Assembly (NCBI RefSeq): GCF_028471905.1
Contig: NZ_CP116902.1
Location: forward strand, 2,020,501 to 2,084,500
Direction: 5' to 3'
From: Aneurinibacillus uraniidurans
GTDB lineage: Bacteria > Bacillota > Bacilli > Aneurinibacillales > Aneurinibacillaceae
Length of the DNA stretch: 64,000 nt
The translations under genes and the position numbers were made by a program. This document shows positions 1 through 64,000 of this stretch, piece by piece (the stretch's first letter is position 1; the number at the start of each line of letters is the position of its first letter). The notes under the pieces are model-generated. The model did no database searches. It worked only from the letters and a program-made list of their open reading frames with translations, and was not told the DNA's origin.

Positions 1-60
1 GTGGAAAACGGATCATTCGCCGATGTCGTACAAAGCGTGAGGACTCAGATTCAGCGGTGA
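1..60 (+). CDS. Possible C-terminal end of a gene truncated by the window edge
   Basis: Frame 1 is open from the first base and stops with TGA at 58-60, giving a 19-residue tail ending VRTQIQR. There is no way to see its start or to identify it. It is listed only because the frame is open to the edge; chance openness over 60 bases is quite possible. Confidence 0.22.
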   Translation: MENGSFADVVQSVRTQIQR

Positions 61-195
61 TTAGCTCTACTTTGTATTTTTTTCTTTTCACTATTATTCT
101 CCTCTTTAAAATAGTTTTCTAGATTATACCAAAATAACAAAAAACAAACCTTAATTTTATGCTTTTTGACAGTGTTCAGATCGCCCTAATCCATT

Positions 196-244
196 TTGAC
201 TTAAAATGATTTGACAATATAATCAATTCAATAAATCAATTGAA
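196..244 (+). promoter_or_regulatory. Sigma-A-type promoter and ArsR-like operator of the decayed rhodanese gene
   Basis: TTGACT (196-201) and a perfect TATAAT (218-223) are separated by 16 bases. Just downstream lies an inverted repeat TTCAAT-6-ATTGAA (227-244), in the position where an ArsR-family repressor usually binds its own promoter. The promoter looks intact although the gene behind it has lost its DNA-binding domain. Promoter identification is by eye; the operator assignment is inference. Confidence 0.5.
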
Positions 245-725
245 CAGTTGGCTTGCTGAATTATTCGTTGCTAATTTTATGGTATCTTTACATCGTTTGA
301 ATGAAAAACAATTAGTTGAGATTCAGCGGTTAAAGACTGAAATTCTACAACATCATGAAAGCATGGAACCTGTCGCATTGGAAGAAATACTGGAATGGAT
401 GGATAAAGGTGAAGTTTTGTTGTTAGATGTAAGGCCGAGGGAAGAGTACGAAATGGCACATGTTCCTGGTACAATTTCTATTCCTATTGAAGAATTGGAG
501 AAGCATCTTGCATTATTACCAGCCAATAAAGAGATTGTAGCTTACTCCCATGGTCCCTATTGTCTTATGTCTGCTCAAGCGGTTGAAATAATGAGGACGA
601 AAGGTATTAAAGCCTCTCGTTTAGGGGACGGCGTTTTGCTTCAGGTGAAGCACTTTCAGGAATGGTTGCTCATTCCAGTTATGCAACACTCCCCCTCGCA
701 GGAGGATTCCTTTCACTACTATTGA
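240..725 (+). pseudogene. Remnant of an ArsR-type regulator with rhodanese domain
   Basis: The central part matches the ArsR-rhodanese fusion family: a linker with LVEIQRLK and HHESMEPV, then a rhodanese domain with LLLDVRPREEYEMAHVPG and GPYCLMSAQAVEIMR. Complete members begin with about 90 residues of winged-helix DNA-binding domain, which is absent here. The active-site loop, normally YCRGPYC with the first Cys catalytic, reads YSHGPYC. The normal C-terminus after DGV is replaced by unrelated sequence. I therefore read it as an internal fragment, not a working sulfurtransferase or repressor. Its promoter is still present upstream. A truncated but expressed protein cannot be excluded. Confidence 0.7.
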
Positions 726-766
726 TACCAGTCGGCATATGGTACCATGGGAGAAAAATAACATGA
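635..766 (+). pseudogene. Tail of an unidentified membrane protein, joined to the rhodanese remnant
   Basis: In the frame one base away from the rhodanese remnant the DNA encodes a plausible C-terminal end: a hydrophobic stretch containing GGFLSLLLIPVGIW followed by the basic end YHGRKIT and a TGA at 764-766. This looks like the last membrane helix and cytoplasmic tail of a transporter-like protein. It suggests that a deletion joined the 3' end of one gene to the middle of another. The parent family was not recognised. Confidence 0.4.
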
Positions 767-772
767 ATTTTT

Positions 773-804
773 AAAAAAGATGCTGCTTTTTTAGCATCTT
801 TTTT
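773..804. terminator. Bidirectional hairpin terminator
   Basis: A perfect 12-bp stem (773-784 with 793-804) has A-runs on the left and T-runs on the right, so it can stop transcription from both the rhodanese remnant (+) and the cupin gene (-), which converge here. Confidence 0.8.
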
Positions 805-823
805 GTTAATCGTAATTAATTTA

Positions 824-1354
824 TTACTGGTATTGCACAGGATATTTTTGGTATTGATATGGAGTGACAGTGGCGTAATAACTCGGTAGTCCATGTTCCG
901 ATTTTAAGACATCCAGTGGAATCAGCTGTAACACATCGGAACTTTTCACTGTCTTAGGATTATCGTTGTTGTAGGTTACAAGAAGATGTGCCTTTTCAGA
1001 AATGGGAGTAATCCAATGCCACCATCCCATAGGAATAAAGACGACCTGACCTGGTTTCACATGGTATTGAAGCAACTGAAGTGTATAGGGATCGATAACG
1101 GAAGTTACTACCTCACCTGAGATTATATAATCCAACTCGCCAGCATTTGGATGCCAATGTGGTTCGCCTTTATTATTATGAGTAAGTAAAAGGTCAGTTA
1201 GTGCTACCCCTTGCATTGCCGGTAGTTGTGTTGAGGTAACTTTGAATACGGTACTTTTAGAACCCTTTTGAGATAATTTATTATTTTTCAGATCAAAGAA
1301 GAGATTTGGTGCTCCCGATTGATCTTTACCTCTGATATCCATTGAATACGGCAC
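824..1354 (-). CDS. Single-domain cupin protein (germin/oxalate decarboxylase type)
   Basis: A 176-residue protein with one cupin fold. Cupin motif 1 is visible as PHWHPNAGELDYIISGE (His, His, Glu metal ligands, about residues 65-82), and motif 2 as the segment PGQVVFIPMGWWHW, which supplies the third His. This is the pattern of Cupin_1 proteins such as germins and bacterial oxalate decarboxylase domains. No signal peptide is seen, so it is probably cytoplasmic. The start is a GTG preceded by AGAGGGA. It is a single-gene unit ending at a shared terminator. The substrate cannot be told; a metal-dependent oxidase/decarboxylase or a sugar-binding role are both possible. Confidence 0.8.
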   Translation of the reverse strand: MPYSMDIRGKDQSGAPNLFFDLKNNKLSQKGSKSTVFKVTSTQLPAMQGVALTDLLLTHNNKGEPHWHPNAGELDYIISGEVVTSVIDPYTLQLLQYHVKPGQVVFIPMGWWHWITPISEKAHLLVTYNNDNPKTVKSSDVLQLIPLDVLKSEHGLPSYYATVTPYQYQKYPVQYQ

Positions 1355-1721
1355 TACGGTTCCCTCTGCCTCTCGTTTAATTTGATCTATTTTTATGATA
1401 GGTAATTGTCTTTTGTATAGGCATTACTTCTTGTATAGACACCTATATTACAGACATTTTTTGTTTTTTAAAGGGAACATGCACATGCACATCAAGCCGC
1501 GAGCATGCAGTGATTTCGATACGGTTCACCGCACTTATAGCTACAAATAATTACAAATAAAAAACCGGGCATACGCCCGATCCTGTATTAATTTAACACT
1601 TTAACAACCTTAAGCTTTCTATACGATAAGAAAAGATTTGCTCCCTTGATTTAAGTCAATGACCAATCATGATCTTTCTATTTAAAATAAAAACCAACAA
1701 CGTAATGTAGGAGGATATTTT
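1355..1721. other. Intergenic region between the divergent cupin and DUF4386 genes
   Basis: About 370 bases with no convincing gene. It should hold the cupin promoter (minus strand) and the DUF4386 promoter (plus strand). It also contains a hairpin near 1565-1579 that fits no present gene. Confidence 0.6.
1555..1580 (-). terminator. Orphan minus-strand terminator-like hairpin
   Basis: CGGGC-ATAC-GCCCG (1566-1579) is followed on the minus strand by a run of T. No minus-strand gene lies upstream of it, so it may be left from a lost gene. A near-identical GGGCATA/TGCCC core is used behind the NlpC/P60 gene at 52703-52734. Confidence 0.45.
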
Positions 1722-2441
1722 ATGACTACCTTAGTAAAAGAACGATCATTGCAGCGAAAAGTCGCTCTGACTGCTGGCATCTCACTTCTAATCATGACAC
1801 TTGCTGCGTTTTTTTCCTATGGCTTTGTCCATGGAAGCCTTGTGGTGAAAGGCGATGCCAGCGCCACATTTCACAACATCATGTCATCAAACATGCTTTT
1901 CAAAGCTGAAATCTTCGGTTGGGTCATCATCTTGATCAGTGACATTGTGGTCGCCTGGGCTTTCTATATCTTCCTGAAGCCAATTAATAAAAGCCTTTCA
2001 TTGCTCGGTGCATGGCTCCGTCTTACCTATGCGACTATATTAGGAATTGCTATATTGAATTTGATATTTGTGCTGCTTCTCTCTACTAGTACAAACTATT
2101 TATCGCTATTTAAAATCGATCAACTTCAAGCGCATATGATGCTGTTTCTTGAAGCATTTGAATCGATTTGGTCTATCGGTTTGATCATTTTTGGTGGGCA
2201 TCTAATGATTGTAGGCTATCTGGCTTTCAAATCAGACAGCATACCAAAAGTCATTAGCATCTTATTGTTGTTGGCTTCAATAGGCTATATTTCCATTCAT
2301 CTATTTAACATATTTCTTCCGCAATATGGTGGAGTACTTTCAACACTTACATTTGTATTTAGTGTACCAATGATCGCAGGAGAATTGAGCTTTGGTATAT
2401 GGTTGCTGTTCAAAGGAGGAAAAGTCCCTAAAGGTGTATGA
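1722..2441 (+). CDS. DUF4386-family membrane protein
   Basis: A 239-residue integral membrane protein. I see about six hydrophobic segments: near residues 15-38, 60-85, 97-120, 140-165, 175-195 and 205-230. The layout and the FKAEIFGWVIILISDIVVA segment match the DUF4386 family of Bacillales membrane proteins, whose function is unknown. It has a strong ribosome site (AGGAGG, 7 bases before ATG). It converges with a Crp/Fnr-type regulator gene only 7 bases away, without a visible terminator between them, so the two transcripts may overlap. Confidence 0.8.
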   Translation: MTTLVKERSLQRKVALTAGISLLIMTLAAFFSYGFVHGSLVVKGDASATFHNIMSSNMLFKAEIFGWVIILISDIVVAWAFYIFLKPINKSLSLLGAWLRLTYATILGIAILNLIFVLLLSTSTNYLSLFKIDQLQAHMMLFLEAFESIWSIGLIIFGGHLMIVGYLAFKSDSIPKVISILLLLASIGYISIHLFNIFLPQYGGVLSTLTFVFSVPMIAGELSFGIWLLFKGGKVPKGV

Positions 2442-2448
2442 CAACATC

Positions 2449-3033
2449 CTAAAATTGATCTTTGTATACCCGCTTCTTGATTCTACTTAATGACTCTGGG
2501 GTAATACCAAGATAACTCGCCAATTGATACTGAGGGACACGATCGACTAAATGAGGTCGTGTCCGTAATAGTGCTTTGTAGCGTTCTTCTGGTGTAGATG
2601 CGATAAATGAAGCCCATTCATCTTGTACCTTACCCAAGTTGTGCTCGATCATCTTGCGTGTCATTGTTTCCAATTGTGAGTATTTGTTATACATATCCTT
2701 TTCGGTGTCAAGATCACCAACGACCAATATACAGTCTTCAAGACAAGTTAAAGCGTACGCGGATGACTTATCTTGTTTATGATGATTCAAATTCGAAATG
2801 GCTTGTTCTTCTGTGTAGAAATTAGATGTGACCTCTTTTCCCGTTTCATCTATAGAATACTGCCTAACACATCCCTTCAATACAAAATAACATTGAGCCG
2901 GAACATCTCCTTGTCTAAGGAGCACTGTTCCTTTTTCATATTCTTTAATCAGTATATCTTCAACGATTGCCTGTTGTTCTTCTTCGTTAAGTGTTGTAAA
3001 TCTAGTCATATACTGCAACAATATTCTTTTCAT
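2449..3033 (-). CDS. Crp/Fnr-family transcription regulator
   Basis: A 194-residue protein with an N-terminal cyclic-nucleotide-binding-type beta barrel (about residues 10-115, with LLRQGDVPAQCYFVLKGCVRQY) and a C-terminal winged helix containing QYQLASYLGITPESLSRIKK (about 167-188), the Crp recognition-helix pattern. There are no four-cysteine Fe-S ligands as in Fnr. The cAMP-contact Arg/Ser set is not obvious, so the effector is unknown. It resembles the short Crp/Fnr regulators common in Bacillales. The start ATG follows AAAGGAAAG. It is a monocistronic unit convergent with the DUF4386 gene. Confidence 0.88.
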   Translation of the reverse strand: MKRILLQYMTRFTTLNEEEQQAIVEDILIKEYEKGTVLLRQGDVPAQCYFVLKGCVRQYSIDETGKEVTSNFYTEEQAISNLNHHKQDKSSAYALTCLEDCILVVGDLDTEKDMYNKYSQLETMTRKMIEHNLGKVQDEWASFIASTPEERYKALLRTRPHLVDRVPQYQLASYLGITPESLSRIKKRVYKDQF

Positions 3034-3090
3034 TTTGCTTTCCTTTCAACCCTTTGATTAAGTCATTATACAAATATCATCGGGCCTTAG

Positions 3091-3531
3091 CTACCGAATA
3101 AACGCCAATTCTCTATTAGCGAAGGCATCTTTTAACCATCGAGGATGCATGTTTAATAAGTCTTGCGGTAGGTTCTGTTGTGCAAAAAACTTAACATCTA
3201 GTGATTCAGAAGAATTACAGCGTAGTTCTCCACCCGTAATTTCAGCAAGAAAACAAGTTGTTATAAAATGTATTACCTTACCATTTGGATAAGCAAATAC
3301 TTGCGAATTAGGGTCAGAGTATACACCAATAAGCTTTTTAATTCTTATATCTAAATTAGTTTCCTCTTTTACTTCCCTGATAGCCGCTTCAGAAACTGTT
3401 TCCCCGATTTCTATATGCCCCGAAGGAATCCCCCATAGTCCTACATCTGACCTTTTCTGTAATAAAACCTGGTTTTCCTCATTCAAAATAATAACGGCAA
3501 CTCCAGCTTTTACATCATCAATTCTGTTCAC
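3091..3531 (-). CDS. NUDIX hydrolase
   Basis: A 146-residue NUDIX protein. The NUDIX box begins GHIEIGETVSEAAIREVKEE (about residues 38-57) and fits G-x5-E-x7-REVxEE, the Mg2+-binding catalytic helix that cleaves nucleoside diphosphates linked to another group. The substrate cannot be deduced. The start is a GTG placed 8 bases after AAGGAGG. It lies downstream of vmlR on the same strand, but a long terminator separates them, so it is probably transcribed separately or by readthrough. Confidence 0.88.
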   Translation of the reverse strand: MNRIDDVKAGVAVIILNEENQVLLQKRSDVGLWGIPSGHIEIGETVSEAAIREVKEETNLDIRIKKLIGVYSDPNSQVFAYPNGKVIHFITTCFLAEITGGELRCNSSESLDVKFFAQQNLPQDLLNMHPRWLKDAFANRELAFIR

Positions 3532-3554
3532 AAATTAAACCTCCTTACAATAAT

Positions 3555-3618
3555 AAAAAAGGCCCGAAGAGAAAGATTTCAACGCATCACAAATACGCTG
3601 AACCCTTCCCCTCGGACC
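3555..3618 (-). terminator. Long hairpin terminator of vmlR
   Basis: Bases 3561-3578 pair with 3601-3618 over 18 positions (several as G-U in RNA). The minus-strand copy is followed by TTTTTTATTATT. The loop can extend the stem (AACGC with GCTG-type pairing). It ends the vmlR transcript before the NUDIX gene. Confidence 0.75.
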
Positions 3619-3737
3619 TTTTATGTCAATAGGTGCCTTTTACATATCGTAAAAGAGATAGCCCTTGGTCACTGACCTACCTAGATAGCGGAACCCTAGC
3701 TACAATTTTCCGGTTCGTCTTTATTATAGTCTACTCA

Positions 3738-5369
3738 TCACAAAAGTTCATTGATTTGTTTCGTAAGTTCTTTAAATTTCTTATCGAGTTCTGTGTACGC
3801 TTTATCATTTGGAGTCATAAAACTAAGCTTTCCTAAAACTTCTTGTCTTTCTGTTTCAAGTATTAACCGTAGTTCATCCAGATTAGCTCTTTTTGGAGAT
3901 AATTCATTCAATTGCTTTTGTATGCTATGATTCGAAATAATGAGTTTACTGTTTGTCGTTTTTTCGAGAAAATATCGATCATGCGAAACGACGATTAGCG
4001 TTCCATTATACTGTGCTAAGGTATCTTCAAGTTGTTCACGTGAAGGTAAGTCAAGATGATTTGTCGGCTCATCTAAAATAAGCACATCTTTCTCCTCTAC
4101 TATATGTTCCATTAACTTACACTTTACACGTTCACCCATACTCATATTCTTAATGGGTTCTGTCCAATGAGATGTCATAAATCCCAAATGCTTCATTAAC
4201 GTTTGGACTTTCCCTCGCGCCTCGAATGTTTCTTTATAAAATAGCTGCTCCGGTGTTTGTTCAAGTGGTAAATCAAATACTTCTTGCGTTAAATAGCCAA
4301 TCTTTACAGATGGTGAAATCCATACATCACCTTTAGCCTTTTCCTGCCCAACAATTACCTTCAATAAAGTCGTCTTTCCACTACCATTCGGACCTATTAT
4401 CGCAACCTTCTCACCATGCTGGATCGTAAAATTGACGTTTTTAAATAATGTTCGTCCGGCAAAACTCTTTGTTACATTCTTAACTTCTAAAAACCGTTTT
4501 CCTACCTTGTGCTTTGCTTTCATTGAAAAATGTATCGTATACTCTGACGCAACAGGTTCAGCTTTTGCTTTTTCAAGCTCTTTTTCAAGACGCTTTTGTT
4601 TTGATTTTACTTGTGCATCCATACGCTTTGCTTTTACACGATAGTATTCTTTAGGGAATTCCTGTTTTGTTGATTGTGCATGAGCTTTTTTCGACCAAGA
4701 AGTGAGTTCATTCATTTGATCTTCAATTCGTTCAATCATTTTTTGCTGTTTTTCATATTCCCGTTGCTGGGTAAGTCTTTTCTGTTTGCGAAACTCCATA
4801 TAGCTAGAATAATTTCCTTTGTGTTCAATAAGCTTTTTGCCTTCAATCGACCATATTTTTGTTGCAACAGCATCTAAAAAATAACGATCGTGCGAAACAA
4901 AAATAATGGTACCTTTATAATTCTTAATTTGTTTAGTCAAGAATTCTAAGCTTTGAGCATCGAGATGATTTGTCGGTTCATCTAATAGTAAAAGGTCCGC
5001 ACCTTTTGAAAAGCCTTTTGCAAGTCGTGCTTTTAGCTTTTCTCCGCCACTTAATTGTAGAAAATCATGGGCTGGTACATGCCATTTCTTTAGTAATTTG
5101 ACTTCAAAAGGGGTCTTATCTTCGGAAACGTACGACTCAGTTTCTTGTTCAACCATAAAAATTTCCAAGCCTTGTTGCAGCCATTGTACTTGTCCTTGTG
5201 TCGGCACTAAATCATTGTTAAGTAATTGCAACAACGTAGATTTACCAGCACCATTTTTGCCAATGACACCGATGATGTCCCCTTGTTGAACGCTAGCATG
5301 TATATCCCCAAAAATGGTAAGGTCCATTACTTCATAGCTGACATTGGATAATTTTAAAATTTCTTTCAT
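3738..5369 (-). CDS. vmlR: ABC-F ribosome-protection ATPase, VmlR type
   Basis: A 543-residue soluble protein with two ABC ATPase domains and no membrane segment, the ABC-F layout. Domain 1 has GKNGAGKSTLL, the signature LSGGEK and LLLLDEPTNHLD. A highly charged linker follows (about residues 185-285, rich in K, E and Q). Domain 2 has GPNGSGKTTLL, MSMGER and LILDEPTNHLD. From memory the sequence follows Bacillus subtilis VmlR closely along its length (about 547 residues), including SFMTPNDKAY near the end. VmlR-type proteins bind the ribosomal E site and dislodge virginiamycin M, lincomycin and related drugs. The start MKEILKLS (5369) follows GAGAGGG by 9 bases; an in-frame ATG 17 codons upstream lies inside the leader terminator and is unlikely. 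Expression is probably drug-induced through the leader. Confidence 0.9.
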   Translation of the reverse strand: MKEILKLSNVSYEVMDLTIFGDIHASVQQGDIIGVIGKNGAGKSTLLQLLNNDLVPTQGQVQWLQQGLEIFMVEQETESYVSEDKTPFEVKLLKKWHVPAHDFLQLSGGEKLKARLAKGFSKGADLLLLDEPTNHLDAQSLEFLTKQIKNYKGTIIFVSHDRYFLDAVATKIWSIEGKKLIEHKGNYSSYMEFRKQKRLTQQREYEKQQKMIERIEDQMNELTSWSKKAHAQSTKQEFPKEYYRVKAKRMDAQVKSKQKRLEKELEKAKAEPVASEYTIHFSMKAKHKVGKRFLEVKNVTKSFAGRTLFKNVNFTIQHGEKVAIIGPNGSGKTTLLKVIVGQEKAKGDVWISPSVKIGYLTQEVFDLPLEQTPEQLFYKETFEARGKVQTLMKHLGFMTSHWTEPIKNMSMGERVKCKLMEHIVEEKDVLILDEPTNHLDLPSREQLEDTLAQYNGTLIVVSHDRYFLEKTTNSKLIISNHSIQKQLNELSPKRANLDELRLILETERQEVLGKLSFMTPNDKAYTELDKKFKELTKQINELL

Positions 5370-5395
5370 ATAATCGATCCCTCTCTTCAAAGGGA

Positions 5396-5578
5396 GAATA
5401 AAAAAAATCCTCCCGTTCATTTGGAAGGATTAGCCGTACCTTTACATGATGAAATAAGCTATTTTCATTAATAGCTCTACAATTTATAGAAAATGGGCAG
5501 ACTAATCCTATTTTGTATGATTTGAAATATGCGATTTCAAATTTTAAAAATAAGATTAGTTAATCATCGTCCACCCAT
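5396..5578 (-). promoter_or_regulatory. Antibiotic-responsive attenuator leader of vmlR
   Basis: In RNA order (minus strand) four segments can pair alternatively. Segment 1 (5547-5559) pairs with segment 2 (5502-5514) over 13 positions with one G-U. Segment 2 can instead pair 8 bp with segment 3 (5426-5433). Segment 3 (5423-5431) pairs with segment 4 (5406-5414), and segment 4 runs into eight T, making a terminator right before the vmlR ribosome site. A separate perfect 9-bp hairpin (5520-5528 with 5534-5542) lies between 1 and 2. A very short upstream reading frame ends directly at segment 1. Stalled ribosomes there would free segment 2 to pair with 3 and prevent termination. The pairing is seen in the sequence; the mechanism is inferred from known ABC-F leaders. 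Confidence 0.82.
5560..5574 (-). CDS. Putative minimal leader peptide of vmlR
   Basis: A strong AAGGAG (5581-5586, minus strand) is followed by overlapping mini-frames. GTG-GAC-GAT-GAT-TAA (5574-5560) has the best spacing of 6 bases. ATG-GGT-GGA-CGA-TGA (5578-5564) has only 2 bases of spacing, and ATG-ATT-AAC-TAA (5567-5556) has 13. Every option stops at or just before attenuator segment 1, so a paused ribosome would cover that segment. Which frame is used cannot be decided here. Confidence 0.4.
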   Translation of the reverse strand: MDDD

Positions 5579-5603
5579 CACTCCTTCTACGATTGTTAAA
5601 ATT

Positions 5604-5633
5604 AGTATATCACAAACTCAGCTGTAAAAACAA
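5604..5633 (-). promoter_or_regulatory. Promoter of vmlR
   Basis: On the minus strand an extended -10 (TG-A-TATACT, hexamer at 5604-5609) has an 18-base spacer to a weak -35 TTGTTT (5628-5633). Transcription would begin just upstream of the leader peptide, leaving about 230 bases of leader before vmlR. Confidence 0.55.
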
Positions 5634-5801
5634 AAGTAAGTAACCATGTGCTTGATTTCCTGTCGTGGAAATATACATCCTAAATCCTCTTCGATATCTT
5701 ATTAATTTGTGAACATTTTTCAACAAAATATATTGAACTATTTTAAATGTTGTAATATTATTAATTCATAACCAAATCCAATATGAAGGAAGTGTATTGC
5801 T

Positions 5802-5912
5802 ATGATAAATGCTGTGAAATATACTGGGGACTTCGTTAAAGGTATCTTTTATGCAGCCTATTCCTTTGCAGCTGTCTTAGTCTTAGTGATTCAGGAGTTG
5901 TCAAATCTATAA
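5802..5912 (+). CDS. 36-residue small membrane protein
   Basis: A short frame with a good ribosome site (GAAGGAAG, 8-9 bases before ATG) and its own strong terminator 25 bases after the stop. The N-terminal third is mildly polar (MINAVKYTGDFVKG) and the rest is a single hydrophobic helix rich in A, V, F and L, ending QELSNL. It looks like a single-pass small membrane protein. I do not recognise the family. It stands alone between the vmlR leader and another small gene on the same strand. Confidence 0.55.
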   Translation: MINAVKYTGDFVKGIFYAAYSFAAVLVLVIQELSNL

Positions 5913-5937
5913 TATGAATAATGTAGCGATAAGAACA

Positions 5938-5976
5938 TAACCATCATTATCTTCTATGGATAGATAATGATGGTTA
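5938..5976 (+). terminator. Terminator behind the 36-residue gene
   Basis: A perfect 14-bp stem (5938-5951 with 5963-5976) followed by a T-rich tail. It supports the small frame just upstream as a real transcription unit. Confidence 0.8.
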
Positions 5977-6133
5977 TTTTATTTTCTTGTACCATAGCGT
6001 CTATTCTTGAATAGTTTACATCCCCGCTCACTCCTGTATATTAGGGATTTTCCATATAAATATTAGGGAATTTACTTACATGAAGTATATTGAACGTTTG
6101 GTATAATGTTCTAAAAAGTACAGGAGGATCTAT

Positions 6134-6304
6134 ATGGAACTCTATCTAAATATCGAGCAATCTTTTGATGTAAAAGAACTCATCCGCATAAAGAGAACTA
6201 TTCAAGAAGAAGTTACAAAGCCGATGCACTGGAAAGAAAAAAACCGGCTTTACAAACAAATTCAAACTATTAATGAGAGAGTTCGAGATCTTCTTGATGC
6301 CTAA
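6134..6304 (+). CDS. 56-residue charged helical protein of unknown function
   Basis: Starts at an ATG 6-7 bases after AGGAGG and ends at TAA directly before a hairpin terminator. The protein is rich in K, E, R, Q and I with a heptad-like pattern after residue 14, so it is probably a short coiled-coil or helical hairpin. It has no membrane segment and no Cys. Such small acidic/basic helical proteins are common in Bacillales (Spo0E-like or IDEAL-like sizes), but I see neither the Spo0E nor the IDEAL signature. Confidence 0.6.
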   Translation: MELYLNIEQSFDVKELIRIKRTIQEEVTKPMHWKEKNRLYKQIQTINERVRDLLDA

Positions 6305-6309
6305 TAAAA

Positions 6310-6335
6310 AGATGGCGGCTTAACTAGCCGCCTTC
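6310..6335. terminator. GC-rich terminator hairpin
   Basis: GGCGGCT-TAACT-AGCCGCC (6314-6332) with flanking A-run and TTCT. It serves the 56-residue gene (+) and the methyltransferase gene (-). A hairpin with the same stem recurs at 17792-17810. Confidence 0.75.
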
Positions 6336-6349
6336 TAACACGTTTTTAC

Positions 6350-7042
6350 TCATGCCTTTTTAATCCAGTTAGCAACAATAAATCCTGCTCCTTCTTCTTG
6401 TCCGTGACGAGAACGCTGCCTTTCAAGAGCATAAGCTTGTTCTTTCGTAACAAATTCATCAGGGGCGGTATATAATCCAAATTGAATAATAGAAGGCTCC
6501 TTTGTGTATAGCTCTTTTATCTCCTGCACAGTAAAAAAGTGAGCACCAGAAAACACGCTTTTCTTTTTGTCTTTCCCCTGCTTTTCATACAGGGAAGCCC
6601 ACTCACTCTGTTTGCCAATCATCCCTACTGTAAGTCGTCCTCCTGGTTTTACCACCCTCATTGCTTCAGCTAACACATCTTCTGGAGAATCAACAAACTC
6701 AAGAACGAGATTAGATATAACAAGGTCAAACGTATGGTCAGCAAATGGAAGGTGATGAATGTCTCCTTCCAGGAAGCTAATAGCTTGCCGAGATTTCTCC
6801 GCTTTCTCCTTTGCTTTTTTTAACATAGCTGTAGAAATATCAATACCTGTTACATTTACTCCTTTTGAAGCAAGCAGCAGAGAATAAATCCCGGTACCAC
6901 AACCAATATCCAGCACCTTTTCCCCGGATTTAGGTTCGGATACTTCCATTATCATTTGTTTTTCGATAGCATCAACAAAAGAGCCGAGCGGAGTAGCACA
7001 CCACTCATCGTATGTTTCAGCAGAATGATCAAATAAAGCCAT
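6350..7042 (-). CDS. Class I SAM-dependent methyltransferase
   Basis: A 230-residue protein with the Rossmann-type methyltransferase fold. Motif I is VLDIGCGTGIYS (about residues 43-54), the acidic end of strand 2 is VTGIDIS (about 65-71), and post-motif LPFADHTFDLVIS is near residues 96-108. This matches the Methyltransf_11 (UbiE/BioC-like) group. No substrate-specific domain is visible, so the methyl acceptor is unknown; BioC is possible by size, but the biotin genes are far away. It starts 16 bases after the end of the DJ-1/PfpI gene, with the ribosome site AAAGGTGG, and is probably co-transcribed with it. Confidence 0.88.
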   Translation of the reverse strand: MALFDHSAETYDEWCATPLGSFVDAIEKQMIMEVSEPKSGEKVLDIGCGTGIYSLLLASKGVNVTGIDISTAMLKKAKEKAEKSRQAISFLEGDIHHLPFADHTFDLVISNLVLEFVDSPEDVLAEAMRVVKPGGRLTVGMIGKQSEWASLYEKQGKDKKKSVFSGAHFFTVQEIKELYTKEPSIIQFGLYTAPDEFVTKEQAYALERQRSRHGQEEGAGFIVANWIKKA

Positions 7043-7057
7043 AATACCTTTCCACCT

Positions 7058-8425
7058 TTACTTTTTTAGTGTTTCTTTTATAATGAATCGTCTGTCAATA
7101 TAGAAAGCTACTATAAATGCCAATAAACTAGTTAAAAGCATATTACCATACGTTCCAAGCGGTAATGGTTTGCCTTCAAGATGGATATTACTCGAACGAT
7201 ATTCGAATCGTTTTACAGCGTGTTTAGCAGTTAAAAGGTCTTCTTGTTTAGCGAGATCTTCTAACGGCGCTTCAAATGCATATCTGTTTGGTGAATCGCT
7301 ATGGATGAAGAGCGTCTCTTTAGCATTACCTTCTTGACTCCAACGTTTGATATCTGCTGCAGCTAGTGATTTCGCGTTGCCACCGGGTATGATCATTTTA
7401 TCCAATTCCAGGGCATTTGATATTTGATGTCTAGCTACTATAGTAAGATTATGTTTTGTAGTGATTGGGGCATCTGAACTTGAAACAGTCAAGACTTGTG
7501 TCGTTCCTGTATCTGCGTAACTATCAAATATAGAAGACAATGCTATTTCGTCCATACCGTTATACAATAATACACCCATCTGTTTCTTATTCCAATGGAA
7601 TGCACCATTTAGTATATAGGTTGCAAATTTTAGGTCCATACGAAAAGGATCGACCTTTGGATTTTTAACGAAATGGTAGGAAGGGTAATTCATTTCTTTC
7701 GCTATTTTTGCAGCAATGGGTTCTCCTACCTTCTGAGATATCACGTGTAGCACAGCATCGATACCTGCACTTTGTCCAGCCGAAGTTACGATATTTCCAT
7801 CGTGAACATACCGCACATCCTCTTTCCATCGTGTATCCGTAAATTTCCTGCTTAACGGACCCATTGCTTGCCAGTGCGTGGTGGCTGATTTCCCTTTTAA
7901 TAATCCTGCATCGGCGAGATTCCCTGATCCTCCACAAATGCTCAAGAACGTGGTTTTACTGCTAGAATGTTGTTGAATCCATGCGCGAGTTGGTTGATAT
8001 TCTTTTTCGTCAACAATAGGCATAAAAGGAACTACGATAATATCTGGACTTTTTCCTACTAACGTATCTAATTCTTTATACGAGTAATGCGGTACTACAT
8101 CCAGTCCACCCGATAAAGACTTCACGTTTTTGTCGGGTGCAACCGCGTATACATTATAAGCGCCTGTCATAGAGAACAGTGCGTATGGAATGAGAAAATC
8201 GAAGTCCTCCGTTACGATCCCTGCACCTCCTAAAACGACTGCCACTGTAGGTTTATTTGGATTGTATGGAGGTACTTTTACTCCTTGTAGGGACGGAACC
8301 GACTCATGACGGACCGACCCGTAAAAGTCATTCTGAGAACGGCTAAGCTGGAAAAAACCAACCCCTCCTACAAACACAACAAAACTCACTATATAAACAG
8401 CCAAACGTAATAATACTTTTTTCAT
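7058..8425 (-). CDS. Membrane-anchored DJ-1/PfpI-family protein
   Basis: A 455-residue protein. An N-terminal hydrophobic helix (about residues 8-25) acts as signal or anchor, and a second hydrophobic helix near the C-terminus (about 428-446) is followed by basic residues. The middle holds a DJ-1/PfpI glutamine-amidotransferase-like domain: TVAVVLGGAGIVTEDFDFLI, DIIVVPFMP, and the nucleophile-elbow sequence FLSICGGSGNLADAGLL with its Cys. A second half (from about residue 260) repeats strand patterns of the fold. It resembles GlxA-type proteins but has no AraC DNA-binding domain; it seems to be an extracytoplasmic form. The start at MKKVLL follows AAGGAGG by 10 bases. It lies downstream of a TCS on the same strand. 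Confidence 0.75.
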   Translation of the reverse strand: MKKVLLRLAVYIVSFVVFVGGVGFFQLSRSQNDFYGSVRHESVPSLQGVKVPPYNPNKPTVAVVLGGAGIVTEDFDFLIPYALFSMTGAYNVYAVAPDKNVKSLSGGLDVVPHYSYKELDTLVGKSPDIIVVPFMPIVDEKEYQPTRAWIQQHSSSKTTFLSICGGSGNLADAGLLKGKSATTHWQAMGPLSRKFTDTRWKEDVRYVHDGNIVTSAGQSAGIDAVLHVISQKVGEPIAAKIAKEMNYPSYHFVKNPKVDPFRMDLKFATYILNGAFHWNKKQMGVLLYNGMDEIALSSIFDSYADTGTTQVLTVSSSDAPITTKHNLTIVARHQISNALELDKMIIPGGNAKSLAAADIKRWSQEGNAKETLFIHSDSPNRYAFEAPLEDLAKQEDLLTAKHAVKRFEYRSSNIHLEGKPLPLGTYGNMLLTSLLAFIVAFYIDRRFIIKETLKK

Positions 8426-8661
8426 TTTATTTTTTCCTCCTTGCAATCATAATTTGTTTAATTTACATTACCCATGTAAGGTATATAAGACACCTGATTT
8501 CCCCTCCCCCGGAAAATTTTATTGAATTACCTTCCTCATAATGGAACTATACACTCGTATCATGAACTGAATATGAACTGGCTCTGAAAAACTCACGGAC
8601 GTTTCCTTGTGATATTCTCCTTTCGTGATGTGAGTGAGTATGTGCCCTCCTATGTACAAAA

Positions 8662-8685
8662 AAATACCGCCAAATGGCGGTATTT
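8662..8685 (-). terminator. Terminator of the first TCS operon
   Basis: AAATACCGCC-AAAT-GGCGGTATTT is a perfect 10-bp stem, followed on the minus strand by seven T. It sits 6 bases past the kinase stop codon. Confidence 0.85.
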
Positions 8686-8691
8686 CTGTGA

Positions 8692-10065
8692 TCACTGTGG
8701 CAGTTTTACTTCGAATGTTGTACCCATCCCTAGTTTACCTGATACTTGAATATCTCCTTGATGCATATCAACGATTTGTTTAACAATCGATAAACCAAGA
8801 CCATTTCCTTTAACAGAAGAATTGCGTGCTTTGTCTACTTTATGAAAAGGCTTAAAAATATCCTCCTGTTCTTCCTCCGGAATGCCAATCCCGTTATCTG
8901 TGATAGATACTGTGTTCTGATTGTTTTTCATCATCGTTTTAATGAGAATCTTACCGTGGACAGGCGTGAACTTTATACTATTGCTCAGTAAATTAACCCA
9001 TACCTGACTGAGCTTATCTTCATCGGCCTGAACGAGTAAAGACTCCAATTGAAGATCCATTTCAATTTCTTTTTCACTCCATTGTGGCTCAAGCGCAATG
9101 ACGACTTTCCGAAGCTGCTCATCGAGTCGATACGTGTTGATATTTAGCGGCTGACTGTCCTGTTGAAGATGAGATAACTGCAGTAAATTTTGACTTAACC
9201 TAGATAACCTCTCACTCTCCTCTTCAATAATGGTCAAATAGTGAATCCGACTCTCCTCACTTATCTGCTTATGCTTCAATGCCTTAGTAAATCCAGAAAT
9301 AGAGGTTAAAGGCGATCCGATCTCATGTGAGACGTTGGCCACAAAATCTCGCCGCATTCGATCCAGCTTACCGAGTTCTTTCGCCATCTGGTTAAAGCTA
9401 GCACTTAAAACACCGATTTCATCCTTGCGTTTAGTAGGAAGCTCGATATCAAATTGTCCTTTCGCCATGTTTCGGGTAGCTTCCGTCAAACGGAGGATGG
9501 GATTTACAATATAACGTGCAGCAATAAGAATAAGAAAACTTCCAAAAAACAAAATAATAACGTACATCAGATGAATGGAATTCATCGTTTCGTCCCCCGC
9601 GCTATTCTGCTTCACGGTTACACCTAATACGTATGGCTGCCCATTCGCTTGAAAAGGAATGCCTATGACAGGTAGAGGAACAGAATACGCATGAGGCGAG
9701 GAGTCTGAACCGTCTGCCTGGTTGATAACAGTAGCCTTATCCCTTGCGATCACACGTTCAATATCATGAGGCTGAATCTGAAACGTCCACTCTTTTTCGT
9801 TAAGAAGAGATTTCCCCTCCTTGTTATAAAGTTGAATAAGGGTAAGAGAAAGTCCGGATAGGTTTTGCATAAACGGGATTACATCCGCAGAAGGTGTCGA
9901 TTGATACGTTTTTATCATTTGATTGCCGTTCGAGATAAGAACTTCTTGAATCAAATCTTGTGTTCGGTCTTGATATACCCAGGAAGCAAAGAGAAAGGCC
10001 ACAGTCAGACTTAACATTACGATCGAGACGAATATGAGCACAACGCGAGTATATAGCGACTTAAT
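8692..10065 (-). CDS. Sensor histidine kinase (OmpR-type partner), apparent ATT start
   Basis: A 457-residue kinase if it starts at the ATT proposed here. It has two membrane helices (about residues 9-28 and 165-185) bracketing a 130-residue extracytoplasmic sensor, then HAMP (about 187-238, TRNMAKGQFDIELP), a DHp H-box VSHEIGSPL with His near 247, and a HATPase domain with VWVNLLSNSIKF, DNGIGIPEEEQ and GNGLGLSI. The gene follows the regulator by 1 base. No ATG, GTG or TTG lies where the ribosome site GGAGGT (10074-10079) points; ATT at 10065 is 8 bases from it. An in-frame ATG 24 codons upstream lies inside the regulator gene and has no site. A mutation of a normal start is an alternative explanation. 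Confidence 0.85.
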   Translation of the reverse strand: MKSLYTRVVLIFVSIVMLSLTVAFLFASWVYQDRTQDLIQEVLISNGNQMIKTYQSTPSADVIPFMQNLSGLSLTLIQLYNKEGKSLLNEKEWTFQIQPHDIERVIARDKATVINQADGSDSSPHAYSVPLPVIGIPFQANGQPYVLGVTVKQNSAGDETMNSIHLMYVIILFFGSFLILIAARYIVNPILRLTEATRNMAKGQFDIELPTKRKDEIGVLSASFNQMAKELGKLDRMRRDFVANVSHEIGSPLTSISGFTKALKHKQISEESRIHYLTIIEEESERLSRLSQNLLQLSHLQQDSQPLNINTYRLDEQLRKVVIALEPQWSEKEIEMDLQLESLLVQADEDKLSQVWVNLLSNSIKFTPVHGKILIKTMMKNNQNTVSITDNGIGIPEEEQEDIFKPFHKVDKARNSSVKGNGLGLSIVKQIVDMHQGDIQVSGKLGMGTTFEVKLPQ

Positions 10066-10066
10066 C

Positions 10067-10741
10067 TTAGTACACCTCCAACCGATACCCCAAACCACGA
10101 ATGGTGACAATCCGAAACTCAGATTCAAATTCGGCAAATCGTTCCCTTAACCGTTTGATATGAACATCCACCGTTCGCTCGTCACCTTCATAATCGATCC
10201 CCCAGATCTGTTCAATGAGAGTATCCCGTGTAAACAACTGACTCGCGTAGCTCCCCAGTTTGTACAGCAGCTCAAATTCCTTCATGGGAATCGTTATAGC
10301 CTTACCATCTGTATATTCCACCTGATAACTCTCACGATTTAGCAACAAGCTTCCGAGTTTTATTTTATTAGAAATAGAAATACGATATCTTCTTAACAGG
10401 GCTTTCACGCGGAGAACAAGCTCTACCGGATCAAATGGCTTTACTAAATAATCATCTGTCCCAAGCTTAAACCCATGAATTCGATCCTGTGCTTCTCCTT
10501 TTGCAGTGGTCATCAAAATAGGCATATCCCCAAACTCTCGAAGTTTTGTACATAAAACCCAACCATCCATTTGCGGCATCATAATGTCCAAAATCACCAA
10601 ATCAATGGAATTATTTTCCGCATAGTCCAATGCCTCTACCCCGTTTGATTTTTCAACAATATCAAACCCCTCATCTTTTAAGTACAATGAAACCAACTCA
10701 CGAATGTGAGGTTCGTCATCCACGACTAATATCCTTACCAA
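10067..10741 (-). CDS. OmpR-family response regulator
   Basis: A 224-residue regulator. The receiver domain has the acidic pair at residues 8-9, the phospho-acceptor Asp52 in VILDIMMPQMDG, Thr in MTTAKG and Lys in YLVKPFDP. A C-terminal winged helix follows, with RTVDVHIKRLRER and TIRGLGYRLEVY. The start is a TTG 7 bases after AAGGAGAGG; longer frames upstream have no ribosome site. The partner kinase follows directly. Targets are unknown; the membrane DJ-1/PfpI gene and the methyltransferase further downstream on the same strand are candidates. Confidence 0.93.
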   Translation of the reverse strand: MVRILVVDDEPHIRELVSLYLKDEGFDIVEKSNGVEALDYAENNSIDLVILDIMMPQMDGWVLCTKLREFGDMPILMTTAKGEAQDRIHGFKLGTDDYLVKPFDPVELVLRVKALLRRYRISISNKIKLGSLLLNRESYQVEYTDGKAITIPMKEFELLYKLGSYASQLFTRDTLIEQIWGIDYEGDERTVDVHIKRLRERFAEFESEFRIVTIRGLGYRLEVY

Positions 10742-11078
10742 ATGTAATCCTCTCCTTTTATCTCTACCATAAAAAAGAACAATAGCATTTAATTTCAAGA
10801 AATCCCTTATAAAATCCTGTAGGAAAGCTGAAAGAACAGACCTGCATGTGAAAAATGTCAGTCTGTTCTTTCCTTTAGTCTCGTCAAAACATGTCACCTA
10901 TTGAACAATCTTCCAATCCGGCACCTCTAGGGATACTCTAAACCAGGTTCATGAACTGAATTATAGAAAAATTTAGAAGTTAACTTCCATATCTTCGTAC
11001 ACTCCAGCGGTGCATTTCCTGTCTCAAATTGTTCAGTCACCATGCGTATGGGAAAGTTATGCATCTTTTTAAAGACAA
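10742..11078. other. Intergenic region upstream of the first TCS, up to the IS element
   Basis: About 340 bases without a convincing gene. It must hold the promoter of the TCS operon (minus strand). The right part runs into the left end of the IS element at 11079. No other structure was found. Confidence 0.5.
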
Positions 11079-11113
11079 GGCTCTGTTAAAGAATATTGTT
11101 GATATTTGATGAC
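11079..11113 (+). repeat. Left terminal inverted repeat of the IS1595 element
   Basis: Starts GGCTCTGTTAAAG. It matches the right end over the first 13 bases and then imperfectly, with TGTTGAT shared. Confidence 0.85.
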
Positions 11114-11170
11114 TTACCGAAATCTTGGTATAATAATTATGAGAACAAGTATTCGGTGGAGGGTGTCAAA

Positions 11171-12186
11171 GTGAGCAAAGCGTTCAGTAACTTTTTAAAG
11201 TATATCGACAAATTACCACATACCCAAAAAGAGCAGGTATATCAATGGGTAAAACGTTATGTTGACCCTGCATCCTCCGTTGGTGGTCGGTTAATTAATG
11301 AAATGCGAGAAACCCGTTTTAAAGATGGTTTTGAATGTCCTCATTGTGCTTCTGAACACGTTGTCCGATTCGGCAAAGTCAAAGGTCGTCAACGCTACCG
11401 TTGCAAATTTTACCGATACCACTAATACAGTTCTCTATCGCACCAGAAAAGGTGACGAATGGATTACATTTGTGGACTGTATGTTCAAAGGCTATTCCCT
11501 GCGAAAATCGGCTGAAATCGTAGGGGTTACTTGGGTTACGCTTTTTTTACTGGAGACATAAATTGTTATCCGCCTTAAAACAAATGGATTTTGACCATTT
11601 TGAAGGTATCGTTAAAGTTGACGAGACCTATTTCTTATACTCTCAAAAGGGGCAACGTGGCATTACAGAACGGAAGCCTCGAAAGCGTGGAGGAAAATCC
11701 AAACACAGAGGAATCAGCCACGAACAAGTATGTGTCCTTGTTGCCAGAGACCGTACAAAAGCAACTGTGTCCAAAGTTTCTTGTATGGGGCGTATTGTGA
11801 AACCCAAAGTTGAAAAAATCATTGGCTCTAAACTTTCCTCCAACAATGTGCTTGTAACTGATGCTTGGAGAGCCTACAAAACCTATGCGAAAGAAAAAGG
11901 ATTAGAGCATTACCGAATCAAGTCAGATGATGGAAAGCACGTTATTAAAGGCTTATATCACATTCAAAATGTCAATAGCTTTCATTCTCGGCTGAAGAAA
12001 TGGATTGACCGTTTTAAAGGTGTCGCTACAAAATATCTCGACAATTACCTTGCTTGGTTCTTGTTTATTGATAGTCGCAGTAACGAAAGCACTAAGCAAC
12101 ATATTAAAGAGCTTTTACTAACATCATTTTTATTTGAAATGACAGATACTTATGATAGTTTAAGGTTGTCAAAGTTCAGTGCTTAA
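11171..12186 (+). pseudogene. IS1595-family transposase with two frameshifts
   Basis: Three consecutive frames together give one ISXO2-type transposase. Part 1 (11171-about 11408) has the N-terminal helical region and the first half of a zinc ribbon (CPHC), then RYRCK. The second CxxC of the ribbon is missing because a short deletion near 11408 shifts the frame. Part 2 resumes as FTDTTNTVLY and ends at a run of T near 11545, where one extra T turns FYWRHK into a stop. Part 3 (11563-12186) carries the catalytic region with IVKVDETYF (first Asp), VLVTDAWRAY (second Asp) and NSFHSRLKKW, the DDE/DDN-type core. The start is a GTG after GGAGGG. It cannot make a full enzyme without frameshifting. 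Confidence 0.88.
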
Positions 12187-12204
12187 AAATAGTGAGGTGA
12201 AATA

Positions 12205-12678
12205 ATGTTTAACCCAATTACCGATTATGATTTCAGGATTATTTCAAATGATAAATCCTCTCACATAACCTTTACTCTTGTTGAATATATGCATCAGCGA
12301 TTACCAAGTTTGTCTTGTACAATTGAGGTCTTAGATAATAAATTTACAGGTTGGAATACAGATGTATGGTTCTCTCTTTCTGATTTACATTCATTTATTG
12401 ATGCTTTAGAACAGTTAGAAAAAACGAGACAGGGTAAGGCTTGTTTAAGTGCAATGACTTATGAAGATTTCAATATTACTTTTGAAAGTTACAATAAAAA
12501 AGGGGATATTGTTTCCTTATATTCCCTATCAAACTCTAAATTTAATAGTGAAATATCCATAATGAACACCTTAAATGGTGGCTTTCAAATTGACTCAGAA
12601 TATTTTTCAAAATTGTTGAGTGATTTCAAGAAATTCACCTCAGTTTCCGAACTAAAGTCTGATATTGATTTCTATTAA
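12205..12678 (+). CDS. IS passenger gene, WapI/DUF6228-like immunity-type protein
   Basis: A 157-residue soluble protein lying inside the IS ends, 19 bases after the transposase, with ribosome site GTGAGGTGAAATA-ATG and its own terminator. The pattern FTGWNTDVWFSLSDLHSFIDALEQL, then GKACLSAM and a D-x-V motif, resembles from memory the WapI-type immunity/DUF6228 fold (beta strands, then an ELxxFxxxLxxL helix, then beta strands). WapI protects Bacillus from the tRNase toxin WapA, but similarity here is at fold-pattern level only. No toxin gene is nearby. It may be an orphan immunity gene carried by the IS or an unrelated small protein. Confidence 0.6.
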   Translation: MFNPITDYDFRIISNDKSSHITFTLVEYMHQRLPSLSCTIEVLDNKFTGWNTDVWFSLSDLHSFIDALEQLEKTRQGKACLSAMTYEDFNITFESYNKKGDIVSLYSLSNSKFNSEISIMNTLNGGFQIDSEYFSKLLSDFKKFTSVSELKSDIDFY

Positions 12679-12698
12679 GATTTACTTTTTAAGGATAA

Positions 12699-12723
12699 GG
12701 AAAGCCTTTATTGAAGGCTTTCC
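12699..12723 (+). terminator. Terminator of the IS passenger gene
   Basis: A perfect 10-bp stem GGAAAGCCTT-TATTG-AAGGCTTTCC, followed by ATTATTAT. It lies inside the right end of the element. Confidence 0.75.
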
Positions 12724-12729
12724 ATTATT

Positions 12730-12764
12730 ATATCTAAAAATCAACATTTACCTTTAACAGAGCC
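12730..12764 (-). repeat. Right terminal inverted repeat of the IS1595 element
   Basis: Read inward on the minus strand it begins GGCTCTGTTAAAG, matching the left end exactly for 13 bases. Confidence 0.85.
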
Positions 12765-12773
12765 AAAAACAAA

Positions 12774-12798
12774 AAGAGCCGCAGTATTAGCGACTCTT
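12774..12798 (-). terminator. Terminator of the secreted-protein gene
   Basis: AAGAGCCGC (12774-12782) pairs with GCGACTCTT (12790-12798) with one G-U. A T-run follows on the minus strand. It lies directly beside the IS target site. Confidence 0.65.
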
Positions 12799-12813
12799 CA
12801 CAAAAAATAATCA

Positions 12814-13278
12814 TTAATTAAGATCAAACCGGACATCAGAAACTTTCCACGTGTTTTTATCTTTCGTTAAGGTTATATAACTAGTCGTCATAACACTCTC
12901 ATTAGCATAGTACGGGAAATGTTGAGTGATATAAATATTTTTCTTATCTTTGGAATAAGATATTTTAGCTTTTTTATCATTTGCCCAGTGAGCAACGTAA
13001 TAGAAGTCAGCACCAGCTTCGTACATATCAAGAATATCTTGTATAGCTTCTGATGTATAATACGGAGCCATTATTTTCTTAAAAGAGGTCGGATTGGAAG
13101 GATCAGCTTTATCTTGCGCCTTCTCGATCTTTTTTAAATAGTCAATGACTTGCTTCGATGTCATTGTAGTGTCTTTCTTTTGTGTAGTTGATTTAGCTTC
13201 TACAGGCAATGTGTTGAACGAAGGTGTGATGGAAATGGTTAACGCAAGCATAGAAACGGAAACAAACTTTTTAAACAT
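12814..13278 (-). CDS. Small secreted protein of unknown function
   Basis: A 154-residue protein with a clear Sec signal peptide (MFKK, then a hydrophobic core, cleavage probably after VEAKS or near it at residues 26-29). The mature part starts with a Lys/Thr-rich linker, then a helical region (SKQVIDYLKKIEKAQ) and a beta-rich end with ISYSKDKKNIYITQHFPYY and TLTKDKNTWKVSDVRF. This is the layout of small NTF2/DUF-type exported Bacillus proteins. I do not recognise the family. The ribosome site GGGAGGGGAAG lies inside the resolvase remnant. It is on the same strand as, and just downstream of, the flavin/TCS operon. Confidence 0.7.
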   Translation of the reverse strand: MFKKFVSVSMLALTISITPSFNTLPVEAKSTTQKKDTTMTSKQVIDYLKKIEKAQDKADPSNPTSFKKIMAPYYTSEAIQDILDMYEAGADFYYVAHWANDKKAKISYSKDKKNIYITQHFPYYANESVMTTSYITLTKDKNTWKVSDVRFDLN

Positions 13279-13405
13279 ATCTCTTCCCCTCCCGTTCTTT
13301 ACTTTCTCGATATAAAGATGCGCGACTCACCTTTGTAATCTCACATATTTCTTTTATCGTATATTTGCCTGTCTTGTAAAGCTCTATTGCTTGTCCTTCT
13401 AATTC
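13271..13405 (-). pseudogene. Remnant of a resolvase/invertase C-terminal HTH domain
   Basis: The minus strand reads, without a stop for 44 codons, a helix-turn-helix of the serine-recombinase type: AIELYKTGKYTIKEI, then CEITKVSRASLYR, ending KEREGKRYV and TAA at 13271-13273. This is the HTH_7 motif that closes Tn3/Hin-type resolvases. No start codon or catalytic domain is present; its left end fuses directly into the last codons of the histidine kinase gene in another frame. It is a truncated relic, pointing to a past mobile element here. Confidence 0.7.
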
Positions 13406-14646
13406 TTATACGTAATCGGGAGACTGACGGAAACATGTGTCCCCTTCCTCTCCGTGCTCGTAACATGGATTTTCCCGGAATGGGCGTGAATAATCCAGTT
13501 TGCGATAGAAAGTCCCAGTCCCGATCCCTCTGAATGACGAGTTCTGGATTTATCACTACGATAGTATCGGTCAAAAATATAGGGGAGATCTTTCCTTGGG
13601 ATTCCGATCCCATTATCGATTATATGGATGATCGCTCGAGAATTCTTCACACTACTCTTGACGGATATCGAGCCATTTTCCTTGGTGTATTTTATAGCAT
13701 TATCTAACAAGATAACAAACAGTTGTTTTAGTCTTTCCCTATCACCTATCATTCTTATAGGGGAAATGTCAGCTGTTATTTGTATATTTTTTAGAATGGC
13801 TAAAACTTCAAAGTCCTTCACCACTTGATTAAGAATTTCATCTACCTGTACAGGTTTCTCAATAATCTGTAATTGATTGGAGTCGGAACGTGCTAACGTT
13901 AGTAAATCGTTAGTCATTTTTGACATATAGTCAATTTCTCGGATAACCTGATGAATGGTCTCGCTTTCTTGAATAATACTGGCATCTGGATGACGAAATA
14001 AGTGCTCAAGGTTCAGTTTTACAACGGAAAGAGGCGTACGCAATTCATGTGAGGCATCTGCAACAAATCGCTGCTGCTTCTCCCAGGAAACACCAATTGG
14101 AATTAATGCTTTATTGGCAAGATAGATTCCGGCTATAAGCGCAATAAACACACTCAAGAAGGAGCCAAAGCCAATCACCATGAGTAACCGGTTTAACATT
14201 TCGTTTTCGCGTTTTAGGTTATATACAATTTGTATATTCTTTACAGGGGAATAAATTTTCTTCTCTGCTACAGACATTGTTAAAACGCGATAGGACCCTT
14301 CTTCGATGGAAGTAGTTTGAAGTCCTGTCGTATTTAATAATTGAGAAAAACGTGCTGGATTAATTTTGGATAATGAATCCTGCGGAAGAACCTGATATAG
14401 CTTACTGTTATTTTCCCAAAGCAAATAGACAAGTCGATAATTTTCCTCACGCTCCGGGCTTAATTCGTCCTTTATTTTCCCCTTTTCCTGGAGCAAGTGA
14501 TTTTTCTTTTCGATTATAGTTTGGTCAACTTGATGATATAAACTATAATGTGTATAAACATAGATGATAACCCCAAAGGTGTTTTGGAGAATAAAAAACA
14601 CAAGTGCATTTAACATGACAAGCCGGCGTTTGGTCTTTTTAAACAT
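13399..14646 (-). CDS. Sensor histidine kinase of the flavin/electron-transfer operon
   Basis: A 415-residue kinase with a membrane helix near residues 12-33, an extracytoplasmic loop of about 120 residues, a second helix near 156-178, a DHp H-box DASHELRTPL with His at about 200, and a HATPase domain with LLDNAIKYT, DNGIGIPRKDL and GSGLGLSI. There is little room for HAMP between helix 2 and the H-box, a compact CiaH/YkoH-like form. It starts 9 bases after the regulator stop. The last residues (LPITYKN) run into a resolvase remnant, but the catalytic domain is complete. Confidence 0.92.
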   Translation of the reverse strand: MFKKTKRRLVMLNALVFFILQNTFGVIIYVYTHYSLYHQVDQTIIEKKNHLLQEKGKIKDELSPEREENYRLVYLLWENNSKLYQVLPQDSLSKINPARFSQLLNTTGLQTTSIEEGSYRVLTMSVAEKKIYSPVKNIQIVYNLKRENEMLNRLLMVIGFGSFLSVFIALIAGIYLANKALIPIGVSWEKQQRFVADASHELRTPLSVVKLNLEHLFRHPDASIIQESETIHQVIREIDYMSKMTNDLLTLARSDSNQLQIIEKPVQVDEILNQVVKDFEVLAILKNIQITADISPIRMIGDRERLKQLFVILLDNAIKYTKENGSISVKSSVKNSRAIIHIIDNGIGIPRKDLPYIFDRYYRSDKSRTRHSEGSGLGLSIANWIIHAHSGKIHVTSTERKGTHVSVSLPITYKN

Positions 14647-14655
14647 TCTTCTGAT

Positions 14656-15327
14656 CTACTCCTTTAGCATATATCCCACACCCCGGACTGTCCGAATTAG
14701 ACGGTCATACTCAAAAGGAGCTAATTTTTTTCGTAAATAGTGGATGTAAAGATCAACGATAGCATTTGTTGTTTCGGATTCCATGCCCCATACTCTCTGA
14801 AAAATTTGGTCTCTAGTTAAAATTTGCTCTTTGTTTTGAATGAAATAAAAAAGTAATTCATATTCCTTAATGGTAAGTTTTAAGGCCGTATCGTTTATAA
14901 ATCCTTCATGCTGATTGGTATCTACAAGAATAGGGCCGTATGTTAATTTCCCTTCCATTCCTATTTTGCCAGCTCGCCGCAGCAATGACTGAACTCTTGC
15001 TAAAAACTCTTCCGTAGCAAATGGTTTCACAATGTAATCATCTGCTCCAGAATTTAGCCCCTGTACTTTATCTTCAATCCGATCCTTGGCAGTTAGAAAT
15101 AACGTAGGTGTTTGATAGCCTTCCCTTCGTAATTTTTTAATGAGTGAGAAACCATCCATTATTGGCATCATAACATCAAGAACGAGCAGATCGTACTCGG
15201 ATAAAGAGGCTCTTAAATAGCCTTCCTCCCCATTTTCAGCCTGATCAACCTCATATTGTTCTTCCTCTAGAATTTTCGAAATGATTCTTCTTAATGGCAA
15301 GTCGTCTTCTACAACCAAAACACGCAT
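14656..15327 (-). CDS. OmpR-family response regulator of the flavin/electron-transfer operon
   Basis: A 223-residue regulator with the acidic pair at 8-9, phospho-acceptor Asp51 in LLVLDVMMPIMDG, FLTAKD and IVKPFATEEFL, then a winged helix with AIVDLYIHYLRKKL and TVRGVGYMLKE. It begins 28 bases after the RnfD-like gene on the same strand and is followed by its kinase, so the TCS is the distal part of the operon. The 11-bp-spaced direct repeat in front of the operon (17533-17550) is a natural candidate for its own binding site. Confidence 0.92.
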   Translation of the reverse strand: MRVLVVEDDLPLRRIISKILEEEQYEVDQAENGEEGYLRASLSEYDLLVLDVMMPIMDGFSLIKKLRREGYQTPTLFLTAKDRIEDKVQGLNSGADDYIVKPFATEEFLARVQSLLRRAGKIGMEGKLTYGPILVDTNQHEGFINDTALKLTIKEYELLFYFIQNKEQILTRDQIFQRVWGMESETTNAIVDLYIHYLRKKLAPFEYDRLIRTVRGVGYMLKE

Positions 15328-15355
15328 TCTTCCCTACAACTCCCTACATCATTTT

Positions 15356-16132
15356 TTAATTCTTCATAGAGTGCTTATTGAGGTAATGATACAGGTTCCC
15401 AACAAACAATCCGATAAACAAGTACGTAAGTCCACCGAAAAGTCCGTAAATAATAGTTCCCGAGAGCGCCACGAGACATCCGAAAATAACTTGTTTTTTA
15501 TATGTTGCTGGAGAAGTTGGCGGATCTGTAAGCATAAAAAAGCCGAAAAATAAAGCCGCGTTGATAAATGGTGGGCGAAGTGCATCTGGTGCATCCCCTA
15601 TATGCAGTTGACCCATAAGAAACAATAAGACAAAAAGAGTAGCAAAAAATGAAAAAACTTGAGGATATTTATTCACTTTCCCGGTTACCAAGTATCCCCC
15701 AATCAAAAGCAAAATAATCGTCCATACAGGAAGGTCTCCAAAAGCTCCCCACCAGCTTTGTCCTGTATGAAAAATAAAGATAGATACGAGCAAACCAAGG
15801 GCCGCCGGATTAAAAATCGGCTTTTTCTTATACACCAGAAGATGCTTGGATACGATAGCAATCATGGCAGTTCCTGCGACAATAGGCCATGGTGTAGTAA
15901 CGCTTAAGATTAATGAAATGATGAGCCCAGTAATAATAGTTCCGTCCTTGCTGCTTTTTCTGTTTGTAAACGTGCAGTACAGATAGTCTACAGCTAATGC
16001 TACACCGACAGCGATAAGTCCATTCAATATGCCTGTCGTATTTTTTGACCCGATAGAAGCGATAATTAGATAAGAGACCATGGCAATGGTCACATAGCTC
16101 TTTGGTGTAGTAGTCCATTTCTTCCCTGCCAT
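15356..16132 (-). CDS. RnfD/NqrB-like membrane protein
   Basis: A 258-residue protein with about nine hydrophobic helices. Family marks of NQR2/RnfD/RnfE proteins are visible: KHLLVYKKKPIFNPAALGL (about residues 93-111) and MLTDPPTSPATYKKQ (about 200-214). RnfD and NqrB hold a covalent FMN on a Thr in an S/D-GAT loop that normally follows the NPAA-G segment; no such GAT loop is seen here, and the protein is shorter than the usual 320-350 residues. It may therefore be a membrane partner that passes electrons or binds flavin non-covalently. It starts 6 bases after GGAGGG, immediately behind apbE. Confidence 0.8.
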   Translation of the reverse strand: MAGKKWTTTPKSYVTIAMVSYLIIASIGSKNTTGILNGLIAVGVALAVDYLYCTFTNRKSSKDGTIITGLIISLILSVTTPWPIVAGTAMIAIVSKHLLVYKKKPIFNPAALGLLVSIFIFHTGQSWWGAFGDLPVWTIILLLIGGYLVTGKVNKYPQVFSFFATLFVLLFLMGQLHIGDAPDALRPPFINAALFFGFFMLTDPPTSPATYKKQVIFGCLVALSGTIIYGLFGGLTYLFIGLFVGNLYHYLNKHSMKN

Positions 16133-17014
16133 TTAAATCCCTCCGACTTTACTAATTTGTAATTCAGGTGTAATAAGAAATCCCTTTAGATTGAGCTCTT
16201 TCAGGAGACTTCTCCCCTTTTTTACACCTAACAGAAAGGAAACAGTTGAAAAAGCATCTGCCATCATCGCAAATGGTGCGATCACACTACAGCTAGTCCA
16301 CTCATTAGGGGATTGTTTGGTTTTCGGGTTCACTAAATGATGCGAACCTAGTCTGTTCGGATTCCTTCTTTCGTAGCTTCCGGATGTACAGATTGCTTCA
16401 TCAGAAATTTTAATACTCCCTATGATTGTGTCTTTTTGCTGCGGATGCTGGATGCCGATGTTCCATGGATCGCCGTTTTGATCCACTCCGCCTGCAAATA
16501 GATCACCACCAGCATTGACCACGAATCCATCAAATTCCTTCAATTCTTTTGCAGCCAAATCGATGGCAAACCCTTTAGCTACAGCTCCTAAATCGATTAC
16601 TAAAGGTTTTCGTAAGGTTAATGTATGTGTTTGTGGATTTAAAACGATATCTTGATAACTAACCGAAGCGGAAGAAGGGCTTTCTATAATCTTTCCTGTT
16701 ACATAATGACGATTAAATCCACCCTCTTCCATTATTTTTCCTACAGTAGGATCGAATAGTCCCTCTGTCAGTTTGGCTATTTCAATAGCAAAGAAAAGAG
16801 GTTCAAAGAGAAACGGACTGATTTCAACGGGTGTACCTACTTTTTGGCATGCCTGCATTAATTCGCTTGAAGAAGTAAAACGGCTGCATGCCTGCTCTAC
16901 CTTTTGAAAAGCATGAAAAGCACGATTGATTTTTGCTTCTGTTTCTTCCCTTGATTTCCGCGTAACTACCTGTATATCTACAACTGTATCCATATACAAT
17001 TTTGTTTTCTTCAT
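16133..17014 (-). CDS. apbE: FAD:protein FMN transferase (ApbE family)
   Basis: A 293-residue protein with ApbE features: MDTVVDIQVV at the start, FDPTVGKIMEEGG, the metal/FAD segment IDLGAVAKGFAIDLAA (about residues 152-167), FVVNAGGDLFAGG, then HHLVNPKTKQ and ADAFSTVSFLLG. ApbE enzymes transfer FMN from FAD to a Thr or Ser of target proteins, usually in S-GA-T motifs. The gene immediately upstream in the operon encodes just such a target. The start chosen (MKKTKLYMD) lies 4 bases after the FMN-binding gene. No lipobox or signal peptide is seen, unlike many exported ApbE proteins. Confidence 0.92.
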   Translation of the reverse strand: MKKTKLYMDTVVDIQVVTRKSREETEAKINRAFHAFQKVEQACSRFTSSSELMQACQKVGTPVEISPFLFEPLFFAIEIAKLTEGLFDPTVGKIMEEGGFNRHYVTGKIIESPSSASVSYQDIVLNPQTHTLTLRKPLVIDLGAVAKGFAIDLAAKELKEFDGFVVNAGGDLFAGGVDQNGDPWNIGIQHPQQKDTIIGSIKISDEAICTSGSYERRNPNRLGSHHLVNPKTKQSPNEWTSCSVIAPFAMMADAFSTVSFLLGVKKGRSLLKELNLKGFLITPELQISKVGGI

Positions 17015-17018
17015 TTTG

Positions 17019-17477
17019 TTAACCTGCCACATTTTTTGCTTGATAAAGTGCGTCTTGTACAGCATCTTCAAAAGCTTTTGTACTATAAGTAGCTCCTGAA
17101 ACATTCGTCACCTTGGCACTTTGATTTTGTACTACTTCATTGGGCAGTTCGACAATATCACTTTCTGAATAATGCATCTCAAAATTACTAATTTCTACAT
17201 TTATAACTTTATCGTTCTTTATTGTTACGGCCACATCAATCGATCCGCGTCTGTTCGTTCCTGTTCCGATATATGTGCCATTTTTATATAAACTCTTTGG
17301 TGTTCTATTGATGACTTTATTGTTATTGGATTTATGGTATTTTTGTACGTTATTTGCTATATGTTGCATGGGTTGATCAATGGCTGCCTGGGTATCTGTA
17401 CTAACATAATCAGCAGCGTAAATGGCTGCGATCGCCGTTGAACAAAGGATTACCCATTTTTTGTCCATTTTCTTCAT
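17019..17477 (-). CDS. Membrane-anchored FMN-binding domain protein
   Basis: A 152-residue protein with an N-terminal hydrophobic anchor (about residues 8-24) and an extracytoplasmic FMN-binding domain. The domain shows YKNGTYIGTGTNRRGSIDVAV and NVEISNFEMHYSESD, ending with VSGATYSTKAFEDAVQDAL, where the Thr of SGAT (about residue 128) is the expected covalent FMN site, as in RnfG and NqrC. It is the first gene of an operon with apbE, the RnfD-like gene and a TCS. I infer that ApbE loads it with FMN and that it carries electrons at the outer face of the membrane. The electron donor and acceptor are unknown. Confidence 0.88.
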   Translation of the reverse strand: MKKMDKKWVILCSTAIAAIYAADYVSTDTQAAIDQPMQHIANNVQKYHKSNNNKVINRTPKSLYKNGTYIGTGTNRRGSIDVAVTIKNDKVINVEISNFEMHYSESDIVELPNEVVQNQSAKVTNVSGATYSTKAFEDAVQDALYQAKNVAG

Positions 17478-17524
17478 TTGAAATTCCTCCTACCTTACTT
17501 TCTATTTACTGGAGCAGTATAGCT

Positions 17525-17550
17525 AGTCAATATTAGAATTTTTTTAGAAT
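17525..17550 (-). promoter_or_regulatory. 11-bp-spaced direct repeat and -35-like element before the flavin operon
   Basis: TTAGAAT occurs at 17533-17539 and 17544-17550, one DNA turn apart, the arrangement bound by OmpR/PhoB-type dimers. A TTGACT (minus strand, 17525-17530) follows directly. No good -10 was found at the right distance, so activator-dependence is possible. The binding role is inference. Confidence 0.45.
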
Positions 17551-17654
17551 CAGTACTACATACAGTCGCTTTTCAACGTGGTTGAAACAGCATTGAATGA
17601 ACTAGGTTGCAAGCTCTTTATGGATGATATGTAACTATTATTTCTTGACCAAAA

Positions 17655-17697
17655 TAAAAAAAGTAGTTATGTTCATGTTACTGTAGAACATAACTAC
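17655..17697 (-). terminator. Hairpin terminator
   Basis: A perfect 12-bp stem GTAGTTATGTTC (17663-17674) with GAACATAACTAC (17686-17697). On the minus strand it is followed by seven T. It is a second terminator behind the 62-residue gene. Confidence 0.75.
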
Positions 17698-17784
17698 CCG
17701 GGGGCATGTCTCACAAAAAAGTGACATAATTTTTATTATGTTAATTAGAAAACCAATATAAAATATAATTATTTCCTCCATACT

Positions 17785-17812
17785 AAAAGAAGGCGGCTTA
17801 CCTAGCCGCCTC
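17785..17812 (-). terminator. GC-rich terminator of the 62-residue gene
   Basis: GGCGGCT-TACCT-AGCCGCC (17792-17810) with TTCTTTT on the minus strand. It is almost the same hairpin as at 6314-6332. Confidence 0.8.
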
Positions 17813-17819
17813 TAATCCA

Positions 17820-18008
17820 TTAGTCTTTATCACGTGGTTGTAGCACTATATTTAATATGCCATCATTCTGCACAATTCCCACTTGGTATGTACGGCTTTC
17901 TTCATCCGTCACCATATTTCCATCCATGCCCTCTATCTTCTTTTCGATTTCGGACTTAGGCTCCTGTCGCGCTAGATTCATGACCTGGTCTCCCTTATTT
18001 TCGTTCAT
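17820..18008 (-). CDS. 62-residue acidic protein of unknown function
   Basis: A small protein with a strong ribosome site (AAGGAGGGAAAG, 3-4 bases to ATG) and a terminator right behind its stop. The N-terminal half is charged and helical (SEIEKKIEGMDG); the second half looks like a beta hairpin (RTYQVGIVQNDGILNIVLQ). It has no Cys and no membrane segment. I do not recognise it. It stands alone between the terminator and a pseudogene region. Confidence 0.6.
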   Translation of the reverse strand: MNENKGDQVMNLARQEPKSEIEKKIEGMDGNMVTDEESRTYQVGIVQNDGILNIVLQPRDKD

Positions 18009-18049
18009 GTCTTTCCCTCCTTACATTTTTCACATAAACCCGTAAGCAT

Positions 18050-18433
18050 TCACATACACACGGGTAGCATAAATACTATGACTTTTATAGTATCCCCGCG
18101 ATTATAATGTTTAATAAAAAAATCTCTGTCGACTCCGATTATTCGAAACCCACACTTTTGATAAAGAGCTAACTGTCCGATGCTTGAGTTTCCTGTTCCA
18201 ATTTCGACTGTTTCTGGTCTAGTCGGGAGCAAGACATACACTCCTATGATTCGATCATCGACTTTAGAAACAAAGCACTGACCTCGCTGGATATAGTTTT
18301 TAATGATTTCCTCCGAAGGATCAGCTTGAAGCATTAGTTGCATAGGAAGTTTATCTTTTAGATGTAGCTGTTGTCTGAGGTACACATAAAAGCGAACGTT
18401 CATTAAATTGTGTTCCATATGCTGTACGGTCAA
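18050..18433 (-). pseudogene. GNAT acetyltransferase with internal deletion
   Basis: The frame carries two pieces of a Bacillus-type GNAT acetyltransferase: LMLQADPSEEIIKNYIQRGQ with IGVYVLLPTRPETVEI, and GTGNSSIGQLALYQKCGF with DRDFFIKHYN. In intact members about 35 residues lie between VE and IEIGTGNSS, including the acetyl-CoA-binding Q/R-x-x-G-x-G/A loop. Here VEI joins directly to GTGNSS (near 18205), as if recombination between two VEI-coding stretches deleted the core. The N-terminus is replaced by flagellin sequence in another frame and the C-terminus is degenerate. It cannot bind acetyl-CoA in the usual way. Confidence 0.75.
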
Positions 18434-18716
18434 TTACTTTACATAACTGTGTCATCTCTTGCTGAAGACCGTTCCTGTCTTCAGGCGTTAGCGTGTCGTT
18501 TGCTGCTTGTATTGTAAGCCCTCTCATTCGTTGTAGATTATCATGGATTGTCCCTAGTGCTCCTTCTACTGTTTGGATGAGAGAAATCCCATCCTGAACG
18601 TTGCGCTGCGCTTGTGTAAGTCCCTGGATTTGTGCATGCATCTTTTTTGAAATAGATAAACCTGCTGCATCATCTGCAGCTCCATTGATATGAAGTTCAG
18701 AAGAAAGGTTTTTCAT
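18351..18716 (-). pseudogene. Truncated flagellin fragment
   Basis: The frame matches the conserved N-terminal region of flagellin: [20 protein letters not shown], then [35 protein letters not shown] and [10 protein letters not shown]. About 40 residues normally preceding it, needed for export and polymerisation, are missing (a stop lies just upstream), and everything after residue about 110 is lost. Homology ends near 18385, where the sequence passes into the acetyltransferase remnant in another frame. Confidence 0.8.
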
Positions 18717-18866
18717 GGCCTTTTTTCATGTCGGAGTTATATAAATGTGTTTTCTTCCGCCCTTACTTTTGTAACTATATTTAATTTTTACAACAATTGT
18801 ATTATATTTATTTTACTATCTGAAATATAATCGTTGCAGTGAATATAAGAGATGAGGGGGGCATAT

Positions 18867-20147
18867 ATGATTGGAATCCGCGCATTATTATTAAACACAC
18901 TTATTATTATTGCCTCTATTCTTTTATATCAAGTAAGTTGGTCTGATAAGAGGAAGTCGGAAGTACACAATACGTTATTCATTTCGTTACTGGCTGCAAT
19001 AGCTGTTGTTTTATGTATGACGTTCCCTTTTCGTTTTTTTGAAGGATATATTTATGATTTACGATTTATTCCAATTTTTTTAAGTCTGTTTTACGGTGGA
19101 TATAGAAGCTTGTTTTTTGTTAGTATCGTCTATATGGGTTACCGGTATTATTTAGGAGGAGTCGGGTTTTACGCTTCGGTCACTGTATACGGTATATTCA
19201 TTCCGCTATTAATTTTCTTAAAAGCGTTTTATGCGGTATATTTCAGAAGAGGAAAAATTATTTTTGGAGTTCTCTTTTCTTTAAGCTATTCTGTTACTTT
19301 TTCTGCATTTGCAATATGGGATCAAATACATAAAGTCAATACAGTTACAAATACCCTTCTTGAATTTACTTCCATCTATATTGTTATCAACATGCTGACA
19401 ATGTGGATATCCATTTATTTAATAGAAGAAATGATTCAAAATAAAAGAATAAGACAAGAAATCCAACGAGCAGAAAAAATGTATATCGTCGGTGAACTTG
19501 CGGCTGCTATGGCGCATGAGATCCGCAATCCTATTACGGTTATACAAGGGTTCACCCAGCTATTTATCAAAAATCAGATTCCAGAAAATAAAAGGGCAGA
19601 GTATTTGCAGCTCGTGGTTGAAGAATTAGGCAGAGTAGAATTGATTATCACGGAATATTTGTCGCTTGCTAAGCCAGAAAAAGAGGCAAAAACACAAATC
19701 GAAATGGGAGAACTTGTTCGTGAAGTCATTATGATTATTGAACCTTTTGGGTTATTGAAAAACGTAGAAATACAGAGTGCAGTCCCATCCCCTCTCTATT
19801 TGTCTGCTGATCCGGTCAAAATAAAGCAATGTTTGATTAATATCATGAAAAATGGAATTGAAGCGATAGAGGGGAATGGGGTATTACGGATTCATGTAGA
19901 GAAGAAAAACAACGATCTTGTGATTGAAATTCATGATACAGGGATAGGGATGACACCCGAAGAAACCAGTCAACTGGGCATGCCATTTTATTCAACAAAA
20001 AAGAAAGGGACTGGACTGGGTACCATGATTTCTTATCGAATTGTCGAGGGATTAAACGGAAGAATAAACGTAACAAGTGAAAAAGGAAAAGGAACGTGTT
20101 TTTCTATTATCCTTCCCGCAAGTCATGAAGACGAGCTACTATGCTAG
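18867..20147 (+). CDS. Orphan sensor histidine kinase with 5TM (LytS/KinB-like) sensor
   Basis: A 426-residue kinase. The N-terminal half (residues 1-195) holds about six hydrophobic helices including a 5TMR-LYT-type segment (YDLRFIPIFLSLFYGGYRS, YMGYRYYLGGVG). The H-box is AAAMAHEIRNPITVIQGF, with His near 217, of the HPK4-like type used by KinB and other sporulation kinases. A HATPase domain follows with NIMKNGIEAI, DTGIGMTPEE and GTGLGTMI. There is no response regulator next to it, as is usual for phosphorelay kinases feeding Spo0F. The start MIGIR is placed 6 bases after GAGGGG. A role in sporulation onset is inference. Confidence 0.9.
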   Translation: MIGIRALLLNTLIIIASILLYQVSWSDKRKSEVHNTLFISLLAAIAVVLCMTFPFRFFEGYIYDLRFIPIFLSLFYGGYRSLFFVSIVYMGYRYYLGGVGFYASVTVYGIFIPLLIFLKAFYAVYFRRGKIIFGVLFSLSYSVTFSAFAIWDQIHKVNTVTNTLLEFTSIYIVINMLTMWISIYLIEEMIQNKRIRQEIQRAEKMYIVGELAAAMAHEIRNPITVIQGFTQLFIKNQIPENKRAEYLQLVVEELGRVELIITEYLSLAKPEKEAKTQIEMGELVREVIMIIEPFGLLKNVEIQSAVPSPLYLSADPVKIKQCLINIMKNGIEAIEGNGVLRIHVEKKNNDLVIEIHDTGIGMTPEETSQLGMPFYSTKKKGTGLGTMISYRIVEGLNGRINVTSEKGKGTCFSIILPASHEDELLC

Positions 20148-20166
20148 GTAGCTCGTCTTCATTTTT
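20127..20166 (+). terminator. Terminator overlapping the kinase stop codon
   Basis: A perfect 13-bp stem (20127-20139 with 20148-20160) whose loop holds the stop codon TAG (20145-20147), followed by ATTTTT. Coding and termination signals share the same bases. Confidence 0.85.
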
Positions 20167-20340
20167 ACGATGAACGAATGTCGAATACTCCAAAGAGCGA
20201 CCTTGTAAACTATGATGTACTTCTACAGTAAACCAGTTAATCTATTACCCATTTTTAACGGATTTTAAGACATATGATAGTCGCCCATCCAGACAATTGC
20301 GCATATCCTATCCTGAAAATTTATGTTGGGAGGTTTGTTC

Positions 20341-21147
20341 ATGTCTGATGGATTTGTTGCCCGATCATTAGATGAAATTCGTTTCTGGTCCCGTATTATG
20401 AAAGAACACTCGTTCTTTATTACACTCGGTCTGCGTTGTGAGGATACTCAGCTAATAAATGAAGCACAACAATTTTTTCGTATCTTTGAACAAATTGAAA
20501 ACCAGTCACATGCGCTTACGTTAAATACCGATCCCCTACAGATGGCACAATTCAATGCCGAGGTTTATAATGCCGTCTCCCATATTTGGGCTTATAAGAG
20601 AAAACTTCTCGGTCTTATTTTGCATTGCAAGTTGGCGGGAGCTAATTTATTTCCATTACTCATTGATCATATAAGCAGGGAAGCAAACTACTTTAGAAAC
20701 AGACTGTTACAGTTGAACCAAGGGCAATTGGAACCTTTGCCAGATGCCATCATTGATGAAAACGTATTTTTCTTGCGTATTATGGCTGATCATGCGAAAT
20801 TTATTGGCCATCTCTTGGACCCGTCAGAACGAAAACTTGTTGAGCAAGCACAAGATTTCAGTCGTGATTTTGATCAATTATTATTTCAAGCAGTAGATTT
20901 GGATTCGATGCGTCCACAATCACAAACCCATCCTCTGCTTAGCCAATTTCTTGACCAAAATAGAGTTTCTGTAAAATCTCTTCGCGATTTTAAAAAGACA
21001 GCCCGTGATTTAATTGAAGCTTGTCGTATTAAGAGTATTATCCATCCGCTGTTGGCCGACCATGTATTCCGTGAAGCAGAGAGATTCTTGGAGATTATCG
21101 ATATGTTTGAAATGGCTCTAGCAGGAAAGCCTTCTGCCAGTAAATGA
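20341..21147 (+). CDS. DUF2935 protein
   Basis: A 268-residue, all-helical protein with two similar halves: SLDEIRFWSRIMKEHSFFI (about residues 9-27) and DENVFFLRIMADHAKFIGHL (about 140-159), each with an acidic-His pair and a later EA/RE-x-FxxF pair. This is the DUF2935 pattern of Bacillales and Clostridia, a ferritin-like or hemerythrin-like four-helix fold whose role is unknown. The conserved E, H and D residues suggest metal binding (inference). The start follows GGGAGG. It is monocistronic, followed by the YmaF gene on the same strand. Confidence 0.82.
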   Translation: MSDGFVARSLDEIRFWSRIMKEHSFFITLGLRCEDTQLINEAQQFFRIFEQIENQSHALTLNTDPLQMAQFNAEVYNAVSHIWAYKRKLLGLILHCKLAGANLFPLLIDHISREANYFRNRLLQLNQGQLEPLPDAIIDENVFFLRIMADHAKFIGHLLDPSERKLVEQAQDFSRDFDQLLFQAVDLDSMRPQSQTHPLLSQFLDQNRVSVKSLRDFKKTARDLIEACRIKSIIHPLLADHVFREAERFLEIIDMFEMALAGKPSASK

Positions 21148-21244
21148 TTAACCATTTTCATTTCCTTTGGGCTACTACCTAATCCAAAAGTAGACTTTTG
21201 CATAGAGTATGATATACGTCTACTGTAAGGAGTGAATTCATACT

Positions 21245-21580
21245 ATGGCTATAAATAACAACAGTGCGACTCATGGATTTGTCCCCGGCCACAATCACGG
21301 CTCTGTCACCTATACCTCTATAGATCGTGACCATGTCCATCAATGTTTAGATGTAACTCATCCAGCGATTCCTACCCCGGATGGCTCACACATTCATTAC
21401 ACGGAAGGCTATGTACTGTTTGAAAGTGGACATATTCACTATTACAAAGCTCATTCCAGCCCTGCCATTCCTGTTGGAGATGGAAGACACGTTCATTATT
21501 ATGACTTTTATACATCCGTGAACGCTGGACATCGACATCGTATTGCAGGCGTTGATATGCCAGCCCCAGGAAGCGCTTGA
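21245..21580 (+). CDS. YmaF-family His-rich protein
   Basis: A 111-residue protein of the YmaF family (named after Bacillus subtilis YmaF). It has many spaced HxH motifs: GHNHG, DHVHQ, SHIHY, GHIHYY, RHVHYY and GHRHR, arranged as repeating units of about 25 residues. There is no signal peptide or membrane segment. The regular histidine pairs suggest metal binding, but no function is established for the family. The ribosome site AAGGAG lies 12 bases before ATG. It ends at a strong shared terminator. Confidence 0.88.
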   Translation: MAINNNSATHGFVPGHNHGSVTYTSIDRDHVHQCLDVTHPAIPTPDGSHIHYTEGYVLFESGHIHYYKAHSSPAIPVGDGRHVHYYDFYTSVNAGHRHRIAGVDMPAPGSA

Positions 21581-21581
21581 C

Positions 21582-21626
21582 AAATGGAGTCGGGAAAACG
21601 AATACACCGTTTTCCCGACTCCATTT
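21582..21626. terminator. Strong bidirectional terminator
   Basis: A perfect 19-bp stem (21582-21600 with 21608-21626) with A/T runs on both sides. It closes ymaF (+) and the puc cluster (-). Confidence 0.9.
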
Positions 21627-22249
21627 TAGAATGAAAAGTACTCTTCCTCTGTATCTACATCATGAAATTCCCTTGCATCCTCATACTCAATTGTTATTCC
21701 TTCAAAAGCTGCACCTTTTCGTAACAACTGACGCGCTCCCTTATCTCCCTGCATTTTCAAAAGAACCGGAAAAAGCTGATTAGAAAACAAAATAGGCGGC
21801 CTGAGTATCTCTTGATAGCTTGCAGCCACATAGTCACATTGCTTATTTTCTCGCAAACTCTTTTTATAATGAAAAATAAGTTCATTTATCATCTCGCAGG
21901 AGACAAATGGCTGATCCGCAAGCAGAATCATCACGGCCTTCGCCTCTCCCCTTTGTGCTTCCTGTAAGCCACACCGGAGAGAATACGCCTGCCCTTGAGA
22001 GGCTGTCGCACACGGAATCGAACACCACTTTTCACATAAGGGGGAGACTAAAAGCGAAGGATCTATCCAATCAAGCGAATCCTCTTCTTTTGTTACCACT
22101 AGTATACGATCAAGCTGCGACATAAGCGCTGTATGAAGGGCCAAACTCCCAAGGGGCATGCTCCCTAAAGGAAGCAAAAGCTTATCAAAACCCATGCGAC
22201 TGCTTTTACCTGCCGCAAGATAAATGCCAAAAATCCCTCCGTTATTCAT
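21626..22249 (-). CDS. pucB: MobA/MocA-like nucleotidyltransferase for the xanthine dehydrogenase cofactor (PucB type)
   Basis: A 207-residue nucleotidyltransferase of the NTP_transf_3 fold: IYLAAGKSSRMGFDKLLLP (about residues 9-27) is the nucleotide-binding start, VMILLADQPFVS (about 106-117) carries the metal-binding Asp, and RPPILFS follows. This matches MocA (molybdopterin cytidylyltransferase) and Bacillus PucB, needed to make the dinucleotide molybdenum cofactor. It overlaps the pucA stop by 4 bases (ATGA). Some loops, such as the second GD motif, look divergent (GDKGAR is present). Assignment rests on fold plus context. Confidence 0.83.
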   Translation of the reverse strand: MNNGGIFGIYLAAGKSSRMGFDKLLLPLGSMPLGSLALHTALMSQLDRILVVTKEEDSLDWIDPSLLVSPLCEKWCSIPCATASQGQAYSLRCGLQEAQRGEAKAVMILLADQPFVSCEMINELIFHYKKSLRENKQCDYVAASYQEILRPPILFSNQLFPVLLKMQGDKGARQLLRKGAAFEGITIEYEDAREFHDVDTEEEYFSF

Positions 22250-23268
22250 GGAGAAACCGCCTTTTTCATGCCCTGTTGTCTTAGCACACTGATTACATCA
22301 GCAAGAATACTGATCGCAATTTCCTCCGGTCCCTCGGCACCAATGGGTAGCCCCACCGGAGAATGAATCCAGTGCGGTAGATCTGCCCCATCGAGCAAAC
22401 GTGCTGTCCGCTTACGCGGGCCTAGAATTCCTAGATAACACACTTCTTTTTTCATTAGCCATCGAAGGAGTTCCTTATCCCGGCCAAAATGGTGGGTCAT
22501 AATAATTACGGAGTCAAAAGGAGTTAACACAAGTTTCTCCATAATTTCAGTTGGAAAGCCAAGCAAAAGCATATCAGCAGTAGGAAAATGGGCGCTACTA
22601 CATAAAGCAGGCCGCCAATCGGATACGATGACTGAAAATCCTGTATCAGCTGCAAAAGAAGCAAGTGGTTTCGCATCCATACCTGCTCCAAAAATAATGA
22701 ACCGCGATTTCGGCCAAAAACGATGAATGTAGGAATAAGATGATAATTCAGGAATATACTCCATCCCGCTTTTTTGCTGATGCTTCAATTGAACAGGAAT
22801 TTCTCCCTGCCATTCCCCAAATGTTTGCTCATGATCGGTTATGAATACATAATCCGAAACAGATAAATCAGGGGTTAATTTTTTCACTACTATTACCGGC
22901 ATTCCGCTATCAAGATACCGCTTCAATGTACCAAGATGTTCGCGTAGATTATGGTCGATTGGCTCCAGAAGCACACGAATCACTCCATTACACCCGGCTC
23001 CCTGCCCCCAGGATAAATCATCCTCCGCCCGCATATCAAAAACAAGGCTGCATGGGGTTCCTTCGTCAAAGATTTCATCCATTCGAGCCGCCAGATCTAC
23101 TTCCAAACATCCTGCACTAAGCACGCCTATATGGGCACCGCTTTCTTGAAATAACATGGAAGTTCCTTCTTTTCGGTATGCCGAACCTTCTACATGGATA
23201 ATCGTTGCGAGTGCACTTCTTTCGCTTGAATGTTTTATCGCTTCCAGAATACGATGAATATCATCCAT
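22246..23268 (-). CDS. pucA: XdhC-type molybdenum cofactor insertion protein (PucA)
   Basis: A 340-residue XdhC/CoxI-family protein. The N-terminal XdhC_CoxI domain has ALATIIHVEGSAYRKEGTSM (about residues 18-37) and SAGCLEVDLAARMDEI. The C-terminal Rossmann-type domain has RFIIFGAGMDAKPLASFAAD (about 190-209), VIVSDWRPALC, and LGILGPRKRTARLLD. XdhC proteins sulfurate and insert the molybdenum cofactor into xanthine dehydrogenase. It is paired with pucB downstream. The structural subunits pucDCE lie beyond an opposite-strand FUSC gene, so the two groups have separate promoters. Confidence 0.9.
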   Translation of the reverse strand: MDDIHRILEAIKHSSERSALATIIHVEGSAYRKEGTSMLFQESGAHIGVLSAGCLEVDLAARMDEIFDEGTPCSLVFDMRAEDDLSWGQGAGCNGVIRVLLEPIDHNLREHLGTLKRYLDSGMPVIVVKKLTPDLSVSDYVFITDHEQTFGEWQGEIPVQLKHQQKSGMEYIPELSSYSYIHRFWPKSRFIIFGAGMDAKPLASFAADTGFSVIVSDWRPALCSSAHFPTADMLLLGFPTEIMEKLVLTPFDSVIIMTHHFGRDKELLRWLMKKEVCYLGILGPRKRTARLLDGADLPHWIHSPVGLPIGAEGPEEIAISILADVISVLRQQGMKKAVSP

Positions 23269-23453
23269 TACGGTTATACCTCCCTTCCTGCATGAGCAGT
23301 TGGTTCAGACAACGATCGAAAACTCCCCACATTCCAAAGTTACTCTACGGAAAAAATCCTGGTTTAATCGGACGTTTAAGGCACATGATAATTACGTAAA
23401 CGGCCGCAATTATGTTAAGGATGCGTTTTTTGGGGGAAGGGGGTTTTAAGCCA

Positions 23454-24452
23454 ATGTCAAAACGTCTGCTCTGTTATGTACAGCAAACAAGTATCATTTG
23501 GAAAATGGCCCTTGCTTCCACGATCTCATGGGAATTAGCCAAACTGGCAGGCTCCAAACATCCTTACTTGGCACCGCTGACGGTCATTCTATGTTTACAA
23601 CCGACATTGGACAAATCTGTTCAATTTACGTATCAGCGAATTCTCGGTACGATTGTTGGTGTGTTATTAACCATTTTTATCGCCCCGTATCTAGGGGAAG
23701 CTACAGGCTGGAGTATCGGGCTTTTGATTCTCGTTACCACAGGAATCGCCAAATGGGTTCACGTACAAGAGCAAGTCATTAAACAAATCTTGCTAAGCGT
23801 GCTACTGGTCTTCTTTTTTCAAAATCAGTCTCCTGCGTATGCATTCGATCGAATTAAAGATACGTTGATTGGCGCGATTGTCGTAGTTTTAATCAATTTA
23901 CTTATTTTTCCGCCCGATTTAACAAAAAAAGCGCTGCACTCCATGCAGAAGTTTGCGAACGATTTAGCTGAACGGTTTTCTAGGGTAGCAAAATGGGTCG
24001 AACACGGATGTGTTGTAGAGGGAGGAAATCATTTACAAAGTGATGCGCAAAAATTGCTTGATGAATTGACACAAACAATCACGAATTTGAAGCAAGCCTC
24101 CGAAGATTTGCGCTATCAGCTTTTTGCGCGAAAAAGCCGAATCCTCTTTGATCAGCAGAACAATCAATTGGTTCATCTTTGCCAAGGTTACGTTCATCTA
24201 ACAGGGATGATCCGAACCCTCATGGAATGGTCGAACGATGGAAACATGACTCGCGAAAATCAAACCGTTTGGGCAAGTTATCTACATGATATCGCTGCAT
24301 ACATTAAAGATTGGGAGGAAAAGATGAACACCGGCTTCTCCAGTTTGGGAAATCCACCGCTTCCATCCGCACTTCCAATGGAGCTAGAACATTACCGACA
24401 TCATCTTGCCCTGTACAACGACATGATGCAAATCATTGAAGATTTTAAATAA
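23454..24452 (+). CDS. FUSC-family membrane protein (putative aromatic/organic acid efflux)
   Basis: A 332-residue protein. The first 160 residues hold about five or six hydrophobic helices with YLAPLTVILCLQPT and TYQRILGTIVGVLLTIFIAP, the RxxGTxxG hallmark of FUSC/ArAE transporters (about residues 60-80). The rest is a soluble helical domain. Known relatives are AaeB and YqjA-like proteins that export aromatic acids. The start MSKRLLC follows AAGGGGG. It lies on the plus strand between pucA and pucE (both minus), so it converges with pucE and diverges from pucA. A link with purine catabolism, such as urate efflux, is speculative. Confidence 0.8.
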   Translation: MSKRLLCYVQQTSIIWKMALASTISWELAKLAGSKHPYLAPLTVILCLQPTLDKSVQFTYQRILGTIVGVLLTIFIAPYLGEATGWSIGLLILVTTGIAKWVHVQEQVIKQILLSVLLVFFFQNQSPAYAFDRIKDTLIGAIVVVLINLLIFPPDLTKKALHSMQKFANDLAERFSRVAKWVEHGCVVEGGNHLQSDAQKLLDELTQTITNLKQASEDLRYQLFARKSRILFDQQNNQLVHLCQGYVHLTGMIRTLMEWSNDGNMTRENQTVWASYLHDIAAYIKDWEEKMNTGFSSLGNPPLPSALPMELEHYRHHLALYNDMMQIIEDFK

Positions 24453-24462
24453 ATATCGCCCC

Positions 24463-24963
24463 TTACGAAGTTCTTGTGTTCGAAGGATGTTGGGCCGCCA
24501 AAACCGATTTTACAGCTTCCTGTATTTCCTCATATCCCGTACATCTGCAAATATTTGAGCCAAGCCATTCTTGTATAACTTGATCATCTGCATCAGGATG
24601 AATCCTCACTAAGGCATAGCAATTCATAATAAATCCAGGGGTGCAATATCCACATTGAAAGGCCCATTTCTCTAAAAAAGCCTTTTGCATCGGTGTATCC
24701 TTCAGACCTTCGATGGTTATGATTTCATGTCCTGTCGCTTCAACAGCAAGCATGATGCAGGATTTAATGGGCCAACCATCTACAAGTACGGTGCAGGCAC
24801 CACAATCTCCATTTTCGCAACCAGGTTTAGCTCCCGTTAGCCCAAGCTGTTCGCGCAGAATATGCAGCAGCGTATCTGCTACTCTTATGGTTACACTTCT
24901 CACTTCACCATTTACATGAATATCGAGTACGAATCTTTGACTTCTCTCCACTCCCTTCTTCAC
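24463..24963 (-). CDS. pucE: Xanthine dehydrogenase [2Fe-2S] subunit (PucE type)
   Basis: A 166-residue protein with two [2Fe-2S] clusters: a plant-ferredoxin-type motif PGCENGDCGACTVLVDG with a later Cys in KSCIML (about residues 48-71), and the helical domain QCGYCTPGFIM with CRCTGYEEI (about 103-148). This is the standard small subunit of molybdenum hydroxylases. Electrons pass from the molybdenum site through these clusters to FAD. It overlaps pucC by 4 bases. Confidence 0.93.
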   Translation of the reverse strand: MKKGVERSQRFVLDIHVNGEVRSVTIRVADTLLHILREQLGLTGAKPGCENGDCGACTVLVDGWPIKSCIMLAVEATGHEIITIEGLKDTPMQKAFLEKWAFQCGYCTPGFIMNCYALVRIHPDADDQVIQEWLGSNICRCTGYEEIQEAVKSVLAAQHPSNTRTS

Positions 24964-25793
24964 TCCTCTCCCAATTTCTCCAACGTGTCGGTCAGTGTAT
25001 TTGTAAGAACAAACTTTCGATATTCAGCCGAACCTTCAACATTATTTAATAAAGGGGCAGGTACATGGCTGATGGCGCGATTTACCCTTACTTCAAGCGG
25101 AACACTTCTGTCATTCAAGTCCTCCTCCATCTCGGGAGAGCGAAAGGGAAACGAACATACCCCGCTAAATGCCGTTCTAATCCGGCCCATTCTTTTTATC
25201 GCAGCAATCGTGGTAAGGGGATACTCTACCTTCTGAATTTTTGTCTTTCTCATCACAACATAAGGTAAACCGATATAGCTTTGATCCGTTATGATTTGAA
25301 CAAGGAATTCCCCTTTTTCTACCTGTAAGGTTTTATTGAAAACATGATGAATCGAAACGTACTTGATTCCTTTCGGGCCTGCAATCACCACCTGGCTATT
25401 TGCTAATAAAAAAGGCAGCACAGCTTCTCGATAAATAATCCTTCCGCTTATATTTCCTCCTACTGTAATTTTATTCCGCGCCGTATGATCCGCGGCCCCG
25501 CCGGCCGCCCTGCTGAGCAAAGGAAATACATTAGCCTCCGCAAGGTGTGTCAACGTAATGACCGCGCCAATAACAAGCGTATTGTTTTGGAACTGCAAAA
25601 CATTACATTCAGGGATTGCTTTTATATCAATCACTGCTTTCATCGATATATCATTCCTACGTGCCCATGTAATAATCTCGGTTCCCCCGGCATAATAGAT
25701 CGGTTCTTTCCCCTGCAGATGTAACTGCTGAAATACATTCACCGCCTCGATAATGGAAGTGGGCTTATAATATTCAAAATCAAATGCGATCAC
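24960..25793 (-). CDS. pucC: Xanthine dehydrogenase FAD-binding subunit (PucC type)
   Basis: A 277-residue protein of the FAD_binding_5/CO_deh_flav_C layout. The FAD site segments YYAGGTEIITW (about residues 34-44) and ARNKITVGGNISG (about 103-115) are visible, the latter matching the I-R-N-x-A/I-T-x-GGN motif of the family. The order in the operon (pucD, pucC, pucE on the minus strand) and 4-14-base overlaps indicate translational coupling. The C-terminal domain is a little divergent but complete. Confidence 0.9.
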   Translation of the reverse strand: MIAFDFEYYKPTSIIEAVNVFQQLHLQGKEPIYYAGGTEIITWARRNDISMKAVIDIKAIPECNVLQFQNNTLVIGAVITLTHLAEANVFPLLSRAAGGAADHTARNKITVGGNISGRIIYREAVLPFLLANSQVVIAGPKGIKYVSIHHVFNKTLQVEKGEFLVQIITDQSYIGLPYVVMRKTKIQKVEYPLTTIAAIKRMGRIRTAFSGVCSFPFRSPEMEEDLNDRSVPLEVRVNRAISHVPAPLLNNVEGSAEYRKFVLTNTLTDTLEKLGEE

Positions 25794-28122
25794 GCTGATC
25801 CCCCTTTTTTGTCTTCCATATGAGCTCAGGTGTCAGCGGCAGCTGATTAAGCGCGACTCCAGCTGCTGCAGATAAGCTATTTGCCAGCGCCGCCGGTATC
25901 CCAATGACCCCCATCTCTCCAAGTCCGCGCAACCCATAAGGTCCCTCACTAGTTGGAGTTTCGACAAAATCAACGAGATACTCCGGATTCTCCCCTAAAC
26001 GCATAATTTTATAGGTGCGTAATTGCTGATTTTGAATGATCCCTGTATTACTAAACGAAAAAGCCTCTCTACTAGCAAAACTTAATCCTAAGCACATTCC
26101 ACCTGTAACCTGTCCGTAAGCCAAATTTTTATTTATTACCTTTCCAGCATCAATAACGGACGCTGCTCTTATAATCTTGTACGTGTACTCTTTTGTATCG
26201 AACTCTACTTCGATTGCTTGCACACCTACTGTCCAGTCCGGGCCTGGATTTCCTTTTCCTGTATTCGGGTCTAGTTCCGTTAAATGTTTCATAATATAAT
26301 TACCTCGCCCGATCACCTGTCCTCCAATGGAATTTCCATTCGGATACACATAACCGTAAGCAATCTCGTTAATCTCGATGCCGATGCTAGGGTTCGCTTT
26401 TAAAAATATCCTTCCTGCCCCCACTTCCAGATCTTCCGGCGAACACCGTAAGACGATAGAAGCGGTTCTATACAGTTGTTGAATGGCATCGTCAGCCGCT
26501 GCTAGAACAGCTCGACCCGCCATAAAAAGGCTTCTGCTTGCAGCCGTTTTCCAATGTTCAGGATTTGCTTCCGTATTGACCTCCATCATGACATGAATGT
26601 AATTCACATCCATTTTCATTCGCTCAGCTACGATTTGTGCGAGTGCTGTTTTTGTCCCCTGGCCAATCTCAACTACCCCGCAGCTCAGATTGATGCTACC
26701 GTCTATATTAAAAGTCAGAACCGCTCCCGATCCGGCATCCGTAGGCGTATTAGAAGTTTTCCAAAAGCACCCGATCCCTTTTGCTCTATATTTGTTCTTT
26801 CCGATTTCGATTCTTTGACCTTCATCCCAATTGATTAAGCGATATAATTTCTCTATACACTTTGGTAAGTCTCCTATTTTACTAGCGTTAAGGGGAACTT
26901 GAGTCGGTGAGGTATCTCCCGGAGCTATCGCATTTTTCAATCGTAAGGCCAAAGGGTCCATCGTAAGCTTATTTGCTAACAAATCCATGGTTCTTTCTAT
27001 AACGAAGGTAAACTCTGAATGTCCAAATCCTCTAAAGGCGGTTGCATATGGATGATTGGTGTACATACATAAAGAATCACACCACACATTTTCAATACTA
27101 TAAGGGCCGGTACAACCTACAGCTGCTGCTTTGCTAATGATAGCTGCCCTGTCTGAATAAGCGCCGCTGTCAAATAAATACGTAATTTCTGCGGCTGTGA
27201 TTTTTCCGTTTTTTGTACACCCGAGCTTGACGCTGGCATCGAGCCCGATATGAACAGGAGAAGTGACAAAATCCTCTTCTCTCGTGTTCACTAGCTTGAC
27301 CATTCGACCACCTACAGCACGCGAAGCTAAATACGCGATCAACTCCAATTGTACAGCTACCTTCCCTCCGAATGCCCCGCCAACTAAAGGAGTATGTACG
27401 ATAATTTTTCCTGGACTAATATTGAAGTAACGGCTGATTGATCTTTTGATGATAAAAGGGGATTGAGAAGCGGAATAAATGATCGTGCGTCCATCCGGTA
27501 AAATTTCTGCCCGGGCACATCGGGTTTCCATTGCGGCATGATCGGATTGGGGGAATGAAAAAGTAGCTTCTACCATTACTTCACTCTCTAGCCAGCCTTT
27601 TTCCATATTTCCTTTTCGTATTTTCGTCCGGTTTGCTATATTCGTATTGGCCTCTGGATACACATCTCCAAAATGCCGATATTGACCCAGGTTTTCATGG
27701 ACTAAAGGGGCGGTGCTTTTTATGGCTTCACTGGGGGAGTTTACAACTGGCAGACGTTCATACTCTACTTTGATCATTTCGGCGGCTCTCTTCGCTTGAA
27801 ACTCATGATCAGCAACGACAACGGCAACGGGTTCACCATAATATCTAACTTTATCTACTGCAATTGGAGGCCGATCTTCCAAAGGCGCCCCTGTAAGGTA
27901 AGGAAACTGCTTCCCTGTTACGATCGCTCGAACACCAGGTACTTTCCATGCTTCCGAGGTATCAATCGATTTAATTTTTGCATGGGCATAGATGCTTGTC
28001 GTCATCTTTGCATGCAAAACTCCAACTTCTATATAATCATTTGTATATGTAGCCGCTCCTGTCACTTTTTCTAAGGCTTCTTTTCTTGGGACGCTTTTTC
28101 CTATGATATCTAAATGATTCAT
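25780..28122 (-). CDS. pucD: Xanthine dehydrogenase molybdopterin-binding subunit (PucD type)
   Basis: A 780-residue protein with the aldehyde oxidase/xanthine dehydrogenase a/b hammerhead (residues 8-130, with GKSVPRKEALEKVTGAATYT) followed by the molybdenum-cofactor domain. Typical segments are PLVGGAFGGKVAVQLE, NHPYATAFRGFGHSEF, and GLRGLGEMGVIGIPAALANS near the end, which holds the active-site GEMG Glu. The substrate is assumed to be xanthine or hypoxanthine from the PucAB context; other purines or aldehydes are possible. It is the first gene of the pucDCE operon; the ribosome site GGGAGGAGA lies just upstream. Confidence 0.93.
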   Translation of the reverse strand: MNHLDIIGKSVPRKEALEKVTGAATYTNDYIEVGVLHAKMTTSIYAHAKIKSIDTSEAWKVPGVRAIVTGKQFPYLTGAPLEDRPPIAVDKVRYYGEPVAVVVADHEFQAKRAAEMIKVEYERLPVVNSPSEAIKSTAPLVHENLGQYRHFGDVYPEANTNIANRTKIRKGNMEKGWLESEVMVEATFSFPQSDHAAMETRCARAEILPDGRTIIYSASQSPFIIKRSISRYFNISPGKIIVHTPLVGGAFGGKVAVQLELIAYLASRAVGGRMVKLVNTREEDFVTSPVHIGLDASVKLGCTKNGKITAAEITYLFDSGAYSDRAAIISKAAAVGCTGPYSIENVWCDSLCMYTNHPYATAFRGFGHSEFTFVIERTMDLLANKLTMDPLALRLKNAIAPGDTSPTQVPLNASKIGDLPKCIEKLYRLINWDEGQRIEIGKNKYRAKGIGCFWKTSNTPTDAGSGAVLTFNIDGSINLSCGVVEIGQGTKTALAQIVAERMKMDVNYIHVMMEVNTEANPEHWKTAASRSLFMAGRAVLAAADDAIQQLYRTASIVLRCSPEDLEVGAGRIFLKANPSIGIEINEIAYGYVYPNGNSIGGQVIGRGNYIMKHLTELDPNTGKGNPGPDWTVGVQAIEVEFDTKEYTYKIIRAASVIDAGKVINKNLAYGQVTGGMCLGLSFASREAFSFSNTGIIQNQQLRTYKIMRLGENPEYLVDFVETPTSEGPYGLRGLGEMGVIGIPAALANSLSAAAGVALNQLPLTPELIWKTKKGDQRDRI

Positions 28123-28252
28123 ATTCTCCTCCCATGTACCTTAGAATTTCCCCTTGAAGTACCAATGTAAGGTCACTGTTCTCCGCAAGTTGTCTGTCAT
28201 ATTATATTTAAGTATTTTGTACTTTATTAATTTTCTATCTGTATATAAGCAA

Positions 28253-28295
28253 AAGCCTACTTATGATTTTGTTTACTACAATCATAAGTAGGCTT
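28253..28295 (-). terminator. Terminator of the ABC exporter operon
   Basis: A perfect 16-bp stem (28253-28268 with 28280-28295), with TTTT on the minus strand, 13 bases past the exporter gene stop. Confidence 0.85.
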
Positions 28296-28307
28296 CCTAA
28301 AAATGAT

Positions 28308-30167
28308 TTATCCTGCTACTTTTTCAGAGAACTGACTATTGTAAAGATCTGCATAGAAGCCATTTGCCTCTAACAGTTCTGAATGTGTTCCTTGCTCGAT
28401 CACTTTTCCTTGGTCCATCACAAGAATCAAATCAGCATCCTTAATCGTTGAGAGGCGATGGGCAATGACAAAACTAGTTCGTCCTTCCATCAAGCGGTTC
28501 ATCGCCTGCTGGATATACGTCTCTGTCCGCGTATCCACACTTGACGTTGCTTCATCCAGGATCATGATCGGTGGATCTGCAAGGACCGCCCGCGCGATTG
28601 TAAGAAGCTGCTTTTGCCCTTGTGAGATATTCGACGCTTCTTCATTTAGAACTGTCTCATACCCTTCTGGCAGCATCCGAATAAAATGATCGGCATGAGC
28701 CGTGCGGGCAGCTGCGTATATCTCTTCGCCCGTTGCGCCGTTTTTCCCATAAGCTATATTATCTTTAATCGTTCCTTTAAAGAGCCACGTATCCTGTAGT
28801 ACCATCCCAAAGTTCTTGCGCAGATCACTTCGGGACATATTCCGTGTATCCAAACCATCAATCTTAATCTTTCCGCCATTCAGTTCATAAAATCGCATCA
28901 AAAGATTAATCATCGTCGTTTTTCCAGCACCAGTTGGTCCAACGATCGCAACCGTCTGTCCAGGTAAGACCTCAATGTTCATGTCTTTTATTAATAAGTC
29001 ATCGCCATATCCGAAGTCCACATGTTCAAACGTTACCGCACCTTGTGCCCGCGTTAAACTTGTAGTCGTGATTACTTCTGTTTCTTCCTCTTCGTCAAGC
29101 AGCTCAAAGACACGCTCAGCTGCTGCTACTGTTGACTGAATAATATTTGCGATATTAGCCGTTTGTGTGATTGGCTGTGTAAACTGCTTGGAGTATGTGA
29201 TAAATGCCTGGATATCACCGATTGAAATCGCACGTTGCGTGACTAAAATCCCGCCGACAACACAGATCAAAACATAGCCGATATTCCCGATAAAGAACAT
29301 CATCGGCATGATAATCCCGGATATGAACTGCGCTTTCCTTCCCGCTTTATACAATTCCTCATTTATTCTATCAAACTGGGCAACGGCCTTCTTCTCGTGT
29401 CCAAATGCTTTCACAACTTGATGACCCGTATACATTTCTTCAATATGTCCATTTAACTGACCAAGTGTACGCTGCTGATCGGCAAAATGTTTTTGCGATC
29501 TTTTCAAGATGGGCCGAATGACAAAGATTGAAGCTAGTAAGCTACTAATCGAGATGAGTGTCAACATCGGACTGATCGAAAGCATCATGATGACAATCCC
29601 AATAATGGTAACGATCGATGTAATAAACTGCGTCATACTTTGTTGAAGTGTGCTGCCGATGGTATCAATGTCATTTGTGACACGGCTGAGTGTTTCACCG
29701 TTCGGACGTCCCTCAAAATATTTGAGTGGAAGCTTCGCAAGCTTTGCGTTGACATCTTCTCGAAGACTGTAAACCGTTTTTTGAGCAACACTAGACATAA
29801 GATATTGTTGCACGTAATTAAAAAGACTGCTGAAGACATACAGTCCACCCAGCTGTAGAAGAATCCAACCAATTTTATCAAAATGAATGGCCGCTCCTGG
29901 TATGCCTCGCAGCTTCCCGTATGCACCTTCAAACAATTCTGTAATCGCTGTCCCCATGATTTGGGGACCAACAACCATAAAGACAGTACTCAAGATCGCG
30001 GCGAAAAAAACGGCGATTAATTGATTACGACGTGGTTCTAAATACGTCAAAAGACGTCTCAGTGTTCCTTTAAAATCTTTTGCCTTTTGCCCCATCATCA
30101 TCATGTTGCCGGCACCTGGGCCATATCCCATCTGCCTACCGCCTTGAGGTTTTTGGGGATTTCTCAT
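28308..30167 (-). CDS. ABC exporter half-transporter, consensus ATPase partner
   Basis: A 619-residue fused exporter: a cytoplasmic N-terminus rich in Gly and Met, six membrane helices (about residues 50-330), then an ABC ATPase with GPTGAGKTTMINLL, the divergent signature NISQGQKQ, PPIMILDEATSSVD and the H-loop VIAHRLSTI. The catalytic Glu and His are intact while the signature is altered. Its partner upstream shows the opposite pattern, as in heterodimeric multidrug exporters (BmrCD, LmrCD, TM287/288). It overlaps the partner by 4 bases. A role in drug or peptide export under MarR control is inferred. Confidence 0.9.
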   Translation of the reverse strand: MRNPQKPQGGRQMGYGPGAGNMMMMGQKAKDFKGTLRRLLTYLEPRRNQLIAVFFAAILSTVFMVVGPQIMGTAITELFEGAYGKLRGIPGAAIHFDKIGWILLQLGGLYVFSSLFNYVQQYLMSSVAQKTVYSLREDVNAKLAKLPLKYFEGRPNGETLSRVTNDIDTIGSTLQQSMTQFITSIVTIIGIVIMMLSISPMLTLISISSLLASIFVIRPILKRSQKHFADQQRTLGQLNGHIEEMYTGHQVVKAFGHEKKAVAQFDRINEELYKAGRKAQFISGIIMPMMFFIGNIGYVLICVVGGILVTQRAISIGDIQAFITYSKQFTQPITQTANIANIIQSTVAAAERVFELLDEEEETEVITTTSLTRAQGAVTFEHVDFGYGDDLLIKDMNIEVLPGQTVAIVGPTGAGKTTMINLLMRFYELNGGKIKIDGLDTRNMSRSDLRKNFGMVLQDTWLFKGTIKDNIAYGKNGATGEEIYAAARTAHADHFIRMLPEGYETVLNEEASNISQGQKQLLTIARAVLADPPIMILDEATSSVDTRTETYIQQAMNRLMEGRTSFVIAHRLSTIKDADLILVMDQGKVIEQGTHSELLEANGFYADLYNSQFSEKVAG

Positions 30168-31888
30168 GCAATTTCCTCCTCTGAGAGCTGTGAAAGGGCG
30201 ATTTCACGATATACGTCATTTGTCTTAAGCAGCTCTTCGTGTGTACCCATGCCTGCCATGCGTCCATGGTCTAACACGATGATTCGGTCGGCGTCGATGA
30301 CCGTACTAACGCGCTGTGCAACAAGTAACACCGTCGCATATTTTGTCTCCTCTTTCAGTGCTGCACGAAGTTTGGCATCTGTCTTGAAATCAAGGGCAGA
30401 AAAGCTATCATCGAAAATATAAAGATCCGGTTTGCGAATCAGGGCTCGCGCAATCGATAGTCGCTGTTTCTGTCCTCCTGATAAGTTCGAGCCTCCCTGT
30501 TCGATTGCTGCGTGATAACCATCTTTCATTCTACGAATAAAATCTTCCGCTTGCGCAATACGAGCTGCATGTTCAATTTCATCCTGTGCTGCATCTGGTT
30601 TTCCAAAGCGAATGTTATCCGCAATCGTACCTGTAAACAGCATCGCCTTTTGTGGCACGAAGCCAATTTTCGAGCGGACTTCTTCATGTGATGCTTCTCG
30701 AATATCAACACCATTGACGCGAATGGTTCCACTCGAAACGTCATAAAAGCGTGGAATCAAATTGACAAGCGTTGATTTCCCTGAACCCGTTCCCCCAATG
30801 ATCGCCGTAACCTCACCAGGTTTTGCCGTAAAACTAATATCCGATAATGCAGGCTGTTCTGCTCCTGGGTAACGAAACGTCACATGTTCAAATTCAAGCG
30901 AGCCTTTTTCACGATCTGCCTTTGCTGTGCCCATATCCTGGAATGTCGGTTCCTTATCAAGCACTTCGTTAATCCGTTTGGCCGACACGGCAGCACGTGG
31001 AATCATAATGAACATCATCGATGCCATAACAAGTGCAAACATGATTTGCATGACATACTGGATAAACGCCATCAAATCCCCAATCTGCATGTCCCCATTA
31101 TCAATGCGAATTCCGCCAAACCAGATGATCCCGACAATCGTCAAGTTCATGACGAGCATCATCGTAGGCATCATGAATGCCATTACTTTATTTACTTTAA
31201 TCGAGACGTCTGTCAACTCTTTATTCGCTTGTGTAAGACGTACTTTCTCTTCTGGTTCACGATTAAAGGCACGAATAACGCGAATCCCGGTTAAATTCTC
31301 TCGTAATACAAGGTTCAAACGGTCCAGTCGTTTTTGCACCGTTTGAAAAAGCGGCACCCCTTTATTCAAAATAAGTAGTACTGCACCAATTAACACAGGC
31401 ATTGTGACAACAATGATCAGTGATAATTTGGCGTCCTTCGACACTGCCATAATAATTCCACCGATTAACATAATAGGTGCACTGATAACCATGCGCAGCA
31501 TCATTATAACGACTTGCTGAACTTGCGCGATGTCATTCGTCGTCCTTGTGATCAATGATGCGGTTCCCATTTCGTCAAATTCTTGCAATGAAAAGTTTTC
31601 AACATGATTGAAGACTTTGCGACGAATATCACGCCCTAATCCCATGGCCGCTTTCGACGAACAGTAGCTTGCGATAACCGAGGCAAAAGCTCCTAGTGCT
31701 GAAACTAGCAGCATCCATCCGCCAATTTTCCAGATGTAAGAAGTATCTCCTGCTATAACTCCCTTATTTACAATATCCGCCATTAATGTAGGCAAAAAAA
31801 GATCTGCCATTGATTGAACAAGGACAAGACCGAAAACAGCTAAAACGATCCATTTATAAACAGATAAGTTTTTCAGTATTTTTATCAT
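30164..31888 (-). CDS. ABC exporter half-transporter, degenerate ATPase partner
   Basis: A 574-residue exporter with six membrane helices (about residues 15-305) and an ATPase domain with GGTGSGKSTLVNL and a canonical signature SNLSGGQKQ. Walker B reads YIFDDSFSALD, with Asp in place of the catalytic Glu, and the H-loop reads LVAQRVSTV, with Gln in place of His. This is the degenerate half of a heterodimer; with the consensus half downstream, one of the two composite ATP sites would be catalytic. It is second in the MarR-ABC-ABC operon, and both junctions are ATGA-type overlaps. Confidence 0.9.
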   Translation of the reverse strand: MIKILKNLSVYKWIVLAVFGLVLVQSMADLFLPTLMADIVNKGVIAGDTSYIWKIGGWMLLVSALGAFASVIASYCSSKAAMGLGRDIRRKVFNHVENFSLQEFDEMGTASLITRTTNDIAQVQQVVIMMLRMVISAPIMLIGGIIMAVSKDAKLSLIIVVTMPVLIGAVLLILNKGVPLFQTVQKRLDRLNLVLRENLTGIRVIRAFNREPEEKVRLTQANKELTDVSIKVNKVMAFMMPTMMLVMNLTIVGIIWFGGIRIDNGDMQIGDLMAFIQYVMQIMFALVMASMMFIMIPRAAVSAKRINEVLDKEPTFQDMGTAKADREKGSLEFEHVTFRYPGAEQPALSDISFTAKPGEVTAIIGGTGSGKSTLVNLIPRFYDVSSGTIRVNGVDIREASHEEVRSKIGFVPQKAMLFTGTIADNIRFGKPDAAQDEIEHAARIAQAEDFIRRMKDGYHAAIEQGGSNLSGGQKQRLSIARALIRKPDLYIFDDSFSALDFKTDAKLRAALKEETKYATVLLVAQRVSTVIDADRIIVLDHGRMAGMGTHEELLKTNDVYREIALSQLSEEEIA

Positions 31889-32367
31889 TTTGTCTCCCCT
31901 CCTTGCTCTACTATTTTTGCTTCTAAATAATTGGTAATTTGCAGATGCGTTTCTAGCAGCTCTTCATACTGCTTATCCGTCATTAATTCACTTACAAATT
32001 GAAATAGTTGATGAATACCACCTTCTTGAAGATGAATCGTTTTTAAAAGTGCTTCTCCCTTTTCGGTAATCGCGAGCTGCATCTCCCGCCGGTTACCTTC
32101 CACTTGCTGACGATGGAGCAAACCTGCTCGAACGAGTCCATCAACCGCCTGGCTCAGCGTGCTTTTCGGAAGAAACGTCTTTTCGCCCACTTTCTTTTGC
32201 GTCATTTCCTTATGGAGTGTAATGGTCATCAAAACCGTATATTGCGGAATGGATAAGCCATTTTCTACCGCTGTCTTTTGCACCAATCGCATGATATTCT
32301 TTTGCACATGCCAAAATGAACGCAATAATTGTGTGGAACGCATTACTTTTTGCTCTTCATTCTCCAT
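31885..32367 (-). CDS. MarR-family regulator of the ABC exporter operon
   Basis: A 160-residue MarR protein: an N-terminal dimer helix, then a winged helix with LSIPQYTVLMTITLHKEMTQ and KVGEKTFLPKSTLSQAVDGL, the wing with QQVEGNRREMQLAITEKGE, and a C-terminal dimer helix. It is the first gene of an operon with the two ABC half-transporters, the usual arrangement for an autorepressor that is released by a drug-like ligand. A perfect palindrome (32394-32417) lies 27 bases upstream of the start and is its likely operator. Confidence 0.92.
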   Translation of the reverse strand: MENEEQKVMRSTQLLRSFWHVQKNIMRLVQKTAVENGLSIPQYTVLMTITLHKEMTQKKVGEKTFLPKSTLSQAVDGLVRAGLLHRQQVEGNRREMQLAITEKGEALLKTIHLQEGGIHQLFQFVSELMTDKQYEELLETHLQITNYLEAKIVEQGGETK

Positions 32368-32393
32368 CCAAACTCCACCATTCTTTCGTCTCG

Positions 32394-32417
32394 AAACTGT
32401 TCGGTAATGAACAGTTT
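32394..32417. promoter_or_regulatory. Palindromic MarR-type operator
   Basis: AAACTGTTC (32394-32402), 6 bases, then GAACAGTTT (32409-32417): 9-bp arms without mismatch, directly in front of the marR-type gene. Position and symmetry suit autorepression; binding is inferred. Confidence 0.7.
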
Positions 32418-32473
32418 GTTTTTGATCGGTTAAATTTACATCTTTTTTTTCGAATCGTCAAGCCAAAGTAAAA

Positions 32474-32496
32474 AAGCAGCCGGGTCATGGCTGCTT
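32474..32496 (-). terminator. Terminator of the pspA-type gene
   Basis: AAGCAGCC-GGGTCAT-GGCTGCTT, followed on the minus strand by TTTTTACTTT. It sits just behind the PspA-family stop codon at 32505. Confidence 0.8.
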
Positions 32497-32504
32497 AACA
32501 TGTT

Positions 32505-33176
32505 TTATACACTTGTTTCTTTCGCTGTCTCCTTTAGTTGTGCTAATTGTTTTTGTACCTCTTCTTGAACGGAAGGGTCAATTGCATAAGAAGAACTTGG
32601 CGAAATGTTTGATAGCCGGGTGTTAGCTTCTATTTCAGATTCCATCATAACAATTCGTTCTTCAGCACGAGCAAAGCCTCTGGCTATGTTGTCTGTATTC
32701 AAGGAAACGACTGCATTGTCTAGTTGTTTAAGCGATTGAGCTACATTAGCCCGGGAAAGCAACAGAAGTCTTTTGTGCTGTAATTCATTATATTGTTCTT
32801 TTAGCTGATTGATTTTTTCCTCCAGGAGGCTTGTTTGTCCTTTTATCATTTCATACTGCTCTTTATATAGACTTCTCTTTTTCTCCTGAAGCAGTTTTTC
32901 CTGAAGCGCCAGTGCTGCAATGTTGTCTTCTCCTTTTGTTACAGCAAGTTTTGCCTGACGCTCTCTTTTAGCCAGTACTTCCTCTGTGTCTATAATCAAT
33001 GCCAGCTGTCTTTTCTCAAGGAAGATTTGCTTCGCAAGAGCGTGCTGGCCTTTTGCGATTTCCTCCTCCATTTCCCTCATATATTGATTCAGCATACTAA
33101 TTGGATCTTCGACTTGATCAAGTACTTTATTTATCTCAGCCATTGTAATACTTTTAATTCGTTTTAAGATTCCCAT
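32505..33176 (-). CDS. pspA: PspA/IM30-family membrane-stress protein
   Basis: A 223-residue protein that is almost entirely long helix and coiled coil with high E, K, Q and L. The N-terminus MGILKRIKSITMAEINKVLDQ and VEDPISMLNQYMREMEEEI are the amphipathic membrane-binding helix and first hairpin helix of PspA/LiaH/Vipp1 proteins. These ESCRT-III-like proteins coat damaged membranes. It follows a small membrane-protein gene by 1 base, as LiaH follows LiaI, and both follow a TCS. The start is set by GGAGG 9 bases upstream. Confidence 0.9.
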   Translation of the reverse strand: MGILKRIKSITMAEINKVLDQVEDPISMLNQYMREMEEEIAKGQHALAKQIFLEKRQLALIIDTEEVLAKRERQAKLAVTKGEDNIAALALQEKLLQEKKRSLYKEQYEMIKGQTSLLEEKINQLKEQYNELQHKRLLLLSRANVAQSLKQLDNAVVSLNTDNIARGFARAEERIVMMESEIEANTRLSNISPSSSYAIDPSVQEEVQKQLAQLKETAKETSV

Positions 33177-33177
33177 C

Positions 33178-33564
33178 TTATTGTTCCTCCTTAGGTTTGT
33201 TTTGATTTTTCTCCCATTCATCCAGAAAGTCTGTCTGTGCATGGTTAGCAGAATAAGTATGGTAGAAAACAGGTTCTCCCATCGCTGAATGCTTGAGGGG
33301 ACGTTTTTTCCACAGCCATTTGCACAAGATCGCCGCAACAGCTACCCAAAGAGCAAGCCCTGCCGCAAATCTAATGAACTGAAACGCTCCCATAGGATGA
33401 GGGCCATACATAAAGCGAGCTTCATCTCGGCCATAGCCTGAATGAAAGTGATGCATGGCATGCATCCCATGTCCTCCTAAAAATCTCATACTCCATTGGA
33501 TCGCAAGTAGTGTGACAATCACTGCTACAATCCATAGGAAAACTTTCTTTCCTTTTGCTTTCAT
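33178..33564 (-). CDS. His/Met-rich two-helix membrane protein coupled to PspA
   Basis: A 128-residue protein. Helix 1 is about residues 8-26, then a loop with HGMHAMHHFHSG and FMYGPHPMG, then helix 2 at about 67-87 ending in basic CKWLWKKRP and a charged cytoplasmic tail. The loop, probably outside, holds many His and Met residues and could bind copper or another soft metal. I do not recognise the family. Its place directly before pspA suggests a membrane anchor or sensor partner for the PspA protein, like LiaI for LiaH, although the sequence is different. The start MKAKGKK follows GAGGAGGATG. Confidence 0.7.
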   Translation of the reverse strand: MKAKGKKVFLWIVAVIVTLLAIQWSMRFLGGHGMHAMHHFHSGYGRDEARFMYGPHPMGAFQFIRFAAGLALWVAVAAILCKWLWKKRPLKHSAMGEPVFYHTYSANHAQTDFLDEWEKNQNKPKEEQ

Positions 33565-33644
33565 TGTTTCATCCTCCTCTTGCTTGTCCTTCCGATGAAT
33601 TTGATTATAGGAAAGAAAAAAGAAAAAACGGTGAAAATCAATCG

Positions 33645-33684
33645 AGTAGAAAAAAGAAAAGCGCAGCACGTAACGGCTGCGCTT
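33645..33684 (-). terminator. Terminator between the TCS and the PspA unit
   Basis: AAGCGCAGC (33659-33667) with GCTGCGCTT (33676-33684) and a T-rich stretch on the minus strand. It separates the TCS transcript from the downstream membrane-protein/pspA pair. Confidence 0.75.
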
Positions 33685-33720
33685 CAACATATAGAAAAAC
33701 CAGTGTTTTTTGTATGTTGA

Positions 33721-35130
33721 CTATCCATTTGCGTATCTAAGAGGAATTCTAACTGTAAATCTACTTCCTTTCCCGGGTGTACTGGAAACCTGAATCGTCC
33801 CATGATGAGCTTTCACAATCCATTTGGCAATGGATAGACCAAGACCTGTGCCGCCCAGCTGTCGGGATCTATTTTTATCGACCCTGTAAAACCGATCAAA
33901 GATACGGCCCTGTTCCTCTAGTGGAATGCCGCTGCCTGTATCCTGTACAACGATCTGCAGCGCCGGCTGTTTTTCATGTGTATCAGCAGAGAGGGTCACT
34001 TTCACTTCCCCTCCATTTGGTGTATATTTAATCGCATTATCCAGCAGGATATAAAGCAGCTGCTTAATTCGTTCCTGATCGCCATAAACCAGCAGTTCAG
34101 AAGGGGCGGTCAATTGCAGGTTCATTTCTTTAGAATGAGCAAGGGTCTGAGTAGACGCCACCAGCTGTTCAGCAGGAAGGACCAAGTCGAAGCGTTCATA
34201 TTGCAAATCAGCAGCACCTGAATCGGAGCGCGCCAGTGTTAATAAATCGCTAACCAGTTTGGTCATTCGTTTAATTTCACCCTGCATATTGCCCAATACC
34301 TTTCGAGAAAAATCCGACAGATGCTCCTCTTCCATTTTAAAAACATCAAGCGACGAGTTCAGAATACTGAGCGGTGTTCTGAGTTCGTGGGAAACATCCG
34401 CCACAAGTTCCCGCTGCCGTTCAAAGGATTTGCGAATCGGAATCATGGCTCGTCTAGACATAAAATAACTAAGCAAGAAGGCAATCCCTAAAAATAAAAT
34501 CCCTAGCGTCACTAGAATGATAAGCAGCCGGTGGCTTAACTCATAGTAAAAAGAAACATCTTTCCCGGTATAAAAAACTCCTACTAGCTGGTCGCCTTGA
34601 TAAATCGCCCGCCCGGTCATCATCAAATCAATCGGATGTCTTTCCTCTTGAGGTGGTGGCCCCAAGTGAGCTTCATGAGGCCCCTGATGTCTTTTCGGAT
34701 GAATCAGCATCGTTTCATAACGGATTTCGTTTGATTGAGGAATCCATCCTTGCAGGGCATGAAAAATGTCCGGTTGGAGCCGCTCGATGACAGCCTTCCC
34801 AAAAATCATCTGTCCTTTTGGATCCACGATCTCATAAAAGAATTGGTTTCCACTTTCCTGGAGCGCATTGATATTATCCAACTCTTCCGGACTAAGTTTG
34901 CCGTCCTGTAACGCATTCGTAAGTACGCTCGCCTGCTGGTCAGCAAGCAGCTGCAATTGCTGCTCCTGCTCGTGAGAAATTGTCGTGTTCACCAAAAAAT
35001 AAACAATCGTAATAAATAGTGTAAGAAAAACCATAAGTAAGGCGCTGTATTGAAAGGTTAGTCGATTTTGCGTATGAACGAATAAATCCTTTTTCCAGTC
35101 TCGAATACGTGATCGTATATTATATATCAA
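33721..35130 (-). CDS. Sensor histidine kinase upstream of the PspA unit
   Basis: A 469-residue kinase: membrane helix 1 at about residues 30-50, an extracytoplasmic sensor of about 130 residues with a His/Pro-rich stretch (HPKRHQGPHEAHLGPPPQEE, about 143-162), helix 2 at about 200-222, a short linker, then an H-box DVSHELRTPL with His near 248 and a HATPase domain with LLDNAIKYT, DTGSGIPLEEQ and GTGLGLSI. It overlaps the regulator gene by 11 bases. The probable start is TTG. The His-rich sensor loop resembles in composition the loop of the small membrane protein downstream, which hints at a shared metal or envelope signal. Confidence 0.9.
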   Translation of the reverse strand: MIYNIRSRIRDWKKDLFVHTQNRLTFQYSALLMVFLTLFITIVYFLVNTTISHEQEQQLQLLADQQASVLTNALQDGKLSPEELDNINALQESGNQFFYEIVDPKGQMIFGKAVIERLQPDIFHALQGWIPQSNEIRYETMLIHPKRHQGPHEAHLGPPPQEERHPIDLMMTGRAIYQGDQLVGVFYTGKDVSFYYELSHRLLIILVTLGILFLGIAFLLSYFMSRRAMIPIRKSFERQRELVADVSHELRTPLSILNSSLDVFKMEEEHLSDFSRKVLGNMQGEIKRMTKLVSDLLTLARSDSGAADLQYERFDLVLPAEQLVASTQTLAHSKEMNLQLTAPSELLVYGDQERIKQLLYILLDNAIKYTPNGGEVKVTLSADTHEKQPALQIVVQDTGSGIPLEEQGRIFDRFYRVDKNRSRQLGGTGLGLSIAKWIVKAHHGTIQVSSTPGKGSRFTVRIPLRYANG

Positions 35131-35794
35131 GTTTATATCCCACCCCGCGAATGCTTTGAATCATGTCCTTTTGACCATGTGCATGTAATTTCTTGCGAAG
35201 CAGTTTAACCGTAGCGTCAATGGTTTTTATACCTGCATCAGAGTCATATCCCCATATTCTGTCGTAAATGATCTCACGCGACAGCACTTGTCCTTTATTA
35301 CGAACTAGTAAATCTAATAGCTGAAATTCCCGGGGCGTTAATAGAATTTCTTCCTCGCCGTACGAGACCGTACGATTGGTAAGATTGACAGTAATATTTT
35401 GTATCTGAACGATTTGTTCCTGAATCGGAGCGTAGTTGCGCCGGTTTAGTGCGCGTATTCTCGCAAGCAGCTCGTCCACTTCAAACGGTTTCACTAAATA
35501 GTCATCTGCTCCCGCATCCAATCCAATGATCCGATCCTGGAGCGCGTCTTTTGCCGTTAACATCATGATGGCGCCTGAATATCCTTCTTCCCGTAGACGG
35601 CTGCACACCCGAACCCCTTCTTCGCCTGGAAGCATCCAGTCCAAAATAAGTAGATCATAATGAGAACCTGCAGCATAATCGTATGCATCATCTCCCTGCG
35701 TCACCCATTCTACTTGATAACCCCCTTTTTGTTTCAAAAGATGAGTAATCAGTTCACCTAAAAGCAGATCATCTTCCGCCAATAAAATATTCAA
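35120..35794 (-). CDS. OmpR-family response regulator upstream of the PspA unit
   Basis: A 224-residue regulator with acidic residues 7-9, phospho-acceptor Asp52 in LLILDWMLPGEEG, MLTAKD and LVKPFEVDELL, then a winged helix with KTIDATVKLLRKKL and SIRGVGYKLDI. The start is taken as TTG (35794), 8 bases after AAGGAG; a GTG three codons earlier abuts the ribosome site and is less likely. It is the first gene of the TCS operon; its probable targets are the small membrane protein and pspA downstream. Confidence 0.9.
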   Translation of the reverse strand: MNILLAEDDLLLGELITHLLKQKGGYQVEWVTQGDDAYDYAAGSHYDLLILDWMLPGEEGVRVCSRLREEGYSGAIMMLTAKDALQDRIIGLDAGADDYLVKPFEVDELLARIRALNRRNYAPIQEQIVQIQNITVNLTNRTVSYGEEEILLTPREFQLLDLLVRNKGQVLSREIIYDRIWGYDSDAGIKTIDATVKLLRKKLHAHGQKDMIQSIRGVGYKLDI

Positions 35795-35894
35795 ACCAAA
35801 CACTCCTTAATATAAAACTGCGAACTGTGCCAACTTTATTGTTTTGCTATCTTTCGATTGTAAATGATTTTAGTGAAAAATGAGTTAAAAAACA

Positions 35895-35940
35895 AAAAGC
35901 CCATCCGTGGTTTTGGGTAATACAATCACGAATAGGCTGT
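35895..35940 (-). terminator. Imperfect hairpin behind the cyclase gene
   Basis: AAGCCCATCCGTGGTT pairs imperfectly with AATCACGAATAGGCT (35898-35938), with a T-run on the minus strand. It is the likely terminator of the cyclase gene, 46 bases past its stop. Confidence 0.6.
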
Positions 35941-35985
35941 TTAGGCAGTTTTGTATTCCTAACTAACGTATCACCATCCCGCCTT

Positions 35986-37863
35986 CTATCGGGCATCATT
36001 TCCTAAGTATTTTAACTTGTAATGACTTAACGCAAGTAAAGGCCAAATATAGCGATAACTGTGGTAATGAAAGTACGCGCCTCCCGGTAGCCCCGCTCCC
36101 GTCGGATAAGTCGTTGTCCAATCGTATTTATTCCCCGATCCAATCAAATACTGTATCCCTCGTTCAATCGCAGAAGTGGGTTCCTCTGAAACAGCAAGTA
36201 GAGCATCGACTGCCCATGCAGTTTGAGAGGGCGTACTAAACCCTAGTGGAACATATTTTTTAACAATATCACTCTTACAAGATTCGCCCCATCCTCCATC
36301 AGAATTTTGAGCCTTTATCAGCCACCGAACAGCTTTTTGAATCACAGGATGGTTGGGCGATATCCCTACAGCCTTCATTCCGGTAATCGCAGCCCACGTA
36401 CCATAAATATAGGAGATTCCCCAGCGACCATACCATGATCCATTCCCTTCTTGCTGTTTCATTAGCCACTGAACCCCTCGACTGATGGTAGGATAACGAA
36501 TATGTAGTCCTACATCATGTCCAAGAAACTGTAGCGTTCTCCCAGTTAAATCAGCGGACGAAGGATCCGTACCAATTGAATCGAACCCGCTGATGGAAAT
36601 CCATTTTGCTAGTTCTTTATCTACGTTCTTTTCAAATGCCGGCCATCCCCCATCGTCATTTTGCATGGACAGCACCCAGTTTACTCCACGATCCCAAGCC
36701 TGACGATAGCTTGGGTCCGCCTTGGCTAACGTACGGATCGCTCTTAGCGCTGCAGTGGTATCATCCACATCAGGATTTATCGTGTTGATATCCGAAAATC
36801 CCCATCCGCCTGGTGCAGCATGTGGGTTATGAATCATCCAATCTCCGTATTTTTTATGTTGTCGTGAAAGCAGGTACTGGCCAGCCTGTTGTATCGTCCT
36901 ACTTGAGCTAGGTACCCCGGCTTCTTGTAGAGCATAACTAAGTAATGCCGTGTCCCAAATGGTTGACGTAAAAATCTGCGTATGAATCTGTTCGGTTGGT
37001 TTACAAGCTAATGCTTTTAACCCGTTAATAGCATGTAAGATAACAGGATGTTTATCCGAATATCCCATTGCCAAAAAGGCGAAGATCATAAGAAAGGTTG
37101 AGCTGAAATAGCTGTATAAAGTTCCATCTGGTTCAATTCTCTCCAACATAAACTGTTCAGCACGACGTATAGCCACATTATGAATCTGATTAGGAAGATA
37201 AAGAAGATTGGTAACTCCAGATTCTATCAGCTCTAAAATTGAGCGATACTGTTTGGACGGTTGGTGTATACGTTGTGGCACGTTTATGTCTGATAGATCA
37301 GGCGTTCGTTGTGTTTTGATAAAAAATTTTCGGTCAGCCACAATTAGAATCGGTGCAACATGAACTCGGGCATACCCGACCAAATCAAAGAAATTAACAG
37401 GAAACGTCAAAGGAAGCAGCATAATTTCAGGTGGAAGTAGAGCATACTGCGACCATGAATATTGTCCTGTTAAGGCGAGCATCACTCTTGTAAGCAGATT
37501 TACCTCTGTAATGCCTCCCCTTGACAAGATAAAATGTCTGGCTGCCTGCATATTCTTGTCACTTTTCTTATGATAACCGGAAAAGAGCAGTGCATAGTAA
37601 GCCTCAACTGTAGCTGACAGATTTCCGCCCTCTTCATCATGAAATAACTTCCAGGCACCATTTTGCTCCTGTTTATCGACCAATCTTGCTGCTAATCTTC
37701 TTATTAAATCTTCATCATGAATGTTCAATGTTCGTAATAAGATGATCAGATAAGCATCTGTCATGACGCTGCCTTCTACACAATAGCGCCAGGACCCGTC
37801 ACGTACCTGTTGATTTTTTACTATGGTGATCATGCGATTGATTTCTGTTTCCACTTGATTCAA
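35986..37863 (-). CDS. sqhC: Squalene-hopene/sporulenol-type triterpene cyclase
   Basis: A 625-residue cyclase of the double alpha-barrel family. The protonating motif DVDD in INPDVDDTTAA lies near residue 365. Several QW repeats are visible, such as QNDDGGWPAF, QQEGNGSWYGRW, AQNSDGGWGES and the early QVRDGSWRY. Segments such as GGWGFSDINTINPD, SYALQEAGV and TLYSYFSS follow Bacillus subtilis SqhC (tetraprenyl-beta-curcumene cyclase, makes sporulenol, about 632 residues) more closely than Alicyclobacillus squalene-hopene cyclase. Products may be sporulenol, hopene or both. It is membrane-associated without a membrane helix. The start is probably TTG (8 bases after AAGGAG), with GTG three codons upstream as the alternative. 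Confidence 0.85.
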   Translation of the reverse strand: MNQVETEINRMITIVKNQQVRDGSWRYCVEGSVMTDAYLIILLRTLNIHDEDLIRRLAARLVDKQEQNGAWKLFHDEEGGNLSATVEAYYALLFSGYHKKSDKNMQAARHFILSRGGITEVNLLTRVMLALTGQYSWSQYALLPPEIMLLPLTFPVNFFDLVGYARVHVAPILIVADRKFFIKTQRTPDLSDINVPQRIHQPSKQYRSILELIESGVTNLLYLPNQIHNVAIRRAEQFMLERIEPDGTLYSYFSSTFLMIFAFLAMGYSDKHPVILHAINGLKALACKPTEQIHTQIFTSTIWDTALLSYALQEAGVPSSSRTIQQAGQYLLSRQHKKYGDWMIHNPHAAPGGWGFSDINTINPDVDDTTAALRAIRTLAKADPSYRQAWDRGVNWVLSMQNDDGGWPAFEKNVDKELAKWISISGFDSIGTDPSSADLTGRTLQFLGHDVGLHIRYPTISRGVQWLMKQQEGNGSWYGRWGISYIYGTWAAITGMKAVGISPNHPVIQKAVRWLIKAQNSDGGWGESCKSDIVKKYVPLGFSTPSQTAWAVDALLAVSEEPTSAIERGIQYLIGSGNKYDWTTTYPTGAGLPGGAYFHYHSYRYIWPLLALSHYKLKYLGNDAR

Positions 37864-37982
37864 ACCACTCACTCCTTTTCTCGCGATGGTCAGTCTACAT
37901 AATACGGAGCAAGGAAATAGATTGATTTTTTCGGGACGTTTATTCTCAGTTTTTATTGTATGAGAAGAATAAAAAAAGAAGG

Positions 37983-38021
37983 CCTATATTCTTGCCGTCA
38001 GTTTTACGACCAGAATATAGG
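37983..38021. terminator. Hairpin in the divergent cyclase/COG4705 intergenic region
   Basis: CCTATATTCT (37983-37992) pairs with AGAATATAGG (38012-38021), followed by ATTTTTAGG on the plus strand and preceded by A-runs. It lies between divergent genes, where a terminator is not expected; it could be a relic or part of the leader of the plus-strand gene. Confidence 0.4.
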
Positions 38022-38138
38022 ATTTTTAGGTATTTAATCTATGTTTACAGTAAATATTGTTTTGGTGTAACATGTTTTTGGGAGCTGAAGCAGTGATTTT
38101 TTGTAAAGGTCGGGGTATTGAGAGGAAAGAGTTAGCCT

Positions 38139-38933
38139 ATGAATAAGTCTTTATCGGGCAAGTTGCATCGCGAGCGCTCGATCTTTACCAAGGTTCCGGA
38201 AATTACGGCCTTCTTCTGGATCACCAAGGTGCTGACCACTGGAATGGGCGAGGTGTTCTCTGATTATCTCGTCAACCATATCAACCCGATACTTGCGGTA
38301 GCTCTCGGGGGGATTGGGCTAGTAGTCTCGTTGATTCTGCAGTTCTCAGTCCGCCGATATGTAGCATGGATCTACTGGTTAGTCGTTATTATGGTAAGTA
38401 TATTTGGGACGATGGCGGCCGATGTTGTGCACGTTGTCCTAGGCATTCCATACCTTGTATCAACTACGTTCTTTGTGGTGGCGCTGGCCATCATTTTCGT
38501 TGTCTGGTATACGATCGAGAAAACCTTATCTATACACAGTATCTATACTTTTCGTTCGGAGGCTTTTTACTGGTGCACCGTACTGGCAACGTTCGCACTC
38601 GGAACAGCTGCAGGAGATATGACTGCCGCAACCATGCACTTGGGCTACTTCGGCTCCGGGGTGCTGTTTGCCGTCTTGCTTGCGATCCCTGCTCTAGGAT
38701 ATTTGTTTGGTCTAAATAAAATTGTCGCGTTCTGGTTCGCCTACATTATGACGCGTCCGGTAGGTGCCTCATTTTCCGACTGGATATCAGTGCCTCATAG
38801 TCGTGGCGGTATTGGCCTGGGTGAAGGCCCGGTCAGCCTCTGCCTAACGATCATCATCGTTGTCCTTGTCGGGTACCTGACTATTACCCACAAAGATGTT
38901 AAGGATGAACCCGCCCCGTCACAAACGTTGTAG
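38139..38933 (+). CDS. COG4705 polytopic membrane protein (paralogue 1)
   Basis: A 264-residue membrane protein with about eight helices in four similar pairs. Each pair carries a G-x5-D element: GMGEVFSDYL, FGTMAADVV, LGTAAGDMT and RPVGASFSDWIS. This is the pattern of the uncharacterised COG4705 membrane family. Two more copies lie near 46 and 49 kb. Its codons are visibly richer in G and C than the neighbouring genes, which suggests separate acquisition. The ribosome site GAGAGGAAAG lies about 10 bases before ATG. It is monocistronic with its own terminator. No function is established. Confidence 0.78.
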   Translation: MNKSLSGKLHRERSIFTKVPEITAFFWITKVLTTGMGEVFSDYLVNHINPILAVALGGIGLVVSLILQFSVRRYVAWIYWLVVIMVSIFGTMAADVVHVVLGIPYLVSTTFFVVALAIIFVVWYTIEKTLSIHSIYTFRSEAFYWCTVLATFALGTAAGDMTAATMHLGYFGSGVLFAVLLAIPALGYLFGLNKIVAFWFAYIMTRPVGASFSDWISVPHSRGGIGLGEGPVSLCLTIIIVVLVGYLTITHKDVKDEPAPSQTL

Positions 38934-38954
38934 TAACCTTTTTATTGCTTGTCT

Positions 38955-38984
38955 AAGGCATAGACTGTCGTCTATGCCTTTTTT
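38955..38984 (+). terminator. Terminator of COG4705 paralogue 1
   Basis: A perfect 11-bp stem AAGGCATAGAC-TGTC-GTCTATGCCTT followed by TTTT. Confidence 0.9.
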
Positions 38985-39102
38985 GCTGAACAATAAACAC
39001 TTATAGTACGAACATATCCTCCCACAGATACATTAATAATTCGTAATAATGGCTTAATCACGTAAAATTTAAGTAAATAGCAGTAAAGGCCCGGTACTTT
39101 AA

Positions 39103-39111
39103 TGCTATAAT
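39103..39111 (+). promoter_or_regulatory. Extended -10 promoter of the chemoreceptor gene
   Basis: TG-C-TATAAT is a consensus extended -10 about 50 bases before the start codon. No good -35 is present, which extended -10 promoters tolerate. A sigma-D motif was looked for and not found. Confidence 0.5.
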
Positions 39112-39162
39112 CTAAAGCACATACACTACATACTTTACTTGCTTTTCTGGAGGAATCGTTCT

Positions 39163-41211
39163 ATGAAATTGACTAGCATTAAAATGCGTACAATGGTTTC
39201 GATATTGCCCCTTACCATTGTTACACTACTTATCATCGTAGTTATCTCCTATTCTTATTCGCGATCACTTATCGAACAAGAAATCAATCAAAAAATGGAA
39301 AATCAAATGGCAAGTGTCAGTAACGAATTACAAATCAGAATTACTGCTCATAGTACGGTAACAAGAGGACTTGCTCGTGCTATTGAAGCAGCCCCTACCT
39401 CATTAACCCCTCCCCAATATACTGCACTATTAAAAAATAGCTTATCACTCAGTTCTGATACTTTCGGTACAGGCGTTTTCTTTGAACCGAATAAATACCG
39501 TCCAAATCTGAAGTATTTCTCCTATTATGCATATCGGACTGGTGACAAGGTAACCGTTACAGATGAATATAGCGATCCAAAATACGACTATCCAAGTCAA
39601 GATTGGTATAGTAGGGGCAAAAATTCTCCTCAAGCCATTGTGTACTCACCTCCATATTTCGATACCTCTACGAATGTGACAATGGTAACGGCGACTGCCC
39701 CATTTTATGATCAAAATAAAAATTTCCTTGGTGCAGCAACAGGTGATATCGATATTACAGAACTACAAAAAATAATACGTAACACAAAAGTTGGGAATAC
39801 AGGCTGGGCATTCTTAGTCGATAATACAGGAACGTATCTAACAAATCCCGACGAAAAAAAAGTAATGAAAACAAAACTTGCACAAGATCCAAACAAATCA
39901 TTAGCTTCGCTTTCCACGCAAATGGCTAATGAAAAAAATGGACATTCTGTTTTTGAAGATAGGAACGGGAAAAATCAGATTTTTTTCACTCGGATCCCAC
40001 AAACAGATTGGGTACTTGCGCTGGTGATGCCTGAGCATGAATTATTCTCACCACTGCAATCATTGACCAAAACCCTTGCTGCGGTGAGTGTAATTGCGAT
40101 TCTGATCATCATTGCTGTAATTCTGTTATATAGTCGCTACATTACGTCTAACATTACACGCATTAATCATCTATCAAAAGTAATGTCTACTGGAGATTTT
40201 ACGCAAACGGTCGAAACCGATTCTGTTGATGAATTTGGACAAATGGCAGATAACTTCAATGACATGACAACAAAGGTTCGTGATATGATGCTCCAGGTAG
40301 CAAATAATTCACACCATGTTGCCTCAACTTCCGAGCAATTAACAGCTAGTGCTGAGCAAACGAGCAAAGCAACCGAACAAATTTCCGAAGCCATTCAACA
40401 GGTTGCTGCTGGTGCGGATACACAATCTGGTATTGTTACCACTACTCATACCATCGTAACGCGTGTATCCGATGACATACAGCAAATTACAGATCGTGTC
40501 CATGAAGTTAGCAAAGCATCTCAACACGCTGCACAGACATCGATCAGTGGTAGTCAAATCGTCGAAACTGCTCGTGCACATATGAATCTGATAAACGAAA
40601 AAGTTCAGCATTCTGACGATGTTATCCATGCACTCGGTCAAAAATCGGAAGAAATCGGAAAGATTGTATCGCTTATCACTTCAATTGCTGGACAAACAAA
40701 TTTACTAGCGCTAAATGCCGCCATCGAAGCCGCCCGCGCTGGGGAACACGGACGTGGATTTGCCGTTGTTGCCGACGAAGTTCGTAAACTAGCTGAACAA
40801 TCCGCCCATGCGGCTGAGGACATTGGGGATTTAATTACCCACATTCAATCCGAGACAGAGAAAGCTGTGCAAGCCATGCAAGAAGGAAGTTCAGCTGTTA
40901 GTGAAGGAATAGGTATGGTCGACAATGCTTCTACAGCCTTTGAAGAAATTCGTACCGCTGTACAAGATGTATCGAGTCAAATTGAAAGGGTAACGGAAGT
41001 TGTTGCTCACATTCAAACGGACACACGACAAATGATCCAATCCATGGATGAGCTAACTGACATTTCCGAAGCGGCTGCTGAAAATACGCAGCATGTTGCC
41101 GCCGCTGTTGAAGAACAAACTGCTTCTATGGAAGAAGTGGCATCTGCCTCTATTATGCTCTCTAAAATGGCTGAAGAGCTACATGAGGTGATCAATCGTT
41201 TTAAGATATAA
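39163..41211 (+). CDS. Methyl-accepting chemotaxis protein with dCache sensor
   Basis: A 682-residue receptor: membrane helix 1 (about residues 10-32), a long extracellular dCache_1-type sensor (about 35-300, with [20 protein letters not shown] and [13 protein letters not shown]), membrane helix 2 (about 305-328), HAMP (about 330-382), then the cytoplasmic signalling domain with the hairpin tip [32 protein letters not shown] region (about 505-535). The dCache fold in Bacillales commonly senses amino acids or other small organics; the ligand is unknown. The start MKLTSIK follows GGAGGA. It is monocistronic with a terminator right behind the stop. Confidence 0.93.
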
Positions 41212-41215
41212 TGGC

Positions 41216-41246
41216 GAAAAGCCTCCCACTATCTGGGAGGCTTTTC
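41216..41246 (+). terminator. Terminator of the chemoreceptor gene
   Basis: A perfect 13-bp stem GAAAAGCCTCCCA / TGGGAGGCTTTTC (41216-41228 with 41234-41246). Confidence 0.9.
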
Positions 41247-41271
41247 ACTATCTCTTTCGTTCGTCAACTTT

Positions 41272-41484
41272 TTATTCATCACGATGCCCATATGAATGGT
41301 AATGATGTGGATAGTAAGGATATGGTGGGTAGTATGGATATGGTGGATATGGCGGGTATGGCGGGTAGTACGGATACGGGTAATAATAAGGTGGATAGTA
41401 AGGATAAGGTCGAGGACGTGGGTAATAGTAATACGGACGCTCCTCTATTTGCTGTTCCACATTAACAGGTACATATTCCTGCAT
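41272..41484 (-). CDS. Tyr/Pro-rich low-complexity small protein
   Basis: A 70-residue protein with a good ribosome site (AGGAGG, 8 bases before ATG). Residues 1-15 are ordinary (MQEYVPVNVEQQIEE); residues 17-62 are almost only Tyr and Pro with a few Arg and His, in repeating YPPYPP and PYPYYP units; the end is HYHSYGHRDE. Such Tyr-rich proteins are seen among spore-coat and crosslinked surface proteins, where tyrosines can be oxidatively crosslinked, but no family was recognised. It is monocistronic, convergent with the chemoreceptor. Open frames on the plus strand here are side effects of the repeat. Confidence 0.7.
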   Translation of the reverse strand: MQEYVPVNVEQQIEERPYYYYPRPRPYPYYPPYYYPYPYYPPYPPYPPYPYYPPYPYYPHHYHSYGHRDE

Positions 41485-41612
41485 TTTTATTTCCTCCTAT
41501 TATCTTGTATAGAGATCATCATCTACATTACCTGATATATGCCTATAGATAAAAAGTGGTGCTTGTGCACCAGGAATTATACAAACGTGAACCTCCATGT
41601 ATATAAAACAAA

Positions 41613-41653
41613 AAGCCTGCCAGATATTTAAAAAACATCGGATTGGCAGGCTT
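41613..41653 (-). terminator. Terminator of the biotin operon
   Basis: AAGCCTGCCA (41613-41622) pairs with TGGCAGGCTT (41644-41653), followed by TTTTGTTTT on the minus strand, about 30 bases past the bioI stop. Confidence 0.8.
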
Positions 41654-41682
41654 AGACGTTCCTATACTATTTTTTTGTGTTA

Positions 41683-42897
41683 CTAAGCTTTTTCAAAAGA
41701 GACGGGCAGGGTGTGCAAACCTCGAAATCCAATTAGGCCTCTCCATTGTGGGGTCTTTGTGTCCAGTTGCAGCGTAGGCATCCTCCGCAGCAACGTACGA
41801 ATGGCAATATCCGCTTCTAAACGTGCCAACGGAGCACCTAAACAAAAATGAATACCGGTTCCAAATGCAAGATGATGATTCGGTGTTCGAGTGATATCGA
41901 GTTGGTCCGGATTAGAAAATACCTCTGGATCTCGATTCGCCGCTCCTAGTATAATATACACTTGCTGCCCTTTTCGAATGATCTTTCCACCGATTTCAAC
42001 GTCTTCTGTTGCAAAGCGAACCGTCATCTGTGTCGGGCTCTCATATCGTAAAATTTCCTCAATAGCCGTTGAAATAAGCACAGGATTTTCTCTTAATTTT
42101 TCACATTGCTGAGGATGCTGTAGCAAGGAAAGCATTCCATTCCCAATTAGATTCATCGTAGTCTCATGTCCAGCAATCAACAACAAGATACACATGGCGA
42201 CCAGCTCGTCTTCATTCAATCGGTCGCCTTGTTCTTCAGCTTGAATGAGCTGACTCATTAAATCATTTTGGGGATGCCGTCGACACTGCTCGATTAGACT
42301 GTGGAAGTACCCTATGAGCTTTCTAGCCACCTCTCCACCTTGATCGAGCGACTCTTCTGTTCTGCTCAAATCAATGGTACGAATCAAAACATTCGCCCAC
42401 TCTCTAAACTGTTCCCGCTCGTCAATCGGTATGCCTAGCATTTTCGTAATGACAATAACGGGGAGCGGAAACGCAAACTCCGAGATGAGCTCCATTTTTC
42501 CTGTAGGCTGTATCTCATCAAGAAGCTCATTCACCGTTTCTTCGATATACGGATATAACTCCTGGATCATATGAGGAGTAAACGCTTTGCTTACGAGCAT
42601 CCGCAGTCGTGTATGATCAGGGGGATTTTGGAAGAGCATCATATTTTTTTGAATGTGAGCAAGCGGTCCATACGCTTCAGAAGTTTCCGGAATTCGCATC
42701 CGCTTTTCAAAGCGACAATCTTTGAGAATGGAGAATGCCTCTTTATAACTTGTGACAAACCAGTCCTCCTGATCAATCGAGGAGACCCAGTGCACCGGAG
42801 CTGTAGCTCGAAGTGCATCGTAAAACGGATATGGATTTGTCCGAAACTCTGGTGATAATGGATTGAACCTGCTTACCTGTACGATATTTTCTGCCAT
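41683..42897 (-). CDS. bioI: Cytochrome P450, BioI-like (pimelate-forming)
   Basis: A 404-residue soluble P450. The I-helix oxygen-binding motif is LLIAGHETTMN (about residues 233-243), the K-helix ExxR is EEILRYESP (about 281-289), and the heme loop FGTGIHFCLGAPLAR carries the ligand Cys near 352. It is the third gene of an operon with bioW and bioF, so it is most likely BioI, which cleaves fatty acyl-ACP to pimeloyl-ACP in Bacillus. By sequence alone it could be another CYP107-type P450. The start MAENIVQ follows AGAGGAAGG; an ATG nine codons upstream overlaps the intergenic space and has no site. Confidence 0.82.
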   Translation of the reverse strand: MAENIVQVSRFNPLSPEFRTNPYPFYDALRATAPVHWVSSIDQEDWFVTSYKEAFSILKDCRFEKRMRIPETSEAYGPLAHIQKNMMLFQNPPDHTRLRMLVSKAFTPHMIQELYPYIEETVNELLDEIQPTGKMELISEFAFPLPVIVITKMLGIPIDEREQFREWANVLIRTIDLSRTEESLDQGGEVARKLIGYFHSLIEQCRRHPQNDLMSQLIQAEEQGDRLNEDELVAMCILLLIAGHETTMNLIGNGMLSLLQHPQQCEKLRENPVLISTAIEEILRYESPTQMTVRFATEDVEIGGKIIRKGQQVYIILGAANRDPEVFSNPDQLDITRTPNHHLAFGTGIHFCLGAPLARLEADIAIRTLLRRMPTLQLDTKTPQWRGLIGFRGLHTLPVSFEKA

Positions 42898-42928
42898 TAT
42901 GACAACCTTCCTCTCTTCAAACAAATGG

Positions 42929-44104
42929 TTATCCGATGATCCCTATTTCTTTTCCAACCTTCTTAAAACTAGCAAGCGCTTTCTCGATTTCGAAAACGGT
43001 GTGTGTGGCCATGACCGTTACCCGAATTCGACTTGATCCTTCCGCAACAGTAGGTGGTCGGATCGCTGGAGCGAATATCCCCTCTTCTTCTAACAGGCGA
43101 GAAAAACGAACTGCTTGTTTCGCATCGCCAATAATAACGGCAATAATCGGTGTGTTTCCTTCAATGAGCGTAAAGCCACATTGCTGAAGACCGGATCGTA
43201 TATAAGTCGCATTCTCTCGCAATGTCTGCCGCCGTTCAGGCTCCAACTGAATGAGTTCAATCCCCTTCATTGCAGCTGCCACTACACTAGGTGAAAGAGA
43301 TGTTTGAAAAATAAACGAACGCGCATAATTACGCAAATAGTTCGTGACCGATGCAGCAGCGGCTACGTACCCGCCTTCCGCTCCAATGGCTTTACTTAAT
43401 GTCCCCATTGTCAGCTGAACTTTATCGCTTAATCCAAAGTGTTCCGCTGTGCCTGCCCCTGTTGCTCCGAGTACCCCGGTGGCATGTGCATCATCTACCA
43501 TCACCCATGCTCCGTATCGCTCGGCTAGCTCCACAATCTCTGGAAGGGGCGCAATCGTACCGTCCATGCTGAAAATTCCATCTGTTACGATTAGTTTCTT
43601 TTTATGCTGAACAGCTTGTTGTAATTTTTCTTCTAAGTCTTGCATATTAGCATGTTGATAAATAAATGTTTGTGCTTTGCTCAAGCGACACCCATCAATA
43701 ATGCTTGCGTGATTTAATGCATCACTGAAAATCGCATCTCCTTCTCTCATAAGAGCGGAGATGATTCCGAGATTCGCTAAATACCCGCTGCTAAATACGA
43801 TTGCATCTTCTTTTCTTTTAAAGGAAGCAATCTTTTTTTCAAGCTGTTCGTGTAATGTAAAATTTCCTGTTGTCAGGCGAGAACCACCGCTTCCTGTCCC
43901 ATACCGTTGAATCGCTTGTGCCGCCGCTTCTTTCATTTTCTGATCTGTGGCAAGTCCAAGATAATTATTCGTAGAGAACACATGAATGTTTTGGTTCTCC
44001 TCGACAACTCGAAGTGTACGAAGCAGGCCCTTGGCTTCTGTTTCACCTAGAGCATCCTTTAACGCCGCTTCAAAGGTATCCATAGCCATTTCCTCCTCAC
44101 CCAA
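42929..44104 (-). CDS. bioF: 8-amino-7-oxononanoate synthase
   Basis: A 391-residue PLP enzyme of the alpha-oxoamine synthase family. Seen are NNYLGLATDQKMKEAA, GTGSGGSRLTTGNFTLHEQLE, DDAHATGVLGATGAG (Asp and His that contact PLP, about residues 204-218) and TLSKAIGAEGG with the Schiff-base Lys (about 237-247). It condenses pimeloyl-CoA or pimeloyl-ACP with alanine. It overlaps bioW by 8 bases. A 2-amino-3-ketobutyrate ligase (Kbl) would look similar, but the operon settles the assignment. Confidence 0.93.
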   Translation of the reverse strand: MGEEEMAMDTFEAALKDALGETEAKGLLRTLRVVEENQNIHVFSTNNYLGLATDQKMKEAAAQAIQRYGTGSGGSRLTTGNFTLHEQLEKKIASFKRKEDAIVFSSGYLANLGIISALMREGDAIFSDALNHASIIDGCRLSKAQTFIYQHANMQDLEEKLQQAVQHKKKLIVTDGIFSMDGTIAPLPEIVELAERYGAWVMVDDAHATGVLGATGAGTAEHFGLSDKVQLTMGTLSKAIGAEGGYVAAAASVTNYLRNYARSFIFQTSLSPSVVAAAMKGIELIQLEPERRQTLRENATYIRSGLQQCGFTLIEGNTPIIAVIIGDAKQAVRFSRLLEEEGIFAPAIRPPTVAEGSSRIRVTVMATHTVFEIEKALASFKKVGKEIGIIG

Positions 44105-44855
44105 TCCAGACCGGTTTTCGTTCTAGATACTCAATATATGACTCGATGTCTGTTCCTTCTTTCACAAAAAATATCCGCCCGCCAGAAAGCTCGCCCTTCC
44201 TTTTTAAATGCGAAATCCTACAATACCCCAGTTCACAGCTGCCCACATATCCTGTGACATACTCAGGATCATCGGACCAGCACAGCTCCGCTACTGTATA
44301 GGGAGACCGAGCAACTTTTGTTGCTAAAGCAATCGCTTCCGCAATACGGGAAGACGTAAAGGAAGGATGTTGATTCTGCCACAAGCGGTGCTTACTTTTT
44401 TCCCAATCCATGCGGGACACTCGTATCCCACGATCACCACGATGATCGATCCGTTCTCCGCTTTGACTGTCAAGCAGGATCGCTCCCCGCCAATTATGCG
44501 AAGAGGCAAGCAGGTCTAATCCGTTCTGAATGGCTGTATCGGAAACAAACAACTGCTTCAGTAAAATGGCTGCCTGCCTTCTTCCTTCCTCAGGTGTGTG
44601 TACGTCATATGTCGAAACAGGAAGAGGAGACAGACATTCTACTTCTTTCTGATCTACCTTTTCCATGACGATCGAGATAAAATCTGCTGTACCACGGCTA
44701 TGACTCATTGCTTTATGGAGCAGTTGGCTTACGAGTGTTTCTACCTCTTCTGCTGTACTCAGCCTCTCCCCTCCTGAAATATGAAGCCCCCCACATTCAT
44801 GGGCTCCTCCCTGTGCTGCACGCATGCGCAAACTATAAAGAGAAGGGTTTTCCAT
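44097..44855 (-). CDS. bioW: 6-carboxyhexanoate-CoA ligase (pimeloyl-CoA synthetase)
   Basis: A 252-residue protein matching BioW: YSLRMRAAQGGAHECGGLHIS near the N-terminus (about residues 7-27), RGTADFISIVMEKV, and RGDRGIRVSRMDW (about 140-152). BioW makes pimeloyl-CoA from pimelate and ATP. It is the first gene of the bioW-bioF-bioI operon and lies about 75 bases downstream of a near-perfect BirA operator. Having both BioW and BioI, two routes to the pimeloyl thioester, is also known in Bacillus subtilis. Confidence 0.93.
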   Translation of the reverse strand: MENPSLYSLRMRAAQGGAHECGGLHISGGERLSTAEEVETLVSQLLHKAMSHSRGTADFISIVMEKVDQKEVECLSPLPVSTYDVHTPEEGRRQAAILLKQLFVSDTAIQNGLDLLASSHNWRGAILLDSQSGERIDHRGDRGIRVSRMDWEKSKHRLWQNQHPSFTSSRIAEAIALATKVARSPYTVAELCWSDDPEYVTGYVGSCELGYCRISHLKRKGELSGGRIFFVKEGTDIESYIEYLERKPVWIG

Positions 44856-44931
44856 CGTAACTTTTCCTCCTGTTTACTTAATAAGTAGATATAAATTTTA
44901 AAATTAGGAAAATTTTCATCAAAACCGTTTT

Positions 44932-44960
44932 TGTTAACTTATATTTTTGTTCAGTTAACA
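44932..44960. promoter_or_regulatory. BirA operator of the biotin operon
   Basis: TGTTAAC (44932-44938), a 15-base spacer, then GTTAACA (44954-44960): exactly the Firmicute BirA box pattern, without mismatch in the 7-base arms. It lies upstream of bioW, so biotin-charged BirA should repress the operon. The spacer is A/T-rich and probably holds promoter elements. Confidence 0.88.
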
Positions 44961-45007
44961 TTTATATAGATATTTAACCATGATTCCTAATTTAGCGTCA
45001 ACGAAAA

Positions 45008-45042
45008 AAGCCAAATTCCTTGGTGTAGTAGGAATTTGGCTT
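45008..45042 (-). terminator. Terminator of the HAD gene
   Basis: AAGCCAAATTCC (45008-45019) with GGAATTTGGCTT (45031-45042), a perfect 12-bp stem followed by TTTTTT on the minus strand. Confidence 0.9.
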
Positions 45043-45059
45043 CTTCAATAATTCTATAC

Positions 45060-45848
45060 TCAACTATTAAGCGTCTCGAGAATAGAGTAAAGCTCCTCTA
45101 AATGTTTGATTTCATAATCAGGAATGACTTCATTTCGTTCCTTGTTGTGGCGGTTTATCCACACTGAATTTATGCCGGCACGAGACGCACCCAAAATATC
45201 TGTCATTAAGTTATCTCCGACCATAATTACTTCATCTTTTTGTAGGGACATCAGTGTTAAAGCATGTTCGAAAATAGAAGGGTCAGGCTTCCCTCTGCCG
45301 AATGCACCAGAGATTACAATATGATCAAAATATGGAACAATCTCTGGAGTAATCTCCAACTTTGTATTTTGTAAATCAGGTGAACCGTTCGTTAAAAGCA
45401 AGAGTTGATACTTTCCTTTTAGTTCATTTAATACGTTGAACGTTTCTTCATATACAAATGGATTCTTTCTGCGCTCAACAGGGAATTGTTCTGCTAATTC
45501 ATATCCAAATTCAGGATCATCGATTCCGGCTGCTTTTAATCCTCTTGTCCATGCTTCCTTGCGATATGTCGGGACAACCGCTTTTAACTTTTTAAAATTT
45601 TCATCATCATCTAAAAAATTACCCCACAATCCTTCAAATGGGTTAATACCGATCATTTGTGTAAAGGGATACGTTTCATAGGAAGAATAAAGTTCTCTTG
45701 CTTCTTTTCGTACCGCTTCCTCAAGCGTTTCAGGATCAATATCATATTTTTGCTTTGCCGCATTGCAGGTGGCTACAAAAGCCTCTTTTACACTCTTTTG
45801 ATCCCATAGTAGCGTATCATCGAGGTCAAAAATAATTGCTTTAATCAT
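45060..45848 (-). CDS. HAD-family hydrolase (YjjG/YfnB-like phosphatase)
   Basis: A 262-residue HAD protein with all four motifs: [10 protein letters not shown] (nucleophile Asp about residue 8), LLLTNGSPD (motif II), [14 protein letters not shown] (Lys, motif III) and [14 protein letters not shown] (motif IV). The long helical cap between motifs I and II and the motif spacing fit the YjjG/YfnB subgroup, which includes nucleotidases and small phosphatases. Substrate unknown. The start MIKAIIF follows GAGAGGC; an ATG six codons upstream is possible. Confidence 0.88.
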
Positions 45849-45963
45849 ATTAAGTAAGCCTCTCATTTCTTCATGATAGTTATTATTTTATTAATTCAAC
45901 ATAAGGTTACATTGATTTTGACCTTCTTTCAAGTCATGAGATGATAATTTAGCTATAGAGAAA

Positions 45964-45986
45964 GCCTCTTCCGTCAGAGGAGAGGC
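45964..45986 (-). terminator. Terminator-like hairpin behind the broken COG4705 copy
   Basis: GCCTCT (45964-45969) pairs with AGAGGC (45981-45986), followed by TTTCTCT on the minus strand. Confidence 0.55.
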
Positions 45987-46042
45987 CCGGTTATTATATA
46001 AAACTTCTGCTTCTGTATGATGAGTGTATTCCTTCAATCGCG

Positions 46043-46722
46043 TTAGTTCGATGGAACAGTCATCTTATTATGTTTCAAAGTAGTGTAGATGACGCAAGCG
46101 ATAAGAATTGAAATCAGAACTAGAGAAGATCCCATCGTCCCTAGATCTAGCCCCCCCTTTTGCATGTGACTTTGTAAGCAGGTCTCCGAATGTCGCTCCA
46201 AAAGGGCGAGTTAGGACAAAGGCGATCCAGAATAAGAAGATACGAGAAATTTTGGTATAAAAAGCAGCTAAAACTATGAGCGCCAGTAAGTCCCCGATTA
46301 GCATGGCTCCTCCCGCAAATCCAAGGCCTGAACTATCAGCTAAGAAATCACCTAAAGCTGTACCCAACGTATTAGAGAAGAGGATGGCAACCCAATAAAG
46401 TACTTCAACTTTACGTGTATTAATATAATTGACATTCAATGACCGCTCACTAACGTACCAATAAGCGAATATCACCAACAAGATGCTGACTAATATCAAT
46501 GACCCCTTTGCATATCCTAAGCCCAGACTGCGGTCCATAAAGTCAGACATTGTTGTGCCAGCGGTACTCGTTGTCAGAATAACCGTCCAATAAAGGGAGG
46601 GGTGATACTTTTTCGACATAAGTTGCGATACGAGACTAATCAAAAACAGCCCAAATAAAATAATGGAACTGATGGCGTACCCCACTTTCATAGTCTGTGC
46701 CAATAAGTCACCAGCTGTTAGT
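46043..46722 (-). pseudogene. COG4705 polytopic membrane protein (paralogue 2), truncated and frameshifted
   Basis: The frame aligns with paralogues 1 and 3 and keeps their G-x5-D elements: AGTTMSDFMD, LGTALGDFLA and RPFGATFGDLL. Two defects are seen. The N-terminus is missing: in-frame sequence before MAQTMKVGYA reads LTAGDLL and then meets a stop. Near the 3' end a run of seven G (minus strand, 46151-46157) shifts the frame after HAKGG; removing one G restores LDLGTMGSSLVLISILIA, a last helix, and a stop at 46043-46045. It follows the kinase of the neighbouring TCS on the same strand. Confidence 0.8.
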
Positions 46723-46780
46723 TAGTGTAGAGAATAAATATGATCAAATTATGATCGTTACATGAGAGATGGATGAGAAT

Positions 46781-48172
46781 TCACTGAGAAGTAGTAGCCG
46801 ATGTAAGATGGACAGTAAATACGCTCCCCTTCCCTTCGACACTTTGCACTTCAATCGTCCCATTATGCTGCTCCACTAATTGACTTGCAATCGCTAGTCC
46901 TAAACCAGTCCCACCTGTTTTCCGCGAGCGCGCTTTATCTACACGATAAAATCGATTAAATATTTTCGGTATATCTTCCTCAGGTATTCCTATACCACTG
47001 TCTTGAACACGTACTTCAACAATATCCCCATTCTGTTTGGTGAATATTTTTACATTTCCCCCTGTATTGGTATATTTCTGCGCGTTTTCAAGTAAGATCA
47101 CAAGTACTTGTCTAAGTTGATCTGGATCTCCCATTGCAAAAATACTCTCGTCTACCTGACATGTTAGGGAAATGCCATTGTTATCCTGCCACGTTTCCTC
47201 CACAGCGTCTTGTATCACGGTTGCCACATTCACTTTTGTTTTTTTGGTCTGTACATGATCAGAACGTGCTAATTCTAACAGTTGGGAAATGAGCCGCTGC
47301 ATTCTAAGCCCTTCTTCATCCATTGATTTAATGGATTTCGCAAAGATTTCAGGGTTATTCTTCCCCCATCGTTTTAACAGTTTAAGATTGCCTCGCAAAG
47401 CAGTGAGCGGAGTCCGTAATTCATGGGAAGCATCTGCGATAAACCCCTTCTCACGTTCAAACTGCCTTTCTAGTTCTTGCAGCATTGTATTAAAGGTACT
47501 AGACAAATTCGTTAATTCTTCCGGACCCCCTGGCACTGGAATCCGTTTACTCAGATCAGGGAAGTGCTTCATGTTATCAACGGCATCCGTAATGGCAAGC
47601 AGCGGACGCATGTTGCGGCGTGTCAAATGATAGATCAAAAAAGAGCCGATAAGCGTGCCGACGGCTGTCGTTAATCCTAGTACTTTTACGATCAAGATAA
47701 GTAAATTTTCGATATTGCTAAGCTGGACCGCAATATGCATTTGGCCCTTTTGTCCGTTTTTCTGACTCCAACTTTTCTTATCTACAAAGAACAAGCCATC
47801 CTGATCATCCCACAGCAATCCTTTAAACCATTCATGCTCAGTTTTTTGAATTTCATTGGTAAAGTCCTTCTCCCACCCTCGAGAACGCGCTACTGTTTTT
47901 CCTGCCGAGTCATTGATTTCAATAAAATAATTAGCATGATCTGGATAAAGCAATTCATCTAAAGTTTCCTGCCAGTTTAGCTGATTCTCCTGGGAAGCTA
48001 CCTGCAGCTTATACTGAATGGCATCCATTTCCTGTTTCGTATTTTTAAAGAGAAAATAACTGACCGTTCCCGTCATCATGATGCCAATCAGGAGGACAAC
48101 AGCAAGCAAACTCATGATATACCACACCGTAAACCGAAACATCAGTGTGTTTTTATAACGGGCGAAGTACAT
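46781..48172 (-). CDS. Sensor histidine kinase in the COG4705 cluster
   Basis: A 463-residue kinase: membrane helix 1 at about residues 14-36, an extracytoplasmic sensor of about 120 residues, helix 2 at about 158-180, HAMP (about 182-235), the H-box DASHELRTPL with His near 250, and a HATPase domain with LLENAQKYT, DSGIGIPEEDI and GTGLGLAI. It overlaps the regulator gene by about 20 bases; the start at 48172 sits 6 bases after GGGGAG inside the regulator gene. Between two COG4705 genes on the same strand, it probably senses something connected with them. Confidence 0.92.
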   Translation of the reverse strand: MYFARYKNTLMFRFTVWYIMSLLAVVLLIGIMMTGTVSYFLFKNTKQEMDAIQYKLQVASQENQLNWQETLDELLYPDHANYFIEINDSAGKTVARSRGWEKDFTNEIQKTEHEWFKGLLWDDQDGLFFVDKKSWSQKNGQKGQMHIAVQLSNIENLLILIVKVLGLTTAVGTLIGSFLIYHLTRRNMRPLLAITDAVDNMKHFPDLSKRIPVPGGPEELTNLSSTFNTMLQELERQFEREKGFIADASHELRTPLTALRGNLKLLKRWGKNNPEIFAKSIKSMDEEGLRMQRLISQLLELARSDHVQTKKTKVNVATVIQDAVEETWQDNNGISLTCQVDESIFAMGDPDQLRQVLVILLENAQKYTNTGGNVKIFTKQNGDIVEVRVQDSGIGIPEEDIPKIFNRFYRVDKARSRKTGGTGLGLAIASQLVEQHNGTIEVQSVEGKGSVFTVHLTSATTSQ

Positions 48173-48842
48173 AGCCAACTCCCCGAACCGTTTGAATCAA
48201 CTTTGGTGTGAAATCCCGGTCCAATTTATTACGAAGATAGCGGATATAAACATCTACAATGTTTGTCTCCCCCGCAAAATCGAAGCCCCAAACGTTAGAT
48301 AATAGTCGTTCTCTCGTTAATACTGTACCTGCATGTTTCAATAAGAAAAGCAACAGCTCGAATTCCCGTTGCGTTAATTCAATTTGAATTCCAGCACGAG
48401 ATACCAATCGTTTTTTTTCGTCTAAAAGCAAGTCTTCTATCTGTACTATTCCATCGTTGGTGGAAGCTCGTCCCTTCTTATTCCGTCTTATGTTCGCTCG
48501 TATGCGAGCCAGCAGCTCTTCAATTTCAAATGGTTTTGTAATGTAATCATCCGCGCCTGTATCCAGGCCTGCAATTTTATCTCCTACATAATCCCGGGCT
48601 GTTACGAGAATAATCGGAACCTCACTAAGTTTGCGAATGCGGCGGCACACTTCCAACCCATCGAGTTTTGGTAACATCCAGTCTAATAAGATCAAATCCC
48701 ATTCTTTCTGCTGCGATAACTCTAAGCCCTGCTGACCATCGGAAGCCACCTCGACATAATACCCTTCAAATTGTAATTCTAACTGAATAAATTGTGCGAC
48801 ATTCTCTTCGTCTTCTACTAACAAAATGGATAATTGATCCAT
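48153..48842 (-). CDS. OmpR-family response regulator in the COG4705 cluster
   Basis: A 229-residue regulator with the acidic cluster EDEE at 10-13, phospho-acceptor Asp54 in LILLDWMLPKLDG, LVTARD and ITKPFEIEELL, then a winged helix with NIVDVYIRYLRNKL and TVRGVGYVLRP. The start MDQLSIL is set by GGGGGAAG 7 bases upstream; a longer frame has no site. It follows the COG4705-repeat gene on the same strand after a short gap that contains a weak hairpin. Confidence 0.92.
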   Translation of the reverse strand: MDQLSILLVEDEENVAQFIQLELQFEGYYVEVASDGQQGLELSQQKEWDLILLDWMLPKLDGLEVCRRIRKLSEVPIILVTARDYVGDKIAGLDTGADDYITKPFEIEELLARIRANIRRNKKGRASTNDGIVQIEDLLLDEKKRLVSRAGIQIELTQREFELLLFLLKHAGTVLTRERLLSNVWGFDFAGETNIVDVYIRYLRNKLDRDFTPKLIQTVRGVGYVLRPL

Positions 48843-48926
48843 ATGATCTTCCCCCTTCCTTTTTTGCATCGGACTGCGGGTAAGCACGAAAACGATCGTC
48901 TGAAAACAGACGACCGTTTTTCATTT

Positions 48927-50483
48927 TTATTTATTTGCTCCGTTTAAGATACTAAGCGAATTGGTAAGTGCAGATTTGCACTGGCTGGCATCAGGATTTG
49001 TTGAACGAACGGCTGCTAGTACATTGTCAATCGTTCCATCAATTTTGATCCATGTTGTGCTATCGATTTTCCTAAGCTTAGGCTCCGATATGTCCCATTG
49101 ATGTTCCAAATCGTCAGCGCCTTTTTTCGCCGAAGTAAAGTCATTTGTGTTTACAGATTTCAGCATATCATTTTCGATTTTAACAAACCCTGTTAATTGT
49201 CCAGCTAATTTATTTTGTGGAGAATCGATTTGCGATTTTCCGCCTACTGTAGTTTGTGAAGAATTAGTTTGCGATGTTACTTTATTTGCTCCGTTTAAGG
49301 TACTAAGCGAATTGGTAAGCGTAGCTTTGCACTGGCTAGCATCAGGGTTTGCTGAACGAACGGCTGCTAATACATCGTCAATCGTTCCATCGATTTGGGT
49401 CCATGTTGTGCTATCGATTTTTCTAAGCTTAGGTTCTGATATGTCCCATTGATGTTCCAAATTGTCAGCACCTTTTTTCGCCGAAGTAAAGTCATTTGCG
49501 TTTACAGATTTCAGCATATCATTTTCGATTTTAACAAAATCCGTTAACTGTCCAGCTAATGTAGCTTGTGGAGAATCAGTTTGCGATGCGATATTATTGC
49601 TGCACCAAACATAACCGCCTATACCGGTAGCTAAGAAAATACACAGTACCACAATAGTTTGTGTCAAAACATTTTTCTTACTTTCATGTGCTTGGTTTAT
49701 TGCCACTGCTTCATTTTTTGCCGTTGTATCAATTTTTGTAACAGCAAGAAAAATGATGATCGCTAAAATACCTATAAGAAAAATTACACTCGTAACGGTT
49801 GTCCCCAAACCTAACCCGCCATTAATTTTTGGTTGAGATAGGTAATCTCCTAATGATGCTCCGAGTGGACGAGTCAGAATATACGCAATCCAAAACGCTA
49901 ATACTCCATCCAGTTTCAAGAACTTCCATGCCAAAAATACGCAAGCTATTATACTAACGACTGTTATTCCTGTGTTGAGATAACCAAGACCAAGTTGTTC
50001 AGAATATAAATCGCCGACTGCTGTTCCAAGCGCAAATGTGAAAAGAATGGTAAGCCAATAGAAAACTTCTCTTTTTCTTGTATAAATCGAGTGGATCGAA
50101 AGTGTTTTTTCGCTACGATACCAAAAAAGAAACGTTAATCCTAGCAGCACAGAGAAAACTACTGTACTACGCTCAAGAGGTACTCCCATACTGTCTGTTA
50201 AATTATCAGTGACCAGCGTTCCAAATACGCTTATAAGAACAACCGTTAGCCAATAAATGCCTGGAATATATTTCGTTGCTCTGAATTGAAGAAACAATAC
50301 GATGAAAAACGCGATTCCCATAATGATCGTAGTGAAAGTTAAACCAAATCCAAGGCTGAAGTTTAGGAAATCAGCAAATGTTTCACCGACAGTTGTGCAT
50401 AAAACCTTAATGATCCAAAAGAAAATCGTAACTTCTGGTACTTTGCTAAGTAAAATTTTCAATTTGGTCTGGTTGTCTTCCAT
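48927..50483 (-). CDS. COG4705 membrane protein with two C-terminal repeat domains (paralogue 3)
   Basis: A 518-residue protein. Residues 1-255 form the COG4705 membrane domain with the four G-x5-D elements (TVGETFADFL, FGTLVTDNL, LGTAVGDLY, RPLGASLGDYL). A further membrane helix (about 280-300, QTIVVLCIFLATGIGGYVW) leads to about 215 residues that are probably outside. These contain two near-identical helical domains of about 100 residues, each with LAGQLT-FVKIENDMLKSVN, then HQWDISEPKLRKIDSTTW, then DASQCK. The domains are joined by a Ser/Thr/Gln linker. Paralogue 1 lacks this part. The start MEDNQTK follows AAAGGAAG. It is the first gene of a possible unit with a TCS and paralogue 2. Confidence 0.82.
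   Translation of the reverse strand: MEDNQTKLKILLSKVPEVTIFFWIIKVLCTTVGETFADFLNFSLGFGLTFTTIIMGIAFFIVLFLQFRATKYIPGIYWLTVVLISVFGTLVTDNLTDSMGVPLERSTVVFSVLLGLTFLFWYRSEKTLSIHSIYTRKREVFYWLTILFTFALGTAVGDLYSEQLGLGYLNTGITVVSIIACVFLAWKFLKLDGVLAFWIAYILTRPLGASLGDYLSQPKINGGLGLGTTVTSVIFLIGILAIIIFLAVTKIDTTAKNEAVAINQAHESKKNVLTQTIVVLCIFLATGIGGYVWCSNNIASQTDSPQATLAGQLTDFVKIENDMLKSVNANDFTSAKKGADNLEHQWDISEPKLRKIDSTTWTQIDGTIDDVLAAVRSANPDASQCKATLTNSLSTLNGANKVTSQTNSSQTTVGGKSQIDSPQNKLAGQLTGFVKIENDMLKSVNTNDFTSAKKGADDLEHQWDISEPKLRKIDSTTWIKIDGTIDNVLAAVRSTNPDASQCKSALTNSLSILNGANK
48934..49587 (-). repeat. Tandem duplication (period 351 bp) in COG4705 paralogue 3
   Basis: The block starting at 48934 recurs at 49285, 351 bases (117 codons) later, with few changes over about 300 bases. 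Low divergence at the DNA level, including silent positions, suggests a recent duplication or ongoing conversion. Confidence 0.85.
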
Positions 50484-50690
50484 ATATTTCTTCCTTTCTT
50501 TAGCAGCGGTTTCCCACAAATTAATCTTTTGTTTTACCTGATTGTATTAAAACCAAAAGTAAATTTTATTGGACTACAAATTAAATTATATCTGATACTA
50601 TCCCCCTAAAAAATGAGAATACGATGAGAATTAAATGAGATTTATGTAACGTAAATCTGAAAGACACACGTTGTCGATTCTACAAAAAAA

Positions 50691-50728
50691 GGCTGCCTCA
50701 ATGCTGTATTACAGCTTTTGAGGCAGCC
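50691..50728 (-). terminator. Terminator of the O-antigen-ligase-like gene
   Basis: GGCTGCCTCA (50691-50700) with TGAGGCAGCC (50719-50728), followed by seven T on the minus strand. Confidence 0.88.
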
Positions 50729-50736
50729 TCTCCTTA

Positions 50737-51981
50737 TCAGTTATCCCTTCCGATGTTTTTCATCTTCGTTTCTTCTTTCTGCCTCCATGTTGAATAGCCA
50801 AAAGAACACATTCTGGAATAATACTCCCAATACCCGATCAGCCCAACCGCTACTAGGGCTGTTTGTGGTGAAAACATAGGAAAATCAAACAGTCCAGTGA
50901 GAAGCGTGACAGGAATTAAAAACAAAAAAACATCTAAAAATTCTTTGTGCGTACGACTCGCTGTCAACGTTAATAAAAGTCGGTACAATAGGACAACAAC
51001 CAGCAGCAAAAATGCCATGCCTCCCACCGTACCAAAATTCACAAAAAAGTAGAGAAAAATATTATGAGGGTGAGCAACATACTGACCGATCAACTCTTTA
51101 TACATGTCCTGGAATCCGTTTGGTGTAACGCCAAAAACCGGATGCTCTCTCCATATGTTCAAACTTGTTTCCCAGATCAATTTTCGATCACTCATGGATT
51201 CTCCCAGGCTTCCACTCCGCGGCAGCCATTCCATAAATAGCGGAGTACATGTCAAAAATCCGATCAGCCCCAAAAAGCGCAGCTTCAAACGAAGGCGGAA
51301 GAAAAAGAAGAGATATAACATCACCATCGCGGCAAATCCGGTACGTGACCCTGTTTCAATAATCGCTGTAGATAAAACAACCAAACAACCAATAAATAGC
51401 AGGTTAATTTTTCGTTTTTTCTGATGGATTTTATAGAGCCATACGACTAATAACAGAGCTACAGCATACAGCAGCAAAAACGAAGCAAAGTTAGGATTAT
51501 ACGTACTTCCGAATAGACGATCCAACTGATCATAGCCAAATAATCTTGTACCCGTTACTAAGCCCACTATTCCATCCGTTGAACATCCAATGTGAAACAA
51601 TACTTGTATCCATCCTAATAAAGCAATATATAGCCCTCCGCCGATGTTAATCCAGAGCCAGTTTCGAAAAAGTTGGATGGTTCCGTGCTGTTTTACATAC
51701 AGATAAAAACCGAGATACCCCAAAATAAAAAGTACGGACATTAGGTACGTCAAGTTATGAAGCTGAATGGAAGCTATCACAGTGGAAATGAACAAACTTA
51801 AGAAAAAGACAACGGTGACGGTAACATCAAGTGGTTTTCGCCCGCGGATTACCCGATATAATTGGAACAAGCCAATCAGCATGAGCCATGTAATACCAAT
51901 AGGTGGTAATACATACAGCAAAATCATCCCAGCCTCAAGCTTTCCTATTTTTTTATAATGGTCCCTCTTATCCGTAAACAT
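50737..51981 (-). CDS. O-antigen ligase/polymerase-like membrane protein
   Basis: A 414-residue protein with about ten to twelve membrane helices. A long loop near residues 270-310 holds REHPVFGVTPNGFQDMYKEL and QYVAHPHNIFLYFFVNFG, the H-N-x-x-L motif and G-x-G-P/T pattern of the Wzy_C (O-antigen ligase) family. Such proteins join or polymerise surface glycans from lipid carriers. No glycosyltransferases are nearby, so the substrate is open; teichoic-acid-like or exopolysaccharide roles are possible. The start at 51981 has no obvious strong ribosome site, and a slightly different start is possible. Confidence 0.8.
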   Translation of the reverse strand: MFTDKRDHYKKIGKLEAGMILLYVLPPIGITWLMLIGLFQLYRVIRGRKPLDVTVTVVFFLSLFISTVIASIQLHNLTYLMSVLFILGYLGFYLYVKQHGTIQLFRNWLWINIGGGLYIALLGWIQVLFHIGCSTDGIVGLVTGTRLFGYDQLDRLFGSTYNPNFASFLLLYAVALLLVVWLYKIHQKKRKINLLFIGCLVVLSTAIIETGSRTGFAAMVMLYLFFFFRLRLKLRFLGLIGFLTCTPLFMEWLPRSGSLGESMSDRKLIWETSLNIWREHPVFGVTPNGFQDMYKELIGQYVAHPHNIFLYFFVNFGTVGGMAFLLLVVVLLYRLLLTLTASRTHKEFLDVFLFLIPVTLLTGLFDFPMFSPQTALVAVGLIGYWEYYSRMCSFGYSTWRQKEETKMKNIGRDN

Positions 51982-52134
51982 TCTTTATATCCTTTCCCCT
52001 TTTGAGTATCTCTCTTATACGCTTTTTAGCTGCTTTTAATTTTTTTATAAAGATTTATTAACCTATTACCTATACAATGTATTAGTAACCTTTACGTAGT
52101 TATAAACATGAAATCTGGAGGTATAGATTTTACA

Positions 52135-52704
52135 ATGAAAAAACAACTTAAAAAAGCAGTCGTCTGCCTTGGAATCTCTTCACTTTTACCCGCAGCAGCT
52201 TTCTCTGTATGGGCCGATACCATGCCAGCGACAAAAATCCCAGCACAACAACCAGCTCCAAAGGCTGTGATCGTCGCACCTGTTCACCCGGCAACCCCAG
52301 CAGTTGTAGTTGCTAAACCTAAACTTAACACACAACAGCAAAAAGCCCAAGTTTTAAAACTTGCACAATCGCTCAAAGGAACACGCTACCTGCAGGGGGG
52401 ATCTACGCCTAAAGGGTTTGATTCTTCTGGTTATGTTAACTATTTATTCACAAAAAACGGAATAAACATCCCTCGTTCTACTAATTCGCTATTTCGAACA
52501 GGGAAACCTGTCGCAAAAAACGCCTTGATCGCAGGCGATCTCGTCTTCTTTAATACAAATGTCGGCAAAGGTGCAACCGATGTCGGCATCTACCTTGGCA
52601 ACAATACGTTCCTCTCCGTTACAACCAAAAGAGGTGTAGCCGCTTCGAACTTAAAAGATAAATACTGGGCATCCAAATTTGTCGGTGCAAAACGCATCTT
52701 ATAA
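52135..52704 (+). CDS. Secreted NlpC/P60-fold protein lacking the catalytic triad
   Basis: A 189-residue exported protein: a signal peptide (residues 1-27, cleavage probably near VWA-DT), a Pro/Ala/Val-rich linker (about 30-65), then an NlpC/P60 domain (about 70-189). In active enzymes the domain shows GFDCSG, then THVG, then FIH twelve residues later. Here the same positions read GFDSSG (Ser97 for Cys), TDVGIYLG (Asp149 for His) and FLS (Ser161 for His). The fold-keeping residues PRSTNSLF, GDLVFF and GIYLG are retained. I infer a non-catalytic cell-wall-binding or regulatory protein. The start MKKQLKK lies 12 bases after GGAGGT. Confidence 0.85.
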   Translation: MKKQLKKAVVCLGISSLLPAAAFSVWADTMPATKIPAQQPAPKAVIVAPVHPATPAVVVAKPKLNTQQQKAQVLKLAQSLKGTRYLQGGSTPKGFDSSGYVNYLFTKNGINIPRSTNSLFRTGKPVAKNALIAGDLVFFNTNVGKGATDVGIYLGNNTFLSVTTKRGVAASNLKDKYWASKFVGAKRIL

Positions 52705-52734
52705 AAATAACCGGGCATATGCCCGGTTATTTTT
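52703..52734. terminator. Bidirectional terminator between NlpC/P60 and kinase genes
   Basis: A near-perfect palindrome, AAAAATAACCGGGC-ATAT-GCCCGGTTATTTTT, serves both converging genes. The stem core repeats that at 1566-1579. Confidence 0.85.
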
Positions 52735-52748
52735 AGTTCCTCACATCT

Positions 52749-54161
52749 TCAAAGCTGAATTTCAACCATTGTCCCGCAGCCAATTTCACTATTGATTTTA
52801 ATTTCTCCATCGTGTGCCCAAATAATATCACGGGCAATGGCCATGCCAAGTCCGGAACCTTTATGTAATTCTCCTGTGTTAGTCCCACGATAATAACGGT
52901 CAAAAATTCTCTCCAGTTCTTCTTTCTGTATCCCCTTTCCATTATCCTTTATTGTAATGTATGTCCGTTCTTTTTTTTCGATACAGACGACAATTTGGGT
53001 GCTGCTGTCGTTATGGACGATCGCATTATAGATCAGATTATTTATCGCCCTCCGAATAAAAATCTCATCAGCATCTATTTTGATCCGTTCCTGACTACAC
53101 TGAAATTCAATATATCGATTTGAATATTTGGCATCATTCAAAATATCAATGACAATACTTCGTAAAAGAGCTACCATATTAATTGCTTTTTTATGTAACG
53201 TTAATTCTTTATTTTTCAATCTTGTCGTTATGCTCAAATCTTCAACGACTTCCTTTATATAAAGGGATTTATTTTCAATAATTTCTGCGTATTCTCTCAT
53301 TTCTTCTAATGAAAACTGATAGTCCGGGTCTTTCATCATTTCAGCATAACCTTGAATGGAAGCTAACGGTGTTTTGATATCATGGGATATGTTTCCGATC
53401 CATTCTTCTTTCATTTTATCTAGCTTTTTTCGTTCATTTTCATTTACTTTTAGCTGATTGGATAAATAATTCACATTATGAAAAACATCTTTATACATGC
53501 CTTTCGGTTCATAAATGACATCATAGTCTTTGTTTGCTAATCTTCTGATTCCATCTATGAGCATGCTTAATGGCTGCGTCAGTCTTTTGCTGAATAAATA
53601 GCCAATCAATAAAGCAATGAGGCCATCTATTATAATAAAGACCGTACTGCCTACTTTAAACATGTGGAGTATATCCCGATAGTCATATGACAAGACATAT
53701 TTACCGATATAAGGATTTTTGATTCCAATAAAATAACTGTATTTTTTATGATTGATTTCCTTCCCACTCACAAAAACAGTCGTTTCCGCATCAATTTCTT
53801 TATACTTATACATTTGTACAATTTCTAATGGTGTATATTTCTTTTTTGCCCCTGCTGGTAGCCTGTAGCTGTATACTTCCTGGCCATTCTCATCTAAGAT
53901 TTGAATCCATGCGTTGTTTTTTTGCAGCGCATTTTGTCCTTTTTCATTTATTGTCACACGATCAGCAGAAGCTATCACATAATCATCTAAGCTCCTTGTA
54001 AATGCTTCAGCGGATGTTTTATTTGCTTGAAAAATCGGCTCTTTACCTGTAGCCTGGGCTATGAGCAAGGCTAGTATCAGCAGAAAATTTATAAAAACAA
54101 CGAGTATCACTACTAAAACAATGGATAATATATATCGCCCCGTTAACCGCCATTTCATCAA
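52749..54161 (-). CDS. Sensor histidine kinase of the YxdLM-YxeA-like operon
   Basis: A 470-residue kinase: membrane helix 1 at about residues 10-36, an extracytoplasmic sensor of about 135 residues, helix 2 at about 175-195, HAMP (about 196-245), the H-box NISHDIKTPLASIQGY with His near 260, and a HATPase domain with LIYNAIVHND, DNGKGIQKEEL and GSGLGMAI. Unlike BceS/YxdK kinases, which have almost no extracellular part, it has a full sensor domain, so it can sense by itself. It begins directly after the regulator stop and ends the operon. Confidence 0.92.
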   Translation of the reverse strand: MMKWRLTGRYILSIVLVVILVVFINFLLILALLIAQATGKEPIFQANKTSAEAFTRSLDDYVIASADRVTINEKGQNALQKNNAWIQILDENGQEVYSYRLPAGAKKKYTPLEIVQMYKYKEIDAETTVFVSGKEINHKKYSYFIGIKNPYIGKYVLSYDYRDILHMFKVGSTVFIIIDGLIALLIGYLFSKRLTQPLSMLIDGIRRLANKDYDVIYEPKGMYKDVFHNVNYLSNQLKVNENERKKLDKMKEEWIGNISHDIKTPLASIQGYAEMMKDPDYQFSLEEMREYAEIIENKSLYIKEVVEDLSITTRLKNKELTLHKKAINMVALLRSIVIDILNDAKYSNRYIEFQCSQERIKIDADEIFIRRAINNLIYNAIVHNDSSTQIVVCIEKKERTYITIKDNGKGIQKEELERIFDRYYRGTNTGELHKGSGLGMAIARDIIWAHDGEIKINSEIGCGTMVEIQL

Positions 54162-54869
54162 TTATTTATCCTCTACCACAAGCTTATAGCCTAAGCCTTT
54201 TACTGTAATCAAATATTGCGGATTGGAAGGTTGTTCTTCAATCTTCTCCCGTAACCTCCGAATGTGTACCATAATCGTATTATCGAAACCGATAAATTCT
54301 TCGCCCCATACATGATCACAGAGACTTTCTTTACTAATAATTTGATTGGGGTTTTTAAGAAGATGCGCCATTAAGCCAAGTTCTTTTGGCTTTAACTCAA
54401 TGGTTTTTCCGTTCTTTTTCAATTCTGCTCGTTGTTCATATAATTCAAAAGGGCCTGCTTTTAAGGGATGATTTTTGTCATCAACTTGCATATAGTCAGC
54501 CCTGCGCAATTGTGCCTTTACACGATACGCGACTTCCTTTGGACTAAATGGTTTGGTGATATAATCGTCACCGCCAATCGCAAGGCCTAAAATTTTATCA
54601 ATCTCTTCGCCTTTTGCAGATAGGAATAAAATAGGCACCTTCGAAATACTTCTTATTTGTTTACAAACATCATATCCTTCTCCATCCGGCAGCATAATGT
54701 CGAGCAAAACAAGATCTGGCTGTTTTTGTTGAAATTGCGCAAACCCATCTTTTGCAGTTGTCGAAGTATAAATGGTATCGATTCCTTCTTTTGTTAATAC
54801 CGTTTTTAGAATTCGTAAAATATCTTCTTCATCATCGATCAGTAAAACCTTTTTATTTTGTAATGACAT
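54162..54869 (-). CDS. OmpR-family response regulator of the YxdLM-YxeA-like operon
   Basis: A 235-residue regulator with acidic residues DDEED at 12-16, phospho-acceptor Asp57 in LVLLDIMLPDGEG, FLSAKG and ITKPFSPKEVA, then a winged helix with NTIMVHIRRLREK and TVKGLGYKLVVE. The start MSLQNKK is placed 9 bases after AGGAGG. It follows the DUF418 gene by 14 bases on the same strand. The ABC transporter genes upstream in the operon are the likely regulatory context. Confidence 0.92.
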   Translation of the reverse strand: MSLQNKKVLLIDDEEDILRILKTVLTKEGIDTIYTSTTAKDGFAQFQQKQPDLVLLDIMLPDGEGYDVCKQIRSISKVPILFLSAKGEEIDKILGLAIGGDDYITKPFSPKEVAYRVKAQLRRADYMQVDDKNHPLKAGPFELYEQRAELKKNGKTIELKPKELGLMAHLLKNPNQIISKESLCDHVWGEEFIGFDNTIMVHIRRLREKIEEQPSNPQYLITVKGLGYKLVVEDK

Positions 54870-54883
54870 ATATGGCCAGCCTC

Positions 54884-55936
54884 CTAACCGTTTCTCTTTG
54901 TTAGTATACCTCTTCCATATGTCATAAAGCGCCATACTTTCTCTAAAGGTCCCATCTTAAAGAATACAAACCATACATTACTGTAGATGATTTGCAAAGC
55001 AAAGACTAGACAGGAAATGAGGACAACATGGTTAGGTGATACAACTTCAAGACCCATGAATGAGATGATGGCTAATCCGATAAAGCTCTGGGCTACATAA
55101 TTCGTAAACGCCATCTGGCCTACACGTGACACGGGCTTACAGAAGTTTTGGATCTTCTTATTCTCCAGTATGGAAAACAATGTAGTTACGTAAAATAAAA
55201 CCATCGGAATGGTGCTTATAGAAATGATTTGGCTGAGGTTCTCTGCGCTCTTTTCAGATGCTGTCCAAATCCAGAAAGAAAAAACAACAACGGCAGGAAA
55301 TGTTCCAATTTGAATCCATCTAATCTGTTTTTTAAAATCGTTTATCTGCCTGATCCAATCAGCCTTAGCAGCCAGAAAGCCTGCTAAAAGCATCAGGAAG
55401 ATTAACGTGGAATCACTAATAATAAAATTAATTACTCCTGAGAAACTCCCCATCGAAGGAGATGCGAGCTTTGCTATAAGTGCAACCACGTAAATCCCGG
55501 TAATCACTCCAAGCCACTTACTAATTGTATAAATGGTTGCGTGATAAAAAGGGAGAAGCAACAAACCAATCACTGCATAAGCAGGCAAGATCGTCCCCCA
55601 GAAAAATAAAACATGGATGATTCCCAACAAGAGAAGAGCCAGTAGGCGTCTTGTGAAGCGCCACCTTGGCTTATCGCCCCAGTTCTCCGCACGTGAGGCG
55701 AAGATATAAAAGCCCACGCCAAACAAAAAGGAGAAAATCGAAAAGAACTTTTTTTCCACGAAAATGGAGATCAGTGTTCGAATGATTCCATTCACTCCAC
55801 TATAGTCCGGCATGGGTCCACCTTCCACCAAAACTTTGTATCCTGCTACATTGATAAACAATATACCGAATAGCGCAAGGCCACGAATAATATCTAATGA
55901 GACAATTCTTTCTTTCTGTGATATGGATGGGTTCAC
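54884..55936 (-). CDS. DUF418 membrane protein
   Basis: A 350-residue protein with about ten membrane helices. The N-terminus RIVSLDIIRGLALFGILFIN (about residues 10-29), then KKFFSIFSFLFGVGFYIF, and the C-terminal FTNYVAQSFIG with GPLEKVWRFMTYG are the marks of the DUF418/YeiB family, distant relatives of membrane acyltransferases. The function is not established. The start is a GTG behind GGGGGG. It sits between yxeA and the TCS, so it belongs to the same unit. Confidence 0.88.
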   Translation of the reverse strand: MNPSISQKERIVSLDIIRGLALFGILFINVAGYKVLVEGGPMPDYSGVNGIIRTLISIFVEKKFFSIFSFLFGVGFYIFASRAENWGDKPRWRFTRRLLALLLLGIIHVLFFWGTILPAYAVIGLLLLPFYHATIYTISKWLGVITGIYVVALIAKLASPSMGSFSGVINFIISDSTLIFLMLLAGFLAAKADWIRQINDFKKQIRWIQIGTFPAVVVFSFWIWTASEKSAENLSQIISISTIPMVLFYVTTLFSILENKKIQNFCKPVSRVGQMAFTNYVAQSFIGLAIISFMGLEVVSPNHVVLISCLVFALQIIYSNVWFVFFKMGPLEKVWRFMTYGRGILTKRNG

Positions 55937-55963
55937 TCTATGCCCCCCTTTCTATACATCAAT

Positions 55964-56323
55964 TCATTTTAATTTTTCTTTTGCTTTTCCAGGAATGTCT
56001 TCTTTTTTCACTTCTTGATACGAGGTTACTTTCTGTTCTTCTTTCACAAACAGATTGATATACGCCTCTTTGCGAAGCGGTTTCGTGCTTGTAAAGATAA
56101 GCATCTTTTCTTTCCCCTCTTGATCAAAGGCAGGCAACGTGTATTCATACGTGACAAATTTTTCTCCGCTCGTTAATTTGTCTTCTATTTTCTTTCCATT
56201 CCCCGTAATCTGCACATAATAATTGTCTGTACCGAAGCGGTTTACATTCACATTTTGCATAAAAATTAACGATCCAACGATCAAAGCAGCGATTGCCGCT
56301 AAAGATATCATCCATTTTTTCAT
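55964..56323 (-). CDS. yxeA: YxeA-family exported protein
   Basis: A 119-residue protein with an N-terminal membrane anchor or signal (about residues 5-22), then a small beta-rich domain with FGTDNYYVQITGNGKKIE and EYTLPAFDQEGKEK, and a charged Lys-rich end. This matches the YxeA/DUF1093 family. In Bacillus subtilis yxeA follows yxdJKLM, a module linked to cationic-peptide stress; here too it directly follows the transporter genes. Its role is unknown. Confidence 0.87.
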   Translation of the reverse strand: MKKWMISLAAIAALIVGSLIFMQNVNVNRFGTDNYYVQITGNGKKIEDKLTSGEKFVTYEYTLPAFDQEGKEKMLIFTSTKPLRKEAYINLFVKEEQKVTSYQEVKKEDIPGKAKEKLK

Positions 56324-56345
56324 CGTTCTTCCCCTTCATTCCATT

Positions 56346-58277
56346 TTATTTTGTCTTTGTCACGATCTTGTAGTACGCATTGACAGTTAAGAAGTAATAC
56401 ACGATATACATACATGTGTATACGCCCATACATATACTGATGGGAATAACCAGGCTAGTTTGTAAAAGTCTTGATAAAGCCGTTAACGCCACCATACAAT
56501 GAGCGATTCCTACAAGCAAAGGCAAGGCAAAAATGAATAACACTTGTTTGGCAATGCTGTTTCGTAACTCCTTCTTATTCACGCCAATTTTGTGCAAAAT
56601 TTCATAGCGTCCCTTGTCTGCATTCGCCTCGGTTACTTGTTTAAAGTAAATAATGCTTCCTGTTGCCGCAAGGAATACGAGCCCTAAAAAACCGCCCATG
56701 AAAATCAGTAAGCCTGTTGTTTCTAAGCCAGCCGCGTAATCTGCATAGAAGCTTGAGAAACGTGCTTGCTCCGGCATAATGGCTTGAATGTCTTTTGTTA
56801 ATGACTTTGCATCCTCTTCTTTGGTAATCTTGTACATCTCCATATTCACAGGAGTGATTTCGTTTTTTAATTTTACAAACAGTTCATCACTAACTACGAG
56901 CATCGCACCCGCTGTATACAGATTGAGTACCGTATAGGTTTTCAAATGCGTAAATAAAATGTTCTCCTTATGACCGTTTACCTGTAAAGAAATCGTAGAA
57001 CCGACATAGTTAGGTGACATTCCCTTCATGTATTGGGGGTCTAACATCGCTGCTTCGTTTGCTTTTAACGAAAGGACATCGTTCCTTTCTTGTGCTTTTG
57101 CCAGCTTGTTAAAATCACGGTTGGCAATCACGGTATACGCCATCTCATCGCTGGAGAACTTACTATTTAAGCTGGATACGTCTGCATCGATTTGTAGTGT
57201 AGAAATTGCTTCATGATAAACAATGTCATGAGTGTTATGCTTTGAAATCAAATCTTTAGCTTGATTGGCTATATGTTTGTCTATGGCAATAAACATCATG
57301 CTGTTTGGGTCAGCGATTTCTACATTGTTTCTAGTGTTGTAATAGATACTGTACGCGGTTCCAACAGCTATTAATGTTGTCGCACTCAGTACAGCGATGA
57401 CGGTTAGCGTACGGGCATTTCCTTTGATACGGTATAGCAGTTGGGATATGCCGATTACGTTAATGCCATTCCAGTACTGCTTCTTGTTGTTTCTTACCAT
57501 CTTTAATACATAAACCGTTACGGTAGTAAACAAGAAATACGTACCGAGTATAACGGAACTTAAGATAACAAGCGGCGCGATCATAAACCCCAGCTTTCTC
57601 CATGCAGCTGAGTCCAACAAGTTTTGTAGGGCAAGCCAATAACCAATGCCGATCAATACAACCGATAATAAAGCCATGATAAAAGATGCCTTTGGTTCCC
57701 GCTCCCCTTCTTTATCCGCCTGGAATAGTTCAATCAATTTAAAACGGTAAATTAAGCGATATCCCTGAAACGATGTAATCAGCGTAATAACCGTGAACAC
57801 AACAATGGTGTTCATGATCGCTTCGGGTGAAATGGTGAAAGCAGCAATGGCATCATAGCCCATAACCATCATTAAAACTTCTACAAAAAACTTGGATAAT
57901 ACAGAACCGAGCAGAATGCCGACCACGAGAGCTAACGTTCCCATTATGAAGTTCTCATAAAAAAGCATGCGACCAATTTGCTTCTTACGTACACCGAGCA
58001 ACGAGTAAAGGCCAACTTCTTTTTTGCGTTTCCGTGTAAAGAACGAGTTAGAATACCAAATAAAAATCGTTACGAAGATAACCAGAACGACAGCCGCGCT
58101 GCTAAATACCGAACTGATTTTTGGCGACGCGTTAGAAGTCGCTTGAATCGTTTGATCATACTTTAATGACACAAATGTAAAGTAAATCACAATGCTGAAT
58201 ATCATCGAAGCAAAATAAAGAAAGTAATTCGTCATGTTTTTCTGTATGTTTTTTCTGGCAATACTAAACAATGTCAT
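56346..58277 (-). CDS. yxdM: FtsX-type ABC permease (BceB/YxdM-like)
   Basis: A 643-residue permease with the ten-helix BceB/YxdM layout: helix 1 near residue 20, the FtsX core KKEVGLYSLLGVRKKQIGRM (about 78-97), further helices to about 310, a large extracellular loop of about 200 residues (about 325-530), and three C-terminal helices with GRYEILHKIGVNKKEL. Such permeases work in defence against cell-wall-active peptides such as bacitracin or nisin. The start MTLFSIA lies 8 bases after GGAGGT and overlaps the ATPase gene by 14 bases. Confidence 0.9.
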   Translation of the reverse strand: MTLFSIARKNIQKNMTNYFLYFASMIFSIVIYFTFVSLKYDQTIQATSNASPKISSVFSSAAVVLVIFVTIFIWYSNSFFTRKRKKEVGLYSLLGVRKKQIGRMLFYENFIMGTLALVVGILLGSVLSKFFVEVLMMVMGYDAIAAFTISPEAIMNTIVVFTVITLITSFQGYRLIYRFKLIELFQADKEGEREPKASFIMALLSVVLIGIGYWLALQNLLDSAAWRKLGFMIAPLVILSSVILGTYFLFTTVTVYVLKMVRNNKKQYWNGINVIGISQLLYRIKGNARTLTVIAVLSATTLIAVGTAYSIYYNTRNNVEIADPNSMMFIAIDKHIANQAKDLISKHNTHDIVYHEAISTLQIDADVSSLNSKFSSDEMAYTVIANRDFNKLAKAQERNDVLSLKANEAAMLDPQYMKGMSPNYVGSTISLQVNGHKENILFTHLKTYTVLNLYTAGAMLVVSDELFVKLKNEITPVNMEMYKITKEEDAKSLTKDIQAIMPEQARFSSFYADYAAGLETTGLLIFMGGFLGLVFLAATGSIIYFKQVTEANADKGRYEILHKIGVNKKELRNSIAKQVLFIFALPLLVGIAHCMVALTALSRLLQTSLVIPISICMGVYTCMYIVYYFLTVNAYYKIVTKTK

Positions 58278-59031
58278 GCTCTTCACCTCCAAGCAAGGCA
58301 AGCGTATTTAATATCTTTTGGAAAAACTCTTTGCGTGATTGCTGGCCTTTATGAAGTTCCGTAAAGAGTCCGCCGTCTTTAATGAATAATACTCGCTTAC
58401 AGAAGCTTGCCGCATATGCGTCGTGAGTGACCATCATAATGGTTGCTGTATTCTTTTCGTTTAATGTGCGTAAGCTTTCAAGCAAACTTGTAGCAGACTT
58501 TGAATCGAGTGCACCTGTCGGCTCGTCCGCCAGGATTAGGCTTGGGTTGGCAACGATCGCACGGGATGCGGCTGTTCGCTGCTTTTGTCCCCCGGATATA
58601 TGGTACGGATATTTATCTAAGATCTCCCGAATTCCAAATGTATCCGCAATTTCATTGACGCGTTTTTCGATTTCGTTCGGCGGCACTTTTGATAAGGCAA
58701 GCGGAAGCAAAATGTTTTCTTTCACGGTTAACGTATCAAGTAAGTTATAATCTTGGAAAATAAAGCCGAGCTTATTGCGGCGAAAGTCTGATAGTTGTTC
58801 TTCCTTCATTTTGACAATATCCTGACCATCGATGATGATGTCACCTGATGACGGTGTATCAATTGTCGATAAAATATTCAACAGTGTTGATTTACCAGCA
58901 CCAGATGGCCCCATTATCCCAACAAATTCACCTTCTTGAATTTCTAAGTTAATATCCTCCAGCGCTTTATACAGATTTCCTTTAGTCCCAAATACTTTTT
59001 GTACATGTATCGCTTGTAAAATTGTTTTCAT
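58264..59031 (-). CDS. yxdL: ABC transporter ATPase (BceA/YxdL-like)
   Basis: A 255-residue ATPase with GPSGAGKSTLLNIL (Walker A, about residues 40-53), the Q-loop FQDYNLLD, the signature ISGGQKQRT, SLILADEPTGALD (Walker B) and the H-loop MMVTHDAYAA. This is the MacB/BceA type. It is the first gene of the operon ATPase-permease-YxeA-DUF418-regulator-kinase. The C-terminus extends slightly beyond the core, as in BceA. Confidence 0.92.
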   Translation of the reverse strand: MKTILQAIHVQKVFGTKGNLYKALEDINLEIQEGEFVGIMGPSGAGKSTLLNILSTIDTPSSGDIIIDGQDIVKMKEEQLSDFRRNKLGFIFQDYNLLDTLTVKENILLPLALSKVPPNEIEKRVNEIADTFGIREILDKYPYHISGGQKQRTAASRAIVANPSLILADEPTGALDSKSATSLLESLRTLNEKNTATIMMVTHDAYAASFCKRVLFIKDGGLFTELHKGQQSRKEFFQKILNTLALLGGEEHDIV

Positions 59032-59136
59032 CTGGATGTCTCCTATAAAAGTTATTGATGTTTATCCTCGTCTGTAAAAGTTATTATAGTTCGCAAACCT
59101 TACACCATTTTAATGTGAACCTTACATAAACCTTAA

Positions 59137-59188
59137 AAAGGGGCTGCCACCTAAACGTCTACATAGACGAATAGGCAACAGCCCCTTT
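59137..59188 (-). terminator. Terminator of the transglutaminase-like gene
   Basis: AAAGGGGCTG (59137-59146) with CAGCCCCTTT (59179-59188), a T-rich end on the minus strand and a small inner hairpin CGTCTA-CA-TAGACG. It lies about 28 bases past the stop. Confidence 0.8.
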
Positions 59189-59215
59189 GCATGTTCGTTC
59201 ATTTTTGATCATGAA

Positions 59216-60241
59216 TCAGTTTTTTGTACTGTTACTTGTTTCAACCTTTCCTTTTTCTGTAACGATTGGATCTAGCAGATCCCCGCTATCTTCGACTCCC
59301 TCCTTCGTGTAATACTCATAGCTAATTCCCCCTTCCTGATCGATCACTTCAGGGATATAATACCAGTTTCCCATCCCAAAGTTTTGGGCAGCTACCCGCT
59401 TATCATGTTCATCATATTCTAAAACTGTTGGATCAGCCGGAAGCCAGCCGTACCCTGGCAAATAAAATTCAACCCACATATGGGCATAGTCTTCCTCTGT
59501 TAAATCTACATTTTTTTCATTCTTATCAAGGGCATATCCGGCCACTGTACGTGCTGGAATATTTTCTGCCCGTAATAAAGCTACCATGAGCCGAGAAAAA
59601 TCTTCACACACACCGGAACGTCTTTGCAGTGCTTGAACCGCAGTACCCCATGCGTTTTTTTCCGTATAGTCCATATACGTATTCGTAAAATCAAAAATTT
59701 TCTTTGCTTTTACGTATGGATTGGTTTCTCCTTTTACAATCTCTTTTGCCTTTTTTACGATTAATGGGTGATTGCTTTCGATTTGAGGGCTTGGCACTAC
59801 GTATCGTTTTACTTCTGGGGGATATGCGACTGTGCTCGCTACTTGTTTTGGGGAGATATTATACGTAACAAGAGAGGACTTTACTTTCGCCACAGCTGTA
59901 TACGTTTTATCACTTGTTATGTTTTCATTCTCGATATTTTCAGAGATCGTATAAAAGAAATTTTTCTCGCTATCTGAACTGATCCCTACCTGCTTGGTTG
60001 CACCTGCATAATAATAAGGATTCGCATATGGGTGTTCTGCCCCATTTATGAGACTTCCCTTGATTGTATAGCTGCTTAGATTCGCCAGCTGTGATTTAGG
60101 AACGGTAATCGTAGCTTGAACCACAATATCGCGTGAATTTGTATAACTGACTCCCTGACTCGCCCAGACTGTACCAGGACTTAGTATGAGACACCAAGCA
60201 AGTACTGCGACAGATAAACTTCGTAACAACCGATTTAGCAT
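59216..60241 (-). CDS. Secreted transglutaminase-like protein
   Basis: A 341-residue exported protein: signal peptide with AVLAWCLILSPGTVWA (cleavage after about residue 27), an N-terminal domain of about 130 residues, then a transglutaminase-core domain (about 165-275). The catalytic set is visible: Cys in RRSGVCEDFSRL, His in YAHMWVEFYLPGYGW, and Asp in LPADPT. Such proteins in Bacillales act as cysteine proteases, isopeptide-forming enzymes or peptidoglycan-related hydrolases outside the cell; which applies is unknown. Of two close ATGs the second (60241) has the right spacing to GGAGGA. Confidence 0.88.
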   Translation of the reverse strand: MLNRLLRSLSVAVLAWCLILSPGTVWASQGVSYTNSRDIVVQATITVPKSQLANLSSYTIKGSLINGAEHPYANPYYYAGATKQVGISSDSEKNFFYTISENIENENITSDKTYTAVAKVKSSLVTYNISPKQVASTVAYPPEVKRYVVPSPQIESNHPLIVKKAKEIVKGETNPYVKAKKIFDFTNTYMDYTEKNAWGTAVQALQRRSGVCEDFSRLMVALLRAENIPARTVAGYALDKNEKNVDLTEEDYAHMWVEFYLPGYGWLPADPTVLEYDEHDKRVAAQNFGMGNWYYIPEVIDQEGGISYEYYTKEGVEDSGDLLDPIVTEKGKVETSNSTKN

Positions 60242-60247
60242 ACACAT

Positions 60248-60453
60248 TCCTCCTCGTGAACATTTTACTGTTCATTTTCTTATCTTTTTCCATAGTAATA
60301 TGGTATGCTGCCGAGTGCAATGAAAAGTCACGGAACAATTCCAAGGGAAAAACACCCGGTAAATAATCACCATAATTCCTTAATTTATGATTTTATTTTA
60401 ATAAGTTCCAATTTTCAGTTATAATATCAAAAAAATATACTAGGAGAGCCATC
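60248..60453. other. Divergent promoter region
   Basis: About 200 bases between the transglutaminase gene (-) and the TPR gene (+). It is AT-rich before 60440; no clear operator or hairpin was found. Confidence 0.4.
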
Positions 60454-63400
60454 GTGAAAAATATATTCAAAAAGATCAGACATCTTCACAAAGCACGATA
60501 TCTTGTATTAGCAAGGAAATATCGTGAAGCAGGCGAGGCAAATAAATCCCTTAGCTATTACCACAAATTCGGTGTTACAGAGTTAAAGGATGACGATCTC
60601 ATACATGTAGCAGAAATGCTTCATATTACAGGCAAAACTGAAAAAGCAATTCAACTGGTAAGCCAAATTATCGAACGTGCCCAATCAGATGCTGCTTACG
60701 AACGTAGGGCCCATTATTTTTTTGAAAATAATGAGTCAGATAAAGCACTACTTGATCTTGATGAAGCAATCCGGATCAATCCCCACTCCCCTATTTACTG
60801 GTATACGCGTGCTTTAGCTTACAGTAACCTTGGGAACTACCAAAAGGCAATTGAAGATATGGAAGAGTGTATTAAACGAGAAAGCCCCGAAGAATCGATT
60901 TCTACTCATTATGCAAAAGGTATTATCCATATGGACATAGGTGAGTATTCTGAAGCTGCCAAAGCTTTTATGATAACTGTGAAAGACATGAAGTATGCTG
61001 TACCAATTTATTTCTATAGATTATCTGAAGCGTTAAAAAGGCAAGAGAATCTCGGGGAAGCCATTCATTACCTAAGTAAGGGGAAAGAATTATTGGCTTC
61101 TTTCGAGTCGAAACTTGATCACGGCATTAAACTTTATTGTGAACGAGGCAATTTTTCTAGGCAGGCTAGTAACTCGTTTCGCGAGACTTGTCAAAACCAA
61201 TATAATTTCACCTTACCTCTTGCGAAATTATATTATGCATATGGAAAGTATGATAAAGCACTAGAGCAGCTCAACGAAGGGCTCCTGGATTTTCCTCAAT
61301 CGATGGAGCTTCTTGTTCGCAAAATCGTGACGTTGCAAAAAATGAAGCAGCGGACAAAAGCGCAGGAAGTAATCAATCATGCACTTCACATAGACGCCAA
61401 TTCATCGTACCCTTTTCATGAATTTTCGAGTATGGCCGCACAGCTACATGATGAAGGAGAAACGGAGTATGCAATCCAACTTCTTACAAACGTAATTGAG
61501 CGTGCCGACTATGACTACGCGTATGAGCGACGAGCACATATTTTACGAGAAAGCGACGAAGATGAGAGGGCGCTGGCTGATCTAAATGAAGCAATCCGCT
61601 TAAATCCGGAGCCTAATCTGTATTGGTATACACGTTCTTTAGTTCATAGTTACTTTGGCGATAAACAGAAGGCTGTTGAAGATATGAATGAGTCAATCAA
61701 ACGCCGAAGTCGAGAAGATGCCTTTTCCGCTTATTATGAAAAGGGAAGTATCTATATGGACATGGGTGCGTACTCGGAAGCGGTGCTTGCATTGAAAACT
61801 TCGGTGGAAGATCCGAATTATGCCTTTCCTGTTTATTACTATCGATTAAGTGAATCATTACAACAATTAGGTGAGATTGAGGAAGCGATTTATTACTTGC
61901 TAAAAGGAAAAGAGTTACTCACTTTCTTTGAATCCCGACATGATCAAGGCCTTTCACTTTATTACAAACGTGCTAATTACTCTGTACATGCTAGTAAACG
62001 AATGCGTCAAATCGCACAAGAAGCCTATCTGTTTACGCTGCCTCTTGCTATTTTGTATTACGAGAACAGCGATTACACCCAAGCTTTACTACAGCTTGAG
62101 GAAGGGCTTGAACACTTCCCTACATCCGTAGAGTTGCTTATTTACAAAACGATGGTTCTTCGGGAAATGAACAAACAGGCAGAAGCGAAGGAAGTGATAA
62201 AACAAGCACTCCACATCGACGAACAGTCTCCCTATCCGTTCCGTGAATTTTCAATTATTGCGGCGCGGCTACATAGCGAAGGGAAAGTGGATCAATCCCT
62301 GCAAATTCTTACAGACATAATTGAGTACACCGACTATGACTATGCGTATGAGCGACGGGCACATATTTTGCGAGAAAGTGGCGAAGACGAGCGGGCGCTG
62401 GCTGATCTGAATGAGGCTATTCGTTTGAATCCAAAGCCATATATGTATTGGTATGCGCGCGCAATCATTTATAAGGATTTCGGTGATTTCGAACAAGCAG
62501 TGGCAGATTTCAACGAGGTAATTAAGCGGGAGACTGAGGAAACCGTCATTTCTACGTACTATGAGTTAGCTCGTACATATGTACAAATGGAAGATTACCC
62601 GGAAGCCATTCGTATTTTCAAAATGACGGTAGAGGACCCATCACGTGAGATTCCGATTTATTACTATTGGTTGTCTTACTCATTAGAACAAATAGGAGAA
62701 GTGGAAGAAGCGATCCATTACTTGCAGAAAGGGAAAGAAAGCATTTCATTCTTTGAGTCTCAGCCCGATCACGGTATTTCACTTTATCAAGAACGTGCCG
62801 GTTATTCGATGCCGGCCATTGATGCGGTGCGATCTTCTTTGCAAACGCATTGTTATTACACATTACCTTTGGCCAGACTTTATCTTACACAAGAAAACTA
62901 TACGCAAGCACAGGAGCAACTTGACGAAGGGCTCTCTATATTTCCTCAATCACTCAGTCTTTTATTCTGCAAAAGTGAAATACTACAAAACATGGGACGA
63001 TGGAAAGAAGCTGAGACGCTTCTCCTTCAAGCTGTACACGATCATGAAGAGGAAGCACCTTGTTATGAGCTAGCCCGCCTGTATTGGGCACAAGATGAAG
63101 ACGAACAGGCCTTGCAAGTTTTACTTACCTTGCACGAAAAGCATCCTCCCTCTCCCACTTCGCTTTATCTGCTTGCCGATGCTTATTATCGACTCGAAAG
63201 ATATGAAGAAGCGTATGAGATAAACAAAAAACTTATTGAAATGGAAGATGATGACGTCCTTAATTTTGTTCAACAGGGGAATATTTTAGTAGGTATCGAA
63301 GATTTCGCACAGGCTAATGCCGCTTATTCACTTGCGATCAAACTGCACGATCGTGAAGATATACGCATGAAGCGAAGTTATGCTCGTTATCAAATACAGC

Positions 63401-64000
63401 AGCATGAAAATGCTCTTGAAGATCTTTATCAAGCAGCCGAATTAAATCCAGAGCTAAAAGAAGTTGAATATTACCATACAGCAATGGGACGCGTATTTTA
63501 CGGTATGGAATTGTGGGAGCTTGCGCTGACTGAGTTTACGGAAGGGCTACGCATAAATCCAGAGGCTGCCTGGATTTATGAACAATGTGCGAACTGTCAT
63601 ATTCAACTTGATAAACCGAAATTAGCAATTCGAGATTGTACCCGAGGACTTGCGATTGATCCTCTCTCTGGCTCGCTCTATTGGCTACGTGGCTATCTTC
63701 ATTATCAAAGCGGGAATTATGAAGAAGCGTTACTAGATACCCTCGAATATCGGACATTGCATCCAGAGCTCGATCACGCCCATTATAATCTAGGCGTTCT
63801 ATACAGACGGTTAAGGCGAATCGATGAAGCACTCGAAGTTTTTACGCAATGTCTTACGATTAACCCACAGCATGGGAGTAGTTATTTGGAACGTGCCCAT
63901 ATTTATTATGATCATCAGCTGGAGTTTGCGCTTGCGATTGATGATATCGTACTATGGTCTCTCTATGAAGATAAAGAATGGAGTTTAGACGAACGGATTG
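60454..64000 (+). CDS. Giant TPR-repeat protein, runs off the window
   Basis: An open frame from a GTG (6 bases after AGGAGA) to the window end, at least 1182 residues, without a stop. It has no signal peptide or membrane helix. The whole length is helix-turn-helix TPR repeats with the usual W/L/Y-G-Y-A-A-P pattern, for example YWYTRALAYSNLGNYQKAIE and HYNLGVLYRRLRRIDEALEV. Residues about 51-865 are built from three tandem units of 275 residues each. The rest is ordinary TPR. TPR scaffolds bind other proteins; no catalytic domain is seen in the part available. The lack of neighbours on its strand gives no hint of partner or role. Confidence 0.85.
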   Translation, partial: MKNIFKKIRHLHKARYLVLARKYREAGEANKSLSYYHKFGVTELKDDDLIHVAEMLHITGKTEKAIQLVSQIIERAQSDAAYERRAHYFFENNESDKALLDLDEAIRINPHSPIYWYTRALAYSNLGNYQKAIEDMEECIKRESPEESISTHYAKGIIHMDIGEYSEAAKAFMITVKDMKYAVPIYFYRLSEALKRQENLGEAIHYLSKGKELLASFESKLDHGIKLYCERGNFSRQASNSFRETCQNQYNFTLPLAKLYYAYGKYDKALEQLNEGLLDFPQSMELLVRKIVTLQKMKQRTKAQEVINHALHIDANSSYPFHEFSSMAAQLHDEGETEYAIQLLTNVIERADYDYAYERRAHILRESDEDERALADLNEAIRLNPEPNLYWYTRSLVHSYFGDKQKAVEDMNESIKRRSREDAFSAYYEKGSIYMDMGAYSEAVLALKTSVEDPNYAFPVYYYRLSESLQQLGEIEEAIYYLLKGKELLTFFESRHDQGLSLYYKRANYSVHASKRMRQIAQEAYLFTLPLAILYYENSDYTQALLQLEEGLEHFPTSVELLIYKTMVLREMNKQAEAKEVIKQALHIDEQSPYPFREFSIIAARLHSEGKVDQSLQILTDIIEYTDYDYAYERRAHILRESGEDERALADLNEAIRLNPKPYMYWYARAIIYKDFGDFEQAVADFNEVIKRETEETVISTYYELARTYVQMEDYPEAIRIFKMTVEDPSREIPIYYYWLSYSLEQIGEVEEAIHYLQKGKESISFFESQPDHGISLYQERAGYSMPAIDAVRSSLQTHCYYTLPLARLYLTQENYTQAQEQLDEGLSIFPQSLSLLFCKSEILQNMGRWKEAETLLLQAVHDHEEEAPCYELARLYWAQDEDEQALQVLLTLHEKHPPSPTSLYLLADAYYRLERYEEAYEINKKLIEMEDDDVLNFVQQGNILVGIEDFAQANAAYSLAIKLHDREDIRMKRSYARYQIQQHENALEDLYQAAELNPELKEVEYYHTAMGRVFYGMELWELALTEFTEGLRINPEAAWIYEQCANCHIQLDKPKLAIRDCTRGLAIDPLSGSLYWLRGYLHYQSGNYEEALLDTLEYRTLHPELDHAHYNLGVLYRRLRRIDEALEVFTQCLTINPQHGSSYLERAHIYYDHQLEFALAIDDIVLWSLYEDKEWSLDERI
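60604..63046 (+). repeat. Three 825-bp super-repeats in the TPR gene
   Basis: The anchor YERRAH is encoded at 60697, 61522 and 62347, exactly 825 bases apart twice. Other markers keep register: YWY, YYYRLSE/YYYWLSY, the SLY line and FPQS. Units 2 and 3 are closest (YAYERRAHILRES and ERALADLNEAIRLNP are shared). Confidence 0.88.

Follow-up and report, generated by a model that had tools for sequence, protein, structure and literature searches.

Cutting of the cell wall is essential for growth. Among the enzymes engaged in it, LytE and CwlO of Bacillus subtilis, built with LysM repeats and a coiled coil, respectively, are active D,L-endopeptidases, whereas MepS (Spr) of Escherichia coli is an active lipoprotein endopeptidase. 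The MepS triad is given as Cys-His-His (PMC10318531), and the control of cell-wall cutting is ascribed to WalRK, IseA and CwlO turnover, with WalR repressing iseA and activating lytE and cwlO (PMC7299342). RipD (Rv1566c) of Mycobacterium tuberculosis, to which NCBIfam family NF033743 (NlpC_inact_RipD) is devoted, is non-catalytic, carries Ala83-Ser132-Glu144 and is reported to bind peptidoglycan (PMC12067865), showing that an NlpC/P60 domain can become a peptidoglycan binder (PMC12067865, PMC6628586). Non-catalytic NlpC/P60 proteins are already known, and the protein described here joins them; searches of an open-licence literature collection brought up no account of an NlpC/P60 family in Bacillota that lacks catalysis.

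The protein, of 189 aa, is encoded on the forward strand of a 64,000-nucleotide stretch of the Aneurinibacillus uraniidurans genome (the window), at positions 52135–52704, with the ATG at 52135 and the stop codon ending at 52704, exactly as located in a preliminary description of this DNA. The mechanically called frame begins 27 bases earlier, and 52135 is favoured as the start because the N-terminus MKKQLKKA is common to two orthologues; a ribosome-binding-site-like GGAGG, read from the sequence, lies 13 nt 5' of the ATG (52117–52121). Residues 1–27 (52135–52215) resemble a signal peptide when the translation is judged by eye, on which ground the protein is probably secreted, and are followed by a fast-evolving Pro/Ala-rich linker (residues 28–65; 52216–52329). 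Pfam NLPC_P60 (PF00877) covers residues 82–187 (52378–52695) over its full profile (E 5.4e-26; 91.1 bits versus a cut-off of 23), after which two residues remain up to the C-terminus at residue 189.

Alignment to relatives places Ser97 (codon TCT, 52423–52425) at the catalytic Cys site, Asp149 (GAT, 52579–52581) at the catalytic His site and Ser161 (TCC, 52615–52617) at the third site. The preliminary description held that all three catalytic residues had been replaced while the fold-defining segments stayed intact. The first two replacements stand, and an active C40 peptidase would have Cys where the window protein has Ser (Ser or Ala in the orthologues) and His where it has Asp (Asp or Thr in the orthologues). 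The third replacement falls away: among 112 distinct domains retaining Cys and His, the third site is occupied by His in 67, Ser in 25, Asn in 9, Gln in 7, Asp in 3 and Ala in 1, and since Ser is found there in 25 of them, Ser161, a kind of residue seen in intact members, represents no loss. By alignment, then, two residues, Cys and His, have been lost and Ser161 is an ordinary variant. The claim about the rest of the domain is borne out by 29 of the 33 columns conserved to 85% or more across 95 distinct Cys/His-bearing domains; the window protein departs from them by P84R, C97S, H149D and Y182F, and the probability that both catalytic columns would fall among four mismatches of 33 by chance is approximately 0.011 (hypergeometric, post hoc). 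D96 and S98, which flank the lost Cys, are present in all 128 domains compared (95 Cys/His, 30 Ala-Phe/Tyr and three of the window clade), and a pseudoenzyme of the wider set described below (L170) has Gly at the position of S98; retention of the two residues may reflect the fold rather than binding. The genome encodes eight NlpC/P60 domains, and the other seven found retain Cys and His.

Structure prediction, which the preliminary description had proposed, yielded a confident NlpC/P60 model from residue 71 onwards. AlphaFold2, run with 48 aligned sequences, gave mean pLDDT values of 94–98 per ten-residue block over this part and block means of 50–71 over the first 60 residues, the linker included (pTM 0.67). 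The top Foldseek match was MepS (7v6s, E 1.6e-14), and VIA-align matched the model to NlpC/P60 domains with Z-scores of up to 22.9, the latter for 7cfl, a Clostridioides autolysin domain, followed by 21.2 for 8i2e (LytE in complex with IseA; 36% identity), 20.5 for 8wt3 (CwlO; 33% identity) and 19.0 for the non-catalytic RipD (4jxb; rmsd 1.4 over 115 residues). Among the 50 VIA entries listed, IseA appears solely as the LytE partner in 8i2e, which is no evidence against an IseA-type fold. The NlpC/P60 fold is thus confidently predicted to be intact, and a common fold alone proves no function.

Orthologues at 75% identity or more are present in two other genomes, so that the protein is found in three of 11 genomes of the family: that of G005 is 89% identical and has Ser/Asp/Ser at the three sites, and that of G007, a protein the same as that of A. 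tyrosinisolvens LL-002, is 75% identical and has Ala/Thr/Ser. Two further family genomes match at 48% only, and, because matches at 75% or more are confined to just three of 11, the protein appears dispensable across the family. None of the three orthologues contains an in-frame stop. The domain evolves under purifying selection and is constrained like intact paralogues, with NG86 dN/dS of 0.112 (window–G005), 0.139 (window–G007) and 0.131 (G005–G007) and YN00 values of 0.146 and 0.173 for two of the three pairs, while NG86 values for four pairs of paralogues with Cys and His, compared across the window genome and G005, are 0.135, 0.116, 0.069 and 0.132; the N-terminal part, signal included, reaches 0.41–0.46 (NG86) and 0.63–0.93 (YN00). 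A pattern scan of genome contigs, by a method that detects close relatives only, returned one locus for one query. Phage carriage was considered and set aside: 54 phage records match the protein, none covers more than 80% of it and all are below 60% identity.

The gene stands alone, as it is preceded by a divergent Wzy_C (O-antigen ligase) gene, bears a rho-independent terminator-like hairpin at its stop codon (52702–52735, forward strand; −22.3 kcal/mol, z −6.35 versus shuffles) and is followed by a histidine kinase gene on the opposite strand; the hairpin is absent from the output of a simple scan. A forward-strand block of approximately 70 bp further upstream (52030–52098), a candidate promoter or regulatory region recognized in the alignment of three orthologous 351-bp stretches, is largely kept in all three orthologues, and the flanking genes of G007 are nonetheless different. 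The flanks of the gene in the window are common in part to G005 and not, at that place, to G007 or to a further genome, G048. No operon or neighbour clue to a pathway was found, recurring neighbours among 36 loci being mostly confined to close groups, and a promoter scan gave a single match, at chance level.

The kinase gene belongs to a reverse-strand block (52749–59031) encoding a histidine kinase, a response regulator, DUF418 and DUF1093 proteins, an FtsX-like permease and an ABC ATPase, the last two of which we take to resemble a Bce-type module. The block is missing from the corresponding position of G005; there, a homologue of the transglutaminase-like gene of the window (59216–60247) lies directly 3' of the NlpC/P60 gene. 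Elsewhere in the window, a reverse-strand gene (48927–50519) encodes a DUF347 protein with its C-terminal part doubled (351-bp repeat, 1.9 copies, 91% matches), and one G007 open reading frame matches both this protein and the product of the open reading frame at 46068–46703.

Loss of the catalytic residues extends to a wider set of NlpC/P60 proteins in Bacilli, which is a more interesting outcome than the window protein itself. A first profile, built from four sequences (window, G005, G007 and G048), gave 212–372 bits for six proteins and at most 150 for others among the matches listed; four of the six were its own rows and two were new Ala-Phe-Gly proteins from the genus of G048. Other pseudoenzymes reached at most 143 bits, interspersed with Cys/His proteins, so that this profile cannot tell the two kinds apart. 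A second profile, built from nine Ala-Phe/Tyr rows, was searched against 397 genomes sampled from one order and matched in 69 of them at E ≤ 1e-42. All 30 loci returned for it were pseudoenzymes, eight of them repeating domains read before, and 40 further regions comprised 24 pseudoenzymes and 16 Cys/His proteins. At least 47 of the 397 genomes (30 genomes plus 17 via the further regions), from 12 family codes, were accordingly shown to carry a pseudoenzyme, a floor, as some matches, for example, one in G1087, were left out of the residue reading.

Altogether, 171 distinct domains were read after sequences with more than 25 gaps in 120 columns had been dropped as fragments (four in the quick tree and seven in the 30-locus reading), and of this sample, biased because it comes from pseudoenzyme-seeded searches, 112 have Cys and His and 59 lack the two together, although one of the latter, Ser-His-Ser, still has its His. 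The triads of the 59 are Ala-Phe-Gly (29), Ala-Phe-Ala (17), Val-Val-Tyr (3), Ser-Asp-Ser (2), Ser-Phe-Ala (2; L159 and L169, likewise with Ser at the Cys site) and, once each, Ala-Phe-Ser, Ala-Tyr-Gly, Ala-Ile-Gly, Ala-Thr-Ser, Ser-His-Ser and Thr-Asn-His. The Ala-Phe-Gly/Ala proteins are like the window protein in being mostly small (open frames mostly of 157–204 aa), in having a signal-like start by eye and in having lost Cys and His with the rest conserved. They differ from it in that the Cys site is occupied by Ala and the His site by Phe (49 of 54 in each case), where the window protein has Ser and Asp, so that it lacks the Ala and Phe/Tyr that mark their clade. An NCBIfam scan of nine members returned ten families, none specific to the set, and in the single member with scores displayed no family exceeded its cut-off.

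Several individual loci deserve mention. A Val-Val-Tyr protein with LysM and a signal-like start is encoded at L192:501–1667 (G914), and others at L171, L178 and L186. A reverse-strand gene of G868 (L098:1129–1875) encodes a protein in which a Cys-His-His NlpC/P60 domain is followed by a Thr-Asn-His one. The Priestia megaterium plasmid pFDU301A bears an Ala-Phe-Gly pseudoenzyme (L150); a Sporosarcina plasmid protein (L151), considered as another, was rejected, Cys and His being present. In G009, which belongs to the same family as the window genome, two NlpC/P60 genes stand in tandem on the reverse strand (L014; L194:1508–2116 with 728–1333), one Cys-His-Ser and its neighbour Ser-His-Ser, with the Cys lost and the His kept.

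The origins of these losses were addressed with trees of 117 columns in which the three sites were masked. The first constrained tree omitted 14 far or long-branched rows, and the trees of 75 and 88 rows were built without the Cys/His rows of 28 named loci and with similar rows thinned. The Ala-Phe set forms one side of a branch in both (95/88 with 19 rows in the 75-row tree; 96/90 with 27 rows in the 88-row tree), and so does the window clade of three orthologues (100/100 and 100/98, respectively); in the quick tree, the Ala-Tyr-Gly row falls outside the Ala-Phe clade. The free trees place the window clade among Cys/His rows, in the 88-row tree next to a row with Cys-His-His, on a starred branch (99/84), and the starred branches of this tree force two changes there. 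When the window clade and the Ala-Phe set were joined, the AU test gave p 0.464 (first tree), 0.576 (75 rows) and 0.735 (88 rows), the joined tree differing from the free one by −0.3, +6.3 and +15.1 log units, respectively; the test thus rejects a single origin in none of the three. The Ser-His-Ser protein of G009 placed as sister to the window clade gave an AU p of 0.38, likewise short of rejection, at 3.8 log units lower. This protein (L014) groups with the Cys/His protein encoded next to it in tandem (SH-aLRT 96, quick tree), which suggests that its Cys was lost separately.

Exact WalR-type boxes (TGTWAH-N5-TGTWAH) were sought within 300 nt upstream of the first Met of each open frame, a start that may be wrong; of the 130 rows, 12 with Cys and His lacked upstream DNA and were omitted, and the Ser-His-Ser and Thr-Asn-His rows were uncounted. 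Such boxes precede 26 of 83 Cys/His genes (shuffled mean 0.53) and three of 30 Ala-Phe/Tyr genes (0.15), and none of the three window-clade genes has an exact box within this distance (0.02), so that nothing here ties the window protein to known endopeptidase control; boxes with one mismatch, in G007 and some others, were given no weight. The three Ala-Phe/Tyr genes are orthologues from one genus, all Ala-Phe-Gly (L013, L048 and L081), with boxes that begin at −40 and, exact in two, at −51 and span −51 to −24, whereas 21 of the 26 boxed Cys/His genes carry theirs farther from the start codon, at −76 to −147. Were the near boxes to repress, these three pseudoenzymes would be made at high endopeptidase activity, as IseA is. 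The boxes offer a hint about distant relatives of the window protein only.

Since Cys and His are lost, the window protein cannot, judging from its residues, cut by the cysteine chemistry of the family. We favour, with moderate confidence and by analogy to RipD, the reading that it is a conserved, probably secreted, non-catalytic binder of stem peptides. This reading draws on the conserved columns kept, the probable secretion and the stand-alone gene, and is further supported by the precedent of RipD and by the other pseudoenzymes of Bacilli, one kind of which has a LysM domain. In its former groove, the intact fold would still hold the stem peptide of peptidoglycan, and the bond cut by the working D,L-endopeptidases of the cell would thereby be shielded or marked; by holding the peptide without cutting it, the protein could act as a shield or brake on these enzymes. 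The patchy presence in the family, the want of conserved neighbours and the missing exact WalR boxes weigh against this reading. The main rival is regulation through protein contact, whereby the protein would bind an active D,L-endopeptidase or soak up a groove-binding inhibitor of the IseA kind and thereby alter the activity of the working enzymes, with no need to bind peptidoglycan. The near-start boxes of the three Ala-Phe-Gly species speak for it, as a repressor-like place would suit an inhibitor, given the opposite effects of WalR on iseA, which it represses, and on lytE and cwlO (PMC7299342). However, that place is a guess, 27 of the 30 Ala-Phe/Tyr genes have no exact box, and the species with boxes lie far from the window protein, in whose clade exact boxes are absent; we regard protein contact as a real possibility, albeit an unlikely one. 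A purely structural or surface role, with the fold as a scaffold and no part in peptide binding, would agree with neighbours and motifs that give no pathway tie, yet it appears improbable in view of the family-wide columns retained apart from the catalytic pair and of a LysM-bearing pseudoenzyme in another genus.

The two remaining explanations are met by the orthologues. Recent inactivation of a copy that is now being lost would fit the patchy presence in the family, but we consider it very improbable and set it aside, because both orthologues found lack the catalytic residues and the domain is constrained; moreover, the residues of G007 differ at two sites, the upstream block is conserved and no stop interrupts any of the three genes. 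The homologues that the preliminary description named as the mark of such a copy, close ones with Cys-His-His, did not appear: the nearest are the two orthologues above, and the best identity to any Cys/His protein is 48% among the matches listed and 51% in the 48-row alignment. Its view that the role had changed rather than decayed is therefore supported. Its further suggestion, a new enzyme chemistry through Ser97, Asp149 and Ser161, draws some support from G005, which retains all three; Ser at the Cys site recurs, in addition, in the two Ser-Phe-Ala proteins. Against it, the G007 orthologue has Ala and Thr at the first two sites, which disfavours the proposal, and the general base of the family is gone and Ser161 is common in ordinary members; such chemistry is hardly credible.

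If a conserved dead set indeed exists in Bacilli, cell-wall cutting there would be subject to a further, non-enzymatic level of control. Annotation based on domains would presumably label such proteins as peptidases, and NlpC/P60 genes should not be counted as enzymes without a check of Cys and His. A broader proposal, which we find doubtful, is that Bacilli possess an old and widespread family of secreted pseudoenzymes, with the window protein among its diverged members, which would act as brakes on D,L-endopeptidases by binding stem peptides or the enzymes themselves and some of which WalR would repress, opposite to its effect on the active enzymes.

Taken together, these observations set the window protein among the described systems as follows. 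It shares the domain and fold of LytE and CwlO but lacks the Cys and His of these active enzymes, as well as LysM repeats and a coiled coil, and among solved structures its top sequence match is MepS. With RipD it has in common the replacement of Cys and His with the fold kept, although the replacements are Ser/Asp/Ser rather than the Ala-Ser-Glu of RipD (PMC12067865). The C-terminal pentapeptide repeat described for RipD is absent from the window protein, which ends with the domain and scores 53.9 bits against the NF033743 cut-off of 215. As its closest sequences are Bacillota NlpC/P60 proteins, the catalytic residues were probably lost independently in the window protein and in RipD.
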